The notes below the pieces were generated by a model. That model searched no databases. It worked only from the letters and a program-made list of their open reading frames with translations, and had not been told where the DNA came from. A stretch of 64,000 bases of DNA from Tribonema minus. Taxonomy: Eukaryota > Sar > Xanthophyceae > Tribonematales > Tribonemataceae. Shown here in pieces: positions 1 to 64,000 of this stretch. The DNA is taken from assembly GCA_017506865.1 (NCBI GenBank), contig JAFCMP010000090.1, forward strand, positions 1,054,001 to 1,118,000. The letters run 5' to 3'. A program made the translations under genes and the position numbers. The first letter of the stretch is position 1; every line of letters starts with the position of its first letter.

Positions 1-1248
1 CCCTCCTCCGGCCGCTGCTGCACAGGTCTTGACGGACCATTTGCAGTCCTGCTGCAACAGATACTGCATCATCCCTACATCACCGCGCTGTGCCGCTGCA
101 GTAAACGTCCGCGCGTCCCATGGCCCTCCATTTGCATGGATCCACTGTAAGACCTGCAGGTGCCCCCCTGCCGCTGCTCCTTCGCAAGCACTGCCGCGCC
201 AGCTGCATCCGTTCTCCCTGGCAAACTTGAGAACATGGAGGTGTCCTCCTGAAGCCGCACCCGTGCAGACTCCTTCGTCCAGTTCCGCTCCATGCTCTCT
301 TAGCCACTGAATGAGGTCGAGGTCGCCATTCCTCGCAGCTGCCTCGCAGGTCAGCCAGTCTGTGGGAAAGCTGCGTTCGACCAGCCACCTGACGAGATCA
401 GCGTTGCCAGCCTCCGCAGCTGCGGTGACTGCGCCTTCGCAGGGGCCGAACAATGGCTCGATTGCTCCCTCCGGGTGGCTAGCACGCAGCCAACGCTGTT
501 GCAAGTCAGCAGCTCTGTGCACGTATATGAGCTCGACACACTCTTTGGACCCTGCTCGAGCAGCGACCACTATACTGTCGTCACTGGTTTTGAAGCGGTG
601 CTCAATAAGCCACCTCACGGCATCCCGATGCCCCTTCTCCGCTGCCTTGGTGATAGCAGTAGAGCTGAGCCGTAACCTCCACAGCCTCTTGTCTGGATGG
701 TCACGCAGCCACGCGAGGATCTTGACGTTCCCGCCAGCTGCAGCGTGAATGTAGATTTCACTGTCGTATACCCTTTTGGCAACTAGCCAGGTGAGAACAT
801 GCACGTGGCCGCTTTCAGCAGCAACGTGACTCGCGCTAGTCCTCAGCGGCACGCCTGTCTCGTGCAACCATTGTAGGGTTGCGAGGTGCCCGTGCTCGGC
901 CGCTACATCTGTAAGCTTATGGCTCCAGAGCAGGTCGCTGACGTTGGCCTTGACAAACTTTAACTGCTCCAGGGCCCCGCTCCTAGCGAGCGCATGGCAG
1001 ACCCGCTCATCGACAGGGTGGCCAGCATTGTACGCCATGGTGAACAGGGCCGGTGATGTTGTCGTCAAGGTGGTGGCTTCCTTATTCACCTTCAGGTAAG
1101 CTGACCGCCACTTCTTGTCCAAGCAAGCAGACCAGAAATGGCCCTTTCCGAGCGAGCTGCAGATCAGCATTATGGTCTCATCGCTGAGCTCGGCGCACTG
1201 TTTTCGGTATGCTGCTGACAAACAAGCCGCTTTCGACCGTCTCATCAT
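1..1248 (-). CDS. F-box-like/ankyrin-type repeat protein (3' end beyond window)
   Basis: On the minus strand an uninterrupted frame of 416 codons runs from an ATG ATG pair at 1243-1248 to the window edge, so the C-terminus is missing. Residues about 22-53 look like a degenerate F-box. From about residue 95 the protein is built of imperfect repeats of the giant-virus ankyrin type, with a core like AAxxGHLxVLxWLxxxG. In this family the repeats bind target proteins and an F-box would hand them to a host SCF ubiquitin ligase. That role is inferred from family knowledge. It is divergent from a 562-residue protein of the same type at 2551-4239. Confidence 0.88.
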   Translation of the reverse strand, partial: MMRRSKAACLSAAYRKQCAELSDETIMLICSSLGKGHFWSACLDKKWRSAYLKVNKEATTLTTTSPALFTMAYNAGHPVDERVCHALARSGALEQLKFVKANVSDLLWSHKLTDVAAEHGHLATLQWLHETGVPLRTSASHVAAESGHVHVLTWLVAKRVYDSEIYIHAAAGGNVKILAWLRDHPDKRLWRLRLSSTAITKAAEKGHRDAVRWLIEHRFKTSDDSIVVAARAGSKECVELIYVHRAADLQQRWLRASHPEGAIEPLFGPCEGAVTAAAEAGNADLVRWLVERSFPTDWLTCEAAARNGDLDLIQWLREHGAELDEGVCTGAASGGHLHVLKFARENGCSWRGSACEGAAAGGHLQVLQWIHANGGPWDARTFTAAAQRGDVGMMQYLLQQDCKWSVKTCAAAAGGG

Positions 1249-1317
1249 GAACACTATGGTGTGCTTTTGCAACAGTGGGGGGAAATTGGGTGGCTATCGT
1301 CGTAACAACTTGTGCTT

Positions 1318-1416
1318 CGCCCGGGGGAATATACTGACCCGGGGAATATACATAACATGTAATCACTCGGGGGAATATACAGGGGAACAACTGGTGGAGA
1401 GAATATACAGGGGGGA
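1318..1416. repeat. Four-copy GGGGAATATAC direct repeat
   Basis: Between the divergently oriented starts and ends of two minus-strand genes lie four spaced copies of an 11-nt G-rich/AT motif (GGGGAATATAC, the last as GAGAATATAC). They sit just upstream of the ankyrin gene start at 1248, so a promoter or binding-site array is possible. There is no further support for function. Confidence 0.6.
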
Positions 1417-1689
1417 ACAAACACACTTTACATATGCAACCATACCATTACTCCCTGGCCAACGTAGCAACATACAACAATCATCAACATGCAAGCAGTG
1501 TGCCCGCCACATGTGATAACAGCAACATGCAGGTGCTGTAAATGCTAGTATTGCACTTGTTACAAGCGGGTTGCAGCATATTAAAGCACACCGTCAAGAA
1601 ACGTCGCAAAGGAGTCAACACTGCTGAGACGCTCTGCGCAAAAGCACCGTTTCCATTCAGTGTGTGCCGGGAGAGATGGGTGTGCGCAC

Positions 1690-2298
1690 TTACGGCGCCG
1701 GCGTGGCACAGATGCGAACGGTGTCGAGCTCCTCGTCGCTGAGCCCTGTGCCCCTCAGCCAAGTGGAGTCCTCCGGAATATCGAATGCAAACAAGTAGTT
1801 GTCGCGGAGGCACCGCCAGGTCTGCACTCCTGCGCGGCTCGCCGGCTGCACTTGGGCGAACAGCACCTGCTTGGAGCAATCGCACGGCGGCTGCGCAGCA
1901 CCGTCTACGATGGTGATAGGGGTGTCCGATATCAGCCACTCCAGCACCACTACCCTGCTAAATGGGCCTATGGTCCAGAGCACGAGGTTGGCGAGACTGA
2001 CCTGAGGGAACGGGTTGTCGCTGCGCAGGCGAAAGAGCGAGAGCAAGCTGGGGTTCAGCTCCTTGGCCACCTCTACAGTCTCAGCGTCGGCGGGGGTGAA
2101 GGTTACGTACTTTACATCTGCACTCATGACCTGCGACAGCTGCTCCATGTCCGCTGCAATCAAGTGGGGAAGGTCTCTGTCCTTGTCGGCGTGGTATGCC
2201 AGCAGAGCCTCCAACTTGGGGTCACGCACCTCCAGCAGCTCTCGTGGCGTCATTACCACCAGCCCTAGCCTGGCCGCCGCCTCCTTGGCATGTTCCAT
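1690..2298 (-). CDS. Hypothetical protein, 202 aa
   Basis: The frame opens with ATG at 2296-2298 and ends at 1690. I do not recognise the family. The N-terminal half is helix-forming and charged (residues 1-70). The centre contains a run of hydrophobic segments typical of a soluble alpha/beta core, and a Cys-x-Cys pair lies near residue 140. No signal peptide, transmembrane helix or repeat is visible. The opposite strand carries an overlapping open frame of similar length (1660-2268), but it lacks ATG-proximal promoter context and looks like a shadow. Confidence 0.6.
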   Translation of the reverse strand: MEHAKEAAARLGLVVMTPRELLEVRDPKLEALLAYHADKDRDLPHLIAADMEQLSQVMSADVKYVTFTPADAETVEVAKELNPSLLSLFRLRSDNPFPQVSLANLVLWTIGPFSRVVVLEWLISDTPITIVDGAAQPPCDCSKQVLFAQVQPASRAGVQTWRCLRDNYLFAFDIPEDSTWLRGTGLSDEELDTVRICATPAP

Positions 2299-2386
2299 CG
2301 TGATATACCTGCGAGTCGCGTGCTGGAGATAATCTTCAACTCATGACTTGAAGGGTGTAGGGAGCAACAGGGGGGGATTTCAACCT

Positions 2387-2446
2387 CAGGAACGCGTCAT
2401 CGGTGACAGGAACGCGTCATCGGTGACAGGAACGCATCATCGGTGA
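2387..2446. repeat. 20-bp tandem repeat, three copies
   Basis: Three contiguous 20-bp units starting CAGGAACGCGTCATCGG, with one base change in the third, followed by a partial degenerate fourth. They lie in the divergent promoter gap between the gene ending upstream at 2298 and the ankyrin gene starting at 2551. A TATA-like TATATTTGAG follows near 2492. The position suggests a regulatory array. Confidence 0.75.
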
Positions 2447-2550
2447 CACGGACGCTTCGGATGTGCCCGGGGATTCCGGGATTCGCGCACTATATTTGAG
2501 GAATAGCCTGAGGCAAACACTTGGCCACTTCACTCAGCAGCAGCAGCAAC

Positions 2551-4239
2551 ATGGGTGGTAGAAAAGCACAGAGAGCTACAGTGCGTCAGCCTAGCTCTGC
2601 CGTGCGAGCAAAGAGAAACAAGACGGGAGCGCAGCAAGCTGCCGCCGCTCTGTCACCCGCTACACTCGCCGTTATCGCTTCCTTCTGTGAGCCGACGCTG
2701 CTCATGGCTCTCGTGTCCAAGCAGTTCCTGGAGGTGGCTGAGGAGATTGGAGAGGTACAGACTAAATCGGCAGACATCGAAGGCAGACTTGCTTTGTTGG
2801 AGTGGGCGCAGTACAACGGCCTCCCACGCCGGATGAAACTACGCGTGGCTGCTAACGGCGGACACCTGCAGCTGCGTAAGATGTCGCCCTTCAGCGATTG
2901 GGAAGCATCGATCGTCGGCAAAGGAGCAGCTGAGGGAGGGCATCTTAATGTGCTCGACTGGATCGGGCGCAGGGGATGGGACAGGGTCTGCGAAGCAGCA
3001 GCAGGCAAGTGTCAATGGCACGTCGTGCAGTGGGCTCTCGGCAACGGACTGAAGCCGGACTCCAGCGTCGTCGTAGCAGCTGCGCAGGCAGGAGAGACGA
3101 GCCTCATGGCACGTGCGCTGTCCGTGCACACCTACTGGCAGCGCATGGATGAGGCATACGCAGCCAGCGTTAGCCGCGGCGACCTGTCCACGTTCAGAGT
3201 GCTTGCTCGCCACGACACACACATCAACATTGCAGTGCTCATGCGTGCACCTCTGGCCTTTATTCAGTCGGCTGCTACAATCCTAACACGCAAGCGTGGC
3301 TTTCACATGAGCACTAGTGTGGATGGTTTTGTAGAGCGGGCGATCGCTGCTGGGCGCCTCGATGCTCTTCAGTGGGCTCTGGACCACGCAGACATCATCC
3401 CCCCCAAGCCCGCATACGTAGCCTGGGACTTTTGTCCGGCTGCAGAGAACGGCCACATCAACATCCTTCAGTGGGCTAAGGACACACACCGCCGGGCTCC
3501 ATCAACCATGCAGAAGTGGGCGCTTGCTGCCGCCACAGGAGGGCAGGTGGGTGTCATATCGTGGGTAGCGTCTCAGCCGCACACTACTCTAGAGTGGAAC
3601 GCGGTGGCAAAGGCAGCATGGGTTGCTGCCGACCCTGAGATCGTGAAGCTTGCTCAGAGCCGAGGTGCCGACATAAGCACGTTCAGCCTTTACGATGTGG
3701 GGAGTGAAGACTGGATAACATTCGACGGTCACTCCCGACTCGACAAGATTCTCAATTTGGAGCTCCTGCAGCTCGCCAAGGCAAACATGATCGACATACC
3801 AGACTTTGTGTCTTTTAAGGCGGCGCAGCAGGGGAGGGTGGATGTGTTGAGGTGGTTGCACGACTCCGGCAGCATGTCCATTGCCGACGACATCTTTGAG
3901 ACAGCAGCGAAAGCAGGACATGTAGATGTTGTGGCGTGGGGTCTCGAGAGTGGCTATGGGGTTCGCTCTGGGGTGCTCGAGGCCGCCGCTGCCGAGGGGC
4001 ACTTTCACATACTCAAGTGGGCACACGCGGCCGGTGTGCCATTCACAGAGTGGGTGCTGCGCGATGCGATATACTGCGGCAAGCTCAACATCATCAAGTG
4101 GCTGTGCAAGCACAAGTGCCCCGGGTGGGACAGCAACCTGCCTGCAATGGCGAACATCTATACACGCCAGATCGTCAAGAGATGGCTCGTGCTCAACAAC
4201 ACACGTGCACGCCGCACTGGTAGGGGGGCGCGCAAGTGA
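2551..4239 (+). CDS. F-box-like/ankyrin-type repeat protein, 562 aa
   Basis: I chose the ATG at 2551 because the extra codons upstream begin with TTG and are a serine run. After a basic N-terminus, residues about 35-70 resemble an F-box (hydrophobic helix, then LVSKQF). The rest of the protein is degenerate ankyrin-type repeats, seen as recurring LxWA/LQWA and GHxxVLxW signatures. The C-terminus is basic (RARRTGRGARK). Such proteins are common, multicopy substrate adaptors in giant viruses. The target is unknown. It shares its architecture with the protein at 1-1248. TATA-like sequence precedes it by about 55 nt. Confidence 0.9.
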   Translation: MGGRKAQRATVRQPSSAVRAKRNKTGAQQAAAALSPATLAVIASFCEPTLLMALVSKQFLEVAEEIGEVQTKSADIEGRLALLEWAQYNGLPRRMKLRVAANGGHLQLRKMSPFSDWEASIVGKGAAEGGHLNVLDWIGRRGWDRVCEAAAGKCQWHVVQWALGNGLKPDSSVVVAAAQAGETSLMARALSVHTYWQRMDEAYAASVSRGDLSTFRVLARHDTHINIAVLMRAPLAFIQSAATILTRKRGFHMSTSVDGFVERAIAAGRLDALQWALDHADIIPPKPAYVAWDFCPAAENGHINILQWAKDTHRRAPSTMQKWALAAATGGQVGVISWVASQPHTTLEWNAVAKAAWVAADPEIVKLAQSRGADISTFSLYDVGSEDWITFDGHSRLDKILNLELLQLAKANMIDIPDFVSFKAAQQGRVDVLRWLHDSGSMSIADDIFETAAKAGHVDVVAWGLESGYGVRSGVLEAAAAEGHFHILKWAHAAGVPFTEWVLRDAIYCGKLNIIKWLCKHKCPGWDSNLPAMANIYTRQIVKRWLVLNNTRARRTGRGARK

Positions 4240-4300
4240 GAGCGAGGCGTTTGGCGGGGGAGCAGCACACTCACAGCACCGATGACAAGGTGAGCCAACG

Positions 4301-4843
4301 TTAAGTCGCATACTTGGTTTGTGTGCACAACTTGTGAGCTACATCCTGGTCCATGCATTGGCGTGTGCAGAACCTGGCTCCGCACGCATTGCAATTCACA
4401 CTGCTCACATTGCAGCACCGTTTTCGATCACACTTGTGTAAGATTTCGCGTCTCAGTACGACCGTCGAGGTGTTTATGGTGTTTTGAGTGAGTGCAGTGT
4501 TCTCTGTGAGTACAATTGCTTTCCTAGCCCACTGGCCACTCGGCGACCCTACGCCGACTACCATGACGCATGATGTGTGGACGTCATAGGTGTCCACCAG
4601 GTGTCGCAGTTGCGGCAATCTCAGATTGTGTAGGTCTGCAAGGGGAACATAGCGCCGTTCACATACACCGGACATTGCAGCTTCCACAGACGAGTACATG
4701 AGGGCCGCTGCGCCTCGTCCGTGCACTTCATGCATACGGCGTGCGAGGCTAACGGCTTCGTTGGGGCACCGCTGCAACTGTTCGATAATGCTTTCGATTT
4801 GCAACGTTACTAGCCCTCTGTCCATTCCGCGTATACATTCCAT
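4301..4843 (-). CDS. MYND-type zinc finger protein, about 180 aa
   Basis: The C-terminal 40 residues carry a MYND-type cysteine/histidine pattern: paired cysteines, then CNACG, FCTRQC, and a final H-x3-C. MYND fingers mediate protein-protein contacts, often with chromatin or transcription factors. The N-terminal 130 residues are not recognised. I place the start at the ATG at 4841-4843. A longer reading to 4918 would need a TTG start. An AT-rich TATA-like stretch lies only about 10 nt upstream of the chosen ATG, so a slightly downstream ATG near 4824 is also possible. A second MYND gene is at 12193-12678. Confidence 0.75.
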   Translation of the reverse strand: MECIRGMDRGLVTLQIESIIEQLQRCPNEAVSLARRMHEVHGRGAAALMYSSVEAAMSGVCERRYVPLADLHNLRLPQLRHLVDTYDVHTSCVMVVGVGSPSGQWARKAIVLTENTALTQNTINTSTVVLRREILHKCDRKRCCNVSSVNCNACGARFCTRQCMDQDVAHKLCTQTKYAT

Positions 4844-5021
4844 TGATATACTATATTTTGTGTTGTCCGCGAGCAGGTGCTTCGGACCGGCAACTGGTGA
4901 AAGGGGGGCAAGTTTCAACAGACGTGGTCATCAACATTCAATAGAATTCGATTCTACTATACATTCTATGCTGTATGCATACTCTTGTTTTTTATGTTTG
5001 CTTGTGCTTGAGGTTCTCCGC

Positions 5022-6188
5022 ATGATGTTGCTCTTGCAAGCGTCTGAACTCGCTGCGTGCATCGGGCGCAACAGATTTCACAGCGTCAATGCAGTAGCAC
5101 TCGATATCTGGAGACGCAATGACTCGTCAGCATACACACGCGCCTTGAAACGCACACGCATCAGGGAGGCACAGCTGCCGCCCACTCTGGACGTTTCTGA
5201 TGCTGTAGCATGCAAATCGCAAGAGCTGAAGCAGCAGATACAGACTGTAATGCAGCAGCATGTTGTGAAGGCAGACCAGCAAAGTGCCAAGGAGGTCAAG
5301 AGCTTGAATGCTGAAAATATGCTGAATGCATGTGCACCAGTAGTATTGACTGAGGAAGCCACCGCTCGCGTCAAGCAAGCTGTGCAGACTGCATGTGCGC
5401 TGAAGCAAGTAGAGGCAGATGCTGCCGCTGCTGCAGAACGTGCATGTGCTGCGTCTGTGGCAGCTGCTCTTAAAGCAGAGAAGGCAGTAGCTGATGCAAG
5501 AGTGGCTGCAAACCGTCTAGAGAGTGATGATCTGCAGGCCAAGACACGAATTGATTCAGCAGAGAGGGCAAAGGCTGATGCACTGGAGGCCGCTGCACTT
5601 GCAGCTGCTGCAGCGAAGCGCGCGGAGGAGCGGCGTGAACGCGACGCTGCTGCCACTATAGCTAGTGTTCTCCAAGCAATGACTGTGGCAAAGGTGAAAG
5701 ACTGCATAGCTGCCAAGCAGGTGACTGGAGAAGTGTACAAGAAGCGAGGACTGGCAGCAGAAGATGAAGTTATCAAAGATTATGAGAAGCGCTCTCGCCA
5801 GCGAGTGGTGATGCGCAACAACATTTTCTACAAGAAGGCGATCAGCGATGCAGTATGTGTAGGGGGTAAGATTGACGGCATACGTGCAGATGGACGCAGA
5901 CTGGTGGAGGTTAAAAAGAGGCAGAATCGGCTGTTCAAATATGTCCCTGACTATGAGCGAGTCCAGGTCATGTGCTACATGTTTTTGACGGACATTCACG
6001 TTTGTGACCTAGTCCAGAAGTTTGACGGGTCGAGTAGCACTGATACTTTGACTTTCGATGCTCTAGAGTGGGAAAGGATCTCGGTTGCTGCGCTCGAGTT
6101 TGCCGCATGGCTGCAGCACATCATGGCAAATGAGCATGAGCAGGAGGATCTGATTCGAATCGTAGAGGAGGAAAAGAGAAAGGAGTGA
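5022..6188 (+). CDS. PD-(D/E)XK nuclease of YqaJ/lambda-exonuclease type
   Basis: Residues near the start (ASELAACIGRN...) match the N-terminal motif of YqaJ-like viral recombinases. The C-terminal third has the nuclease core: a helix with conserved glutamates (AAEDEVIKDYE), then KIDGI about 15 residues before VEVKK, which supplies the D...ExK residues. Between them lies about 200 residues of alanine-rich coiled coil, an unusual insertion. The probable role is DNA end-processing in recombination. I start at the ATG pair at 5022-5027, where homology begins. An in-frame ATG at 4968 would add 18 hydrophobic residues. It converges with the gene at 6193 with a 4-nt gap. Confidence 0.78.
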   Translation: MMLLLQASELAACIGRNRFHSVNAVALDIWRRNDSSAYTRALKRTRIREAQLPPTLDVSDAVACKSQELKQQIQTVMQQHVVKADQQSAKEVKSLNAENMLNACAPVVLTEEATARVKQAVQTACALKQVEADAAAAAERACAASVAAALKAEKAVADARVAANRLESDDLQAKTRIDSAERAKADALEAAALAAAAAKRAEERRERDAAATIASVLQAMTVAKVKDCIAAKQVTGEVYKKRGLAAEDEVIKDYEKRSRQRVVMRNNIFYKKAISDAVCVGGKIDGIRADGRRLVEVKKRQNRLFKYVPDYERVQVMCYMFLTDIHVCDLVQKFDGSSSTDTLTFDALEWERISVAALEFAAWLQHIMANEHEQEDLIRIVEEEKRKE

Positions 6189-6192
6189 GATG

Positions 6193-6579
6193 TTACCCGA
6201 ATAGTGCTCTGTCTACAGACTCCAGTGTTTCGAAACTGTGGTGGCGGCTGTTGGTCATCTGCGCTACAGGTGCAGGCGGGTCGTCATACCAATGCATTGT
6301 GCCTATGACTGCAACTGGTGTTTTCAGGACTGTTGGTGCTGTCCCGTGCTCTGTTGCGTAGGCATCAATTTCATGCCTGTTATGCACCTGTTCCAGATCG
6401 ACTACCTTTGGCTTGGTGTGAAAGAGGTCAGCCACTGGTCCCCTCACAGGCACATATAATAGCTCTGCAACATTTGTGTATGGAAAGCAAGTGTGGTACA
6501 CCACAAACTCTTGCAGTCCATGTACAGTCGGTAACGCTCGGTTCAAGTGTTTCACGGCAAGACCAGATACCCTGAACAT
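6193..6579 (-). CDS. Hypothetical protein, 128 aa
   Basis: The frame opens at ATG 6577-6579 and ends 4 nt from the stop of the convergent nuclease gene. I do not recognise the product. It is a small soluble protein rich in His, Val and Pro with no transmembrane segment or cysteine motif. The tight convergent packing is typical of viral gene layout and supports a real gene, but the family is unknown. Confidence 0.6.
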   Translation of the reverse strand: MFRVSGLAVKHLNRALPTVHGLQEFVVYHTCFPYTNVAELLYVPVRGPVADLFHTKPKVVDLEQVHNRHEIDAYATEHGTAPTVLKTPVAVIGTMHWYDDPPAPVAQMTNSRHHSFETLESVDRALFG

Positions 6580-6669
6580 GTTTGCTGACTAGTATGCAGA
6601 AAAAAGTACATGTCATTTATGCACATACAGTATGCTTCATACAGTGCGCTCGCATGCTTGTTTCAACCA

Positions 6670-8075
6670 GCCTCAAAAGCTTCAACTTTCAGCACCACAA
6701 GTTCAGTTTTATCGGTGGGGCTGAGTATGGTGAGAGCTCGTGTAGGGACAGTTGGAACATGCATCAGACTGATCTCACCTACACTTTTGATCAGGAGCCT
6801 GATTTATTTGCACTTTACGAAAATCTAGCGAGCGTCGTACCGGCGCCATTTAGGGTCAGCCTCTGAGAAATACTTTTTTCGACAGGCCCAGGTCCAGGAA
6901 CTTCAAGTCTTGACAAAAGTTCAAGTTTAAGCACAAAGGCTTAGTATGAGCAGTACTTGTGCAGGGACAGTTTGAACCTGCATCAGACTGATCTCACCTA
7001 CACTGTTGATGTTGAGCCATGATTATTGGGCATTCAAAGTAACTTCAAGTATACACCTAAGTTCAAGTGTGGGCCTCAAGGCTTGGTATGGTGAGAGCTC
7101 GTGTAGGGACAGTTGGAACATGCATCAGACTGATCTCACCTACACTTTTGATCAGGAGCCTGATTTATTTGCACTTTACGAAAATCTAGCGAGCGTCGTA
7201 CCGGCGCCATTTAGGGTCAGCCTCTGAGAAATACTTTTTTCGACAGGCCCAGGTCCAGGAACTTCAAGTCTTGACAAAAGTTCAAGTCTAAGCACAAAGG
7301 CTTAGTATGAGCAGCACTCATGTAGGGACACTTTGAATCTGCATCACCTACACTGTTGATGTTGAGCCATGATTGTTGGGCATTCAAAGTAACTTCAAGT
7401 ATACACTCAAGTTCAAGTGTGGGCCTCAAGGCTTGGTATGGCGACTTCTCATGTAGGCAAGGGTTGAACCTGCATCAGACTGATCTCACCTACACTTTCG
7501 ATCAGCAGCCTGATTTCTTTGCAGTTTACGAAAATCTAGCGAGCGTCGTACCGGCGCCATTTAGGGTCAGCCTCTGAGAAATACTTTTTTCGACAGGCCC
7601 AGGTCCAGGAACTTCAAGTCTTGACAAAAGTTCAAGTTTAAGCACAAAGGCTTAGTATGAGCAGCACTTGTGCAGGAACAGTTTGAACCTGCATCAGACT
7701 GATCTCACCTACACTGTTGATGTTGAGCCATGATTGTTGGGCATTCAAAGTAACTTCAAGTATACACCTAAGTTCAAGTGTGGGCCTCAAGGCTTGGTAT
7801 GGCGACTTCTCATGTAGGTAAGGGTCGAACCTGCATCAGACTGATCTCACCTACACTTTCGATCAGCAGCCTGAATTATTTGCACTTTACGAAAATCTAG
7901 CGAGCGTCGTACCGGCGCCATTTAGGGTCAGCCTCTGAGAAATACTTTTTTCGACAGGCCCAGACCCAGGAACTTCAAGTTCACACACAAGTTCAAGTCC
8001 AAGCACAAAGGCTTAGTATGGTGAGTTCGCATATAGAGCACCGTTGAACTTACATTAGACTGATTTCACCTACAC
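6670..8075. repeat. Tandem array of 350-361-bp units
   Basis: A landmark 18-mer beginning AGCGTCGTACCGGCGCC occurs at 6831, 7192, 7542 and 7903, giving periods of 361, 350 and 361 bp. Near-identical sequence extends across the whole period. Each unit contains two related halves, both holding the phrase CATCAGACTGATCTCACC. The first three units carry a short open frame ending in the same roughly 35 codons. However, it has no independent start context, so I read the array as non-coding. It separates the gene at 6579 from the ankyrin gene at 8213. The function is unknown. Confidence 0.9.
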
Positions 8076-8212
8076 TTTACTTCATGGATCATAATCAACA
8101 ACACCAGCACAGTGCAAGTGCTCTCACCATGAACAACCTGCTGTTTTGCTTGCGGTCATGATCATCATACCACATTTTCTTTCTTGACAATACATTACAC
8201 AACAAGCTGCCC

Positions 8213-9670
8213 ATGGTAGCGATCACGGCTGAATGCACAAGAGCTTTGCGGGAAGGTGACTTGCCTACACTAGAGCGCTGCATAAGTGAGGGGCTGCCGC
8301 TGGACAAAGACCTCATCATGCAGGCCTGCAAATACGGCCAGCTGAACGTTGTCAAGTGGCTGCGGGGACGCGGCTGCCCGTGGGACGGCAACCAAGTCCT
8401 GTTGTGCGCTACCAAGGTCCCGAACATTGACATGGCCAAGTGGGTGCGAGCCCAGGGGTGCAATTGGAATGACGGCCTAGATGGATTTGAGTCGTATGTT
8501 GCCGCCATCCGGAGGGGGGACTGGGAGATGTTCACATGGCTACATGCTGAAGATTGCCCTGTTAAGGATTCGCTGAGGGGTGATCTCACCTTTGCAGCCA
8601 TTGAGATGGGTGACGTAGAAGTTGTCAAATGGCTGCGCAGTGTGGGTTACACACCTGACGCAAGTTGCAGTGGGATAGCGGCGGAGCGCAATGACCTGCC
8701 CATGCTGAAGTACCTACACGAGAGTGGTGTACCTTGGGATGAATACACTGCGGTCACGGCGCTCGAAGCTGGCAGCCACGAGTGCTTGGAGTACCTGTGC
8801 GAGAAGGCTAGTGAAGCAGGCGATGTGGCAGTGATGGACGCGATACGTGTCGCTTGTGATGAACACAGGCTCATTACAGAAGAGCTGACGAGGCGAGAGC
8901 AGCTGGAGGAAGAAGAGAGACGCAAGCAGGATGAACACCACCGCCAAGAACGCCAACAAGCCAAAGACGCGCATGAGAAACGTAAGCGTGAGGCAGCTCC
9001 GGACCCCGCCTACATTGAATCCAAACGGCAAAGACGCATCAGCGCCTCAGTTCCTCTCTCAGAGAGACAGGCGCTGGATCCTATCGCCATGGAACGTAAG
9101 ACCGTGCATCAATGGCTGGAGGACCCTGACATGTTCATCATTCACCACCCCACAAGCGAGGCTATAGCACTGACACGCGAGGTAATAGAACAGCTGGAAC
9201 AGAATGTGTATGGAAACAAAATGTGTGTTACCGATGTGGTCATGTACCCTATGAATGTTTATGGATTTGAGGGCTCAGACAGGTTGAACGGTAAGCTGAG
9301 CGATTCACTGTCAAGCGAAACTCGTCAGTATCGCCTTGTGAAGGGTCCCACATGCAGTTGGCGGGACCTGCAAAGCGACATGATAGAGTACCCAGGGACT
9401 TACACATACACAGTAGAGCCGCTTGTTGAGGCAAGAACTTCCAACAAGGCCGTCACATTGGCGAGACGTCCACACAAGGCTCTCGTCAATCGGAAAACGC
9501 CTACCAAGCGCAAGACGCCCGCCAAGTGCAAGATGCCCGCAAAGCGCAAGACGCCCGCAAAGCGCAAGACACCTGCTAAGCGAAAAACGCCCGCCAAGCG
9601 GACACCAGCCAATCATAGATCGCCTGCAAAGCGGACACCCGCCAAGCATAGAGCATCAGCTAAGCGCTGA
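8213..9670 (+). CDS. Ankyrin-type repeat protein with histone H1-like basic tail
   Basis: Residues 1-215 are ankyrin-type repeats with VVKWLRxxGCPW signatures. Residues about 225-265 form a highly charged coiled coil, and residues 290-395 form an unrecognised domain. The last about 70 residues are roughly ten copies of a hexapeptide close to KTPAKR. That repeat is the lysine/proline/alanine composition of H1-type linker histone tails and of basic viral core proteins, and should bind DNA. The fusion of an ankyrin protein-binding part to a DNA-binding tail suggests tethering of a target protein to chromatin or viral DNA; this is inference. Confidence 0.85.
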   Translation: MVAITAECTRALREGDLPTLERCISEGLPLDKDLIMQACKYGQLNVVKWLRGRGCPWDGNQVLLCATKVPNIDMAKWVRAQGCNWNDGLDGFESYVAAIRRGDWEMFTWLHAEDCPVKDSLRGDLTFAAIEMGDVEVVKWLRSVGYTPDASCSGIAAERNDLPMLKYLHESGVPWDEYTAVTALEAGSHECLEYLCEKASEAGDVAVMDAIRVACDEHRLITEELTRREQLEEEERRKQDEHHRQERQQAKDAHEKRKREAAPDPAYIESKRQRRISASVPLSERQALDPIAMERKTVHQWLEDPDMFIIHHPTSEAIALTREVIEQLEQNVYGNKMCVTDVVMYPMNVYGFEGSDRLNGKLSDSLSSETRQYRLVKGPTCSWRDLQSDMIEYPGTYTYTVEPLVEARTSNKAVTLARRPHKALVNRKTPTKRKTPAKCKMPAKRKTPAKRKTPAKRKTPAKRTPANHRSPAKRTPAKHRASAKR

Positions 9671-10194
9671 TGAGGTGTTATCAACGATGAAGTCCTCACC
9701 GCCATTGCTGCTAGCATATATATGCACAACCCCCAGAATTGGGATACCACCAGATCAAGTCAAGTCAACGTGCCTCAACACTGCACAAAGTCAAGGTGCA
9801 ACAGATGCTATCAAGGCTTGGTCTACCACCCTGGGTACACCGTAGTGTGCAACCCTCAAGAACTGAACATTGGCCGTGGTACTGTCAAATGTGGACATGA
9901 AATCAAGTAGAGTGGCGAAATTCGAAGGCTCAGTTCGAAACCAAATTTGTCATCGTTTTGAACCTGCACATGAAATCGAATGGACTGCAGAGATTCAACC
10001 ACCTAATTCGAAACCAACATCTGAGTTTAAAGTACCCACCTACTGCTGATTCAGGCGATGCATTGCGGTCACCAGCCCTGTTCAATAAACAAGCAGCAGC
10101 ATACTTCCAGGATTTGTGAAGATACTTCTGCTCAGCCCCATGATTCGACACATTAAATTATGTACTTGCAGTTCTTGAGAAATCTAGATTCAGC
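9671..10194. other. Intergenic AT-rich spacer with TTCGAA motifs
   Basis: No convincing gene. A 62-codon open frame from 9722 has a few cysteines but overlaps a TATATATG element and is not supported. The spacer contains TTCGAA/ATTCGAA words near 9918, 9936 and 10007 and a GATTCGACAC word near 10142, like other intergenic regions of this window. It probably holds the promoter of the cyclin gene. Confidence 0.5.
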
Positions 10195-11205
10195 ATGAGA
10201 TTCAAACCAGACTCGATTTTAGGTACGTGCTTCACTTCACTGGACCCAGCTCACTTCCACAAGCTCCACATGAAGGTGTGCGCAATGGCCAAGACCAAGC
10301 CCCTGGCATGCATCTCAACCCTGCGGTCGCGGAGACAGGCAGACAATACCGGAGCTCGGAAGGCGAGCGGTGTGCGCAAGAAGAGCTCAACACAGGTGGT
10401 GCAACGCACTGACAAGAGTCCGTCAGACCCTGTGCGGGACAGCTTCTCTGAATATGAAAGTGACACATACAAGCGACACAAAGAACTAGAGCTCATACAT
10501 GCTGCTACCAAGGGGGAGATCAAGATATCACCGAGCATGCGCTCAACGCTGTTTGGCTGGGTCACATCAGCACATTATGAGCTGATACTTAGTCCTGCTA
10601 CGCTGCACCTGACTTTCAGCATCATCGACCGCTATTGCGCCCTGGAGTTTGTCGATGCACAAGAGCTTAGATTGTTGGGCGCAGCATCGCTGATGATGGC
10701 GGCCAAGTACGAGGAAACAATGACCCATCCAGTCCGAACATACCTGAGAGTGTGTGGCATGGTGTATCAGAGGCATGAGCTGCTTGGGATGGAGCAACGT
10801 GTGCTTGAGCGGCTCCAGTACCGCCTCACAGTGCCGACTACATACACATTTATCGCATATGCCATCAGGGAGGCCAACGGCACATCTGCTCAGCTGAAGA
10901 GAGCCAGGCGCTATGCTGAGATTGCACTGCGAGACCACGCCACACTGGCTCACTTGCCATCTGAGATTGCATCAGCTGCAGTGTACCTCACCAGGGCTCA
11001 AGACGTCGGACACGCGCAGGCGAAGAAGACAGCACTCAGCGGCTTGTGTGCTATACCGCATCCGGCGTTCACACGTGCAGTGAACCACATCATCAAAGTG
11101 TTGAACAGAGGGACAGAGAAGATTGCACAGCAGGTTCCAGCCATTACATCTCATTGCAATCCTACCTCTACTGGGATAGCTGCCCTGCTTATAGCGGCGT
11201 GCTGA
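10195..11205 (+). CDS. Viral cyclin (A/B-like cyclin box)
   Basis: After a basic, low-complexity N-terminus of about 80 residues the protein has a full cyclin N-box. It begins in the helix ending LFGWVTSAHYEL, followed by LTFSIIDRYC, the LLGAASLMMAAKYEE helix that is diagnostic of mitotic cyclins, and a C-terminal box (YTFIAYAIREA onward). Cyclins bind and activate cyclin-dependent kinases. A viral copy could push a host cell into a replication-competent state. No kinase gene is visible in this window. Start is the first ATG at 10195; an ATG near 10271 is an alternative because the first 25 residues are not part of the domain. Confidence 0.9.
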   Translation: MRFKPDSILGTCFTSLDPAHFHKLHMKVCAMAKTKPLACISTLRSRRQADNTGARKASGVRKKSSTQVVQRTDKSPSDPVRDSFSEYESDTYKRHKELELIHAATKGEIKISPSMRSTLFGWVTSAHYELILSPATLHLTFSIIDRYCALEFVDAQELRLLGAASLMMAAKYEETMTHPVRTYLRVCGMVYQRHELLGMEQRVLERLQYRLTVPTTYTFIAYAIREANGTSAQLKRARRYAEIALRDHATLAHLPSEIASAAVYLTRAQDVGHAQAKKTALSGLCAIPHPAFTRAVNHIIKVLNRGTEKIAQQVPAITSHCNPTSTGIAALLIAAC

Positions 11206-11216
11206 CTTAATCTACA

Positions 11217-11972
11217 TCATTCATGTTCAATGATCTTGCTGAACGTGTCGAGTGCGCTGCCACCGTGCCTGGCTTTGACATAGCTCTCCCTTGCTGGAAT
11301 GATTGCAAAAGTGATCTCGCGAAAGACGCCTTGCACACGTTTGACCTCAGCGTTATATATGCGAGCGACGTCCTCCACAGGCATGCCCCACGCTCCTGTC
11401 CCCCACGCACCGAGCACCAAACTGTCATGGCCGTTCATGTATGCCACCTGCAGCACTAGGCGCACTTTGTTTGTGAAGATGAGTGCGTCCTCCTCGCTGA
11501 GGTGACCGTTGGGACACTGAGGATGCTTGATCGCAGGGCATGCCACAAACGAAACGGTGAAAGGTGGACAGGGCGCCCAATCCTTGTCTTCAGAAGATTT
11601 GAAGACTGTTACTGATGGAGAGTAGATGGCCTCACACTCACCTAGAGGGTAGAAGCGCTGAATGAGCGTGTTGCAAAGGTCACTGCGCCTTGTGACTGCC
11701 TCTTCCTGTGCACCGGATCCCTGGCCTACATACCCTCCTGCGAATGCATCATCGCTATGATTCAAGAGCAGAGGGTTTAACCCGTGCTGTTGCATACTGA
11801 GTCCCGCATCGATCGTGTCTGCTTGACGCACTACCACTCGTGTGTTCTTGAAGCGCGGCTCAAGTGTCATGAAAGGGTCATATTGCACCTTCACGCTCGG
11901 AGGAGTCTTGAGGCCCCTGGCTACCTTTTGGGTATCATGCCAAATCTGAATGCGCCTTTGAAATATGTCCAT
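11217..11972 (-). CDS. Microbial-type poly(ADP-ribose) glycohydrolase (DUF2263/TIGR02452-like)
   Basis: Residues about 70-97 read NHSDDAFAGGY then GAQEE and TRRSDL, the GG...QEE signature of the bacterial-type PARG/macrodomain family. The glutamates catalyse hydrolysis of ADP-ribose polymers. A second macrodomain-like segment (VLGAWGTGAWG) follows at about residues 196-206. The 251-residue length fits the family. I start at ATG 11970-11972 (MDIFQRR); an upstream extension to 12086 would be cysteine-rich and unrelated. The enzyme would remove host ADP-ribosylation, a known antiviral and DNA-damage mark; this role is inferred. It converges with the cyclin gene with an 11-nt gap. Confidence 0.85.
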   Translation of the reverse strand: MDIFQRRIQIWHDTQKVARGLKTPPSVKVQYDPFMTLEPRFKNTRVVVRQADTIDAGLSMQQHGLNPLLLNHSDDAFAGGYVGQGSGAQEEAVTRRSDLCNTLIQRFYPLGECEAIYSPSVTVFKSSEDKDWAPCPPFTVSFVACPAIKHPQCPNGHLSEEDALIFTNKVRLVLQVAYMNGHDSLVLGAWGTGAWGMPVEDVARIYNAEVKRVQGVFREITFAIIPARESYVKARHGGSALDTFSKIIEHE

Positions 11973-12192
11973 GCTTGCCAGCGTCAAAAGTAGAGTATGA
12001 TTATAAACAAATGTGTGGCACCACGCGCAACACTCAAATGTGGAATGTGCAGTACTGCCAATTTGATTGCATCGGCACTCCAGCAAGAAATCGAATCACG
12101 AATCTCCAAAGTTGAATCTGGTGCCAACAAATAAATATCATAGCAGACACAGCAGCAGCTCTCATTCACAACCTCAGCTGCCATCAGTCAGC

Positions 12193-12678
12193 ATGCCACA
12201 TGCCAGCAGTAATGTTCAGACAAAGCGCATCGCACAGGAGGTATATGAGCTGTGCCTTCAGATCAAGCCGACACGTCCTCACCTCACCAAGGCTCAGCGC
12301 CGTGACGTGCTCAAAAAGTACAGCTGGGCTGCATATTCGATGGAGCGCACGTGCTTGAACTGTCAAAAGAAGGGGTCCACCAAGGTGTGTACACGCTGCC
12401 TCGGTGTCAACTACTGTGACTCCGAGTGCCAACGGGCTGATTGGAGCGGGCACAAGAAGTACTGCTGCGAGTCGCCGATCACCCTCATCCCTGCGGACAA
12501 CATGCGCCGGGTGCGGGCTGACATCAACAGAAAGGGGTGGGGCCTTTTGTACCACCGCTCAGGCAATGTTCCTGTTACACTGGACCCCCTAACAGATGAG
12601 GTGTATGAGGTTGTCAGCAACCAAATCGTGATCACACCGTTGGAGCTTAAGAAGAAGCTGGAGTCACGCAGCGCATAA
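12193..12678 (+). CDS. MYND zinc finger protein, 161 aa
   Basis: Residues about 55-95 carry a complete MYND finger: CLNCQ, CTRC, YCDSECQ, and W-x3-HKKYC. The C-terminal 65 residues are a small unrecognised domain. I start at ATG 12193, which follows a TATA-like AAATAAATAT at about 12130 at a suitable distance. The longer frame from 12067 is serine/histidine-rich and likely untranslated. The arrangement differs from the other MYND gene (finger C-terminal there, central here), so they are not simple duplicates. Confidence 0.85.
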   Translation: MPHASSNVQTKRIAQEVYELCLQIKPTRPHLTKAQRRDVLKKYSWAAYSMERTCLNCQKKGSTKVCTRCLGVNYCDSECQRADWSGHKKYCCESPITLIPADNMRRVRADINRKGWGLLYHRSGNVPVTLDPLTDEVYEVVSNQIVITPLELKKKLESRSA

Positions 12679-12848
12679 TGAATGCTATAGCAACAGCGCA
12701 TTTCTGTGCCTGACGTGTCTCATGTTTCTGTGCTGCTGACTTGAGTATGTTGCTTGTTTCTCGATGCTAGTTGCTTTGGCCACATCTGGTGAACGCACAG
12801 GAAGTGTGCATTATGCACCGTGACAAAAATGTTTGCTATCGCAAAAGA

Positions 12849-14528
12849 ATGTGTGGCATTCTATTTCATTCTTGTGCTGCGAGCGAGAGCTTGCCTGATT
12901 CTGCCATCGAAGATGCAGCACAACTGCTACAGCATCGGGGGCCAGACGGCACTAGCATGCAGTACCACACCATCGGCCCAGGTGGAATCAACGAGCGAAA
13001 GTGCGTCATGAGCTTCTGTCGCCTGGCCATCATCAACCCTGGTGCTGCAGGCATGCAACCTTTCACAGAGGACACGTGCAGCCTGATATGTAATGGCGAA
13101 ATATACAACTACAAGGAGCTCCAAGAGGAGTTGGGGGTAAGCACATTGAAGTCAGATGTGGAAATCATCCTTCACCTGCTAGTCGGTAGCAAAGGTGATG
13201 ACATTGAGCTCATAATGCGCACTGCATGTCAGAGACTCGACGGCGACTTTGCATTTGTTGCAATCGAAAAAGAATCAGGTGTGATCATGGCAGCGCGTGA
13301 CTGCGTAGGGGTACGACCCCTGTTCTATGGCACAGTGAATGGCCAAATCGTTAGCTTCGCATCTGAGGCCAAGGCACTGATGGGTTTATGCGACTCTGTA
13401 GCTGTTTTCCCCCCGGGACACTTCTGGACGAGCACCACCGGCTTCTGTCAGTTCACAGATATCTATCAAGGCGCCGCAGTGGTCGGAGCACATGGCAGAG
13501 GTGCAGACCTCACAGATCGCTCTGAAATTGCAGAGCTGCTCATTAATGCAATTCAAAAACGTGTGGAGCACACTGACAGGCCTCTAGCCTTCCTTTGCAG
13601 CGGCGGCCTGGACAGCGCTCTCGTCGTGTCCATTGCGGCACAAATGTATCCTGACCGTGATTTGCATGCGTTCAGCATCGAATACTGTGACCAGTCAATC
13701 AGCGAGGATGCCCTTTATGCTATGGAGCTGTTGAAGCGGCTGCCACAAGTACAGCACACACGTGTGCAGCTCACAAAGGCTGACATTGAGGCGTCACTCA
13801 AAGAGATTGTGCGAGTGTGTGAGACAGCAGACACAACTACGTTACGTGCCGCAGTACCCATGTATCATCTGGCACGGTACATCAGCAACAGCACCGACTA
13901 TAAGGTCATACTCTCTGGAGAGGGGGCAGATGAGTTATTTGCGGGCTACTACTACATGTCAAGAGCTCCTGATGGCCATGCAGTCACTGAGGAGACCCAA
14001 CGTCTGGTTCAGAATACACACATGTTCGACCTGCTCAGAGCAGATCGGTGCTTTGCTGCGCATGGTCTTGAAATCCGGGTGCCGTTTCTTGACCGTTACC
14101 TGCTGAAGTACGTGCTAGCAACGCCTGGAGAGTGGCGCATGCACGCAAAGGGCTTGGAGAAGGAATTGCTGCGCGACTCATTCAGTGACATGGAGGCATT
14201 GGAGTCGAGTGGAGTGCTGCGACGCGGCAAGATGCGCATGTCAGACGGGGTCGGCAGTGGCATGGTGTCATACATTGTAGAAGTTCTCAACAATGGTCAC
14301 TCCTCCCCAGATGACAGCACACCGCTGTACATTTCAGCAGAAGAAAAGTTGAGGATAGAAAAGCAGCACGTGACAACTTGGTTCTATGAGATTTACGATG
14401 CGAGTAAAGGCTCGCCAACCTGGGTGGCACCCAGGTGTATGCCGGAGTGGGCGTCTCAGACACGGCAGCCACTACCTGACAAGGCAACCCCCGCTACTAC
14501 GGGAGTATATGCAGCTGTGTGGTGGTAG
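12849..14528 (+). CDS. asnB: Glutamine-hydrolysing asparagine synthetase (class B)
   Basis: The start is fixed by the MCGI motif: the cysteine after the initiator methionine is the nucleophile of class II glutamine amidotransferases. HRGPDG and the ICNGEIYNY strand follow in the N-terminal domain. The C-terminal synthetase domain has the ATP pyrophosphatase P-loop SGGLDS at about residue 252 and the LSGEGADELFAGYYY motif. All key residues visible to me are present, and the 559-residue length is normal. It makes asparagine from aspartate, glutamine and ATP in the cytosol. It stands alone, not in an obvious operon. A host origin by transfer is plausible. Confidence 0.96.
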   Translation: MCGILFHSCAASESLPDSAIEDAAQLLQHRGPDGTSMQYHTIGPGGINERKCVMSFCRLAIINPGAAGMQPFTEDTCSLICNGEIYNYKELQEELGVSTLKSDVEIILHLLVGSKGDDIELIMRTACQRLDGDFAFVAIEKESGVIMAARDCVGVRPLFYGTVNGQIVSFASEAKALMGLCDSVAVFPPGHFWTSTTGFCQFTDIYQGAAVVGAHGRGADLTDRSEIAELLINAIQKRVEHTDRPLAFLCSGGLDSALVVSIAAQMYPDRDLHAFSIEYCDQSISEDALYAMELLKRLPQVQHTRVQLTKADIEASLKEIVRVCETADTTTLRAAVPMYHLARYISNSTDYKVILSGEGADELFAGYYYMSRAPDGHAVTEETQRLVQNTHMFDLLRADRCFAAHGLEIRVPFLDRYLLKYVLATPGEWRMHAKGLEKELLRDSFSDMEALESSGVLRRGKMRMSDGVGSGMVSYIVEVLNNGHSSPDDSTPLYISAEEKLRIEKQHVTTWFYEIYDASKGSPTWVAPRCMPEWASQTRQPLPDKATPATTGVYAAVWW

Positions 14529-14683
14529 GCTGATGTCGGGTTACACCAGATTGTATTCTAGTCCGCACGTGGTGCATTGAGGAGCCGTATATCATTATTA
14601 GCAACTTAAGATCCGCAGGATTTCACTACGGTTATCAGAAGCACCGCTAATTGAATATGCTGCAGACTGTCTCTCCGACAAGA

Positions 14684-17437
14684 CTATGCCTCTTCCTCAA
14701 CACCAGCTGCTCGGCATAGGTGTTGCGGCCGCGTCCTCCCCAGCAGCATGTTGATGCCGCATATGGCGATGTTCACTGAGGCGTTGATGTCCCTGTCGAT
14801 GAAACGGACTGAGCAGTCCAGGTTGTCGCCCTCTGGTGTACAAGATATGCATCGGAACACACGAGAGCCATTCACCTGAACTAAGTTCTTGCCGCACCCG
14901 CAACAGGCCTTTGAGGTTCGAAACTCATCCATCAACACAACAGGGACTAGGAGGGCGATCGCCCTTATGAGCGCCTTACGAGGCAGAGGACCTCTGCTAC
15001 CGTGCCCAAACTGCGCATTGCCAAAGAACACTACCCTAGTCCACGTCCGCCGGTCCCCGGCTAGGTTATCGCGCATGCGTGTGAGCAGCGCCTCCCTCTC
15101 CTCAGGCTCCGGCCCGATTTTGCGTAGCGCTGCCGCCTCAGCGCTCCGTCCGGCGATCTGTACCGCCATTCTCGATATCTCCCGCATCTTCGCCCTCTTG
15201 GCATCGAAACTTTTGCGTCTCCTCTCCCAAGAAAGCTTCTCCTCCGCCATGGTGATGAAGTGGCTGTGAAGCGTGTTTGTGTAAGCGGCCGCCCCTCCTG
15301 GCGTGCGCATGGACACACTTGATAGTTGAGATATAGCATCACTGTAGCCCGTGTTGTCATGACGCCTCTCACCTTCGAACTTGCGCCACGCCTTGGAGAG
15401 ACTCAAGAACTTGTGATCCGATGCTGACCTGAAGGCAGGCTGTATCTTCTTGAAGTCTTCAGGGGATGTATCGCTTGATATGCGTGCCGCGGCCGCCGTG
15501 TAGAGCAGTTTTTGGCCGGAGTCGACCCCGACTGCTTCGATGAAACACCTCCTGTCCTTCGCGTTGAGGGCGGAGATGAGTTGATCAGATATCTTCTCTG
15601 CAGATCCGAACAGGCCTCTGGTGTGTGTATCTGCCTTGTAGACGTCGTTGATCGATGCGTACCCTTTCTCGATGAGCTCCGTCACACCTGGAATGACGGC
15701 TGCGACTCGCTTGGTGGCGAGGGTGACATTCACCTGAAGGCCGTCGGTGGTGATGTTGTTGACGAACCACGGAGGAGCTTTGTGACCGTACTCGCTGAGG
15801 TCTTCTTCGATTGTCCACTTTTGCCCCCACAGGCATCGTATGCCCCCCCAAGCCAGCTTTCCCTTGCGTCCGAGGGGCTTCATCCGCGTTTCTCCACTTC
15901 TCTCCGCGCCCTTAGGCGTCCTGAGCCTGACCTTGTCATGCAGGTTGAACATGCAGAGCCACCATCCCCTCTCCGTCATGTCTCCCGTTAGCCGCGCCTT
16001 CCAGTCCTTTCTGACTTGGCGGCTGCGTATACCTTCCTGCTGAAGAGCCCTCCATTCCACTCGCGTGCCCCTCGCGTCACTGAGAAAGTCCTTGAGTGTG
16101 GGGACGCGCACAACAGGTTGTATGTTGTCCAGTGCCAGTTCGATTATGCTGGTGACAATGCGGTCATCTAGCGGGAGCATCATAGGGTGTAGCTCTGCGA
16201 CCGGCAGCAGTGTGAAGCGCTTGGGTGGGAACATTGTGCCGGGCGTGCGCCGAGCCTCTAGCAACGCAGTTCTGATGTCTGAAACGCGCCTCTGCAGTCC
16301 GCACCACTGCACCTTCTGCTCCTGGGTCAGATCTCCACCGCCGTTCTCCATTACCCATGCGGGAGGCTCGATAGTGCGGAATGCGGGTAGTTGTTTCTGC
16401 GCTTCCGCCTTGGTCATCACCTTTGCCAGGTAAGGTTGGTCGTTGTTGATGGACGTCCAGAGCAGTTCCTTGGCCACCCTGTACTGCTCGTCCTCGCTCC
16501 TGAAGGCTGCCTCCGTATGCAGGACCCGGGGTTTGTCTCTGTAGATGTTCTTGAAGAATGTGCCCATCTCGTCCACCCGGTCTTCATCTTCGTCCGCGCC
16601 ATCCTCCACCTGAGCCCCCCTGAAACCTTCAGGCGGAGCGACACGGAACGGTTGAAGTCGATTTCTGATGTATGTGAGACCAGACCCCATAGCTACCCTC
16701 CAGTCCTCATGAAGCTGCTGCTGTCCATCGCGGCCTCGGGGGCGCACGAGAAAGTCCTCTACCATGGCAGCAGCCGTGGCGTCGTCCTGAACAGCGCCGG
16801 CTCTCTGCAGTAGCTTCGCACCTGTCTTTATGACGTACGCGAAGTGCTCATCGCGGCGCCTGCTCCACGCGAGCCTCTCCAGGTAGCACATGAGATGATC
16901 CTGGATCCTCGATGTGAAAGACTTAACCACGTGTGCCGTGACGCTCACCTCGTACTGCTTCGTGAAGACATCTGAGGTGCGCAGAATGAAGTCACGCTTG
17001 TACTGCTCTGGGAAGGGGTGGTCTCGGATGTACGCGTCGATGAAGTCGTCCTGCAGCCGCTCTGCATCCGCCTGGTAGGTGCCGCCTATCATCTGCTTGA
17101 ACACCTGGGAGACCATGTTTCGATCGTAGAAGAAGGGCTCGGCAGGATCTTGTTCTGCTTTGGCGTTGAGAGCGATGGTGACTGCATGACACAAGGCGCC
17201 TGACGAATTGGAGGATCTTACGACTTGCTGGTGCAGTGCCATGGCAGCCTCGCTGTCGCCACGTCTGGTCACAGCGTTCCATGATGTCATGACCGTCTTG
17301 ACGTTGTAAACACCGTTGTCAGGGGCCTCAAAATTTTCGAGATCTAGTACTACCTGTTGGCATGGCTTATATGCTTTCTTCTTCTTCTTGGACGCCTTCT
17401 TGGCCTTGGCCACTTTCTTAGACACCGCCTTCGCCAT
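14684..17437 (-). CDS. Fanzor-type RNA-guided nuclease (TnpB relative), 917 aa
   Basis: The C-terminal part has the TnpB/Fanzor catalytic region. It contains a RuvC-I strand with VGVDSG at about residue 637, a GNAQFGHG segment at about 804, then DEFRTSK followed by a zinc ribbon CCGCG...CISC, and a RuvC-III motif DRDINASVNIA at about 882. The first 30 residues are a lysine-rich nuclear-localisation-like stretch. The length and DEFRTSK spelling fit Fanzor1 proteins of eukaryotes and giant viruses, which cut DNA guided by an RNA encoded at or beyond the 3' end of the gene. I cannot place the RuvC-II glutamate with certainty. No terminal inverted repeats were recognised. Confidence 0.85.
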   Translation of the reverse strand: MAKAVSKKVAKAKKASKKKKKAYKPCQQVVLDLENFEAPDNGVYNVKTVMTSWNAVTRRGDSEAAMALHQQVVRSSNSSGALCHAVTIALNAKAEQDPAEPFFYDRNMVSQVFKQMIGGTYQADAERLQDDFIDAYIRDHPFPEQYKRDFILRTSDVFTKQYEVSVTAHVVKSFTSRIQDHLMCYLERLAWSRRRDEHFAYVIKTGAKLLQRAGAVQDDATAAAMVEDFLVRPRGRDGQQQLHEDWRVAMGSGLTYIRNRLQPFRVAPPEGFRGAQVEDGADEDEDRVDEMGTFFKNIYRDKPRVLHTEAAFRSEDEQYRVAKELLWTSINNDQPYLAKVMTKAEAQKQLPAFRTIEPPAWVMENGGGDLTQEQKVQWCGLQRRVSDIRTALLEARRTPGTMFPPKRFTLLPVAELHPMMLPLDDRIVTSIIELALDNIQPVVRVPTLKDFLSDARGTRVEWRALQQEGIRSRQVRKDWKARLTGDMTERGWWLCMFNLHDKVRLRTPKGAERSGETRMKPLGRKGKLAWGGIRCLWGQKWTIEEDLSEYGHKAPPWFVNNITTDGLQVNVTLATKRVAAVIPGVTELIEKGYASINDVYKADTHTRGLFGSAEKISDQLISALNAKDRRCFIEAVGVDSGQKLLYTAAAARISSDTSPEDFKKIQPAFRSASDHKFLSLSKAWRKFEGERRHDNTGYSDAISQLSSVSMRTPGGAAAYTNTLHSHFITMAEEKLSWERRRKSFDAKRAKMREISRMAVQIAGRSAEAAALRKIGPEPEEREALLTRMRDNLAGDRRTWTRVVFFGNAQFGHGSRGPLPRKALIRAIALLVPVVLMDEFRTSKACCGCGKNLVQVNGSRVFRCISCTPEGDNLDCSVRFIDRDINASVNIAICGINMLLGRTRPQHLCRAAGVEEEA

Positions 17438-17731
17438 TGTCTGATGGGCACGTCAGCCTGAAGCCCGAGATGGTCTTAGACGGTGTCGCCGAGGTTGTGA
17501 TGGGTGTGGCTCTGACAGCAACATGATTAAATCGCACCGGAGATTCGGGAAAATGCGAATCTCCTTGAATCCCCGATTTTTTAAATACCTGCAGATTCGG
17601 AGGCTTTCTGCCGCATCCTTCTGAATCTGGTATACATGCTGTTGAACTTCAACCTGAACAGGACGTCAGATGCTAAAGCATCGCAAGCAGCAGTAGAAGA
17701 ACACGCTTATGCTGATGAAACATCATTTCAT
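17438..17731. other. Intergenic spacer with GATTCG/CGAATC motifs
   Basis: About 290 nt with no gene. The part at 17525-17640 is AT-richer and contains repeated GATTCGG/GCGAATC/GAATCC words, like other promoter-like spacers of the window. It probably serves the Fanzor gene promoter on the minus strand. Confidence 0.4.
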
Positions 17732-18664
17732 TCAAGAACAGCTCATGATGACTGATACATAGCGGTGCACATTGAGCACGACGCTCACTGCAGCCTTGAA
17801 GAAGTTCTTGGACACAAGGCCTACTCCGCTAACTATAAAGTGTCTCTCAAGAGCAGCATCGAGGGCGTCTGCATGTGTTGAAGTCGTGATCATCAAGCAA
17901 AGGATTCTCCTTGTACTTGTCGGTGCCCAGTGAGCGACAGCGAGGCGCTCACACTGCATTAATATGCTGGTCCAATTCACGCCTACAGCTACACCATCAA
18001 GTATATAGGTCATTGATGTCCATTGCGTTGCTTGAAGCTCACTCAGCAGTAGCGGCAGTGTGCTGAGGTCGATGCTGACATCATGCAAGCCGCAACTGGT
18101 CACCCTGAGCATGCTGCTGATGCGCATGCCTTGGGGCAACTTGATTTCCATGTTAGCCCGCCCTGGCTTGATGATGACCCGCTTGGCTGTGATCGGCAAC
18201 TTGTCCGAGAGAGTTTCCATTGCAGTCACTTTGACTGTGTCTGCCGAGCAGCACATGTCCTGCAGCACTTCGGCAATGCTGCTACCCCATTTGGTGCGGA
18301 GTGTATCTCTTTTAACCAGCGAATCAGGCGGGATGAGGCCGTGTTGCAATGCCGCCTGGCCGGTCATTCTAGCCCAGGTAGTGCTGGTACATTCCCGTGT
18401 TGCGTGAATACTTGCACGGGCCAGGAGCTCAGAGCTTTCTGCTGTGACCATGTACATGTCGGCAGATGAGGAGCTGAGTGGCGGTACATGGCTAAAGTCT
18501 TTGCTGTAATAGAGCGATCCATCTCTCACAATGCCTCTTATGCCTGTGATGGCGTCTCTGTTGCTCTTGCAGATGGCGCTGCGCATTGCTATGTCCTGCA
18601 GCTGCAGGAAATCGTACACTAAATTGGCGGTGCGTAGAAAGAGCTCTGGTGTAGCAGACTGCAT
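17732..18664 (-). CDS. Hypothetical protein, 310 aa
   Basis: The frame opens at ATG 18662-18664 and closes at 17732. The first 40 residues (FLRTANLVYDFLQLQDIAMRSAICKSNRDAI) resemble an F-box-like helical segment. The rest alternates hydrophobic strands and short loops and could be a leucine-rich or beta-solenoid fold, but there is no clear repeat register. No signal peptide or membrane helix is visible. Its upstream region (18700-18840) is the most motif-dense promoter-like spacer of the window and is shared with the divergent gene at 18909. Confidence 0.7.
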   Translation of the reverse strand: MQSATPELFLRTANLVYDFLQLQDIAMRSAICKSNRDAITGIRGIVRDGSLYYSKDFSHVPPLSSSSADMYMVTAESSELLARASIHATRECTSTTWARMTGQAALQHGLIPPDSLVKRDTLRTKWGSSIAEVLQDMCCSADTVKVTAMETLSDKLPITAKRVIIKPGRANMEIKLPQGMRISSMLRVTSCGLHDVSIDLSTLPLLLSELQATQWTSMTYILDGVAVGVNWTSILMQCERLAVAHWAPTSTRRILCLMITTSTHADALDAALERHFIVSGVGLVSKNFFKAAVSVVLNVHRYVSVIMSCS

Positions 18665-18714
18665 AGCATACGCTGTGTGCAGCGGCTGTGTTGTGATGGT
18701 TTGTGAGTGTAAAG

Positions 18715-18840
18715 TATTGTATTGAATTCGAACTTTGACAAAAAAGAGCCTTCGAATCTGCTTTCGAATTAGAGCCTCACGAATTTCCGTTCGAAATTAA
18801 TGCTCACGAATCTTTGTTCGAACAGGTCTGTATATATGTG
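18715..18840. promoter_or_regulatory. Divergent promoter region with repeated TTCGAA words
   Basis: This AT-rich spacer between two divergent genes holds at least five ATTCGAA/TTCGAA/TTCGAAT words at intervals of 15-35 nt, and a TATATATG box ends at 18840, about 70 nt before the downstream ATG. Similar words recur in other spacers but rarely inside genes that I examined, which suggests a shared promoter element. Confidence 0.55.
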
Positions 18841-18908
18841 TGCAGAACATTATTGCTGCAGGACTAGGACCACACACACCACAACAGCGGTCAGCGTTCA
18901 AACACACC

Positions 18909-19643
18909 ATGAGCACCGCAACAATTGTACCGGAAAGTCATGCCCAGCTCATCATGAGTTTGATGCCAGACGATAGCGTGCCGCGCAAAATGCTCTTCCC
19001 TAGTCCTCGATTCTTGGTGCCGCCGTGGCCTCAGCGCTTCTCGAGCGTCATCAAATGCGATTGGCACTGGGAGCTGCTCTCACAGTATGCTACCGGCACT
19101 AGGTGGCTGAGGCTCGAGGATGAAGACGCGGTTCTGTTTGACTTTTGGTTGCTGGATTGGTTTGACTACGCGGCTTGGCTAAAGTCAGCAGCCACACCTC
19201 AAGACATCGAAGGCGTCTTCTACATACCAAAGTGCGCAAAGCGGCGGAAGATTACTTGCACACAAGCGCTTGAACAGGTGTACATGAGTTTGGACAAGCA
19301 GGTACTGCAACTACTTGCTTCAGAGGCGACCTCAATGTGTCTAGGTGCCAAGGCACCCCATGAGCGCAAGTGGCTTCACGTCCGTGCTGAGCAAGCAGCA
19401 CTCGTATCTGAAAGCGACGGCGACGAGTACATGTCCAAGACTATCACTCTCACCAAGCCGGAGAACTGGAAGCTGCCGTCCCTACCGCAGCTTTCACGGT
19501 TGCAGCGACTGATGCTGGAGCAGCAGGCAAATCGAGAGAGCGGCAACTGCATCTTCTGTGCCTCATGTGTTCTTGGCCAAAGCATGCGAGACGAGGAGCA
19601 TTACAAGCAATACTACTGTCTCTGTGACGACATGGAGTGCTGA
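18909..19643 (+). CDS. Hypothetical protein, 244 aa
   Basis: I start at ATG 18909 because it is preceded by a TATA box at the expected distance; the frame is open upstream but without support. The protein is Trp- and acid-rich in residues 35-90. It ends in a cysteine-rich tail (CIFCASC, then CLCDDMEC) that could bind a metal ion. I recognise no domain. It is followed by the convergent UbiA-like gene. Confidence 0.68.
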   Translation: MSTATIVPESHAQLIMSLMPDDSVPRKMLFPSPRFLVPPWPQRFSSVIKCDWHWELLSQYATGTRWLRLEDEDAVLFDFWLLDWFDYAAWLKSAATPQDIEGVFYIPKCAKRRKITCTQALEQVYMSLDKQVLQLLASEATSMCLGAKAPHERKWLHVRAEQAALVSESDGDEYMSKTITLTKPENWKLPSLPQLSRLQRLMLEQQANRESGNCIFCASCVLGQSMRDEEHYKQYYCLCDDMEC

Positions 19644-19733
19644 AAAGTTCGATTTGTTAATACACTGTTCACTGCGGCTTGCTTCAATGTGGTCAGTGCG
19701 CCCTCATGTGCCCGTCTCTTGCTGACTCTGCTT

Positions 19734-20423
19734 CTATTTCCTGAGTATAGGCCTGGCACTTAGCAGCGTCTGCACACCAAACACAACTTTTGCTGGTGTC
19801 AGTGTGCCCAGAGTGCCTAGAGCCGCTAAAGTAGAAACAGCACTAACTACTTTGCTGTTTTTAACCCCGATGATGGTTGGCAATGTCTGAACCCCCTTGG
19901 CCATGTCGTCCTCCACATCTTGCATGTCAGCAAGGTTTGTAGTTGCTAGCATTTCGAAATACGGTGGCGCCCAGGCATGGTAATCTTGCAGCAATGAGTT
20001 ATCGTGCTGCGTGATTAGACAGGGTAATACACCAGCTGCGGCGATGAACGCTGTTGCTATCAGAAACGGCTTGACATAAGGAACATGTTTTTTGATATCT
20101 CTGTAGCCGTACACGCACAGCGCCAGGAAAGGCAGATATTCAGGTGCCCCTTCCACCACCAGCAGCCAGCTCGCCAGCAAGTAACTCAACGTAGTTGTGA
20201 AATGTATTTGGTCTGTATTAGCATTGACATACAGAGATAGCGCGTCATCAGCATCGCTGCCGAGGTGATCATGCAGTCTGTCAGTACCGTATACAGCATG
20301 TGCGACCAGGAATTGGAACAAGTACGTGATCCAACCAGCTTGCACGCCGTGAACAGTCGTGATGTAATACTCCAAGTAGCACAGCAGGAAGCCAACTTCA
20401 ATGCCAATAACCGGCAGAAACAT
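19734..20423 (-). CDS. UbiA-family membrane prenyltransferase-like protein, 229 aa
   Basis: Both aspartate-rich signatures of the UbiA superfamily can be read. The first is at residues about 43-60 (VYGTDRLHDHLGSDADD) and the second at about 163-183 (LADMQDVEDD followed by GVQTLP). They lie in loops between hydrophobic helices, of which there are at least five. UbiA enzymes bind a polyprenyl diphosphate through Mg2+ at these aspartates and attach it to an acceptor such as a quinone, haem or chlorophyll ring. The protein is shorter than the usual 280-300 residues, so one or two helices may be lost. The acceptor is unknown. Confidence 0.75.
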   Translation of the reverse strand: MFLPVIGIEVGFLLCYLEYYITTVHGVQAGWITYLFQFLVAHAVYGTDRLHDHLGSDADDALSLYVNANTDQIHFTTTLSYLLASWLLVVEGAPEYLPFLALCVYGYRDIKKHVPYVKPFLIATAFIAAAGVLPCLITQHDNSLLQDYHAWAPPYFEMLATTNLADMQDVEDDMAKGVQTLPTIIGVKNSKVVSAVSTLAALGTLGTLTPAKVVFGVQTLLSARPILRK

Positions 20424-20718
20424 TTAGACCAGTCCTGCACAGTATTGTCATGGTTATAACATATTTGTCAGCACTGAGGGGACGCACAATATCTGCAACA
20501 CATAAGTGTCCCTTACTCGATTTACCCTCTTTTCGATTTTGCCGTGCTGTATATTATTTGTGTTCGATACAGGGGACAATCTCCCAAAGTTCGATTTGAT
20601 TCAGGCTGTACTAATCGAGTGTAGATTCGATCGAATGTCTGAATCAAGATTCAAAACTTAAGTATTGTCAAGACAAATTCGTGCAGAGCAAAGCACCAGC
20701 TCACACACTCTACCAGCC
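20424..20718. other. AT-rich intergenic spacer
   Basis: No gene. Contains repeated TTCGATTT/GTTCGAT/ATTCGATCGAAT words between 20518 and 20655, the last a near palindrome, consistent with promoter elements for the divergent genes on both sides. Confidence 0.45.
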
Positions 20719-21288
20719 ATGCAGCTGATAAGTGCCTACACCATGCCTGGTGAGCTGCCGTACAGGGCCATCCATGTTCCGGCAGGACTCGACCTAGACC
20801 AGGTGTACGCTCTGCGCCAGGCTCTGAGGTTATGCCTGCACCAGCATGTTACCACCGTGGACGCCCTACAGGACTCAGATATGGCACTGAGCCTGCTTTT
20901 CAGACACAATGATGGCCACCATACCTCATACGACATGTGGTTTGACCGCTTTGGGCAGCATGCTTTGGTCGGCTGCTGGACGTGCACTTTTGATTTTGAG
21001 GGCATAGAACCAGTGAGGTTGCCATGGCCGGTTTTCGGGAGGCGTCGTGAGGGGTACGAAGCATGGTTTCCGTTCACCGTCATCTGGAACAGTCTTCATG
21101 AGTTCGAGCGGTGCGCTATGGGGCAGCTGTTGGGGGGAGGCACCCGAAGGGGGTGGGAGCTCCAGAACATTGCAATTGAGAGTGGCATGGACACAGCAGC
21201 TCACGCGTGGCGCGCGACGCCGGTCGTGTCTACGGTGCCGCAGCCGCGCATGGTGGGTGATGATGAAGCCGAGACGGATACTGATTGA
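20719..21288 (+). CDS. Hypothetical protein, 189 aa
   Basis: Starts at the ATG at 20719 after an in-frame but unsupported extension. I recognise no family. The protein is globular with several Trp/Phe-rich segments (residues 72-125) and an acidic tail (DDEAETDTD). There is no membrane segment or metal motif. The following 430 nt up to 21725 holds no gene I can support. Confidence 0.68.
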   Translation: MQLISAYTMPGELPYRAIHVPAGLDLDQVYALRQALRLCLHQHVTTVDALQDSDMALSLLFRHNDGHHTSYDMWFDRFGQHALVGCWTCTFDFEGIEPVRLPWPVFGRRREGYEAWFPFTVIWNSLHEFERCAMGQLLGGGTRRGWELQNIAIESGMDTAAHAWRATPVVSTVPQPRMVGDDEAETDTD

Positions 21289-21724
21289 ACTTCTAAATGT
21301 ATGCTGTATGTCACATCATTGACTCTTTCCGTCCTTGTTGCTCTGCATTGTTGCAATGTATCTGCCCTGGCGGCAAGCAGACCCCGGGAAGCCCGAAAGG
21401 GTACTATGCCTGCAAGTCCGAGATTTTACACCAATCCCGAGTTTTACCTTGCTTAGCTACCTGACTGCAGCTGGTCATCGCACGATGTTTCAACCTCCTG
21501 AGCTAGTTTCAGCACTCCAGCCCAGCTGCCATGCTGCTGTTCTAAGGGTCCGAAGTGTATCGGGGCTACGGCAGTGACGCCGCGGACATTTGTGTTGCTT
21601 CAAGTTGTGTTGCTGGCACCACACCAGTCGCTCACAATTTCATCAGAAGCCATCCACCTCAAGCATATTCCTGCCTACAATCCGGATGCGCCGTGTGTCA
21701 GGTCAAAGCAAGCAGCTCTGCGCC
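21289..21724. other. Intergenic, no supported gene
   Basis: Several overlapping short open frames exist (longest about 80 codons) but none has a start context, domain or consistent codon use. The stretch may be 5' untranslated sequence of the following coiled-coil gene. Confidence 0.4.
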
Positions 21725-22831
21725 ATGTCAACTCCAGTTACAGCAGACCCGAAGCGCTTGGATGCTGCCACCGGCCTTGTAGAACTTGGCGACAGTGTAC
21801 ATCCAGCTGAAGCGGTGCGGGCGCATATGCAGTCCCCGTGGTACGTAAACGCCTTCTCAAAAGCAGAGCAGCTAGTGCAGTACACTTGCGACACATCCGA
21901 GGCGCAGCAGCAGCAGCTCACGTGCTCGGCACCATCGCCGGATCTGCCCCAGCCCGCTCTAAGGCCAATACACTGCCCACAGCCGCAGTGCGCGCCTATC
22001 TCTACTGTAGACGTCCAGGAGGTGGAGGCATCCCTGATCCTAGAGGGGATGGCGAGAGTGCGGATTTCCAGTGAACTCAGTACACCCACAGGCCTCAGCA
22101 CCGACACCGAGACACAAGTCGCTCAGGAGGTAAAGAAACTGAGAGCAGAGGTCAGTAACCTACAGACTGACAAGGCGGCAACGGAGCTGCGGTACATGCA
22201 GCAGACAGAGGCCCTCATAGCGGAGAACAAACAGCTGCGGGAGGAGAGGGGAGTACTGGATGCCGTACTTCAGGAGGAAAGGAGGGTACGCGATATACAG
22301 TTGAAGGAGCTGGCCAGTAAGATTGTGGTGCAGGAGACACTGCAGAAGGAGTTGGCTGCTGTCCATGCAGGTATACACGACTTGCAAATGGAGAAAGAGG
22401 GCTTGTTGGAGCTCAATGCTCTCATTCAGGCACAGGCACGGGCACATGCTCAGGCTTATGCTGTGCACGCTCAACGAGTGCGCAGCGATGCGATGGCAAA
22501 CACAAGCCTGCTGCACAAGCAGGCTCTGTGGAACAAGGCACACCTGGAGGACCAGCTGCGCAGCGAGAGTCATATGACCAGAATGATGCAGGCAGACCGC
22601 GATGGCCTGAGGGGAGAGAGGGATACTCTGGAGGCAGCTCTTCAGAATGAGAGAGGCGCCCTAAACCAGCTGCAGCAGAAATACCAGGAGCTTACAACGG
22701 TGGCAGCGGCGCCCCGCATGGTGCCGGGTACGAGAGCTCCAGCGTTGCACAGGGTTATCGCGCCCAGCATGACAGTGCCAGATGTGGATGTGGCATGCGA
22801 GCATGTGCCTGTCAAGAGGAGGCTATGCTGA
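21725..22831 (+). CDS. Coiled-coil protein, about 368 aa
   Basis: Start taken at ATG 21725 (MSTPVTADP...). The frame is open further upstream (to 21590), so an earlier start or a 5' exon is possible. Residues about 130-310 form a long heptad-repeat coiled coil (VAQEVKKLRAEVSNLQ onward). The C-terminus is a short proline/valine-rich tail ending KRRLC. No enzymatic domain. It resembles in layout the coiled-coil gene at 25835-27034. A possible intron lies in the 3' untranslated region at 22853-23020. Confidence 0.72.
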   Translation: MSTPVTADPKRLDAATGLVELGDSVHPAEAVRAHMQSPWYVNAFSKAEQLVQYTCDTSEAQQQQLTCSAPSPDLPQPALRPIHCPQPQCAPISTVDVQEVEASLILEGMARVRISSELSTPTGLSTDTETQVAQEVKKLRAEVSNLQTDKAATELRYMQQTEALIAENKQLREERGVLDAVLQEERRVRDIQLKELASKIVVQETLQKELAAVHAGIHDLQMEKEGLLELNALIQAQARAHAQAYAVHAQRVRSDAMANTSLLHKQALWNKAHLEDQLRSESHMTRMMQADRDGLRGERDTLEAALQNERGALNQLQQKYQELTTVAAAPRMVPGTRAPALHRVIAPSMTVPDVDVACEHVPVKRRLC

Positions 22832-22852
22832 GGCACATCTACCTCCGCACAG

Positions 22853-23020
22853 GTAAAGTTCACTACTGTGCATGACTTGCTTCCATCTTCAATGTTGCTT
22901 TGTTGTCATGCATTGTAGTTCTGTATAGTGTTGCATACACAGCGTCATTCCCTACCATGTTGTATGACACCTTGGACTTGCAACAGCTGATTGGCATTAC
23001 ATCCCATGTTTTTGTTGCAG
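22853..23020 (+). other. Possible intron in 3' untranslated region
   Basis: An AG|GTAAAG donor and a TTTTTGTTGCAG acceptor bound 168 nt directly downstream of the coiled-coil gene stop. The same acceptor sequence (GTTGCAG) ends both introns of the gene at 59405. There is no reading-frame test because the stop codon precedes it. Confidence 0.3.
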
Positions 23021-23436
23021 GTATAGCACTGCACGGACTGCCACGGGCTCGGGGTTCTGAACAAGACAACATCAAGATGCAATCATGCACTGCTGCCTCG
23101 AGGCAACGGACACGAAGCAAGCATGCACGGGTGTGTGGCGTAGTGTGTAAAGTGCAGTGAACAGGATGTGACGACTTTCAATATACATACTGCCAGCATG
23201 GCACAACAATGCGTCATACTTGGCCACGTGCTGCTTGCCTGCCCATGTGCTTACTGCAGTGTTTCTAATTTGCGGCAGCGTTGCACCCTACTCTCAAGCT
23301 TGCACACACAGCACAAGTGTCATCATGCAACAGACACGAAAAACAAAGAGCCAGTGTCGATCAACGTGTACACAGGCACTAAATGCATTTTGAGTGAGAA
23401 TGTGCAAGCAGCGCGTCAAGCGACTTGATAGAACTG
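23021..23436. other. Intergenic, no supported gene
   Basis: Only short open frames with no recognisable features. I see nothing I can name here. Confidence 0.4.
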
Positions 23437-25212
23437 CTACCGCCACATGCCATTGTGCGCAAGCTCTACTCCGGCGAGATCATCAAGGTAAGCATAATCC
23501 CTTGATATCGCAACGGCTTTGAGAGCGGGATGGATCGGCTGGAGTCTGTGTGTGTACGCTCCCTGCTCTCCTGGCTCTGCCGGGTGAATGCGCAACTCAA
23601 CAAGGCTTGGAGGGAGCGCGCCGAGATCGTGATTGTAAGCAGCGTTCCATATGAGCAGGTGCTGCAAGGTGAGCGGTAGCGGCGCTAGGGAGTGATTGTA
23701 TTCCACACACTCAAGGTATTCCAGCCTGGGTGGCAGCAGGCCGAGCGCCTGATTGAAAGCGCTGCTGAGATGCAGCTTGCGCAGGGACTGTGGCAGAGGG
23801 CCGAGCGGCTGGTCGAAGATGGAGTCATCGTCTCCATCATAGAACACCAGTACCTCAAGTGTGTCTGGCAATACACCAAGATGCTGGTTGAACTGGCAGC
23901 CGAGGGTCAGCATCACCAGGTGAGCAGGGAGCGCACCAAGATCATGGTTGAACGCATGAAATTCCAGCAGGTCTAACACCTGCAGCCCCCTGGGGAGCTC
24001 ACCGAACGATTGGTCGAACTCCGCACCATCTTCTGAGCGGTCTGACGTGGTGATCTCTACCAGCGAAGCTGGGAGAGGTCCGAGAGGTTCGTTATATGCG
24101 GCGCTCATGTGTAACTTCTCAAGCGTGAAGGGAAGCTCACCGAGGGCCAGGTCACTACCGTTGCTCATGGATAGCGATGTGAGGTGAGGCGGTAATGGCC
24201 CTGGTGGTGGTTCCATGAACGTCCCGGACATATCTAGCTCCCGCAGAGTGTGAGGCAGAGGTGGCAGACATGTCATTGTGGAATCACTGCCTTCAAAGTC
24301 CTCTACTACAAGATGGACTAAACCTGGCGGAAGGCTGTCTGGGATTTCAAAGGCGTCGACTACAATCAGAGACAACTTTGTCACGCCATCAGTGGCAGCG
24401 TGATTCTGCAGGGCGGCGGCGGCAGACTTGCCTAGGAGCAGCAGCACATCAGGCGGCAGAGGAGTCGGCGGCAATTGGATGCCGGCCTCGCTGAGATCGA
24501 GCTCTTCTAGAGTGCCGGGCAGGCAAGGCAGGGTCGTGTCGCTGCTGCATGTGTCTTCGTAATCTTTGACAACGAGGTGCCGCAGGTGTGCAGGCATCCT
24601 CTCCGGTACATAGCTGTCTTCATTGAGCAGCAATGTCAGGCGAGCGATGGCATCCCACGACTTGCCTTCCCCATCGCCCTGTAATTCCGCCAGAGCGTTC
24701 ACCAGGTCCTGTGCTGCTACGCCATCCAGCTGCAGCTCCTCGACGAAGCAATGCAGAAATACTGCAAGCAGCATTGCCGCCGGCATTTCCTCCGTCACCG
24801 TGACGCTCACAGGTATAGGCTGAGACCTGGTGCACCTGTAATGCAGACATGTGAATTATCATCAGTCCGCCATCAAAAAGTTGTGTCAGCAATTGGTACA
24901 TGGCACTGAGTGCACCTCATAAAAACAATGTGCCAGCCTGACTTACAGTGGCCCTTACCTGCTCACTGCTCGAAACTCCTTAGGCAAAAAGCGCCCCGCG
25001 CAGAGCACTTTGATGATGGCGTCTGTGGTCAACGTTGGTGTATCGCCAGCGAGCCTGAACAAACACAGCGGGGGACGAGATGTATTTTAGTTTGCGTGAA
25101 AATAGGACGACACGACGGGAAGGAACAGAGACACCTGCTCCATCAAGCAGCATCAAGACACTTACTTTGCCAGCTCCGAAGCAGGTGGAACAGCGCCATC
25201 TGCGGCACGCAT
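23437..25212 (-). CDS. FNIP/leucine-rich-repeat protein, three exons, 513 aa
   Basis: Exons, in order of translation, are 25166-25212, 24959-25054 and 23437-24835. They sum to 1542 nt (514 codons), and the frame is continuous across both junctions. The last exon encodes about a dozen repeats of 20-24 residues with cores such as FNQPLGPLPxSLRKL and FNQALGLLPPRLEYL. These are FNIP-type leucine-rich repeats, known from amoebae and giant viruses, which form protein-binding solenoids. The ATG at 25210-25212 gives a 56-residue N-terminus not visible from the uninterrupted frame alone, which would otherwise begin with GTG. The N-terminal domain is helical and not recognised. Confidence 0.82.
24836..24958 (-). 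other. Spliceosomal-type intron 2 of FNIP gene
   Basis: 123 nt, donor AG|GTAAGG and acceptor GCATTACAG|G on the minus strand, in phase 2. The intron contains in-frame stops, so it must be removed for the upstream exons to be used. Confidence 0.75.
25055..25165 (-). other. Spliceosomal-type intron 1 of FNIP gene
   Basis: 111 nt, consensus donor A|GTAAGTG and acceptor TTTGTTCAG|G, in phase 2. It joins a 47-nt first exon to a 96-nt second exon. Confidence 0.75.
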
Positions 25213-25834
25213 CTTCTTGCTGCTGCTTCTAGTGTTGACCGGCATAATTGGAAATCACACCGCGGGCCTCAGAGGGTCTAGCACCGTGCGGCACTGATGT
25301 GAGGCGCTTGCCGCTGCAGGAATAGGTGACTAGTGGCGCTGCTGCAGACCGTAGGTGTATGTGGTGGCGTGCTGTGTTCTTTCTGCTGTATGTGACCTTT
25401 GTTCGCCACAATGCGGTTGTCCGTGTGCTGGAGACTTGGCTGTGTTGCGGGCACTGGACGGCTGTCTGACAAGTACTGGCCTAGCTGCAGCAGCAGAAGC
25501 TACGCCACGCGTTCTTGCAGCTTATCACTGTGCTGCTGCTGCGGCGGGCTGCGTGACCCTCAAAACTCAAACCTCGGAACTTCCAGCTCAAACCTCAAAA
25601 CCTCAAAACTTCAAATCTCAAAACCTCAAAAAGAGGCCGTTAGACCTGTCGCCTGCTGAACGGTATACCAAGGGCATAAAGCAGCACACGCAAGCGCTTC
25701 TGGAAGCAACAAGTGCTACTGCAAGCAATCGGTCCGTCACCTATCCACCGACTCTCGTTTGTGTCCTCCCATCGCCAACTGCGCCTACTGTTGCTCGGGC
25801 AACCTTTCCGCTTGCTACGGTCTTCACCGCTGGC
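25213..25834. other. Intergenic or 5' leader, with a CTCAAAA repeat
   Basis: The frame of the next gene is open back to 25355, but the predicted peptide is low-complexity and cysteine-rich. At 25558-25632 there is a run of imperfect ACCTCAAAA/ACTTCAAA units (about seven). I treat the stretch as divergent promoter and leader. Confidence 0.45.
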
Positions 25835-27034
25835 ATGGCCCATGCCGCCCGCATGGCTGGCAGCGATACCGGCGCCGCTCTCAAGCGCAAGTACGATAGC
25901 ATCAGCAAAAAGATCTCAGATCGGTACGCCAAGATAAAGCGGCTCTTTGCTGAAGGACACGGTGCAGAGGACAGCGCCATCACAGTTGTGCAAGAAGAGA
26001 TAGAGACCTTGGTTGCTGAACGAGATGCACTGGAGGTCAAGCACACCAAGAAGAAGGCACGAGTCAGTGCAGTTCAGAGGCAACGACCACCACTTCACCA
26101 CTACGAGGCACGGGGTACCACGGTGAGTAAGTGGACTGCAGATTGTCCGTACTTAGTGTTGCCACCGCTATCTTCCTTTTCTTACACATTTTCTGTTTTT
26201 TTACTGGATGTGCAGGCATCAGTGGGACCGCCAGCAGGCGAGCAGAATGCGCTGGGCAATGCGTTGCATGATGCAACGGGGGAGATTGCGCGCCTACATG
26301 CCGCTCTGCTCAGTGCCACAGCAGAGGTCATGCGCCTCCGTGCTGCAGAGCAGTCTCATGCAGATGACCTAGCCGTTGCTGAGGAGGACATTGCTGGCGC
26401 GCACAGACTGCTGGCAAGTGCAGAAGCTGCCAGGGATATGGCTGAGGAGCGGGCAGCAGAGGCGGAGATCAGGGCAGCTGCGGCCAGGACTATGGCCGAG
26501 GAGCGGGCAGCAGATGCGGAGATGAGAGCAGCTGCGGCCAGGACTATGGCCGAGGAGCGGGCAGCAGAGGCGGAGATGAGGGCAGCTGCGGCGGAGACAA
26601 GTGCAGAAGAGGCACAAATAAAGCTGATGCATGTGGAGGCCAACATTGAGGCAATGGCAGAGTTGCGGAGTAAGCATAAGGAAAAAGGTATGGCGTTTGC
26701 AAACAAGCATCTCAATACCCTCGTGAGGCGGGCAGAGGCAAAGGCAGAGGCTGAGGCTCAAGCAAGGCTCAAAATCGAGAAGGACTTGCAAAATGCATAT
26801 ACAGAAATCAAGCTGGCAAGAAGTGGTGGGCGCACTGCAGTGTTGTACAACAACGCAGCGACACAATGTGACACTGCTGCTGTGTATAAGGTGCCCGTGC
26901 AAGTCACCCCCCTCCACCGCCACGGCGGTGTCAATACATCGCCCGTGGGCTGGGACGAGAATGCGTACAGCTCTAGGCTCTCCAACTATTCGCAAGGGAC
27001 CCAGTTTTCGAGCAGCAAGTCTTGCTCTCGATGA
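25835..27034 (+). CDS. Coiled-coil protein with 18-residue repeats, two exons
   Basis: ATG at 25835 opens exon 1 (25835-26122); exon 2 is 26216-27034; the spliced product is 368 aa. The 93-nt intron is an exact multiple of three with no stop, so both spliced and unspliced transcripts could be read through. Removal deletes a hydrophobic, out-of-character segment in a charged protein, which favours splicing. Exon 1 is basic and helical. Exon 2 is a long coiled coil with three 18-residue units close to MAEERAAEAEMRAAAART. No enzymatic motif. It is probably structural or a scaffold. Compare the coiled-coil gene at 21725. Confidence 0.75.
   Translation: MAHAARMAGSDTGAALKRKYDSISKKISDRYAKIKRLFAEGHGAEDSAITVVQEEIETLVAERDALEVKHTKKKARVSAVQRQRPPLHHYEARGTTVSKWTADCPYLVLPPLSSFSYTFSVFLLDVQASVGPPAGEQNALGNALHDATGEIARLHAALLSATAEVMRLRAAEQSHADDLAVAEEDIAGAHRLLASAEAARDMAEERAAEAEIRAAAARTMAEERAADAEMRAAAARTMAEERAAEAEMRAAAAETSAEEAQIKLMHVEANIEAMAELRSKHKEKGMAFANKHLNTLVRRAEAKAEAEAQARLKIEKDLQNAYTEIKLARSGGRTAVLYNNAATQCDTAAVYKVPVQVTPLHRHGGVNTSPVGWDENAYSSRLSNYSQGTQFSSSKSCSR
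26123..26215 (+). other. Spliceosomal-type intron (93 nt, 3n)
   Basis: Donor ACG|GTGAGTAAG, a strong polypyrimidine tract (TTTTCTGTTTTTTTAC) and acceptor ATGTGCAG|G. The classic layout is the best example of a spliceosomal intron in the window. Confidence 0.75.
26438..26599 (+). repeat. 54-bp coding tandem repeat, three copies
   Basis: Three near-identical 54-bp units within the coiled-coil gene encode 18-residue helical repeats (MAEERAAEAE...). Very few nucleotide differences suggest recent expansion. Confidence 0.85.
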
Positions 27035-27052
27035 GGCACGCTGAATACACTT

Positions 27053-27856
27053 TTAATCTGCAGCACAGGGTTTCAGTACCAGCTTTCCTTCTGCGGCGTG
27101 CACCTCCTGTGTTTTCTTGTAGAGTATCTGCTCCAACACCCACCTCAGGCGACTTTCATATGTTGCATCGCAGTACACGAGCACCAACTCAGCAGGCGTT
27201 GCATCCAGCTCAGCAATCATGTTACTGATTGCTCCTGCATCTTCTAGTGCGCTCACCATGATGTAGTGCATGTTTGCATCCGTGTAGGCTGGAGGACGAT
27301 CAGCATTCATTGCTGTCACCATGTCTTCGTACACTATTGCGAGTGCAGGCGTCAACAGTTTCTTGGCTGCATACACACATGCAATGCGCACATTAAGCAG
27401 GCTGCCAGCTGTGTCACCCTTCCAAAAGAATTCTGTAGCAAACCTCTGCAGCCATGCACTTGCTTGCAGTGCGTACTGAGCATCTGATGTGTATCGGTTG
27501 ATGCTCATCATCCATTCATGAATGCTGAGAGGATTGAGAGAGCGCATGTTTAACAGCGACGGCCCGCTCTTTAGCATGGTCCACATGTTAGCTGAAGCAC
27601 TGGAGGGGTCTGCATGTTTTGAGTCAGCAGTTTCCATGAAAAGTTTCACTTTGGGGTACAGCAGCAGCACTTGTTGAAAAGTGCGATCAACGCAAGCACA
27701 GGCTTCGGAACAGCTTGCAGGCACCGCGCTGGCCTGGAAAAACCACACATCCGGCAAACCGTCGCACGAGTACTCTGCAAACTTGTCCACGCCCTCAATG
27801 CAGTCCAGGCTGATTATGTAGTCCTTGGCGTTGGTCACAGATGCACCAGCACCCAT
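27053..27856 (-). CDS. Hypothetical protein with N-myristoylation-like start, 267 aa
   Basis: The ATG at 27854-27856 gives MGAGASVTN, which fits the N-myristoylation consensus (glycine at 2, small residue at 6), so membrane anchoring through a lipid is possible; giant viruses use this on inner-membrane proteins. The rest is soluble and helical with scattered aromatic residues. I recognise no domain. It converges with the coiled-coil gene upstream with an 18-nt gap. Confidence 0.72.
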   Translation of the reverse strand: MGAGASVTNAKDYIISLDCIEGVDKFAEYSCDGLPDVWFFQASAVPASCSEACACVDRTFQQVLLLYPKVKLFMETADSKHADPSSASANMWTMLKSGPSLLNMRSLNPLSIHEWMMSINRYTSDAQYALQASAWLQRFATEFFWKGDTAGSLLNVRIACVYAAKKLLTPALAIVYEDMVTAMNADRPPAYTDANMHYIMVSALEDAGAISNMIAELDATPAELVLVYCDATYESRLRWVLEQILYKKTQEVHAAEGKLVLKPCAAD

Positions 27857-28068
27857 CCCCGGGCTTCTTTGATCAGACGGCCAACAATATTTTTACACAA
27901 CAGAACCCTTTAGAAAACGCTGCTGCTCTGACTGCAACTTTGTGTATACTAAGGACACAGCCGGTGTTCAGTGCAGCAAGGGGAAGATGTAACACGCCAG
28001 CCCGAGTGCGGTTCTTGTGGCACACTACATGTGCTTTTTATATTTGCTGAGTATCAGTGTGTGTGTAC

Positions 28069-30987
28069 ATGAGCCTCAGTGGTGATGGTTACAGGGTGGA
28101 CCATGTAGTGCCTGGGTCGTCAGGTATTTCACAATCCGATGACGATGAAATAGCTGTAGAAGACATTGATCTGAAGTGGAATGTGGGAAGCGATGGTGGT
28201 GAAGCTCCGTGGTCTAGGACCAGCCGCTCTCAATCACAAACGTCCCGTGATACCAACACAACTGCTAACAATGCCGGGCAAAAGATTGCTAGAGATGTGT
28301 TCAAGAGCATGGACCAGACTACACATAGAATGCTGAAAGACATTGATATCATGTTCAAAGCACGAGAGGCATCATTAGAGAATGTGTATCAGCAGGCGCG
28401 ATTTTACAACATAGAACACTTCCTTGCAGTCGAGTTTGATCAGCAGCGTGATGACCTCAACACTGCTTGCATGTCAGCCATCATGACACTCTCGCGCAAA
28501 GACATGACTGCAACAAATGCTGGCAGTCACATTGCCCTGACATGGTATGAGAAGGCGCTCATGAAGTATGAAAACTTCTTCAGGAAAGCACGAGTCATCC
28601 GCGGCGCGTTCCTCCGTACGTTTGAGTTTTTCAAGGTCATAAGCGAAGCGAACCTGTCGCACATACAAGACAAGCATGCGAGGGAGGTGACAATGCTCAA
28701 GGCAGCTCACAGCATGAAAGTTGCCAATGACCCGTCCGAAATCACTTCATCTCACCTGGAGTTTGCGCAGATGAGAGAGAGGCAGGCTCTCGATGTCTCG
28801 CACATGAGGGAAATGAATGAAAACACTGCAGCATGGGAGATGTCGCTGCTTGAGTTTCATCTCAAATGCAACGAGGACATTGCGATGGCAGACATCAATA
28901 TGTGGCGCACACTTCAGCAGAGAAAGGTCAGAGACAGGAATGCATTGACATGCCTGGAAACAAAGCTGCAACAACATGTCAAATCAGAAGAGGATCACTT
29001 GGCCATAGAGCACAAGAGTGCATTAGAAGAAATGGGCAAGAAGCTTGACGCACGCAGCAGGGAAGCAAAAGCTCAAGAGAGAGAGACCTCACGGAAGAAG
29101 CGCCACCAGGACTTCTATGCTCATGGCACCAGCATTGCCAGCGATGCACTCTATAAGCTGACGTTCACTTCTCATGACACGTTTTACGCATCTGACTCTA
29201 ATTTTGACTCGGGTGACTCTGAAGATGATTCATATGACCATGTGCATAGCGACCCATACATTGAGATCGTCATGTTGCGGAGGCAGCAGAGACGACAGCT
29301 GCTTGACAGGAGGTCGACCATGCGCAAATCCCATGATGCTCAACTTCAAGTTCTGCGCAAAGCACAGCACAAGGAGAGAAAGAAGCTCATGGACTCCATG
29401 AGGACAGACATTGATCGCATGCACAGTGTACAAGTTGAAAAGCACGAAGAGCTCAAGCGCAATCGTGAGCGGCTTCAGGCAAAGTTGGGGGAAGTGCACA
29501 AAAGTGCTGCACACGCACTTCGCGATAAGCAGACACGGGAGATGTACAAGCTGCTAGAGGAAGAGAAGCAGAAGACAATCACTGCCAGCATAGTCAGCGA
29601 TGCCAAAGCCCAGGAGGCCATGAGCAATCACGTTTTTCATGAGATGAGAAACGTGCTGTCCTCAATGCTGGCCATTGCTGATACCATGGCTGATGATCCT
29701 TCGATGCAAGACATGGCTCTCCGACAAAGGAGCATGTGCCAGTACGCTGTGGAAACCATGGACACAATGCTCGATGTGACCTTGTACCAAGGAGGAATGT
29801 ACAAAGTACGCAGGTCAGCTATGAAGCTTACGGACCTATTTGACAAGGCTATGATGTTGCAGGGTGACCGAGTAGCACGTGGAGTGGCTCTCAGTAGGGT
29901 CGCACCAGAATTTGCATATGACATAGACGCACATGTGCTGACACAACTCCTGGTCAATCTACTTTCCAACTCTTCTAAAGTCACCAAGACAGGCCACATT
30001 CGCGTAGTGGCGCGTGAGGTGCAACCTGGACAAATAGAGCTCGGTGTGTCTGACACTGGACCAGGAATGGTCGGAGCTGTGAATGCTCTTGCGTTTCCCG
30101 CTGACCCTGATGAATACAAGCGAAGGAGTTGTGGTTATGGCCTCTACCTAGTGAACCTCATTGCAAAATCTATGGAAGCAGACCTGTCGGTGCTCACACC
30201 AGTACCTTCAGACCATTGGACGCGACAAACAACAGATGGAGGGCCAGGTGCTTATGTTTCTCTCAAGTTTGAGTGTGCACGCAGTGCTGAGAGCGAGCCA
30301 ACAGCAGAAGGCGAGGCAGGTGACAAAAAGAGCGCATCAACACTTCACCTCCCCTTGAGGCCTTCAGGACGATGGCGTGTCATAGTTGCAGATGATCAGC
30401 GTCTGGTCAGGGTTTTCTCATTGCAGCTGCTGTCGCGTCTGGTGCAGGCAAACTCAAACCTGTCATTGGAGGTCATCACCGTTCAAAGCTGTGAGGAGGC
30501 TGCTAGGGCGGACAAGCAATTCAAACCAGATCTCATACTCATGGACGCTCATTTCGATCAGACGCTATTACAAACCAGAGACTCCTCTGAGCTTGAACAA
30601 TTTGAGCGTCCTAAGCTCGTGCTAGAAGCAGGCACAGCGGCTGCTGACGCAACTGCGCTTATTCGTAGCTTTACCAAAGATGAACGTTTCGATATGCAGC
30701 CGGGTGACGGCGTAGCACTGGGCACAGAATTTGTGTACAACTATGTTGGAGACGCTATTTGCATACTCGCGACGGGCTCACCTATCAGTGATATAGGAAA
30801 ACGAGCCATAATGATGAAACCGTACACGATGGACGGCTTCTGCAGGGAGATGGAGCGTGCTTACGCTGAGTGCAATCACTTCAGGCAAAGGGTCGAGAAA
30901 GATGAGGAAACTGGCAACATTGTGCTCAAGGGGAGAGGAAGTGCTGTGGTACTGTTTGCATCAGAGCGCGCTGCGTCACCGAGCTGA
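28069..30987 (+). CDS. Hybrid histidine kinase/response regulator, 972 aa
   Basis: I use ATG 28069 rather than the GTG at 28057. Residues about 80-515 are largely coiled coil with no membrane helix, so this is a soluble sensor. A dimerisation/phospho-acceptor helix has HEMRN with the phosphorylated histidine at about 524. The ATPase domain shows the N box (LLVNLLSNSS, about 628), DTGPGM (about 663) and GYGLYLV. The C-terminal receiver starts RVIVADDQRLV (about 770), has the acceptor aspartate in LMDAHF (about 825) and the KPY motif at about 918. About 40 extra residues lie between these last two. Hybrid kinases are known in phaeoviruses; the signal sensed is unknown. Confidence 0.93.
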   Translation: MSLSGDGYRVDHVVPGSSGISQSDDDEIAVEDIDLKWNVGSDGGEAPWSRTSRSQSQTSRDTNTTANNAGQKIARDVFKSMDQTTHRMLKDIDIMFKAREASLENVYQQARFYNIEHFLAVEFDQQRDDLNTACMSAIMTLSRKDMTATNAGSHIALTWYEKALMKYENFFRKARVIRGAFLRTFEFFKVISEANLSHIQDKHAREVTMLKAAHSMKVANDPSEITSSHLEFAQMRERQALDVSHMREMNENTAAWEMSLLEFHLKCNEDIAMADINMWRTLQQRKVRDRNALTCLETKLQQHVKSEEDHLAIEHKSALEEMGKKLDARSREAKAQERETSRKKRHQDFYAHGTSIASDALYKLTFTSHDTFYASDSNFDSGDSEDDSYDHVHSDPYIEIVMLRRQQRRQLLDRRSTMRKSHDAQLQVLRKAQHKERKKLMDSMRTDIDRMHSVQVEKHEELKRNRERLQAKLGEVHKSAAHALRDKQTREMYKLLEEEKQKTITASIVSDAKAQEAMSNHVFHEMRNVLSSMLAIADTMADDPSMQDMALRQRSMCQYAVETMDTMLDVTLYQGGMYKVRRSAMKLTDLFDKAMMLQGDRVARGVALSRVAPEFAYDIDAHVLTQLLVNLLSNSSKVTKTGHIRVVAREVQPGQIELGVSDTGPGMVGAVNALAFPADPDEYKRRSCGYGLYLVNLIAKSMEADLSVLTPVPSDHWTRQTTDGGPGAYVSLKFECARSAESEPTAEGEAGDKKSASTLHLPLRPSGRWRVIVADDQRLVRVFSLQLLSRLVQANSNLSLEVITVQSCEEAARADKQFKPDLILMDAHFDQTLLQTRDSSELEQFERPKLVLEAGTAAADATALIRSFTKDERFDMQPGDGVALGTEFVYNYVGDAICILATGSPISDIGKRAIMMKPYTMDGFCREMERAYAECNHFRQRVEKDEETGNIVLKGRGSAVVLFASERAASPS

Positions 30988-31009
30988 ACGCTGCGGCTCA
31001 TAGAATGGA

Positions 31010-31759
31010 AATGCGCCGCAATTCGAAGCAATGTGATGCAATGCGATGCAACGCCTGGCTCTATTGTTTGTATCGAATGAAGACACGCATGGCACAAACT
31101 TTCTCAAATTAGGCATATGCATATGCAGAAGTGCATGCAACAGTGTGGGACGGCAGCATGCAGGAGGAGGAGGAGGTGGATGTGCACACAACAGCGTGCC
31201 CGACATATAACAGTGTGCTTTAATAATGACACTTGCACTTGCACTACATTGATGACACTGACACTCCGTTTTAATACTGACACTTGCACTACAGCGCTTA
31301 TACTCACACTTATACTCACACTTACACTGACACTCGCACTGACACTCGCGCTGACACTAGAAACTCACACTGACACTCGACACTCGACACTCACACTTGC
31401 ACGCTCACTCAACACAATCGACACTTGCACTTATACTCACTTGACACTTGCACTTATACTCACTTGCACTCACACTCAACACTTGCACTTATACTCACAC
31501 TAAAACACTAATACTTGAGCAGTATCAAACTGACATCTGCACTATGTCGAAAGCAGGTATTGGAAAGGGCAACGCACTTGCATGTACGCGATATGAGCTA
31601 CAACACCTCGCATCGAAAGCAGGTAACAGAAAGGAGCAAAAAGAAGCAACATGGACGAGACACATAATTGTATTTACATCACACACTGCACGCATCCCAC
31701 CCTGCACACATCCCCACCCCCACCCCCATACCATGGCAGTGTTCCTGTATGACCTGCTC
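31010..31759. repeat. Short tandem CACT-type repeats (31200-31510) in intergenic region
   Basis: From 31200 to 31510 the sequence is a run of imperfect 6- and 12-bp units such as GACACTCGCACT and ACACTTGCACTTATACTC. A C-rich ACCCCCACCCCC patch lies at 31706. Open frames across it are repeat artefacts. The stretch ends at the 3' end of the minus-strand gene at 31760. Part of that flank (from about 31700) is also found downstream of the paralogue at 34336. Confidence 0.8.
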
Positions 31760-33301
31760 TCACATGCCGGCAGCGAGAAACTCGCCTATCTTAGCTATGT
31801 CGTGATAATGCAAAGGCAACTTGTGTATGCGATCACGCCCCCACGCTGTGATTGGCTCACAGCAACTGGCGCTGCACGCTTGCAAGTACCTGAAGGTGAA
31901 CTCAATGTCCCACGCCAGTTCTCTCATGAACTCGGGTGATTTGCGAGCCATAGTGTCTGCCATGATGCGGTGAAAAGCTGAGACCCAGCCCCCGTGCCGA
32001 GTCACACGTAGCCTGATGTGGGAGTCGTCCTCAGCAGGAAAGATCTCTCTCATGTAAGCCAAGTCTGCCACCCTCTGTGCGCTAAGCGAGATAACGTTGC
32101 TCACCTTCGCCACATCCCTCGTCGCCGCTGGATATGTCATGAGGGCCTCCAGCAGCTCATGCGATTCATCGCTGTCTGCAAAACCCGGCAGCACATGTCG
32201 CCACACGTTTGCAGGGATGGTGTCCTTGCATGCAACAAGTCGTGCCCTTGTCTCGGCAGACCACATCTTTGAAATGGCTAGGTTCACCATCACCGACATG
32301 CTGAAGTGCTCACTGCCCGGAGGACGCACGGTGAGCATTGCGTGGAGGTTGTACACATGCTCAGCACTCAGCACTGGTGTGAAGGTCCTTTTGTACTTCT
32401 TCAAGTGCTCGGATATGTCAGGATGCTCCACTAAAGCATCTAGGGTGCTGCGCACCTGAGTTGCTGGCACGTTGCCAAAGATCGCACATGACCAAGGCCA
32501 GTATCCTGGCGGCACCCTGTTGCAGTATTCCAGATATATCTCCGCGTACCCGATCGCCAAGAGCACGTCATCGTCGACTACGTGAGTGATGCACGCAGGG
32601 AATTTGAAGTATAGCGCCTCACTCCACGTGCTGATGTCGGGAAAGGCGGCGATGAACTGGTTCTGCTTGGCTACGCGAGCCTCATGACCGGCTGCGTAAG
32701 CGGCATTCTGGTCAATGCGGTTCTGCAAGATGCTCTCACGGTGCTCCTTGTGTAGGTTGTATGCCTCCATCTCAAATTGACAGCGGTAGGCTTCGATTTC
32801 GTCCTTGAACATGGTTTCAAAGTGCGCCAGCGTATGCTTCTCCTGAATGGCGCGATGAGGTCTGGCGATGACATGGCCCTGGTACATCTTCCCCACCTTT
32901 ACCCGTACGAAGTCAATGGGTATGTACTTGCACTTGCGCATGTCCTGCAGAAGAGGCTGTAAGCACGTGGGGTGAGCTGGTATGAGCCACGGCCAGTGCA
33001 GGCGACCCTGCCACGGCCCACCGCAAAGTACGCAGGTACGGTGCACCATGGCGTGGACGTGGATGGGCATGACGTCGTCAGACTGCTCAAAATCCCTGTA
33101 TTGTATGCGCAGCATGTGAGGCTTGAGAGCTGCTCGGGGGAACCTGGCCATTTTCTTGTAGCAGTCTGTGAATGCGGTTCGACCGCAGTGTGCCCATACC
33201 TTGAGCCCTGGCACGTCAACAAAGTCGTGTATGTGGTGGATCACGCCATCGGACAGGGCCGGAACTGCATCCCACTTGGTGCACTTGGTACGCTTGCGCA
33301 T
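31760..33301 (-). CDS. F-box-like/CCHC zinc protein, paralogue 1 (513 aa)
   Basis: Residues about 12-50 are an F-box-like helix pair (VIHHIHDFVDVPGL...AHCG). Residues C90, C93, H110 and C113 form a C-x2-C-x16-H-x2-C putative zinc site in a well-conserved block (CGGPWQGRLHWPWLIPAHP). A charged helical stretch at about 155-210 follows, then an all-helical C-terminal half. The protein is clearly related along its whole length to the product of 34336-35856, and in its N-terminal half to 53914-55356. F-box proteins recruit substrates to host SCF ubiquitin ligases; this assignment is by pattern only. It is one of a lineage-specific family with three members here. Confidence 0.8.
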   Translation of the reverse strand: MRKRTKCTKWDAVPALSDGVIHHIHDFVDVPGLKVWAHCGRTAFTDCYKKMARFPRAALKPHMLRIQYRDFEQSDDVMPIHVHAMVHRTCVLCGGPWQGRLHWPWLIPAHPTCLQPLLQDMRKCKYIPIDFVRVKVGKMYQGHVIARPHRAIQEKHTLAHFETMFKDEIEAYRCQFEMEAYNLHKEHRESILQNRIDQNAAYAAGHEARVAKQNQFIAAFPDISTWSEALYFKFPACITHVVDDDVLLAIGYAEIYLEYCNRVPPGYWPWSCAIFGNVPATQVRSTLDALVEHPDISEHLKKYKRTFTPVLSAEHVYNLHAMLTVRPPGSEHFSMSVMVNLAISKMWSAETRARLVACKDTIPANVWRHVLPGFADSDESHELLEALMTYPAATRDVAKVSNVISLSAQRVADLAYMREIFPAEDDSHIRLRVTRHGGWVSAFHRIMADTMARKSPEFMRELAWDIEFTFRYLQACSASCCEPITAWGRDRIHKLPLHYHDIAKIGEFLAAGM

Positions 33302-33535
33302 GGCCGCAGGATTGGGTTGTGATGTGTGTGGCAGTGTGTGCAGCTGGGCTGAGATTCACATTTAAATACTCAGCTTCGAATCCATTTAAATTATTCACAA
33401 ATCTCAATTCTTGGCAAGTATTGACGCCTATTTTCCACAAGTATTTACACCAATCCTGGTGATAGGCGCTGATAGCAGCCGGTGCCATAGTGAGCAGTCT
33501 ACCCTTCTCATATAAATGTTGTCAAAGTGAGAGAC

Positions 33536-33982
33536 ATGAGGGTCATCGCATATCTTCTCATTGCGGATCTCGCGCGGGGCCTGACGGACAGCGCCATGTG
33601 CAGAGCGCTGTGTGAGCGCGACAGCCGCGTGCCGCGATTTCGTACTCTAGGACGAAAGCACGGGCTCGAGTTTGTGTGTGAGACGGTCAAGCCGTCCGTA
33701 GAAGTCGACGCCTTCGTACACGCCGCTTTCGTCATGCCGGATGCAGTGGTAGTGACTGCTGAGCAACGAGCGCGAGTGCACGCAGACGCATTGAACATCT
33801 CTAACTTTTTCTTGATAGAATTCATTGACCACCTAAAATGCGCAATACTGTGGTGCAGCCTGTCCAACCGGTGCACGACGCGACCTTTCACACCCGAGCT
33901 GGAACTGAATGACTACGTTCAGCTCGAGAGCAGAATCGACGGCACATTCATTGACATGAGACACCCTTCAGCTGCCACCTGA
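33536..33982 (+). CDS. Hypothetical protein, 148 aa
   Basis: ATG at 33536, a short distance after a spacer with AAATCTCAATTC words. It lies between the two F-box-like paralogues, on the opposite strand. The first 15 residues are hydrophobic (MRVIAYLLIADLARG) but too short and charged for a clear signal peptide. The rest is soluble, and I recognise no family. It may have been carried along in the duplication or inserted afterwards. Confidence 0.65.
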   Translation: MRVIAYLLIADLARGLTDSAMCRALCERDSRVPRFRTLGRKHGLEFVCETVKPSVEVDAFVHAAFVMPDAVVVTAEQRARVHADALNISNFFLIEFIDHLKCAILWCSLSNRCTTRPFTPELELNDYVQLESRIDGTFIDMRHPSAAT

Positions 33983-34335
33983 TTTTGTCGCCTCGTCCGA
34001 CAGCTTCGGCTGGCGTTAACACTGACTCACTTCAGCAGGGCAACTTTGTCTGTCACAAAAAACACTTGGCACAAGAAGCACATATAGATACTGAAATTGC
34101 ATTGTACGATACTTATGGCACAATTCGAACAACATGGCAATTTTCCCTAGCTCACTTCTACAAATGACTAGACGCTGCACACAACATCATCCACACAACT
34201 GTCAAGCAGAACGGAACAAACATGAAGCACATCATGAAGGCACTAGTTGAGTACATGGTGATTTCTTATATACAACACACTGCACACATCACACTCCACC
34301 TCCATACAATGGCAACATTCATGCCTGCACTGGTC
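33983..34335. other. Intergenic, no supported gene
   Basis: Short open frames only (up to 97 codons, antisense continuation of the paralogue's 3' flank). Positions 34290-34335 repeat the 3' flank seen at 31700-31759, marking the edge of the duplicated block. Confidence 0.45.
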
Positions 34336-35856
34336 TCAAATGCCTGCGGCAAGAAACTCGCCTATCTTTGCGATGCCGTGATAGCACAGAGGCAAATCAT
34401 GAATGCGATCGCGCCCCCACGCCGTGATTGGCTCGCAACAACTCACTCGGCACGCATTTGTATACTTGGTCATGAACTGTGTGTCCCCTGCCAACTCGCG
34501 CATGAACTCAGTTGATTTGCGAGCCACACAGTCTTCCATGATGCAGCGGAAGCGATTTGTGTAGCACGCGTATTGAGACGCATTGAGCCTCACACGCGAA
34601 TCGTCTTCAGCAGGGAAGATCTGTCTCATGTAGGCCAAATCTGTCACTCGCGCCAGGCAAAGCCGGCCGATATCGTCAGACTTCGCCAAGTCCCTCACCA
34701 CCTCAGGATGTGCCACGAGGGCGTCAAGCAGCACATTCAAGTCATCGCTCTGAGTAGGCGCGCCCAGCACAGCTCGCCACACCTTTTTAGGAAAGGTGTC
34801 CTTGAGTGCAACTATCTTTACCCTCGTCTCAGCTGACCAAGCATTTGCAGTGGCTACGTCCGCCGTCTTGCACCCAATAGCAGGAAGCACAGTGAGCATT
34901 GCCTGAAAGTTGTACACATGCTCAGCTGTCAGCATGTTTGCGTAGCTACGGTACCTGCGCAATTGCTCGGCTGCATCAGGATGCTGAATTACTGCATCCA
35001 TGGTGGCGCGCACCTGAACAGCCGGGGCGTTTTCCTGCATCACGCACCACCACGGCCAGTATTCGTCCACACCGGCCTCTGTATACTCCCGATATATCTC
35101 AGCGTACTCTATCGCCAGGGCCACATCAGACTCTACCACGCTGGTGATGCAGGAAGGGAACGTCACCTCGCTCCACTTACTTGTGCCGGGAAAGGCGGCG
35201 ACGAACTGCTTCTGATTGGCTATGCGGGCCTCTCTGCCAGCTGCGTAGGCAGCAGAGCGGTCATTGCGATCCCGCACGACGCTATCACGGTATTCCTTGT
35301 GTAGGTTGTATGCCTGCATCTCAAACTCACGGCGGTGAGCTTCGATTTCGCACTTGAATTTGTCCTCAAAGTACGACAGCGTATGCTTCTCCTGAATTGC
35401 ACGATGAGGTCTGGCTACGGCGTGGTCACCGTGCATCATCAGGTTCTGGCGCACGAACTCGATCGGTATGTACTTGACCTTGCTCATGTCTACCAGCAGA
35501 GGGTCAAAGCACGAAGGGTGAGCCGGTATCAGCCACGGCCAATGCAGACGACCCTGCCAGGGGCCGCCGCAGATCGCGCAGATGCGGTGCACCATGGCGT
35601 GTACGTGGATAGGCATGACGTCGGCACTGGCACCGTCAGGAAGGCCCCGGCACTGGATGTGGACAATGTGGTTCCTGAGAGCCTCTGTAGGAAACTTGGC
35701 CATCTTCTTGTAGCAGTCAGAGAATGCGGACCGCCCGCAGTGCGCCCATCTTTTGAGGCCAGGCACGTCCACAAAGTCGTGTATGTGCTTGACCACGCCG
35801 TCAGACAGGGGTGGGACCGCATCCCACTTGGTGTGCTTGGTACGCTTGCTACGCAT
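34336..35856 (-). CDS. F-box-like/CCHC zinc protein, paralogue 2 (506 aa)
   Basis: ATG at 35854-35856, chosen because it aligns with the start of paralogue 1; the frame is open for another 61 codons upstream. It has the same layout: basic start, F-box-like helices, a C-x2-C...H-x2-C site in a CGGPWQGRLHWPWLIPAHP block, charged helical segment, helical C-terminus. The C-terminal residues (PITAWGRDRIH, then AKIGEFLAAGI) are nearly identical between the two paralogues while the middle has diverged, which argues for purifying selection at both ends. Its promoter side has AT-rich sequence with GATTCG/CGAATC words. Confidence 0.8.
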   Translation of the reverse strand: MRSKRTKHTKWDAVPPLSDGVVKHIHDFVDVPGLKRWAHCGRSAFSDCYKKMAKFPTEALRNHIVHIQCRGLPDGASADVMPIHVHAMVHRICAICGGPWQGRLHWPWLIPAHPSCFDPLLVDMSKVKYIPIEFVRQNLMMHGDHAVARPHRAIQEKHTLSYFEDKFKCEIEAHRREFEMQAYNLHKEYRDSVVRDRNDRSAAYAAGREARIANQKQFVAAFPGTSKWSEVTFPSCITSVVESDVALAIEYAEIYREYTEAGVDEYWPWWCVMQENAPAVQVRATMDAVIQHPDAAEQLRRYRSYANMLTAEHVYNFQAMLTVLPAIGCKTADVATANAWSAETRVKIVALKDTFPKKVWRAVLGAPTQSDDLNVLLDALVAHPEVVRDLAKSDDIGRLCLARVTDLAYMRQIFPAEDDSRVRLNASQYACYTNRFRCIMEDCVARKSTEFMRELAGDTQFMTKYTNACRVSCCEPITAWGRDRIHDLPLCYHGIAKIGEFLAAGI

Positions 35857-36079
35857 GGCTCGGAGAAATGGGTTGTGATGTGTGTGGCAGAGTGTGCAGC
35901 TGGGTTGATATTCGATCTTGAATCTCCATTTAAATATTGTTGCGCGAATCTCTGTCCGAATCCCATGATTGAGTTGAGCTAAAATATATGTGCCGAATCT
36001 ACTACTCACGAATCCTGCTTCGAAAGCAGCATCCCTCACAACCTCTCAGTCACAGCCGTGCCACACCACAGAAAAAAAA

Positions 36080-36883
36080 ATGGCACCTTTCATCACCATC
36101 GGTTCTGCCCGTGTACGCAAGTGCCCTGACATATCGAAGAGCATCATGGCCAATCCCCTGCTCGCTGCAGAGTACGATGCCGCTCTCAACGGCGGGATAG
36201 AGGGCGAGTTCATTTACAAGAGCTGCTCAGTTCTCCTAAACTGGAGGCACACCTGTGTGGACGGCAGTGAAAACACCTGGGCGGCAGCGCCTGCTGATAG
36301 GTCAAAGGGACGCAACTGTCGCAACTGCTACAGGCTCAACAATATACAAGACAATTTCCTCACCCTGAATGGAGAAAGGGCAACGATATGTCGCAACCCT
36401 GAGGATTCCATCATGGCCGACGACACCCTCGCCGCCGAGTACAAACCAGAGCTCAATGGCGGCATCAACGGCAACCTCATCCTCAAGGGATGCGGCATAA
36501 GGGTCCAGTGGCAGCACAAATGCACGGATGGTGTCGACCACGTGTGGTCTGCTACGCCGAAGGGCAGAACACAAGGACGTGGCTGCTCGCGCTGTGATGA
36601 TCTGCGCTACATCTTCATCAATGCTGACACTAGAATCCGTATTTGCGAAGACCCTGCCAACTCAATCATGGCAGACCCGGTGCTAGCCGCACAATACTTC
36701 CCAGAACTCAACAATGGCATAGATGGCGTTCGCATATTCAGCCAATGTAATGCTCCAGTCATCTGGAGGCACCAGTGCTCTCATGGCTGCGGAGAAACTC
36801 ACACGTGGTCTGCCACAGTGTCCAACAGGACAGTGTTTGGTAGGGGGTGCCCTCACTGTGTCTCATGTCAGTGCCTAGTGTAA
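36080..36883 (+). CDS. Triple treble-clef zinc protein (DUF4379-like), 267 aa
   Basis: Start at ATG 36080 after an A-run. Three repeats of about 75-85 residues each contain a segment like SIMADxxLAAEYxPELNGGI, a central W-x-H-x-C (RHTCVDG, QHKCTDG, RHQCSHG) and a closing RGCxxC. This is the pattern of the 'probable zinc-ribbon' DUF4379 family, common in giant viruses and often fused to restriction-like nucleases. Here no nuclease follows, so it is a stand-alone zinc array. It probably binds nucleic acid. Each repeat keeps its cysteines and histidine. Confidence 0.82.
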   Translation: MAPFITIGSARVRKCPDISKSIMANPLLAAEYDAALNGGIEGEFIYKSCSVLLNWRHTCVDGSENTWAAAPADRSKGRNCRNCYRLNNIQDNFLTLNGERATICRNPEDSIMADDTLAAEYKPELNGGINGNLILKGCGIRVQWQHKCTDGVDHVWSATPKGRTQGRGCSRCDDLRYIFINADTRIRICEDPANSIMADPVLAAQYFPELNNGIDGVRIFSQCNAPVIWRHQCSHGCGETHTWSATVSNRTVFGRGCPHCVSCQCLV

Positions 36884-37046
36884 ATGAACACCTATGGCTG
36901 AGCATTAATTGCCTCTCTTGATGTCTGCTTGCTGATGATGGGTGACATGCCGAATTGCAAGCATACCAGCAAGATGTAAATACTTTGTGGAGAACAGAAA
37001 CATTGTATTCACACACACTCCAAGGGTACCCAACACATTTCCCTTT

Positions 37047-37190
37047 TTACTTGCTGAACTCCCACAGATGCCCCCTCTCTTGCAGGCCGCCATCAATCGC
37101 CTTGTACAAGGTTGAATAAGATATCCGATCCTTGGTCATCACTTCCGACAAAGAGCTATATGTTGCAACTCCTAACAGCCATGGTGTGAT
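37047..37190 (-). pseudogene. Fragment of a BRO-protein C-terminal NUMOD-like repeat
   Basis: Just beyond the stop of the BRO-N gene at 37202, the minus strand encodes about 45 residues (through YSSLSEV, ISYSTLYKAIDGG and HLWEF) that look like the C-terminal DNA-binding repeat of the same protein family. There is an internal ATG at 37137-37139 and a stop at 37047. It is out of register with the upstream gene. I read it as a leftover of a longer or duplicated ancestor. Confidence 0.4.
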
Positions 37191-37201
37191 CTTTCCGGTG
37201 A

Positions 37202-38893
37202 TTACACAGCTACGCGCCACTTGAACTCTCTGAGGACCAGATCACCGTTGATGGCGCTCTGAAGCGTCCTCAGGGAAACAGCGATCTTGGCGCAAACATG
37301 CTCCTGAGATCCATGCCGCGCGACCACAGCCCCTGTCACCGGGTCGAGCTGCTCTATCTCCGTCGCGTGATTCTGCTTGGCGTTCGGCAGGTCGCCGTCG
37401 TATGACATGCGCAGCTCATTGCTCAACTCGTCCCAGGGCTGATAGTACAACCCGGCTTTGCCAACAGCGTTTCCAGCCTCCATCTGTGTGAAGAAGCTTG
37501 TCACCGACTGATACCCAAGGCCTTCAGCCACGGTCGAGCGATTGCGATAGACTTTCAGCACGCTAGCCTTGTCGGCACTGAGCTCCGCAATGAGACCAGT
37601 CTTGTACTTCTTCGAAGGTGTTGTTTCCTTCAGCTCCTGCACCGTGTCGTCAGGGAGATCCCTGTTAAGGTAGGCCCACCGAAAACCCTTGTATGCACAC
37701 CCGTCATATATTGCATTGCGCAGGGATGATGCGCTGACGCTCTCCGGCAGCGTGGTATCCCTGGTCGCCTTGCAGAGCTGTGAGTATGTATGCAGCAGTG
37801 TTTTGCCGTCCGCGCTATAGCGCTGGATTTTATTACCCTTGCAGTCTGAGATGCAAAATCCCCTCTTGTTGGACATCTGCACAATGGCCTTCTCTCCGGC
37901 TTCACCTGTATCATGCTCTGCCAACCCGCTGGGTGCCGAATCCTTTTCCGGAAGCTCGACTCCCATGGCATCCGCCAGCGCGTCAACCTTGGCATGGAGG
38001 TGCAGCAGCTCCTCATGAACCTTGCCTTTGACAAATCTAGGCGCATTCTTGCGTCCTATGTTGACAAGTAGAGATATCGTGTCATCATCGAGCAAGAAAA
38101 CTTCGGTGCTCTTCTTGCCGTCCACGATGTCTTCTCGGTACCTGTGTTTTTTAAGTTTGTGGTGTAGCTGCATGAACCTTTCAAACTCCAGATTGCGGGA
38201 GACCGGAAAGACCTCAAACACTGTGAAGGAGCCGCCGTACTCACGAGTGAGCGTCTTGCACCGTTGCTTGAGGGTGCTGGTAGAACCGATCTTGACGAGA
38301 GTCGCATCGCCCTTTCGACATATCTTGCCAAGGTACACCACACTGCAGCCCTCGTGCGCCTCGGTGAACATATTGTGCATACGTAGCTCCTCCTTTGCCT
38401 TGAAGTCCCGCGCCACGGCTGCTTCGGCACTGTGCATGGCTTCCTTTAGCTCTGCTTCTTTCGCTAAAATCACAGCCTCCACCTCCAGGCCCCTCTGGTC
38501 AAGCCTGGCCTTGAGCTCCGCCACCTCCTGCTCCTTCGCAGCAATGATGGACGCAGAGTGCTCATTGACGTCGTACTTTCCAGTCTCGTGAATGGTGGCG
38601 ATGACTGAGCACACCCACTTCTGGAATGGACGCGCAATTGGCTTGTTGCTTCGCATGACCAGACGGTAGGCGCCCACCTCTGTCAAGAAATTGACCATTT
38701 TGGGTCCAAAAGCAGTATCACTTTTAACTATGGTGCTCTCATCGTCATCAAAGTCTCGTATCGCATGGGGGACATTGCTCAGTCCGAGCACCTTTCCTAC
38801 ATCGCCGGCGCGGAACAGGGGCTTCCCATCTTGTTCAATGATGCGTACCTCATACGCACAGTCATCAAACATGAAGTTTTTCAAGAAGTCCAT
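37202..38893 (-). CDS. BRO-N / GIY-YIG-like (T5orf172) / NUMOD protein, 563 aa
   Basis: Residues 1-105 are a BRO-N DNA-binding domain (VGKVLGLSNVPHAIRDF, VMRSNKPIARPFQKWV). After a coiled coil, residues about 185-255 match T5orf172/MUG113-type GIY-YIG-like domains (VKIGSTSTLKQRCKTL). The C-terminal part has two or three NUMOD1-like modules that start IQRYS or pair a small helix with a final RGYKF-like turn. The whole resembles mobile-element-linked DNA-binding nucleases of large DNA viruses. It shares architecture and about the same length with the gene at 42787; the two lie either side of the capsid gene in opposite orientations. Confidence 0.85.
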   Translation of the reverse strand: MDFLKNFMFDDCAYEVRIIEQDGKPLFRAGDVGKVLGLSNVPHAIRDFDDDESTIVKSDTAFGPKMVNFLTEVGAYRLVMRSNKPIARPFQKWVCSVIATIHETGKYDVNEHSASIIAAKEQEVAELKARLDQRGLEVEAVILAKEAELKEAMHSAEAAVARDFKAKEELRMHNMFTEAHEGCSVVYLGKICRKGDATLVKIGSTSTLKQRCKTLTREYGGSFTVFEVFPVSRNLEFERFMQLHHKLKKHRYREDIVDGKKSTEVFLLDDDTISLLVNIGRKNAPRFVKGKVHEELLHLHAKVDALADAMGVELPEKDSAPSGLAEHDTGEAGEKAIVQMSNKRGFCISDCKGNKIQRYSADGKTLLHTYSQLCKATRDTTLPESVSASSLRNAIYDGCAYKGFRWAYLNRDLPDDTVQELKETTPSKKYKTGLIAELSADKASVLKVYRNRSTVAEGLGYQSVTSFFTQMEAGNAVGKAGLYYQPWDELSNELRMSYDGDLPNAKQNHATEIEQLDPVTGAVVARHGSQEHVCAKIAVSLRTLQSAINGDLVLREFKWRVAV

Positions 38894-39105
38894 GGCTGTC
38901 GTCTCTGATAGTCAACACACAAGATGAGGCCGCTGAACGCGCTCTTCAGATGCAAAGGACAGCTATGATTGCACCAAATATGCCATAATCTGGAAGAACG
39001 AATACGTCCATTTGGACCATACACACAAAATGCCCCAACGTTTCATCAGTGCTGTTTATTTTCTGTTTGTATGTTTAACTGAGCAAATAGACTCACCCTT
39101 ACATA
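38894..39105. promoter_or_regulatory. Divergent promoter region between BRO gene and capsid gene
   Basis: About 210 nt between two divergent starts, with AT-rich stretches (for example TTTATTTTCTGTTTGTATG at 39053-39071) upstream of the capsid ATG at 39106. No gene. Confidence 0.45.
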
Positions 39106-41969
39106 ATGACCGCTTCAGGAGGTGAATAATGACGCCTTCAACAGGGGGTGGCGGACTCGCGAGGGTCCTTTAAACGAAGGGCGATGTAACGTCCTGCCAT
39201 GGGTCCCCCTAGTCGGCCTGCACATCGAACTAGTTACTGCAAAAGCACAAACCAAGTGGTGTCAGGTGGTAGGTTGGCGACGGCCAACACCTAGAAGTAG
39301 CCAAAAAGGCTACGTGAACAGGCGAGCTTTGTGAAAACGTGTCAACATTCATCGTTTAAGGTGGACAAGACCGTCGGTTCTAGCCTCTCGTGAGGGAGAC
39401 AACAGGATCGCTACAGACTGCGTCACAAAGCCGTCTTCTGCTCAATGAATGCAGAAGGCGTAATGTACAGTCGGGCCCCGGCAAGCTGGCTTCCTCATCG
39501 AAGGAAGTCTGTGAGCTGGTGCTCGTGTGATCGAGCAGATTGAAAATTGAAGCTCGGGAAGCACGAGGCCCATACCTAGGAGGCTTAGATGAGCCCAATA
39601 ACTGGACTGGGCCTCCTGAAGTATGGGTGATAAGTGGTTATTCAGATAGCAGCTGAAACAAAGGCTTAAGGAGGGTGAATTACTTGTTCCGCACAACAAG
39701 CGCACTCCTTTGGTCACGGGCTGCAACAGGGGGCGGCGGAGTCGCGAGGCTCCAATGGATTGGCGAATTGACGTCAAGCCGTGAAACCTCCTAGTCTGCG
39801 ATGATCTCGGGCGGCTGAATATCGGCCGTGGGACGTCGTGGTACGCAGACTACAATCTGCACCTAGGCTCTGTTAAACGCGCGTGGCGCTCACCACACGT
39901 GCAAGAGCTGGAAAAGGCAAGGCCGGTGAAAACGTGTCAAAATTTGAAGTCTACAAGTCAAACAAGACCGTAGGTTCTGGTCACTCGTGAGAGTGGCAAC
40001 AGGATCTCTAGAGACTGGGTCTCCGGCCGGTGGGTGTCTTCACATTAGTGAAAACCCTGCTCAATGTACAGTCCAAGTAACTCTCAGTTTCCGTCGTTAA
40101 CTGCGAGTCTGATGTGATCGCGGCAATTGAAAATTGAGTCGCGGGAAGCATCAGAGTGGAGTGCTTACAATCCCATAAGCAGCTCCATCTACTAGCGTGG
40201 CAGCCAAGATGCTGTTCTCAACGATAACCCTAGTCATACGATATGGAAAAGCGTGCACACACGCTTCACTTCCTGCGCTCTAGATGATGAGTTCCAGGAA
40301 CTCTCGACTAGCGGCTTTGCGTCCACCAGTACCGCCACCATCTCCCGTTATGGTGACCTGGTGAGCCGTATTACCCTCGAAATTGTGCTTCCTCCTCTTT
40401 CTGCCCCCGACATCCCTGACACCTCCGCTGGAGCGCCGGCCGGGGCACTGTACGCCGATACTGGCGCCCACTATGTCAACTGCATCGGCTTCGCTGCCTG
40501 GGAGGATTGCATCATCGAGATCGGCGGGTCTACTGTCGACCAGCTGTTCAGCGACTTCTGCTTCATCTATGAGGAGCTCGCTGGGCGCGCCGGCATGCGT
40601 CTCGAGGAGGCCATCGGGCGTGTGCCCTTCAGCGCCGATGTCGATGAGGACCTCATTGAGAAGAGCACGCGTGAGCAGACCCTATATGTCCCCCTTCCTC
40701 TGTGGTTCAGTAAGTACCAACCGGCTACATGGGGCTTAGCATTACCTATTGTAGCACTCAGCTTCCATGAGATCAAGCTGAAGCTGAAGACCCGTTCCAT
40801 TGCAGAGTGTGTTTCCGTCATTTACAAGGATAGTGCTGGCGACTGGCGCCTGTCGGACCTGGCTCCGATCAACGCCACCACTGGCACTGCGCTGGTTAAC
40901 AGCGACATGAAGATCCGCCTCCTTGTCAGCTTTGTTTACCTGGATGTTACCGAACGTAACGCCATGTCCTCGGTGGCCCACTCCTTCCTTATTAACGTCA
41001 CCCAGCGCCAGGTCATGGCTGTCGCCGCTGGCTCGTTCTCCAAGATTGAGAACAAGCTGTTCTTCAACCACCCCTGTTCTTCGCTCCTGTGGTACATGCG
41101 TCCCCTGGACTGGAACACGGAGGGCGGCCGTCGCCGTTTCTCGTGCGGCTATAAGGATAGGTATGATTTCAGCCACCAGCAGCAGGGTTCTGTGGATGCC
41201 ACCAAGGGCCTTCCATGGGGGGACGCTATAGACGCCATCACAACCGCATCTCTTTCCCTTAACGGACACCAGCGCTGGCCACAAGACCAGAACTCAGCCT
41301 ACTTTAGGGTGCTTACGCCGTACACGAGCTGGCGGACGATGCCCACGACCAACATTTACACGTACTCCTTTGCGCTGCAGGCACATGACTGGCAGCCAAC
41401 CGCCCATCTTAACTTCTCGAGGTTCGAAATATTTCAGACCTGAAAAACGGTAGGGATGCGATAAGTGAGATACTCGCATCATAAAACCGATTAGTGGCCT
41501 CACAACACTAGCCACAGCCGTTAGTGGTCTATACGCTTTACGTATAGGCTGCGACACTGCCAAATTGCGGGAATCCCCTTAGAGTCTTTGACTACCACTT
41601 CATTTGAGAAATCTCATGAAGGAACACGGTTAATAGCCGTACCCAAAGGTAATAATGTCAAAGAATTTGGGCAATCCGCAGCCAAGCTCCTAAACTCGTC
41701 ATGTTAGAGTATGGAGAAGGTTCAACGACTAAATGGTAGTGGGTCCGAGCGGGCTAACACTCCGCAATGACGGCTTAAGATATAGTCTAGTCCCTGATGA
41801 ACAGCATTCATCACAAATATCCCGAAAGGGAGGGTGTCAACGAGATCACGTTTCGCTGGGATTGACCTTCGCCGCCGGCATCAAAGCCAGCGAGCTCATC
41901 GCTATGGTTGAAAGCTACAATCTTTTGATTATAGCCAACGGCCTGGGTGGATTGAAGTTCTCAAATTAA
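39106..41969 (+). CDS. MCP: Major capsid protein (double jelly roll), four exons, 465 aa
   Basis: Exons: 39106-39123, 39674-39710, 40215-41430 and 41843-41969; the sum is 1398 nt, or 466 codons. Joined, the N-terminus has the spacing of NCLDV capsid proteins: a GG pair, LV five residues after the first of these G residues, then L-x-x-NP 10-14 residues on and a WK pair. ISRYGDLVSRITLEIVLP and FNFSR-type LNFSRF...VSLGLTF motifs follow, and the end is IANGLGGLKFSN. Four strands of evidence agree: frame continuity, family motifs restored at each junction, group I cores between the exons, and one P1 helix with the expected U-G pair. Exon borders inside introns 2 and 3 could be off by a few nucleotides. 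Confidence 0.9.
39124..39673 (+). other. Group I intron 1 of capsid gene (550 nt)
   Basis: The end of exon 1 (GGAGGU) pairs fully with GCCUUC ten nucleotides into the intron, with a U-G pair at the splice site as required for a group I P1 helix. A core resembling P3 to P7 is visible (AAGACCGTCGG; ACAGACTGC paired with ATGTACAGTCGG). The intron ends in G. It contains no nuclease gene. It is homologous to intron 2. Confidence 0.82.
39711..40214 (+). other. Group I intron 2 of capsid gene (504 nt)
   Basis: Shares several blocks with intron 1: CAACAGGGGG then CGGAGTCGCGAGG near the 5' end, GTGAAAACGTGTCAA, CAAGACCGTAGGTTCT, AATGTACAGTC, and TTGAAAATTGAG...CGGGAAGCA near the 3' end. The splice borders were chosen to restore the conserved capsid N-terminal spacing; P1 is weaker than in intron 1. 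Confidence 0.78.
41431..41842 (+). other. Group I intron 3 of capsid gene (412 nt)
   Basis: Carries the classic group I P7 pair: GACTAAATGG at about 41726 and AAGATATAGTC at about 41777. It ends in G and rejoins the frame to give the conserved capsid segment before VSLGLTF. It belongs to a different group I lineage from introns 1 and 2 and also lacks a nuclease gene. Confidence 0.82.
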
Positions 41970-42786
41970 GCTAAGCAACAGGTTAAGGAGGTGAGAACAG
42001 TATTGGAGCTCTCAATGATCAGCTACATATAATAGCACGCTACGCGCACTACTGAAGCGCAAATGCCTTACACAACTTACGAATGGTATGTTTTCGCAAT
42101 TCCCCACTTGCCTGCTGCTGCTCCGCGCACCGTATTGACTGCACGTGCTGCTCCCTGCTCCTGTACATGCCTCTGGTACCTAGTCCCGTTCCTGCATGCT
42201 GTGTTCATGTTGCTGCTGCTGCTCTACTGGAGCACATGCCGCTGCTGCAGTCCCCTCAGCTGTAGTTCTGGCTATGCTCATGGGGCATCAACTGGCTTGC
42301 AGCACTCCATGGTGCGACGGCGCAGATCCCCTAAATGATTTGTATGCACACCCTTTGTGCACACACTTGAACTTGGTCCACTTGAACTTGCGGTTTGCCT
42401 GTTTGCGCTGCCCGTTGTTGCTGCTGCTGCCGCCATTGCTGCTGCTGCAGTGCATTTTGTAAACCACGCACACCTTGTGCGGCTTTGTCGGTTGCTGGCT
42501 GCACAGTGTGTGGTAATATTTGTAGCAGCATTCCTTTGCCCTTCACCAGAACCTGAAGGTAACGCATCGCTGCAACACATATGCATGCAGCTCTGCATGT
42601 AGCGTTGTATATTTGAACAGCTAAGAGGTTGATATGGCTTTGCGCTTTTTGCATGGCACAGTACATCGTCATTCATTATATTGCACAAAGCCTTTATGTA
42701 ATTAATATATTGCGTCTGGCGACGTGCAATTAATATATTGCAACAGACCAGACAGAGCCTGTGCTCATTCACAACCATTGCAAACA
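41970..42786. other. Intergenic with CTG-rich low-complexity sequence
   Basis: No gene I can support. Between 42110 and 42450 the sequence is rich in CTG/GCTGCT runs, which create open frames of poly-Leu or poly-Ala on one strand and poly-Gln on the other. An AAGGAGGTGAGAAC word follows the capsid stop at 41985. The AT-rich end belongs to the next promoter. Confidence 0.5.
42695..42740 (+). promoter_or_regulatory. Promoter-like element shared with 45371 (copy 1)
   Basis: An AT-rich block with the core AATATATTGCGTCTGGCG followed by TGCAATTA lies about 45 nt before the BRO-N gene start at 42787. A nearly identical block lies before the BRO-N gene at 45496. Within this copy AATTAATATATTGC occurs twice. 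Confidence 0.7.
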
Positions 42787-44544
42787 ATGGACACATTCTT
42801 CAGGGACTTCGTTCTCGGCGACAAGGCGCACAAGGTGACCATTTTGTGGGAGGATGGCGACCCGCTCATCAAGGCAAGCGATGTGGCTGATGTTCTTGAT
42901 ATGAGCAACATTCGCGAAGCATTAAGGGGAGTGGATGATGAAGATAAGGTTGTAAAAAAGGTTGACACCCATGGCGGTGAGCAGAACTGCGTGTTCCTCA
43001 AAGAAAGCGGGCTTTATCGCATTGTCATGCGATCCAACAAGCCAGCCGCGCGGCCCTTTCAGAAGTGGATGACCCATGTAATCACCACACTACGCAAGGA
43101 AGGGGAGTACAATCTGCAACAGGAAATGGATAAGATGAAGGTCCATGAGGATCATAAGCTGGCAGCACTGCGTGAGGAGTATGCGAATAGGATGCGTGAG
43201 GAGATACACCAGTCGCTGCTCACTGCGGCGGACAACAAGCCGTTGGTGTACTTTGCACGGCTTGAGCATACTGCTGAAGATGGTACAATGCTTGTGAAGA
43301 TAGGAGAGTCCGTCACCTTGCGCCAGCGTGTTCACTCACTCACCACCGAGTATGGCAAACTGCACATCATCAAGGTGTTTCAGTGCCAGCAGAACAAGCT
43401 TTTCGAGCATTTCTTACATGGTCATCCTATGATCAAACCACACAAGTATAGCATGAAGAAGATCCTGGGACACGAGGTGAATGAGGTTTTTGCATTCACT
43501 GACGATCAACTGAAGTCAGCCATCACCACAGCATGCCGAAATGTAAAAACTTACATCAAAGATCCCATAGCCGTGCTGGATAACAAGGTTGATGACGTTG
43601 ACAAGAAGTTGGACGGTGTCGAAGACAAGGTAGACAATCTACAGCAAGATGTCAGCTTGTTGCGTCAAGACATCAAGATGCTCTGTGAGTCGGGGGCAAA
43701 GCGGTCGTCTGACGATGCAGCACTGGACTCTTCTCAGCCTGCGGAAGCAGCATTCCCCGCTGATGCCGCCATTGAGACGGCCACCACGCAGCCAGACGTC
43801 ATATTGCCTCCTGCTCCAAGCAAACGTGGCAATTGCACAAAGATCGGCCACAAGATCCAGCGCTACAATGTACAGGGGGAGCTGCAGGAGACATATGACA
43901 ACCTCATTAGCGTCATGAGGGACCCCAAATTGCAGAGCAGCAACCCAGGCCGCCAGTGCGTCACGGATGCATGCACGTACAACAGCGTGTACAAGGGGTG
44001 GCGCTGGATGAAGCTGGAGCGTGACCAGCCGGACAGCACCGTGCAGGAGCTGCCACCGGTTCAAGAGCGCCGCAAGGTGCACTCTGGCCCGGTCGTCAGC
44101 GTGAACCAGGAGAAGACACGCGTGATGAATGTGTTCCCCTCTATCAAGGCTTTGACCGCTCATATAGGGTTCGCGGACATGGCCAATACCAGCAGGGTCA
44201 TCAAGAGGCAGAAGCTAGTCGCAGACCACTACTACATGTCTTGGGCTGAGGTGAGTGAAGAGATGCAGCAGGAGTGGCTGCAAGACAACACCCTTCCAGA
44301 CTCCACACGCACACACCACCAGCAAAAGAGGGTGACCAAGTTGGACCCTGCCACCGGAAAAGTGCTTTCAGTGTACCAGACCATGGACGAGGCTATCACC
44401 AAACTGGGAGTGTCGCGCGTTTCTCTTCGGAACGCCATAAATGGCGAGAGGCTGCTCAGGGGGTACAAGTTCAAGTACACTGACGCTGCAGCGGCATCAA
44501 CTGCAAGTGCAGCAGGGAATGTAGAGGAGTCAGCAGCATGCTAA
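42787..44544 (+). CDS. BRO-N / GIY-YIG-like (T5orf172) / NUMOD protein, 585 aa
   Basis: ATG 42787 (MDTFFRDF) follows the shared promoter element. Residues 1-105 are BRO-N (VLDMSNIREALRG, VMRSNKPAARPFQKWM). Residues about 155-235 match T5orf172-type GIY-YIG-like domains (VKIGESVTLRQRVHSLTTEYG). A short coiled coil (about 260-300) and a linker follow. Three NUMOD-like modules come next, the last reading KVLSVYQTMDEAITKLGVS and ending RGYKFKY. Its closest relative here is the gene at 37202, with a diverged middle. The family binds DNA and is expanded in NCLDVs, often near mobile elements. Confidence 0.86.
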   Translation: MDTFFRDFVLGDKAHKVTILWEDGDPLIKASDVADVLDMSNIREALRGVDDEDKVVKKVDTHGGEQNCVFLKESGLYRIVMRSNKPAARPFQKWMTHVITTLRKEGEYNLQQEMDKMKVHEDHKLAALREEYANRMREEIHQSLLTAADNKPLVYFARLEHTAEDGTMLVKIGESVTLRQRVHSLTTEYGKLHIIKVFQCQQNKLFEHFLHGHPMIKPHKYSMKKILGHEVNEVFAFTDDQLKSAITTACRNVKTYIKDPIAVLDNKVDDVDKKLDGVEDKVDNLQQDVSLLRQDIKMLCESGAKRSSDDAALDSSQPAEAAFPADAAIETATTQPDVILPPAPSKRGNCTKIGHKIQRYNVQGELQETYDNLISVMRDPKLQSSNPGRQCVTDACTYNSVYKGWRWMKLERDQPDSTVQELPPVQERRKVHSGPVVSVNQEKTRVMNVFPSIKALTAHIGFADMANTSRVIKRQKLVADHYYMSWAEVSEEMQQEWLQDNTLPDSTRTHHQQKRVTKLDPATGKVLSVYQTMDEAITKLGVSRVSLRNAINGERLLRGYKFKYTDAAAASTASAAGNVEESAAC

Positions 44545-44579
44545 GGCCGCCATTGAACAAGGCACACAAAGCGGACAGG

Positions 44580-44660
44580 TGAATGTATTTGTTGCATGTA
44601 CAGTTGCTTATCAAGTGAGCTTGTGTGTCGTTGTCATTGTCATGCCTCCTTTGCGATGAC
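44580..44660. repeat. 3' flank element shared with 46345-46420
   Basis: Downstream of the BRO-N gene, GAATGTATTTGTTGCATGTAC followed by GCTTATCAAGTGAGCTT and CGTTGTCATTGTCAT recurs with changes after the next BRO-N gene. With the shared upstream element this shows that both loci derive from one duplicated unit. Confidence 0.65.
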
Positions 44661-44689
44661 CTTGTGCGATGCGCCACTGGCTCCATGCC

Positions 44690-45230
44690 GAAGTTCCAAA
44701 ACTGCTGCTCCGCTCCCGGAAAGCTGATGCTGGGGAAGCCGTGTCCCGGGAGTCTGCAACTGCCGTTTCCGGGCCAGCTACAGCTGCTGCTGCCTTGGTG
44801 CTGCTGCTTCCAGGGAAGTTGTTATTTCGGCAGCTGCTGCCGCTGATGCTCTGGCGCAGCTGCTGCTGCTCTTTTGGGGTGAGAGAGGCTGTTTACAGGC
44901 TACTGTTGCTTCGGCTCTGCTGCTGGTGCTCCTGTGTCCGGGCCACCCTACTGCTGCGTTCAAGGGAAGTTCCGTGAGTCTGTTGCTCTGGTGCTGCTGA
45001 TGTTCTGGCGCAGCTGCTGCTGCTACTGTTTCTGGGAAAGCTGCTGCTGCGTTGGCAGTACCGCTACTCTACGCTCTACCCCCTGACTCTCTGTCCTGTT
45101 TGCGTTTGTGGACTTGAGGTTGCGAGGTACTTGCAGTTCTGGCAGAGGGGCGGCGTTCAGCCGCACAGCAGCGCAGAGGCAGCAGCAGCAGCAGCGCTTG
45201 TGCATCCTTGCCTATGGGCTGGCACGACAA
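44690..45230. repeat. CTG-rich low-complexity region
   Basis: Imperfect repeats of a unit like TTCCGGGAAGCTGCTGCTG with many CTG runs. No coding frame survives scrutiny. A similar composition is found at 42110-42450, 48350-48660 and 58900-59200. Confidence 0.7.
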
Positions 45231-45370
45231 TGACACAATGCATGGTGTTGTTTGCAGCTTCAGAAGGTTGCAACTTGATCAAAAGCTGACAGCACTGTCT
45301 GTGCGCGCACATGGCACAGGCTTATATTGTGACAATACACCGTAATCAATACATACGTGCACAGAACTCA

Positions 45371-45411
45371 TGTAATCTAATATATTGCGTCTGGCGCCAT
45401 GCAATTATTAC
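45371..45411 (+). promoter_or_regulatory. Promoter-like element shared with 42695 (copy 2)
   Basis: AATATATTGCGTCTGGCG followed by CCATGCAATTA, about 85 nt upstream of the BRO-N nuclease gene at 45496. It differs from copy 1 at only a few positions. Confidence 0.7.
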
Positions 45412-45495
45412 ATAATAGGTTTGGATACAGTACAAACACAAGCCTCACACATCATCACAACCACACTGCGCTGATCTCATAAGCAGCAAGAACCG

Positions 45496-46269
45496 ATGCC
45501 ACCCGTGGATGGCAATAGCGATGCAGATGATGGCATCACACGCGGCCCCATCAAAAGAGTGAAACCTTCACCTGACGTCATTGACAGCAGATCTTCTACC
45601 AAGTCGACAGAGGGTGCCAGGGATGATTTATACGAAGGTGACGCTTCCAACAAAACATCAGGCGCAACGCATCATGTTGTGACTTTTGCTTGCAACGGTG
45701 TGTGCTACCGGGTAAGGAAGCTAACTGAAGGCAATGAGCTGCTATTTGATGCGGCAGACATGGGCAGCTTGCTGGGATTGAGCAACATACGCGAAATCAT
45801 CAGGTACTTTACATCAGAGGAGAAAACGAAACGGCGAGTGCCAACACCCAGAGGATGTCATATGAAGACAATGTGGACCAACAATGGGGTTAGAAAACTT
45901 GTTTGCCGCAGCCGCAAACCAAACGCAGCACTTCTAGCCAAAAACCTGGGCATCGATGTTTACAGCAACCATTACATGACAGAAGAGGCAGACACTCTGT
46001 CATTCTTGATGCAGGCTTTTGATGGTGAAGAAATCTATACTCAGTATGCAGTCGGGCCCTACGTCATTGACATGTACTTTCCTCGTGTCAAACTTGCAAT
46101 TGAGTGTGATGAGGAATCTCATCATAAGAGAAGCAACGTGGAAGCTGACCTTCGTCGCCAAAGGCACATTGAGGAGCTTCTAGGGTGTTCGTTCATTCGC
46201 TACCGCCCTCAGAAGGAAAACTTCTCAATGGCAGCACTGGTCAATGCCGTGTGGCTCAAACTGCGCTGA
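45496..46269 (+). CDS. BRO-N fused to a DUF559-like PD-(D/E)XK nuclease, 257 aa
   Basis: After a 55-residue acidic, disordered start, residues about 60-140 are a shortened BRO-N-like domain (LLGLSNIREIIRYF). Residues about 170-255 match the endonuclease fold of DUF559/Vsr-like proteins: YVIDMYFP supplies the first aspartate, LAIECDEESHH supplies E-x-D, and an RRQRHIEELLGCSFIRYRP helix-strand pair follows. The catalytic residues seem intact, so the protein may cut DNA. The promoter and 3' flank resemble those of the neighbouring BRO gene while the C-terminal domain is different, a clear case of domain swapping. Confidence 0.82.
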   Translation: MPPVDGNSDADDGITRGPIKRVKPSPDVIDSRSSTKSTEGARDDLYEGDASNKTSGATHHVVTFACNGVCYRVRKLTEGNELLFDAADMGSLLGLSNIREIIRYFTSEEKTKRRVPTPRGCHMKTMWTNNGVRKLVCRSRKPNAALLAKNLGIDVYSNHYMTEEADTLSFLMQAFDGEEIYTQYAVGPYVIDMYFPRVKLAIECDEESHHKRSNVEADLRRQRHIEELLGCSFIRYRPQKENFSMAALVNAVWLKLR

Positions 46270-46344
46270 GGGAGTTTCATGGACAGAGATACAGCAGCAA
46301 CAGCAGTTGCAACAGGGGAGGAAGATGTGACAGCAGGAAGACAG

Positions 46345-46420
46345 CTGAATGAATGAGTTGCATGTACTGTCGCTTATTATGTGAACTTCTCTGCCGTTGC
46401 CATTGTCATTGCGCTGCTGC
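46345..46420. repeat. 3' flank element, second copy
   Basis: GAATGAGTTGCATGTAC, GCTTATTATGTGAACTT and CGTTGCCATTGTCATTG match the flank at 44580-44660. The second copy overlaps the 3' end of the minus-strand gene at 46406. Confidence 0.6.
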
Positions 46421-46729
46421 TGTCTGTGTGTCACCATCATCGCTGTCTGAGTCCGACTCGTTCAGTAGGTCTGCAACCTCAGCAGCCAACACAAGCCCCC
46501 TGTACTCCAGCTTTCCATCACTGTTGCGCTCCAGCAGCATGTGGTGCTCGTCCGCAAGGTATTTGACGGTGCACCCCCCGCAGAATTCATGGACGTCATT
46601 GCGTAAGCTGACGCATTCTACCAATTTTAACATTGTTGCAAGAGGAATGACACAGGTCGGTGCAGCCTTGATTACCAAGCCTGCCACAACCTTGTCCACT
46701 GCTGTTCGCTGGCCGTCAGTGAAGGTCAT
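46406..46729 (-). CDS. Hypothetical small protein with acidic tail, 107 aa
   Basis: ATG at 46727-46729; the frame is open upstream to 46795 but only with a TTG start. The product has a hydrophobic middle (VVAGLVIKAAPTCVIPLATML) and an acidic Ser/Asp-rich C-terminus (SDSDSDDGD). I do not recognise it. It has a spacer rich in TTCGAA-type words on its 5' side. Confidence 0.5.
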   Translation of the reverse strand: MTFTDGQRTAVDKVVAGLVIKAAPTCVIPLATMLKLVECVSLRNDVHEFCGGCTVKYLADEHHMLLERNSDGKLEYRGLVLAAEVADLLNESDSDSDDGDTQTAAAQ

Positions 46730-46795
46730 GTCTATGAGGGTTAGAAACACCAGGGGAGTGAATGCTGCTGCACCAGTGTGGGCAAATCGAAACAA

Positions 46796-46973
46796 TTAGT
46801 TGCCTAAAATTCGATCCGAATCTTGCTATGAATTCGATATTGCACGAATTGCCAGTGCAGTATGTTCAGGCTGCTTTCGATTTCAACATAAATGAATTCA
46901 TGGAAATTCAGATTAAAACTCCAGATTCGAACATGCATGTGGCATGGCCTGCAATCACAACCATTAGCCCATC
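46796..46973. promoter_or_regulatory. AT-rich spacer with ATTCGA words
   Basis: Contains AAATTCGAT, GAATTCGATAT, TTTCGATTT, GAATTCATGG and GATTCGAAC words within 130 nt, as in the other promoter-like spacers. Confidence 0.5.
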
Positions 46974-47198
46974 ATGGCTGAAGTTCGCCTAGAATGCGAT
47001 ACCCGTGACTTCATCAGAAAGGTTCTTGCACAGTACCCCGCCAGCATCAGTTTGAAGACTTTGATCATTGCAGGGATCTTGTCCATCAAAATGAGCAGTT
47101 ACCATCACAATCAGGTGCAAGCGTGTCCACCACAAGATAAGATGAATTGTGGTGCAATCTGTGCAAAACACTGCAAGGAGGCTCGCCCAGCAATGTGA
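46974..47198 (+). CDS. Possible small protein, 74 aa
   Basis: ATG at 46974 directly after the AT-rich spacer. The peptide (MAEVRLECDTRDFIRKVL...) has a balanced composition in its first half and a cysteine-rich second half. No homology is recognised. An antisense frame overlaps it. Low support: position only. Confidence 0.3.
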   Translation: MAEVRLECDTRDFIRKVLAQYPASISLKTLIIAGILSIKMSSYHHNQVQACPPQDKMNCGAICAKHCKEARPAM

Positions 47199-47507
47199 AT
47201 CACCGCACGCAGCTTTACGCACCAAAATGATTGTCCAATCGCATTGGGCGACAAATCAAGGCACACATGCACGACCTTGTACTGCTAAATTTCAGGAGGA
47301 GACACAAAGTCGTCGCAGAAAGCAGACAGCAAAACTTGGCGTTAGAGAATCACGCGTGTGTCTCGGGTGTGCATTTAAACTCGAAGCAGGTGCCAACATA
47401 CCAGCTGCAAGGTCAAACATCCAGCGTATTCCTGTGCCCTCCACAGCTGTGGCGTGCAGGCAGTCTTCTGGCTGTGGCGACCCAGCAGGTGCAATGTTCG
47501 GACTCGT

Positions 47508-47597
47508 TTATTCGCAGAGACCGTGCTTGAACCCAGCACTGGAATTGAAAAGGATACCTATGGAAATGCCACACCATGTGATGATCTGTAGCCGCAT
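47508..47597 (-). pseudogene. Duplicated C-terminal fragment of the 47662 membrane protein
   Basis: The minus strand encodes about 25 residues (LQIITWCGISIGILFNSSA...) alignable without gaps to LQFNWLCGICISILVISSV in the last membrane helix of the protein at 47662-48081. The matching nucleotides (TGGAAATGCCACAC / GCAAATGCCACAC) also flank it. It is a truncated tandem copy, not a full gene. Confidence 0.45.
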
Positions 47598-47661
47598 GAT
47601 GTCGACTGATTGCGACGACTGGCAATGCCGTCACCCCTGGTGGTGGCGTGGCGACCGCCTG

Positions 47662-48081
47662 TTAATGCCACTTCGCAACATTTTCACGTTCCACTTGAGC
47701 TGTATAGCCCCTCTTTGATCCCAGCATGCACACAACACTGGAAATGACAAGAATAGATATGCAAATGCCACACAGCCAGTTGAACTGCAACCCCCGTGAT
47801 GTCTCCTCACAGAATACCGCAGCAAAGCTGCACAATATCGAGGACAGTAGTAATGAGGGCATTGCAACAAGTGCCGCACACTGCCACTTCCAAGACTGTG
47901 ATCCGCAACAGGTGCTAACGTGGAAGTCTGCTCTGGATGTGGGCACCAGATGGTGCATGGCTCGAGTTATGGTCAGCAGTGAGAAGAAGAAGGACGCGAT
48001 CGAGAACATCCTTGAGTTGTCCTGCGTGGCCGCGCTAAGAGCGGACGCGCTGAGTTGAGCCATCATGGCTGCAGTCACCAT
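47662..48081 (-). CDS. Small multi-pass membrane protein, about 139 aa
   Basis: ATG at 48079-48081. A GTG 15 nt upstream is an alternative. There are three or four hydrophobic helices: residues about 2-20, 26-42, 68-90 and 103-125, with a short polar C-terminus. I recognise no family. Size and topology resemble small four-helix membrane proteins of viral inner membranes. A fragment of its last helix is repeated just downstream. Confidence 0.6.
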   Translation of the reverse strand: MVTAAMMAQLSASALSAATQDNSRMFSIASFFFSLLTITRAMHHLVPTSRADFHVSTCCGSQSWKWQCAALVAMPSLLLSSILCSFAAVFCEETSRGLQFNWLCGICISILVISSVVCMLGSKRGYTAQVERENVAKWH

Positions 48082-48265
48082 GTAGCTCAGCCCCACAGCC
48101 TCCCTAATCGCCGTCGTTCTCGCCGTCGAAGATCAGAGCCAGATGTACGAGGTAAAGACTGGGTCAGAAGCAGGAGTCACCGTGTGAGGACGCGCAACAG
48201 CATTGTTTGAGGGGCTCACCATCTCTGCGTCACTGCCGCTGATAAGATGGTTAGCCGAAACATCT

Positions 48266-48640
48266 TCACATTCCCACATGGTGGCGTTGTTGCGTCAGAG
48301 TACCGCAAGGAGCGTGCGGACCACCTTTGGTTTGCTCTGCTCTGGTGCTGGTCTGTGGCCACTGTTGTTGCTGCTCCTCCTGAGCTATTGCACTACGATG
48401 CGCTGCTGCTGCTGCTGCCTGTTCCTGTGCTGCATTTACTGCTTGTTGAAACTGGCTTAGTGGAAACAGCGTATCTTTTGGTTCAATGACCCCTTGCTGG
48501 GAGCCACGTGGCGTGATGACGTGGCTTGTGGAGAGGGATGAGAGCCGACCCTGATCCGCCGCCTCTACCACAACGCCGTGCCTCCCTCTGGAAGTGCGCC
48601 ATGACCTGAGCTGTCTTGTTTCCTCCTCCGTGTACACCAT
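48266..48640 (-). CDS. Possible Gln/Ala-rich protein, 124 aa
   Basis: ATG at 48638-48640, minus strand. The first 60 residues have normal composition (VYTEEETRQLRSW...), followed by a glutamine/alanine-rich stretch that reflects CTG runs. The opposite strand also has open frames. Support comes only from composition of the first half. Confidence 0.38.
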   Translation of the reverse strand: MVYTEEETRQLRSWRTSRGRHGVVVEAADQGRLSSLSTSHVITPRGSQQGVIEPKDTLFPLSQFQQAVNAAQEQAAAAAAHRSAIAQEEQQQQWPQTSTRAEQTKGGPHAPCGTLTQQRHHVGM

Positions 48641-49010
48641 GCTGGCTGCTGCTGCTGCTGCCTAGCTTTGAGTGCAAATGTCGCTGTCAATTTGACTGTC
48701 AATTTGACATCGAATGTGGTCCCGTCGTATCAATTCGACCGCCTGTCATTTGGACCCAAGCCCAGTGCAGCAGCGGCAGCGGCACAGGAGGGGGCTGAAA
48801 GTGGCAGCCGCTGCGCAGCAGAACTGCTACTCACATTTAAGCAGATGTAAATCAATGTGACCAAGCTCCTGACCTGCAAGCTCCTGACCTGCAAGACTTC
48901 AACAATTTGTCTCTTGTGCCTATGTTGCTTCTGCTGCTTCTGGCCTCAACTCTTGCTCAACTACACCCTATCCCTGTGCGCTCACCCACCACCAGTTGTA
49001 AGCTTTGACT

Positions 49011-50142
49011 TCAATGCAGAAGAGCTGGTAATGAAATCGGCATGAAAGCTCTCGTGGCAGTCGGTGCCACTTGCCGTGTGAGGGAGGCCTTTTCGTTCTT
49101 GCTCAAATTCCGCCACCGCAGCGTGAAAAACAAGCGATGTGTGGTTTGCACGTCAGTCGGATTGCCTGCGCCTGCGTGGATCATGTGCGTGTCATATAGC
49201 AGCGTCTTGCTGTGCGTCACTACCAAAGGCATGTGGTTGTTGGCTACGGCGCGTGTATTTTGAGATTTGGGCAACACCATTGTGCCCACGGCTTTGCGGA
49301 GGTCGACAGACACTGCGAAGCATACACTTTTCCTAGCGCCAATGTCGTGGTCGCGGTGCACAGACTGATCAGGGGCCCGAGGCTGCACTACCAGAGCTTC
49401 TATTCTCAGCAGCTCAGGCGGGCCTCCTAGGTACTGCGTCATTGTGTGCAGCAGCTCCTCTGGAAACAAAGCTCGCCACTGCTCAAGTGTGATGTCTGAG
49501 GTGTGGATCGAGTACCCTTGCCTGCCATCCTCGAAGTCGTGTTCTGTTCACAGCCGACTGAGTGGCTCGCATCGTTGCTCTCTGCAGGCCTTGCAGTACA
49601 TGACCCGACAGGCGCAGGGGAGGCGCGCAGTAGCCTTCGCGAGCGAGGGACGCAAGGTCAAGGGGTACCGCTTGTTGCATCTGTACATACCTGTCCCTCG
49701 TTGCCTGCCTGGCCCCTTCATCAGCGCCTCTGGCCTGTGCCGCTCTCTGTCGCTGCTCATGAGTGTACCTGTGCACGACGTCATTCACCATTGCAGTCGA
49801 GTGCAAAGCTCTGATGTGTACAGGTGCCAGCACACGCGCGCACACCACCTCCCTGCTTGTCATTGTGGGCTTCCATCTGGAGTACCCTTCCTGCACCTGT
49901 GCTAGGGTCAGCCCCCTTCTCGCTACCAGCTGACGGTACACGATCCATGGGTTAGGGCTGATACATCTAGCCGGCTTGCCTGGCTTGCGCCGCGTCCTGA
50001 AACACTTTGGGGACATGCAGTTGGGCATTGCATACACTTCGATCGTATGCAACACTTTTTCCTCTTCAAATGTCTCACCTGACGCGCGGCATGAATGCGT
50101 AAACCAGCGGCAATGTGCATGTGCATTTTTATTACTGGTCAT
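49011..50142 (-). CDS. 2-oxoglutarate/Fe(II) dioxygenase-like protein, two exons
   Basis: Exon 1 is 49691-50142 (or from ATG 50026-50028); exon 2 is 49011-49521. Splicing at GTATGT/GGCAG joins the frames in phase 2 and gives 320 aa (or 282). Exon 2 encodes the catalytic core: VHRDHD gives the H-x-D iron ligands, THMIHAG the distal histidine, and RLFFTLRW the arginine for 2-oxoglutarate, as in phytanoyl-CoA-type oxygenases. Exon 1 is a basic, helical region with CMSPKC near its start and SPNPWIVYRQL; it could bind nucleic acid. Substrate unknown. If the intron is wrong, the core would start at the internal ATG before TQYLGG. Confidence 0.65.
49522..49690 (-). other. Spliceosomal-type intron of the dioxygenase gene (169 nt)
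   Basis: Donor GACAG|GTATGTAC and acceptor GGATGGCAG|G on the minus strand. The two reading frames on either side overlap but differ by one; in the downstream frame a TGA lies just upstream of the overlap, and this splice connects the two frames. Confidence 0.5.
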
Positions 50143-50260
50143 CAGTCCAATCTTTGCCGTTGACAGCACATACCTGTATGTTCAACTTAAAATTTGTGAT
50201 TTTGAACTGCAAAATAAATATTGTCACAGTCCAAAGCAGCGCTCACAATCACATCATACA

Positions 50261-53155
50261 ATGCGTCGCGCGCACAGCGCGCTACAGGTGCATGGGTTTC
50301 GACAGTGGATTCTGTGGGGCTACATTGCTTCATTTCCTCTACCATGGCTCATCCTCGCGATTCCTCCACCCGTTTTGCTGATTGCAGCATGGGCCACATT
50401 GACTACAGCAATGGACGTGACAATGTCGCATACACCGGCGGTGATCATGCCCATGTCTAAATTGACACCAACTCTGAAAATGAGAAGGGCGTCAGCGATC
50501 TTCGCATTGCGTATCGGCCGCAGAAAGAGACTGAAAAAATGCAACCATCATGAGCACCAATATATGACAAGCCACCATCACAAGCACAAGTGTACAACGA
50601 GCCACCAGCACGCGCACAAATGTACAACAAGCCACCAGCATGAGCACATATGTACAGCGAGCCACCAGCACGAGCACAAATGTACAGCGAGCCACCAGCA
50701 CGAGCACAAAGAAACCGGCCACCATCACGAGCACAAATGTACAGCGAGCCACCATCACGAGCACAAAGAACCCAGCCACCATCACGAGCACAACTGTACG
50801 ACTACGTCTACCCACCAGCACAGTGTGTGTGCATCAACCACCTATGCATCGGTTCGCGCAAGGGGAGGTAGTGGTTGGATGTTGAGGTGTTTAGTGCTTG
50901 CCACACTGGTCAGCTTCGCTTCTGCAAATGGTGGTGGTGAAGTTGAGGGTGGGACGGTGTTGACGGTTACTGTTGGCACAGTAGTTTCAATTGTTTCCAC
51001 GTTGGTAGGTAGCTTGAAACCGCAACGATCTCAAGCATGCCAAACGATGCAAGGCAGCACGATAAACCCTTCATGTGAAGATGACACAAGTCAACGCCCA
51101 ATGCCGGAGCAAGAGGCTCAAGACATGGCAGCACCACACGCAGCGCATACCAGTCGCAAACGCAAGCGAGTGGGACAAGGTAGTGTAAAAGACGCCAACT
51201 CAAATACCATACAGGTCGTCAAGCTTCCAGGTCTCAAAGTGTGCGCGGCACCGGGGTGTCTGAAACCCACCAAGTGCAAGTGGTGCGAAGATCATAAGAT
51301 CCACAAAACGTGTCGTGAGCCGGGGTGTGAGAGACAGCACCCTGTATACAATTACACTGGTACTGGCGGACAGTGGTGCAGCACTCACAAGAAGGACGGT
51401 ATGGAGAACGTCAGGGACAGGAGGTGCGCCTGTGGCACAGCTCGACCCAGCTTTGGCTTTCCAGACGACGAGCGCGCCTCCTGCTGCGCCAAGTGCAAGG
51501 AAGATGGCATGGTGAACATTAACAGCCCCAAGTGTGCCTGCGGCAAATCTCAGCCCACTTTCGGATTGCCAGGCGACAAGCGCGCCACGCGATGTTCCAA
51601 GTGCAAGGAGGGCGCCATGGTGGACCTAAAGCATCATTTGTGCATCTGTGGCAAAGCTCGTCCCAACTTTGGCTTTCCGGACGACGAGCGCGCCATGCGT
51701 TGCGTTGACTGCAAGGAAGGAGGGATGGTCAACATCACCTGTCGAAGGTGCAACTGCGGCGAGTCACAACCCCATTTTGGGCACGTGGACGACGAGCGCC
51801 CCACTCATTGCGGCAAGTGTAAGGAGGAAGGAATGATTAACATTACCAGCCGGCGCTGTGTCTGCGGCAAGCATCAACCCGTCTTTGGATTTGCTGATGA
51901 CAAGCGTGCCACGTGTTGCTCCAAGTGCAAGGAGGACGGCATGGTTAACATCATGAGCCGGAGGTGCGTGTGTGGCAAGTCAACGGGATGCGCCTTTGGG
52001 TTCCTGGACGACCCGTACGCCACATGCTGCTCCAAGTGCAAGGAGGAAGGGATGATTAATATCACCAGCCGGCGGTGTGTCTGCGGCGAGGTCCAGCCAT
52101 CCTTCGGTTTTCTTGACGATGAGCGCGCCACCTGTTGCGCCAAGTGCAAGGAGGACGGTATGGTCAACATTAGGAGTCGGATGTGTGCCTGCGGTGAGGC
52201 CCAACCATCCTTTGGCTTTCCGGACGACGCACGCCCCACGTGCTGCGCTGGCTGCAGGGAGGAAGGCATGGTGGACATCAGGAGCCATCGGTGCGTGTGC
52301 GCTAAGTCTACGGGACCCCAATTCGGTTTCCCAGACGACGAGCGCCCCACCTGCTGCGCCAAGTGCAAGGAGGAGGGAATGGTGGACATTAAGTGCAAGA
52401 GGTGTGTCTGCGGCGAGGTTCGACCATCTTTTGGCTTGCCTGGGGACGAATGCGCCACACGCTGTGCCCAGTGCAAGCAAGATGGCATGGTCAACATCAA
52501 CTGTCAGTGGTGCCTTTGCGGCAAGTCACAACCCAGCTGCGGCTTTTGGGGCGACGAGCGCCCCACTCGCTGCGGCAAGTGCAAGGAGGATGGCATGACG
52601 GACATCATCAACAAGAGGTGCCCCCATGGCAGGCGGAATTGCCGCGGCGACGTGTGTCACGTCAACAATATCGGCAGCCGTTCGTATGAGGAAATGTTCC
52701 CGAGTGCGACAGCGTTCATCGTGTGGACAGGCAGCGACGTCATCGATGACTACATCAAAGCCATCGCACACCGTCTGACCCTCGGAGACGTCATAGTGTG
52801 CCCCGATTTGCTGGTAGGCGCCAAAGTGTATGAGTACGACGGGTGGCGTTATCACATGGAGAAGGAAGAGGGCGATGGCATCAAGACAGCAGCACTCGTT
52901 AACGCGGGCTACACGGTTCTTCGCACGCGTGACCGGCTGCCCCCCGTGGCCAGGGCCACTAATTTGGAAGTTGATTCCAGATGTGGTGTGAAGTCCATCT
53001 CCCAGAATGTGGCTCAGGCATTGGGAGTAGATGACGTCGAGTGGCCAAACTTGTGGCGTCGCGCCGACAGTCTGGCACGTCGAGCGATTCTCGCTCTTTC
53101 ACAGCGCTACGCACAGACAACGCAGCGGTCAATGGATGACTGGCTCATGCTGTGA
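50261..53155 (+). CDS. EsV-1-7-like repeat protein with C-terminal restriction-like nuclease, 964 aa
   Basis: ATG 50261 opens a protein with, in order: a hydrophobic helix (about 13-50), a His/Cys-rich region of nine-residue-like repeats (SHQHEHKCT, about 90-185), and a second hydrophobic segment with a signal-like MLRCLVLATLVSFASANG (about 207-250). A basic linker follows, then 11 repeats of about 36 residues (CxCGxxQPSFGF...CCxKCKEDGMVNI). These are EsV-1-7-type cysteine repeats, known from Ectocarpus virus EsV-1 and brown algal IMMEDIATE UPRIGHT. The last 170 residues resemble a Vsr/restriction-like domain (VYEYDGWRYH...D...K...GYTVLRTRDRLPP). The part before 50879 may be a separate unit. 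Confidence 0.8.
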   Translation: MRRAHSALQVHGFRQWILWGYIASFPLPWLILAIPPPVLLIAAWATLTTAMDVTMSHTPAVIMPMSKLTPTLKMRRASAIFALRIGRRKRLKKCNHHEHQYMTSHHHKHKCTTSHQHAHKCTTSHQHEHICTASHQHEHKCTASHQHEHKETGHHHEHKCTASHHHEHKEPSHHHEHNCTTTSTHQHSVCASTTYASVRARGGSGWMLRCLVLATLVSFASANGGGEVEGGTVLTVTVGTVVSIVSTLVGSLKPQRSQACQTMQGSTINPSCEDDTSQRPMPEQEAQDMAAPHAAHTSRKRKRVGQGSVKDANSNTIQVVKLPGLKVCAAPGCLKPTKCKWCEDHKIHKTCREPGCERQHPVYNYTGTGGQWCSTHKKDGMENVRDRRCACGTARPSFGFPDDERASCCAKCKEDGMVNINSPKCACGKSQPTFGLPGDKRATRCSKCKEGAMVDLKHHLCICGKARPNFGFPDDERAMRCVDCKEGGMVNITCRRCNCGESQPHFGHVDDERPTHCGKCKEEGMINITSRRCVCGKHQPVFGFADDKRATCCSKCKEDGMVNIMSRRCVCGKSTGCAFGFLDDPYATCCSKCKEEGMINITSRRCVCGEVQPSFGFLDDERATCCAKCKEDGMVNIRSRMCACGEAQPSFGFPDDARPTCCAGCREEGMVDIRSHRCVCAKSTGPQFGFPDDERPTCCAKCKEEGMVDIKCKRCVCGEVRPSFGLPGDECATRCAQCKQDGMVNINCQWCLCGKSQPSCGFWGDERPTRCGKCKEDGMTDIINKRCPHGRRNCRGDVCHVNNIGSRSYEEMFPSATAFIVWTGSDVIDDYIKAIAHRLTLGDVIVCPDLLVGAKVYEYDGWRYHMEKEEGDGIKTAALVNAGYTVLRTRDRLPPVARATNLEVDSRCGVKSISQNVAQALGVDDVEWPNLWRRADSLARRAILALSQRYAQTTQRSMDDWLML
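50540..50830 (+). repeat. 27-bp His-codon tandem repeats
   Basis: About ten imperfect 27-30-bp units (AGCCACCAGCACGAGCACAA type) inside the previous gene encode SHQHEHKC-like peptides. Both perfect and diverged copies are present, indicating repeated expansion. Confidence 0.85.
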
Positions 53156-53269
53156 CTTAGTCTCGCATAGCAGCTTCTCGGGTGTCATCTCTCTCAACCA
53201 ACCACTGTGTCCTGCATCGCGCAACTCGTGTTTTGCGTGTACATTAGAGGTCTGCCGATTGCACCAGAC

Positions 53270-53551
53270 ATGGCCGACCTCGTGGCTGTATGCTGTGAAT
53301 GTCACTCCTCAATTAAGTGTCAATATCACTTTGTGTTGTCACAAACACGCTGCGCCAAGTGCAAGACTGGTGGCATGATCAACATCAGGCAGCAACGGTG
53401 CCATTGCGGTCGCACTAGCCCTCTGATATGGCTTCGCCAACTACGTTCACCTGCTGCATGGGATTTCCGTTGTCATACTTCGTCAGCCGAATGTGGTCAA
53501 TGTGCTCAGTCATCACAATCCCCAGAAATTCATCTGTACATGGAGTCATAA
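53270..53551 (+). pseudogene. Degenerate EsV-1-7-like repeat fragment
   Basis: A 93-codon frame 115 nt downstream of the long repeat gene contains a single full repeat (TRCAKCKTGGMINI then RCHCGRTSP) at 53341-53430. The rest is unrelated in composition. I read it as an eroded duplicate, though a small expressed protein cannot be excluded. Confidence 0.5.
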
Positions 53552-53913
53552 ATTGCGCAGGCTTGACTGTGCAGTGCCGGTCGTCGTGCCCATAGTGTGC
53601 ATGGATCATGACTATTCGCATAATATCACTTGTTATCACTAGGGGTTGCAATATTATGCTACTGACCAAATTTTGATTTCATTACACAAGAAATTCTTGA
53701 CATGATATAAGAATTTGTTAAGCTTGCCAAAGTTCGATTTCGATCCAAACACAAATTCACATTATTTTACAGGGATTCGCGCACCAAGGTGCAGAAATTC
53801 GATTGCAGGACTGGAATTCGCACAATTAAACAAGATTCGTGCACTGAATCGCAGCGCACTGAAAAAATATGCCCTGTCTCACATACCAGACTTCCATTCA
53901 CTCCGCCAGTGCC
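53552..53913. promoter_or_regulatory. AT-rich spacer with TTCGAT/ATTCG words
   Basis: No gene. From 53660 to 53860 there are repeated words: GTTCGATTTCGATCC, GATTCGCGC, AAATTCGATTGC, GGAATTCGCAC, AGATTCGTGC, roughly every 30-40 nt. Confidence 0.5.
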
Positions 53914-55356
53914 ATGCCGCGCAAGAAGGCACGCCCCGCTGCCCCCGCACCGCTAGTGCCTCATGAAGTGAGTGAGGTCATGGACTGGCTCGGCACAGAC
54001 CACCTGGCGCCGTGCTTCATGGTCAGCCATGCGTGGCAGGGTGAACTCGTGCACAGGCACCCCGAGCTCAAGAAGCTGAACAAGCTCAACACTTACCAGA
54101 GGAACACATGGCATCACCTGCGCGGTTTCCGACTCACCAATGTGATTGCAGCAGTGCAACGCCAGTGTGTGCTCTGCCACGAACGCTGGCAAGGCGGGAT
54201 CAACCATGCGTTCGGCATACCTGCACACCCGAAGTGCGTGCGGGCGCAGCTCATCTTGAGCGTGCCATGCGACGTTCCTACAGCCTACGCATACCAGAAC
54301 CTTCCTTACCAGAGCATTTCAGGCTGGACTTACAACGCAGGTGAGTTCTCTTGCGACGGTTTCTGGCACGTCCCGCACCCAGCCATTCCACGAGAGTGGA
54401 CCATTGTCGGCGCTATGGAAGACAAGGCAGATGAGATATGTGCGTTCAAAGCTGAGGAAGAGCGCCGCAGGGCTGAGGCAGAGCAACGTCGCATTGAAGC
54501 TGCTCAGGTCCGTGCAGCAGAAGCCAAGGTGCGAGCTCAGGAGCGGGAAAAGAAATGGCGCAGTGACATTGCTGCCGAGGCTGAGCAGCAGCAAACGCCG
54601 TTCCGAAGCTGGTCAGCTTTGCAACAAGCCTTACGTAATGCACCACATGTAGAGGGTACAGTACTGCGCGACAGTGCACAGGAGACTGTGAGAAGGGCAG
54701 CACTGGTGTTGCAGGAGGCGTCTCACATTCCTGGCGACTTGCTGCAGCAAGCCTTTGTGGGGTTTGATGCTCAGCGTGTCTCGCTGTTCCGCAATTACGG
54801 CCATCGCGTCCGTCGACAGCTGTGGAGTCAAGCATTTGCTCCAGCTGAGTTTTCTAGCCTTGAGACATGGTCAAAGGTGCCCAAAGTTGTTGAAGATGAG
54901 TGCGCGGTACTCTTTGTCAGAGCCGAAGAGCGCGGCATAAATGGTGCAGCATTGTGCACTCGAGTACAAGAGCGCAACTTGACAGTGTTTGTCCCCACGA
55001 TGGTCGATGCATGTCGCACTGCAACTGACATTAGCTCTTTCAACGAGGTGTTTGAGTTGCTGGACATCTTGCCAAGGTGCTCTGAGCTGGCAAAACGCCT
55101 GGTCCAACACACTAGACTCAAGGATGCAGTCCGTAGCTACCGCAGCGCATTGGGCATCTCTAGCAATGCATACAATGTGTGGGGATTTCGTTGCTTCACA
55201 GTGCCAGAGGGCGTTGACCCCGCTCCATTTCTCCACATCAAGAAAAAGGGCAACAACGAGCGAGCATGCCATTGCGGCAACACCGCGGCGCTGGAGTGCA
55301 ACAGCAACATGTGCGGACGATGCTGCACGGGACAGGGGTGCCCTCGTCATACATGA
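53914..55356 (+). CDS. F-box-like/CCHC zinc protein, paralogue 3 (480 aa)
   Basis: ATG 53914 (MPRKKARP...). The N-terminal half follows the paralogues at 31760 and 34336: F-box-like helices (EVSEVMDWLG...), then CVLCHERWQG and IPAHPKC, the same C-x2-C...H-x2-C site, and a strongly charged helix (about 180-240). The C-terminus differs, ending in a cysteine-rich knot (CHCGNTAALECNSNMCGRCC) absent from the other two. Likely a ubiquitin-ligase adaptor; inference from pattern only. Confidence 0.78.
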   Translation: MPRKKARPAAPAPLVPHEVSEVMDWLGTDHLAPCFMVSHAWQGELVHRHPELKKLNKLNTYQRNTWHHLRGFRLTNVIAAVQRQCVLCHERWQGGINHAFGIPAHPKCVRAQLILSVPCDVPTAYAYQNLPYQSISGWTYNAGEFSCDGFWHVPHPAIPREWTIVGAMEDKADEICAFKAEEERRRAEAEQRRIEAAQVRAAEAKVRAQEREKKWRSDIAAEAEQQQTPFRSWSALQQALRNAPHVEGTVLRDSAQETVRRAALVLQEASHIPGDLLQQAFVGFDAQRVSLFRNYGHRVRRQLWSQAFAPAEFSSLETWSKVPKVVEDECAVLFVRAEERGINGAALCTRVQERNLTVFVPTMVDACRTATDISSFNEVFELLDILPRCSELAKRLVQHTRLKDAVRSYRSALGISSNAYNVWGFRCFTVPEGVDPAPFLHIKKKGNNERACHCGNTAALECNSNMCGRCCTGQGCPRHT

Positions 55357-55439
55357 GCATCAGCAGGCGCCGTTTTCGATAGTATACACTGAATGACCAC
55401 ACAAAAAGCAATTAGCACGTGTGTCTGCATCGTCTAATT

Positions 55440-55740
55440 GATGTGCAGAGTGTATGACTCACTGCAATATATCTGCGGCTTTATGAAATGGGGCACTGTC
55501 AGTCCAAGCAAACGCACAACCAGAAAACTGTGTTGCTGCGTTTTGAGCTGACGAGGCCTATCATTCTGCATTGCGTGGAAACTACTGTAGCGGACAGGCA
55601 GGCGACTTGTACCATAGATTTCTGGCCAAGACAACAAAGCTGGTGACCTTGCAGGTTGACAAGGGTTCAGACATTACTGCCATGACCAGCTTCAACAACA
55701 GAACGTGGGAAACACACCAACTACTGGCTTTTCGATGGAG
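55440..55740 (+). pseudogene. Frameshifted upstream copy of the 55807 gene
   Basis: About 300 nt align at high identity with 55800-56100. The region TGTAGCGGACAGGCAGGCGAC here is one nucleotide shorter than its counterpart, which shifts the frame, so only the first half could be translated. It is the broken member of a tandem duplication. Confidence 0.75.
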
Positions 55741-55806
55741 TTGACTTAATGATCACGTTTTCCCAAGACATACCCAGCATGTTTGTTGTTATTGTTGCAA
55801 TTTGTG

Positions 55807-56199
55807 ATGCAGACAGTGTATGACTCACTGCAAATATGTCTGTCATTGCATGAGATGGGGCACTGTCAGTCCAAGCAAACGCACAACCAGAAAACTGTGC
55901 TGCTGCGTTTTGAGCTGACAAGGCCCATCATTCTGCATTGTGTGGAAAGTACTGTAGGGGGCCAGGCATGCGACCTCTACCATAGATTTCTGGCCAAGAC
56001 AACGAAGCTCGTGACCTTGCAGGTTGACGAGGGTTCAGACATTACTGCCATGACCAGCTTCAACAACAGAACGTGGGAAACGCACCAACTACTGGCTAGC
56101 GCCGGGCATACATACGACGTGCATGAGGAACAGCAAAAGCTTGTCTTTGTGCAAAAGCAACAGGACACACAGGGATCACTGACACCACAGAAGCATTGA
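55807..56199 (+). CDS. Hypothetical protein, intact copy of a tandem pair (130 aa)
   Basis: ATG 55807; an internal ATG near 55852 is possible. The product is a small soluble protein (TVLLRFELTRPIILHC, LVTLQVDEGSDITAM, THQLLASAGHTYDVHEE), with no recognised family. The upstream copy at 55440-55740 carries a one-base deletion, so this copy is the functional one. The high identity of the two shows that the duplication is recent. Confidence 0.65.
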   Translation: MQTVYDSLQICLSLHEMGHCQSKQTHNQKTVLLRFELTRPIILHCVESTVGGQACDLYHRFLAKTTKLVTLQVDEGSDITAMTSFNNRTWETHQLLASAGHTYDVHEEQQKLVFVQKQQDTQGSLTPQKH

Positions 56200-56377
56200 C
56201 ATGGCCAGCCTTCATTGATAATGTACACGTCGCACGCAACTAATGTACACGTCACACGCAACTCATGTACAGTCACGCTTGCACCAGCGCATAGCCTACT
56301 GCAATATACTGGCACAGGGTCCTTACACTACAGCTTAGGCGGGGCACGAATGGAGAAGACAGGAGGTGGCCCACCTA

Positions 56378-57400
56378 CTAACGGCGCTTGCCAGCAAAGA
56401 CTTCTGCGAGTACCTCACGGAGTCCCTTCTCCTGCTCATCAGTCAGAGCAGGGGCAGGCTCATCCTCCTGCAGGAGGCCAGACCTAATGTCTTTCTTGAG
56501 CGTGGCCATCTGCTCCTCGAAACTGGCGTGCAGGCTGAAGATGCTGTGGTGAGCGTCAATAAACTGCTGCAGGAACTTCTCAAGGCGCTCTCTCTTATCT
56601 GCGTAGTCGGCTGGTGAAGCTGACTGTTGCTTCAATGTGGCCCTCACCTCGCGAGCATCAAAGGAGAGCTCTTTGAGGTCGTAAAAGAGGCGGGCCTCTG
56701 CGCGACACATCAGGCCGCGGGCAGAACAAGCATGCACGAAGACACCCTTGAGGTCATCGGTCACCTGTTTGATGCGTGCTGCGTCACTTGCGCTATAGCC
56801 GCCAAGATCGTACCCGCGCTGCTTGAGTTTCTCATAGAACCTCAACATGGCTCTGTCAAACACATTCTTGCGCTGGTTGTAGACTGCAAGCAACTCTCGC
56901 TTGCGCTTGTCGGAGGGAACTGGCTTTCCGTTCCAGCCATAATACCGCTGACTCAGCTCTTTGAACTCGAGCCTGTCAGACACCTTGCTCTTGAAAGCGC
57001 TGATCAGAGCGTGATAGTCTTCCGCTTCAAGGGTGCCCTCCTCATAGTGAGGCAACTTGTACCACGACTCGCTGGGCATCTTGCCGACCAGCTCTTGACG
57101 TGCCGGGGGGACTTGCTCACGACTATATAAAGCAAGGCGCCAGAGACTTTCCGGGTCAAACCCCAGACAGGTTACATCTCTGTGGTTGCTGGTGTAGCAT
57201 TCCCACGCGGGGCCGATGCTGTGGTCAAGGTCACGAGCCGACACACCGTGGCCTGCATCGGGATCAAAGAAATAGTCCCCCACTGGCTGCACCTCCTCCT
57301 CCTCCTCCTCCTCTGTGTTCACTGCAGCGTCCATCGGCGCAGCTCCGCCCGCATCTTCATCATCGCTTTGCGTCAGGTCTATGCAGTCTTCCTGCTGCAT
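56378..57400 (-). CDS. SUMO-interacting-motif protein, 340 aa
   Basis: Starts at ATG 57398-57400 (MQQEDCIDLTQ); an ATG 24 nt upstream is an alternative. Residues 6-15 are CIDLTQSDDEDA-like, a textbook SUMO-interacting motif (hydrophobic core followed by acidic residues), followed by an acidic run. The remaining 280 residues are mostly charged helices with an aromatic-rich segment (YYGWNGKPVP). No catalytic domain is recognised. It may recruit itself to SUMOylated host proteins, such as nuclear bodies; inference. Confidence 0.72.
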   Translation of the reverse strand: MQQEDCIDLTQSDDEDAGGAAPMDAAVNTEEEEEEEVQPVGDYFFDPDAGHGVSARDLDHSIGPAWECYTSNHRDVTCLGFDPESLWRLALYSREQVPPARQELVGKMPSESWYKLPHYEEGTLEAEDYHALISAFKSKVSDRLEFKELSQRYYGWNGKPVPSDKRKRELLAVYNQRKNVFDRAMLRFYEKLKQRGYDLGGYSASDAARIKQVTDDLKGVFVHACSARGLMCRAEARLFYDLKELSFDAREVRATLKQQSASPADYADKRERLEKFLQQFIDAHHSIFSLHASFEEQMATLKKDIRSGLLQEDEPAPALTDEQEKGLREVLAEVFAGKRR

Positions 57401-57426
57401 GCTGCAAAGGGTGAATAGCAGCATTG

Positions 57427-57600
57427 ATGGACAAGGAGTTAGAAGGCCATCAAGTGGCAGTGGCTTCTTATGACAGCATCACTTCGCAAAACACTTGCAC
57501 CAGCACTCAGAAGTTGTTTGCAGCAGGCACTGCCATTTTAGCAGCGCAGGGCAATCTGGCAATCCTGGAGCGCCAGGTGCATACGACGCAGCAGCGCTAG
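57427..57600 (+). CDS. Possible small protein, 57 aa
   Basis: ATG 57427, divergent from the SIM gene with only 26 nt between the starts. The peptide is a plausible short helical protein (KLFAAGTAILAAQGNLAILER). The end could be altered by a splice at AG|GTGCATACG. No homology recognised. Confidence 0.35.
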   Translation: MDKELEGHQVAVASYDSITSQNTCTSTQKLFAAGTAILAAQGNLAILERQVHTTQQR

Positions 57601-57737
57601 ATGGCCAGCTGCATATGCTGAGGTTACTTGCGTATGCGCGGCCTCAGCAACGCACGATTGGCCTGGAGTTTATCTGAGGCATTGCGACAACAAAAATGTA
57701 TTGTATGTCACAGCTGAATTGACCTGCCGGACAACAA

Positions 57738-58499
57738 ATGGATGCATTGCTGAATGCTCACTGCCCCATTTACAACTTTGACTATCGCGAACCCGACCTT
57801 CCAATGTCTCTGGAAGCATATGTTGCAACCAAACAGTTCGTGAGGTCAGACACTGCTACAGGCATCGTGAAGCAGGCTGGAAATGGCGACTCAGTGCTGC
57901 ACTATTTCCTGTTTTTCGAACGAGATGGTGGCACGGTCGTTGACGGAAAGGCATTTGACGCGCATCCCTTTGACATTGAGCAGGTTAGTGTCAGGGTAAC
58001 AAAGCACGGAGTGGTGAATGCGGTTTACTTCTACCCGCATTCTGCAGTGGAGTCATTTGCAATCACTGGCACAGATCTGGACAAGGTACTGCAAGAGGGG
58101 CACCCCATTGTGTACATTGCCTACGGCAAGCACGCTTCATACCCTGTCCCATATGTCTCCAGGTACTTGATGGCCGGTGATGAGTGCCTGAAGCCCGTCA
58201 GGTATGACGTCAAGGCGGTGCAGGCGAGTAATGCTGTCATGAAATCGCCAGGGTTCGGAGCAATCCTTCCATTATCGAGGCGCATAGTGCGTGATCTGGA
58301 GACTATACCTGTCGTGCCACTGGCCTTGGTAAGCACGAGGATGCGGTTCGCCGTCAATGACAAATCGCGCACACTGATGTATGTTGCAATTGGGGTGAGC
58401 GGGGGTGTGATGCTTACGGTAATAGCAGTGCTGTACGTGAAGCGCAAACGTCTTTACGATGCCTACAAGACACTGTTCGGCAAACACATAACGACATGA
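57738..58499 (+). CDS. Vps62-like protein with C-terminal membrane anchor, 253 aa
   Basis: ATG 57738. Residues about 50-150 resemble the Vps62/DUF946 fold: FLFFERDGG, HPFDIEQVSVRV, YFYPHSAVE and PIVYIAYGKHASYP keep the spacing of conserved HxxDxE, H and HanYP motifs. Residues about 211-233 form a transmembrane helix (YVAIGVSGGVMLTVIAVLYV) followed by KRKR, so the protein is probably tail-anchored with the domain on the other side. In yeast Vps62 has a loosely defined vacuolar-sorting link; the role here is unknown. Confidence 0.68.
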   Translation: MDALLNAHCPIYNFDYREPDLPMSLEAYVATKQFVRSDTATGIVKQAGNGDSVLHYFLFFERDGGTVVDGKAFDAHPFDIEQVSVRVTKHGVVNAVYFYPHSAVESFAITGTDLDKVLQEGHPIVYIAYGKHASYPVPYVSRYLMAGDECLKPVRYDVKAVQASNAVMKSPGFGAILPLSRRIVRDLETIPVVPLALVSTRMRFAVNDKSRTLMYVAIGVSGGVMLTVIAVLYVKRKRLYDAYKTLFGKHITT

Positions 58500-59404
58500 G
58501 AATGCAATGCTCAACAGCTGAATGTGCAGACAGTTGTCATGCTGCTATGGACTGTTATACCTTCATAGTCCAGATGTTCAGCTATGCATGATAGTAGACA
58601 GCTGTCGTGCTGCTGCTTTTCCTGGAGCATAAATCTCAACAGCAGCTTCTTAAGGCCCTTCGCACAGGTGTCTCTGCACCGCAACTGTCGTTGGTACCTT
58701 GCGTGTAAATTAGGACTTCAAGTCAGCAGCGGTAGAAATGTCTGCTGCATTGAAGCGCTCGCAACGCAGGTCATGATGTTGTACATGGATGCAAAGTATA
58801 CATCAAGCTGCAGCATTGTGGCTCACCTAGATGATGAGCGATACGCCACAACGCTGCGAGATGTGCTGCTGATTTCTGCAGGTGCAAGTGCAGATGTCGA
58901 CCGGCGCTGTCGATGCAGGAGCAGCTGCTGCTGCTAGCCGATGCTTTTCAGCTGCAATATGCGCCTTGTTGCTGTTTCCTCCCCCTGCTGTACGCCACGC
59001 GTGCGCCACCGTTGCCCACCCTCTCCACTGCTTTCCAAAATGAGCTGGTTCTGTTGAGCAAATATGCCGCTGCTGCTGCTGCCTGCCACGCCGCTGCTGT
59101 TGAGGCGGCGACAAAGCCGCTTTCACCACCTGTTGGCTGGCCTCAAAGCGCCTCGCCTTGCGGCTGCTGCTGCCACTACTTCTCTGTTTGATTGCAGCAG
59201 CAGCAACGCGGGGGGGCAAGCCGGGGGTAGCTGTCCCCGGGGGACACGTGGCCGCAAAATACAGTGTTTTTTGCGGTTAGTGTTGAATCACTGTGGGTCA
59301 GCCCGGGATCCCGAGTTTGAGCACGTGGTGAATCAATGTGGGATCCCGCGTTTGAGCACTTCTCTGTCAAGCATCAAGCCCAGCGGCACACGAACAGAAC
59401 GAGC
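58500..59404. repeat. CTG-rich low-complexity region with inverted and direct repeats
   Basis: No gene I trust. From 58860 to 59200 CTG/GCTGCT runs make long but meaningless frames on both strands. At 59205-59260 a G/C-rich palindrome centres on TCCCCGGGGGA. At 59283-59365 a direct repeat contains GAATCA(C/A)TGTGGG...GGATCCCG(A/C)GTTTGAGCAC, twice. Confidence 0.55.
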
Positions 59405-60146
59405 ATGCCAGGTCAGTCATAGTGTACCTTGTGTCCGTGCAGCACCAAAGCAGCACTGTGCTTGACTTTTCACACAAGTCCTTCTGCTGTTGCAGGTGCC
59501 ATGCACGCCATCCTGCTGCAAACGGTAGGCGCCATTATGGGCGCTCCGCGAGCTCTGAGGGCAGCGATAACAGCTCGAGGGATACCAGCACCAGAGCCTG
59601 CAATCGTAGCATCTGCAGCAGCAATCAGTGATCCCACAAAGGTTGAAGCGGCTGCTGAGGCAACAACTGCTGTGGAGACACCCACACCAGCAACAACTGC
59701 GGCGGCGACACCTGCTACTGCTGAATCACCTACTATTGCAGAAGTAATGACTGCTCCGGTTACACCTGCAGCTGCAGAGGCAGCTACTGCTTCTACTTCT
59801 GTACCTTCTTCGGCTGTGGTAGCACAGGCTGCAGAGTCACAGCTTCCAGCGCCACCGCCAGGAATGGAGCTGCTCTTCATCCCGTGGTCTAAGAAATGGG
59901 TTTGGGTGAGGTCGCAGCGCAGCACGGGGAAGAGGCAGCACATGGAGGTTGCAGACCACATTCAGGCAAGTCAATCGAAAATCTGTAAGGTTAGGATCAA
60001 GAGTGCACAATGCTTATCTTTTATTGCTGCTTGTGCTTGATTTGTTGCAGGCCGCTGATACGCTCCCGGATGCGAAGAAGATGTGCGGCACTGCTCACAG
60101 GGAGAGCATGTGTACGACCAATGCACCTGCAGCAGAGGCGCACTAG
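59405..60146 (+). CDS. Ala/Thr-rich protein, three exons, 190 aa
   Basis: Exons 59405-59411, 59496-59965 and 60051-60146 (573 nt). The first exon is just seven nucleotides. The ATG plus GCC-type join is in frame with the long second exon, and the third exon ends with TAG in frame. The introns are 84 and 85 nt and end with the same GTTGCAG. The protein is alanine/threonine/proline-rich up to residue 130 (low-complexity, probably disordered), then has a conserved-looking LLFIPWSKKWVWVRS segment and a charged tail. Function unknown. If exon 1 is not used, translation could begin at the ATG at 59501. Confidence 0.68.
59412..59495 (+). other. Spliceosomal-type intron 1 (84 nt)
   Basis: Donor CCAG|GTCAGT, acceptor CTGCTGTTGCAG|GT. 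It joins a seven-nucleotide first exon to exon 2 in phase 1. Confidence 0.6.
59966..60050 (+). other. Spliceosomal-type GC-AG intron 2 (85 nt)
   Basis: Donor TTCAG|GCAAGT (the GC-AG class with an otherwise perfect consensus), acceptor TTTGTTGCAG|G, phase 0. The unspliced frame ends about 25 codons later within exon 3 sequence; splicing restores a different in-frame end at 60146. Confidence 0.7.
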
Positions 60147-60484
60147 CAGTTGCCGCCGCATGCACACATCAGCGGAGTTGACGTCAAGGACAACGCTCTG
60201 TGAGCAGCATGCACTGCAGTCAGCAGCATGCAATGCGGTCAGCGGCATGCACGGTAGTCTAAAGTATGCCGTGCTTATTGGCATTGTACATGGTATCTGT
60301 TGCGGGCACGCAGCCAACGCTGGACTTGTGAGAACATGAGGAGTATAGGTCTACACCTGGTCATCTGGTGAGATTTCGGCTTGCAGTGTCTATCACTTGA
60401 TGTAAATGTACATTGTTATCTACATCTACGTCCGTGCGTGTGCTGCATATGTACTGCATTGTATATACATTTTCACATGTGACC
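60147..60484. other. Intergenic, no supported gene
   Basis: Contains repeated GCAGCATGCA words near 60205-60250 and nothing else recognisable. It forms the convergent gap between the Ala/Thr-rich gene and the oxygenase gene. Confidence 0.4.
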
Positions 60485-61453
60485 TTATCGTCTCAGCAAT
60501 GCACGCAGCGCATGCCGCCGCATGACTTGCAGCGCGTCGTACCTTGAATGAAACAAGCCTTTTTGGTAGCGTGGATCGCACTTACGCAGAACAACAGCAT
60601 CTTCTTCAAGTGTGGCCATGAAGATGAACTTGGCCAGCGGATCGAACCATGGATGCGTCAGGAAATTGCGGGTGAGGTGCCAGTACACCACCGTGCTATC
60701 GCCGTCCTGTCGTGCATGCGCTCTTACTACCTTGACATCCCCATTGCCGCTTGTCACGGTTGTAGCGACTGTTGCAGGCAGTCGGTACTCATTCCGTACG
60801 TCTAGAAACGTAGAGTTCTTGGCTAAATATGCAAACATGGACGTCTTTGATGTCCGGTACTTGAAGGTGGCCAGCCCTTCGTGCTTTGACACCCTCGCTG
60901 CCGTGTAGTTGTGAGGGACAGGGTCTTCGCGGTTGCCAAAAGCATGCACCAGGGGGAGGTGAATGGAATCGACCACGTTCTCAAGAAACTGCTCAGCGGT
61001 GCACTTGATCCTTGTTGTGCCTGTGATTGTTTTGAACCCTTCACAGAAGTGCTCAGGGGGCAGAGTGACCGGCTCTATTGATTCATCACCATCGGGTGAT
61101 ATCCAAATCAGTCCATGCAAGTCTCGCACTGGCAGCATTTTCAACGATGAACAACCCGTGCTGCAACCAAGGCCCTGATCAATTGTGCCATTGTTGAGTA
61201 GATTAAACTCAAACCCATGGTAGCCACATCTGATATTGCCTGGTGCTGAAACTGTGGCATCTGCAAAGGACATTCCCCTGTGAGGGCAGGCATCTATCCA
61301 TGCCACACATGTTCCGTTCACACGTGCTATTGCCACATTGTCATTGCCAATCCTTATCGTTCTGACCTTTGCTCTGACGTCAAATGATGGTATGCCAGGC
61401 AAGAAGAACGAGTGACCCCCCACCAAAGATGCTAGTATAAGAGTAAGCCTCAT
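60485..61453 (-). CDS. Rieske-type non-haem iron oxygenase with plastid-like leader, 322 aa
   Basis: ATG at 61451-61453 starts a hydrophobic leader (MRLTLILASLVGGHSFFLPG). The Rieske 2Fe-2S ligands are C56 and H58 (CPHRG) and C76 and H79 (CGYHG). The catalytic iron motif N159-x2-D162-x2-H165-x4-H170 lies in NVVDSIHLPLVH. All are present. The overall pattern resembles the pheophorbide a oxygenase/TIC55/CAO group of plastid enzymes. The leader has the shape of a signal peptide followed by a phenylalanine (HS|FF), as seen in bipartite plastid leaders of secondary algae. Acquisition from an algal host is likely. The exact substrate cannot be told. Confidence 0.88.
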   Translation of the reverse strand: MRLTLILASLVGGHSFFLPGIPSFDVRAKVRTIRIGNDNVAIARVNGTCVAWIDACPHRGMSFADATVSAPGNIRCGYHGFEFNLLNNGTIDQGLGCSTGCSSLKMLPVRDLHGLIWISPDGDESIEPVTLPPEHFCEGFKTITGTTRIKCTAEQFLENVVDSIHLPLVHAFGNREDPVPHNYTAARVSKHEGLATFKYRTSKTSMFAYLAKNSTFLDVRNEYRLPATVATTVTSGNGDVKVVRAHARQDGDSTVVYWHLTRNFLTHPWFDPLAKFIFMATLEEDAVVLRKCDPRYQKGLFHSRYDALQVMRRHALRALLRR

Positions 61454-62018
61454 TTTAATGTCAGAAAGATATATTTTAGCTTCACTAGTCAACGCATGTG
61501 GTCGACTCTGCTCGAACGTGTAAGAGCTGGACTGTGTAAGTTACCGAACGTGTCAGTGCAGATCGTATGCTAAGTGCACTTTTGTGTAGGATCACTCGCA
61601 GCGAAAGCGCAGCAGCGCTTGTCTGCACATTGTAGGGGTTGTCGTTATGTGCACAAGTATAGCATTGACATTGCTGGGCTAGAGTGGATGTCATCTACTG
61701 CTTCATGTGCATACACACTGCACATGCATCACAAGACCCGACGACACATAGGCGGCACCCGTCGACCGTGCCAGTGCAGCAGCCAGTAATCCCGCCACAT
61801 ATGCTTGTCAAACATGCAGAAATACTGTTGCACACTCCAGAGACGCAGTCGCAGATGCACATTACTCTACGTCTCTTTACATTATACACACGAGACTATA
61901 TAAAGCGTTGCCCTGATATTGCACACAGCGCGCCCCTTGCAACATACTGAGCACACTGCAAGGCTTCACAGCCATCAAGGCAACTTTTGCACTGTCTATC
62001 ACTACTGAAACTTTCGAG
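61454..62018. other. Intergenic region with TATA box
   Basis: No gene. A consensus TATATAAAG lies at 61897-61905 with an AT-rich surround; transcription would start near 61930 towards the small ORF at 62019. Confidence 0.5.
61897..61905 (+). promoter_or_regulatory. TATA box (TATATAAAG)
   Basis: Best TATA consensus in the right arm, about 115 nt upstream of the small ORF at 62019. Confidence 0.55.
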
Positions 62019-62189
62019 ATGAAACAAATTAGCAACGATACATTTTGGGGCCTACAACATTATGTGATACATAATGAAATCCATGATGGGTCTATATCAC
62101 AGAAAATACATTATCACGCTGGCTGTTTCTCAGCCCCCGATCTCTGCATCTTGATGCTGCAAGGTTTGTATATGGAAGTCAACTGGTAA
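62019..62189 (+). CDS. Possible small protein, 56 aa
   Basis: ATG at 62019 with a TATA box upstream. The peptide (MKQISNDTFWGLQHYV...) has a balanced, non-repetitive composition with Trp, Tyr and His. It ends at TAA 62187-62189, where GGTAATG could also be a splice donor, so it may be a first exon. No homology recognised. Confidence 0.4.
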   Translation: MKQISNDTFWGLQHYVIHNEIHDGSISQKIHYHAGCFSAPDLCILMLQGLYMEVNW

Positions 62190-62395
62190 TGTGCCTTGTA
62201 GCGTAGTAGCTTCAGTTGAAGTCACTATGCAGTAGGGTAACAAGTTTTGAGGCTATACGTAAACATACGTATGCAGCACATAAGAATTTGCCAAAGCCGA
62301 TCAAGCCTTCCAGACCCACTGGCAGGCAATCAATCCTTCCCTTGCAATGGCAGGCCCCTAAATGTCATCAGGCTGAGCATTGACAGCAGTTGTAT
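62190..62395. other. Intergenic, no supported gene
   Basis: Short spacer. I see nothing recognisable in it. Confidence 0.35.
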
Positions 62396-62923
62396 CTATT
62401 CAATCCACGACATGGTGCTGGGCCTTGCACTACCATCCTCCCATTTGCATGTGATGGCAAAAATGCATTCGGTATTGTCTGCGTTGTACCACCTGGCACC
62501 GTGAGGATGCACACCCTTCTGCAGCTCCATGATCACATACCCGTCCTTCGCCTGACGTTTGAACTTGTCAATGTCCATTATCAAGGGAGGGTCTACTGGG
62601 ACCCTTTGCATGCAAATGGCCGCTGTGAGTGGATTGCTCAGAGTTGCCGATATCTCGCCGGTTTCACACAGATTAACAAAGTCGCGCGCCGTCTGCAGAC
62701 GCACGCGAGCTGCTATCATCTTCCTGCTCGGATTACGTGCGCACGCCGCAGGCATGCCAATGGAGATATATGACTCAGCATTCTCTGCTCCATACTGCTC
62801 ATCGTAGAGTACCAGGTCAAACATTATCAGGGTACCCTCATTTATCTTCGCATTGATCCAAGAGAGCAATCGCGAGCGCGTGCAACCGTAGTCTCTCATG
62901 GTGCTGTGATCAAGTGTACACAT
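62396..62923 (-). CDS. Hypothetical protein, 175 aa
   Basis: ATG at 62921-62923; the frame is open upstream to 62971 only with a TTG start. I recognise no family. The protein is globular with balanced composition, two short hydrophobic strands (LIMFDLVLY, YVIMELQKG) and no membrane segment. It is divergent from the histone-fold gene at 63143. Confidence 0.62.
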   Translation of the reverse strand: MCTLDHSTMRDYGCTRSRLLSWINAKINEGTLIMFDLVLYDEQYGAENAESYISIGMPAACARNPSRKMIAARVRLQTARDFVNLCETGEISATLSNPLTAAICMQRVPVDPPLIMDIDKFKRQAKDGYVIMELQKGVHPHGARWYNADNTECIFAITCKWEDGSARPSTMSWIE

Positions 62924-63142
62924 ATTAGTTGACTGCACTGCAACGTGATGTGAATACCAAGATGTAATCAAAATCCAACGGAAAGCCTCAGGGGCAGAAT
63001 CGACGGATTGCAGCTTGCATCATTCCCTCCGCACATGGCCATCCCAGCTGAGACTCTACAGCTAAAACTGCAGCTACACTGAGGTGTGTTGCTTGCAAAC
63101 ACGACAATGTGCGGTCGCATTTATTGATACCTGAGCATTATA

Positions 63143-64000
63143 ATGTTCGTTACAGCTAAAGTGATGGAGACAGCCGTCTTACCGCGTGCTAGAATTAAGA
63201 AGCTGGTGCACAAACATGCCGATCTGCGTCAGTCGCAGGACTCGTATGCAATCCTGCAGCATGTGTATTTGACAATTGCATACACCACGTACAGACGCTG
63301 CCGCAATGCGCTCAGGCAACGCACTGGCAATGCAGATGGTCGCATACAAGTGCAGGACGTTGACACAGCTGCTCTGCACTTTAGTTACATTTTGCCTGCT
63401 GTTCAGCAACCTGATGTGACGCCCAAGCGATGTGACTTTGCTGGGGCGCCACCGTACCCTTCTTGTGTATACGTGCCCAGCGCAACGTTTCAGCGACTCA
63501 TACACACTATGCGAGTCCATCTGCAACATGGAACATCAAAAAGCAAAGGTGCTATGAATCTGATGCACTTGTTTACAGAGCGGCTGTTTGTCAAGTTCAT
63601 ATCGCACATGGTGCGCACTTTCTTGCACTACGCAAATCGTAAAGTGATACACCGCAGGGACGTTGTGTACTCTCTAACAGCTTTCGAAGCGTTTCGAAAG
63701 CTTCATGACCTGCCAAGACGCTTGCCATCATGCTGGTTTCAAGGTGAGATAGATGAAGACTATGAGCCGTCTTCCAGCTCCAGTGGTGATGGTACTACCA
63801 GCAGCAGTGAATCGAGTAGTGATGATGAAGGCGGTGGGGCTAATGTGATGCCAGTCCTGCCTCCTGAATCTTCGTCAAGCTCTGAAGAAGAGGGCGCGCA
63901 GGACGGTGGCAATGACCACTCACCACCTCCCAGTACACCCCCACTTGTAGGCCCAACACATTCCAACTCTACTGCTGAAGAAGAAAAACAAGAAGAGCCA
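63143..64000 (+). CDS. Histone-fold doublet protein (3' end beyond window)
   Basis: ATG at 63143 (MFVTAKVMET); a second in-frame ATG at 63164 is an alternative. Residues about 16-78 form one histone fold: PRARIKKLVHKH (helix 1), a loop, a long helix to YRRCRNA, and RIQVQDVDTAA (helix 3). Residues about 120-185 form a second: KSKGAMNLMHLFTERLF, then HYANRKVIHRRDVVYSL, which matches H2B in spacing (SKAM, HYNKR) and H4 in DVVYSL. An acidic Ser/Glu-rich tail starts at about residue 200. Doublet histones are known from marseilleviruses; the identities of the two halves need alignment. The frame continues past the window. Confidence 0.82.
   Translation, partial: MFVTAKVMETAVLPRARIKKLVHKHADLRQSQDSYAILQHVYLTIAYTTYRRCRNALRQRTGNADGRIQVQDVDTAALHFSYILPAVQQPDVTPKRCDFAGAPPYPSCVYVPSATFQRLIHTMRVHLQHGTSKSKGAMNLMHLFTERLFVKFISHMVRTFLHYANRKVIHRRDVVYSLTAFEAFRKLHDLPRRLPSCWFQGEIDEDYEPSSSSSGDGTTSSSESSSDDEGGGANVMPVLPPESSSSSEEEGAQDGGNDHSPPPSTPPLVGPTHSNSTAEEEKQEEP

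Follow-up and report, generated by a model that had tools for sequence, protein, structure and literature searches.

The capsid gene (MCP) of an endogenous xanthovirus/phaeovirus-like giant virus of the yellow-green alga Tribonema minus is most probably interrupted by three group I introns that lack long open reading frames (ORFs), and a probability of about 0.87 is given to this explanation as a whole, which is drawn from DNA sequence. The gene is located on the forward strand at 39106-41969 of the window, which is the whole stretch of 64,000 nucleotides that was analysed (C90:1054001-1118000) and which lies in a phaeovirus-like endogenous virus. Xanthoviruses are reported to be the sister group of the phaeoviruses and, in the accessible text of the two papers concerned, are so far known from viral genes in xanthophyte genomes (PMC13236599, PMC12993054; both 2026). 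Both NCLDV capsid domains are recognised by Pfam in the gene (PF16903, 6e-32; PF04451, 4e-29), which bears out the proposal of the first-pass annotation that a capsid gene in four pieces is present here. The PBCV-1 capsid matches the encoded protein at 5e-22, and the nearest named virus among the best 120 of 364 capsid relatives is Feldmannia species virus, with 43% identity. Elsewhere in the window, at 50015-53155 (+), a protein with ten EsV-1-7 cysteine motifs is encoded; EsV-1-7 is a family of phaeoviruses and brown algae. The features of the gene and its immediate neighbours are collected in Table 1.

The exon borders were set by intron-free relatives (P0008 of the copy on contig C40, and P0004) and by the empty sites in sister copies of the gene. 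P0008, with 463 aa, begins MPASGGVIQIAARG, so that MPASGG stands where exon 1 of the window and P0004 have MTASGG. In P0004, which is 83% identical, MTASGGVIQIAARG comes after 17 extra residues, and the two relatives share the ending ...LNFSRLDHVSLG...FSN. With these borders the spliced gene has four exons, 1392 nt and 463 aa, exon 3 contains no stop, and the last exon junction is ...AGGTT/AGATCAC, reading LNFSRL-DHVSLGLTF. A U precedes the 5' border and a G stands at the 3' end of all three introns. The relatives uphold the 18-nt first exon that had been annotated earlier but correct other details of that model: the second exon is 18 nt and not 37 nt long, as the empty sites also indicate, the exons add up to 1392 nt rather than 1398 nt, and LNFSRL is joined to DHVSLGLTF where LNFSRF had been joined to VSLGLTF.

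Table 1. Positions in the window of the capsid gene, its predicted introns and the adjacent BRO-N genes
Feature	Position	Strand	Remarks
BRO-N + T5orf172 protein, divergent from MCP	37202..38893	-	Pfam matches over cut-off
MCP exon 1, MTASGG	39106..39123	+	18 nt; same residues in P0004; P1 target GGAGGU
Predicted group I intron 1	39124..39636	+	513 nt, without long ORF; covariation, P1/P10
Intron 1 P10 strand AAUGAC	39128..39133	+	6/6 pairs with first 6 nt of exon 2
Intron 1 guide GCCUUC	39134..39139	+	6/6 pairs with GGAGGU, including U·G at splice site
Intron 1 predicted catalytic core P3-P8	39321..39475	+	covariation; model R1 149.4 bits (R1 building sequence)
MCP exon 2, VIQIAA	39637..39654	+	18 nt; residues identical in P0004 and P0008
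Predicted group I intron 2	39655..40195	+	541 nt, without long ORF; covariation, P1/P10
Intron 2 P10 strand GUCACG and guide GGCUGC	39713..39724	+	6/6 pairs each
Intron 2 predicted catalytic core P3-P8	39916..40076	+	covariation; model R1 148.9 bits (R1 building sequence)
MCP exon 3	40196..41424	+	1229 nt; Capsid_N and Capsid_NCLDV; dN/dS 0.03-0.11
Predicted group I intron 3	41425..41842	+	418 nt; RF00028 match 41512-41816, 84.3 bits; U at -1, terminal G
MCP exon 4 to stop, DHVSLGLTF...LKFSN	41843..41969	+	border from intron-free relatives
Second BRO-N protein, downstream of MCP	42787..44544	+	29% identical to first; T5orf172 below cut-off

Sister copies of the gene were found in the genome (158 Mb in 554 contigs searched), and together they define seven intron sites, designated A and 1 to 6. 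The window copy (C90) has introns at sites 1, 2 and 3, the C179 copy at A, 2, 3, 4 and 5, the C21 copy at A, 1, 3, 4, 5 and 6, and the C112 copy at 1 and 6; the C40 copy has none, and C541 holds only a 3' capsid fragment with intron 3. The family to which introns 1 and 2 belong occupies six of the sites, at the two ends of the gene (A, 1, 2 and 4, 5, 6). The exons left between introns measure 18 nt on C90, 13 nt on C179 and C21 (between sites 4 and 5) and 9 nt on C21 (between sites 5 and 6), and the first exon on C179 and C21 comprises 8 nt from the ATG. Over the 16 introns of these copies, the longest stop-free stretch on either strand is 125 codons. By eye, P0001, the protein deposited for the C21 copy, has stretches of translated intron at the N-terminal end and close to the C-terminus. 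GT-AG introns, located elsewhere in the gene, are found in two further capsid copies, C144 (L007) and C223 (L032), and one host thus has capsid genes with two kinds of intron. For C485 (L008) the match figures equal those of C144, and C223 has a second capsid copy (L033) for which the start was not found.

The assignment to group I follows different routes for the two kinds of intron. Intron 3 is recognised by the Rfam model RF00028 (E 5e-20), and a genome-wide search, in which 26 of 1072 first-look candidates were scored and which thus gives a lower bound, located at least four matching places, each of which is intron 3, either in a capsid gene or beside the C541 capsid fragment. For introns 1 and 2, as for 11 relatives of them, RF00028 finds nothing at E values up to 10. 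The Rfam check suggested in the first-pass annotation was thus positive for intron 3 and negative for introns 1 and 2, an outcome that it had itself set against its claim. RF00028 is a search model and not a definition of the group I class, and the group I nature of introns 1 and 2 is based on a covariation count and on P1/P10 pairing. With these, the earlier claim that the capsid gene has three group I introns is supported, and sequence comparison confirms that two related introns precede the main frame while a third, unrelated one sits near the 3' end.

For the covariation count, the cores of introns 1 and 2 and of their 11 relatives were aligned, and P3, P4, P5, P6, P6a, P7 and P8 were assigned by hand. 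In the resulting P3-P8 core with its P3/P7 pseudoknot, 94.2% of the 553 helix cells are paired. The number of pairs changed on both sides is 27 of 43, as against 17.9 in shuffled alignments, and the covariation score is 0.579 as against 0.199 ± 0.017, a value reached by none of 500 shuffles, although the structure was drawn from the same sequences on which it was counted, which favours it. With the structure slid along the alignment the score is 0.10-0.16 (at most 0.158). One of the five measures, the number of further pair types, is not above chance (56 against 52.5, reached in 92 of the 500 shuffles). P7 is 100% paired, its first pair being C-G, U-A, A-U or G-C. Chance can hardly account for an effect of this size and for a fully paired P7 whose first pair takes four different forms. 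Within P7, columns 110 and 170 form a G-C pair in all 13 introns and the neighbouring column 109 is unpaired; this conserved pair is presumably the guanosine-binding G-site.

The splice-site helices were read by taking the guide as the six bases ahead of the motif AACAG or AAAAG and the P10 strand as the bases immediately before the guide. P1 has six of six possible pairs in 11 of the 13 introns and five of six in the two site-A introns, and P10 has six pairs in four introns, five in seven and four in two. When guides of other sites are used as a control, the mean for P1 is 4.1 of 6, with at least five pairs in 48 of 136 combinations and six in 8 of 136; P10 strands of other sites give a mean of 2.3 and at least five pairs in only 4 of 140. 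Judged by these controls, P10 tests the model strongly and P1, taken alone, weakly. The splice-site pairing of intron 3 was read by eye.

A terminal G is present in 15 of the 16 introns at the placement listed, the exception being the site-1 intron of C112 (C112_1), which is non-canonical either way: it has U·G with a terminal A or, shifted by one, a terminal G with an exon-final G. Site A has three placements with the same exon join, one of which alone ends in G. At this placement an exon C lies opposite a guide A in the site-A introns of C179 and C21, so that C·A replaces U·G; Doudna and colleagues reportedly found in 1989 that C·A is able to replace U·G in the Tetrahymena intron. For site A, an alternative border after a 10-nt exon with a final U was dropped, since the intron so delimited ends in T and not in G.

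These pairings suggest how splicing would proceed. In introns 1 and 2 the guide is complementary to the final six bases of the upstream exon (P1), and the strand ahead of the guide to the first six of the downstream exon (P10); a bound guanosine would attack after the last U of the exon, and the freed exon would then attack after the terminal G, joining the exons to encode the 463-aa capsid protein. In the 9-nt exon of C21, the P10 of intron 5, which takes the first five bases, and the P1 of intron 6, which takes the last six, overlap by two bases. The two helices therefore cannot coexist, and introns 5 and 6 of C21 would be spliced in order.

Within each site the introns of this family seem to be passed on by descent, and their gain or loss between virus lineages seems to be clean. 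In the intron tree, sites A, 2, 4, 5 and 6 each form a pair of their own (support 87/93 for A, 93/97 for 5 and over 95 for the others), and at site 1 the C90 and C21 introns are paired, with C112_1 basal to that group. The 3' family (4, 5, 6) is separated from the 5' family (A, 1, 2) with 100% support, at a split where the program warns that long branches meet. The window copy and the C179 copy, at dS 0.21, differ at sites A, 1, 4 and 5, or four of the seven. Exon 3 of these two copies diverges by 3.5% over its opening 1020 nt and by 11.0% over the closing 209 nt, and the figure for the opening 87 nt of exon 4 is 13.8%; between the more divergent stretches intron 3 has only 12 substitutions in 418 (Fisher 2.5e-6). 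The last 209 nt of exon 3 are also more variable between C21 and C90 or C179 (20-21% against 16-17%). This pattern may reflect recombination with an intron-free allele together with movement of intron 3, other readings being possible.

Gain and loss probably took place by recombination with intron-free alleles, by trans homing by neighbouring endonuclease-like genes, or by both. The T5orf172 domain of the BRO-N protein divergent from the capsid gene is presumably GIY-YIG-like, and it is possible that this protein is a trans-acting homing enzyme. On C21 a protein near the capsid gene is 28% identical to it, a BRO-like ORF was seen by eye near the capsid gene of C179, and an HNH_3 protein is encoded near that of C112. 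BRO genes are common in the virus, so their adjacency to capsid genes may be due to chance. Two further genes of the window fall outside Table 1. A 257-aa protein at 45496-46269 (+) matches DUF559 (restriction-endonuclease-like) over the cut-off and BRO-N and MTES_1575 just below it, and a 917-aa ORF at 14684-17437 (-), with weak TnpB/Cas12f1-like matches in its C-terminal part that are all below curated cut-offs, is possibly a Fanzor-like protein.

Spread by guide-directed reverse splicing into matching hexamers, instead of by homing endonucleases, is conceivable though rather doubtful. The introns have no long ORF, and sites 1 and 6 have the target GGAGGU or GGUGGU in common, together with near-identical guides, as such a process would predict. 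However, the site 1 and site 6 introns fall on opposite sides of the best-supported split of the tree, so that the shared guide looks convergent, and all full-length copies found sit in capsid genes.

It is rather unlikely that the introns are relics in a dead provirus, with a fold that is a remnant and a gene that is no longer spliced. The window copy is an integrated one, in an algal chromosome, and is possibly not expressed, C112_1 is non-canonical and C541 is reduced to its fragment; the window introns nevertheless retain U·G, the terminal G, complete P1 and P10 pairing and paired cores. The dN/dS of exon 3 over 393 codons is 0.034 between C90 and C179 (dS 0.21), 0.056-0.057 between these two and C21, 0.084-0.109 in pairs with C112 and 0.25-0.36 against the distant C40, where dS among the four intron-bearing copies is 0.21-1.65 and near saturation beyond C90-C179. 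These low values indicate that the capsid protein was under selection while introns came and went, and that splicing presumably worked in replicating viruses, although the selection seen in the stop-free, conserved exon 3 may predate integration and says nothing of present activity. It is plausible that an essential, highly expressed capsid gene depends on three self-splicing events, and the purifying selection on exon 3 favours such dependence during viral replication.

Removal of some or all of the introns by the algal spliceosome is very improbable and was rejected for the set, since GT-AG occurs in none of the 16 introns at placements yielding the predicted exon join, 11 of the 16 (including window introns 2 and 3 and the C21 site-1 intron) have no frame-keeping GT..AG nearby, and the group I core, P1 and P10 are present; a reservation applies to the other five (win_1, C179_4, C21_4, C21_5 and C112_1), where a GT..AG that keeps the frame lies no more than 9 nt from the borders and, at window intron 1, would yield an equally long product differing in one residue. 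The GT-AG introns of the C144 and C223 copies speak for such removal, as do the reported spliceosomal introns of the EVEc capsid gene (PMC13236599).

Relatives of the group I family were also sought outside these copies. By a C-terminal motif, 45 of the best 120 of 364 capsid relatives were readable, and 12 odd tails were tested against the introns. In P0002 and P0050, from other sources, the capsid sequence runs at site 5 into sequence resembling translated introns of sites 4-6, with best E values of 6.7e-9 and 6.4e-9 (4e-8 in a separate search with P0002), suggesting that relatives of the family probably exist in other viruses. P0032 has two weak matches (E 0.004) in a 15-residue stretch and P0044 has one at 0.010, while eight of the 12 tails gave no intron match and reversed tails gave none. 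Three phaeovirus-like proteins of 43-44% identity, P0026, P0032 and P0033, diverge just past ...GMGG, which is site 6, and have similar tails, possibly from an intron of another kind; of the three, P0032 alone matched the introns. Introns 1, 2, 4 and 6 also served as queries in DNA searches that scored the best candidates, and these returned the capsid introns and one fragment on C13 only. This fragment (L022, C13:384743-384848) is 106 bp long and shares 85% identity with a stretch of intron 2 (query 389-493), and model R1 finds no core in it. A short core pattern occurs at 33 places in the genome, as against 17 for the reversed pattern, and eight of the 33 are known capsid introns. On 25 loci (22 of the pattern places, three of the 33 being left out, with the C13 region and two C541 loci) R1 gave a single match of 8.3 bits (E 1.1), and it found no intron beyond its 13 building sequences. 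No relative was confirmed in IMG/VR by capsid protein, alignment and core pattern searches, and none was found among the INPHARED phages.

Comparison with known systems extends as far as the accessible text of the papers cited. The MCP gene of Faustovirus E12 has 13 exons of 13-527 nt and introns of 396-3256 nt, two of them with GIY-YIG ORFs; five were assigned to group I through Rfam, and the other seven were called spliceosome-like, with AA/TG as the commonest ends (PMC6247863). Both are giant-virus capsid genes with group I introns, but the Tribonema gene belongs to a different virus group, and it contains as many as six group I introns (the C21 copy), all of which lack a long ORF. In Bodo saltans virus, polymerase genes carry 'offspring' group I introns beside parental introns with endonucleases, and splicing was demonstrated by RT-PCR (PMC5871332). 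Group I introns without an endonuclease of their own have likewise spread inside one essential gene there, although those are RNA polymerase genes. In the Ectocarpus EVEc, too, an integrated phaeovirus has a capsid gene with introns, but the EVEc introns, those of this gene included, are reported as spliceosomal, and the accessible part of that paper does not mention group I (PMC13236599). Between tandem group I introns, an exon of 23 nt is described for phage Twort and one of 34 nt for Coxiella (PMC10136302), and a 1-nt exon between group I introns for placozoan cox1 (PMC5436844); those are phage, rRNA or mitochondrial cases, and the exons of 18, 13 and 9 nt belong to a chromosomal viral capsid gene. 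In polinton-like viruses, group I introns are reported from a small gene that immediately precedes the capsid gene (PMC12220804), and in mirusviruses spliceosomal introns are reported from virion genes (PMC12768974). A literature search of titles and abstracts, with subscription journals largely outside it, returned nothing on this Tribonema capsid gene or intron family. Group I introns in a giant-virus capsid gene (Faustovirus) and micro-exons between group I introns are therefore already known, and the Rfam-invisible intron family, the series of seven sites and the C·A splice site are new.

Two of the 16 introns, C179_5 and C21_5, begin with AA and end with TG, which raises the suspicion that some of the Faustovirus AA/TG introns are group I introns missed by Rfam. 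A wider proposal, held at slightly less than even odds, is that an unrecognised group I family, unmatched by Rfam and without long ORFs, colonised both ends of xanthovirus/phaeovirus-like capsid genes (at least six sites), with natural C·A 5' splice sites and a 9-nt exon in which a P10/P1 overlap of about two bases forces the order of splicing, and that similar introns may explain some of those in Faustovirus. Since the family escapes Rfam and translated intron has entered the deposited P0001, misannotation may affect capsid genes of other giant viruses as well. The related capsid copies with their different intron sets form a natural series for the gain and clean loss of group I introns, and a natural test bed for intron spread and for the joining of tiny exons. 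The C·A pair at site A would be a natural counterpart of the results reportedly obtained with the engineered Tetrahymena intron.
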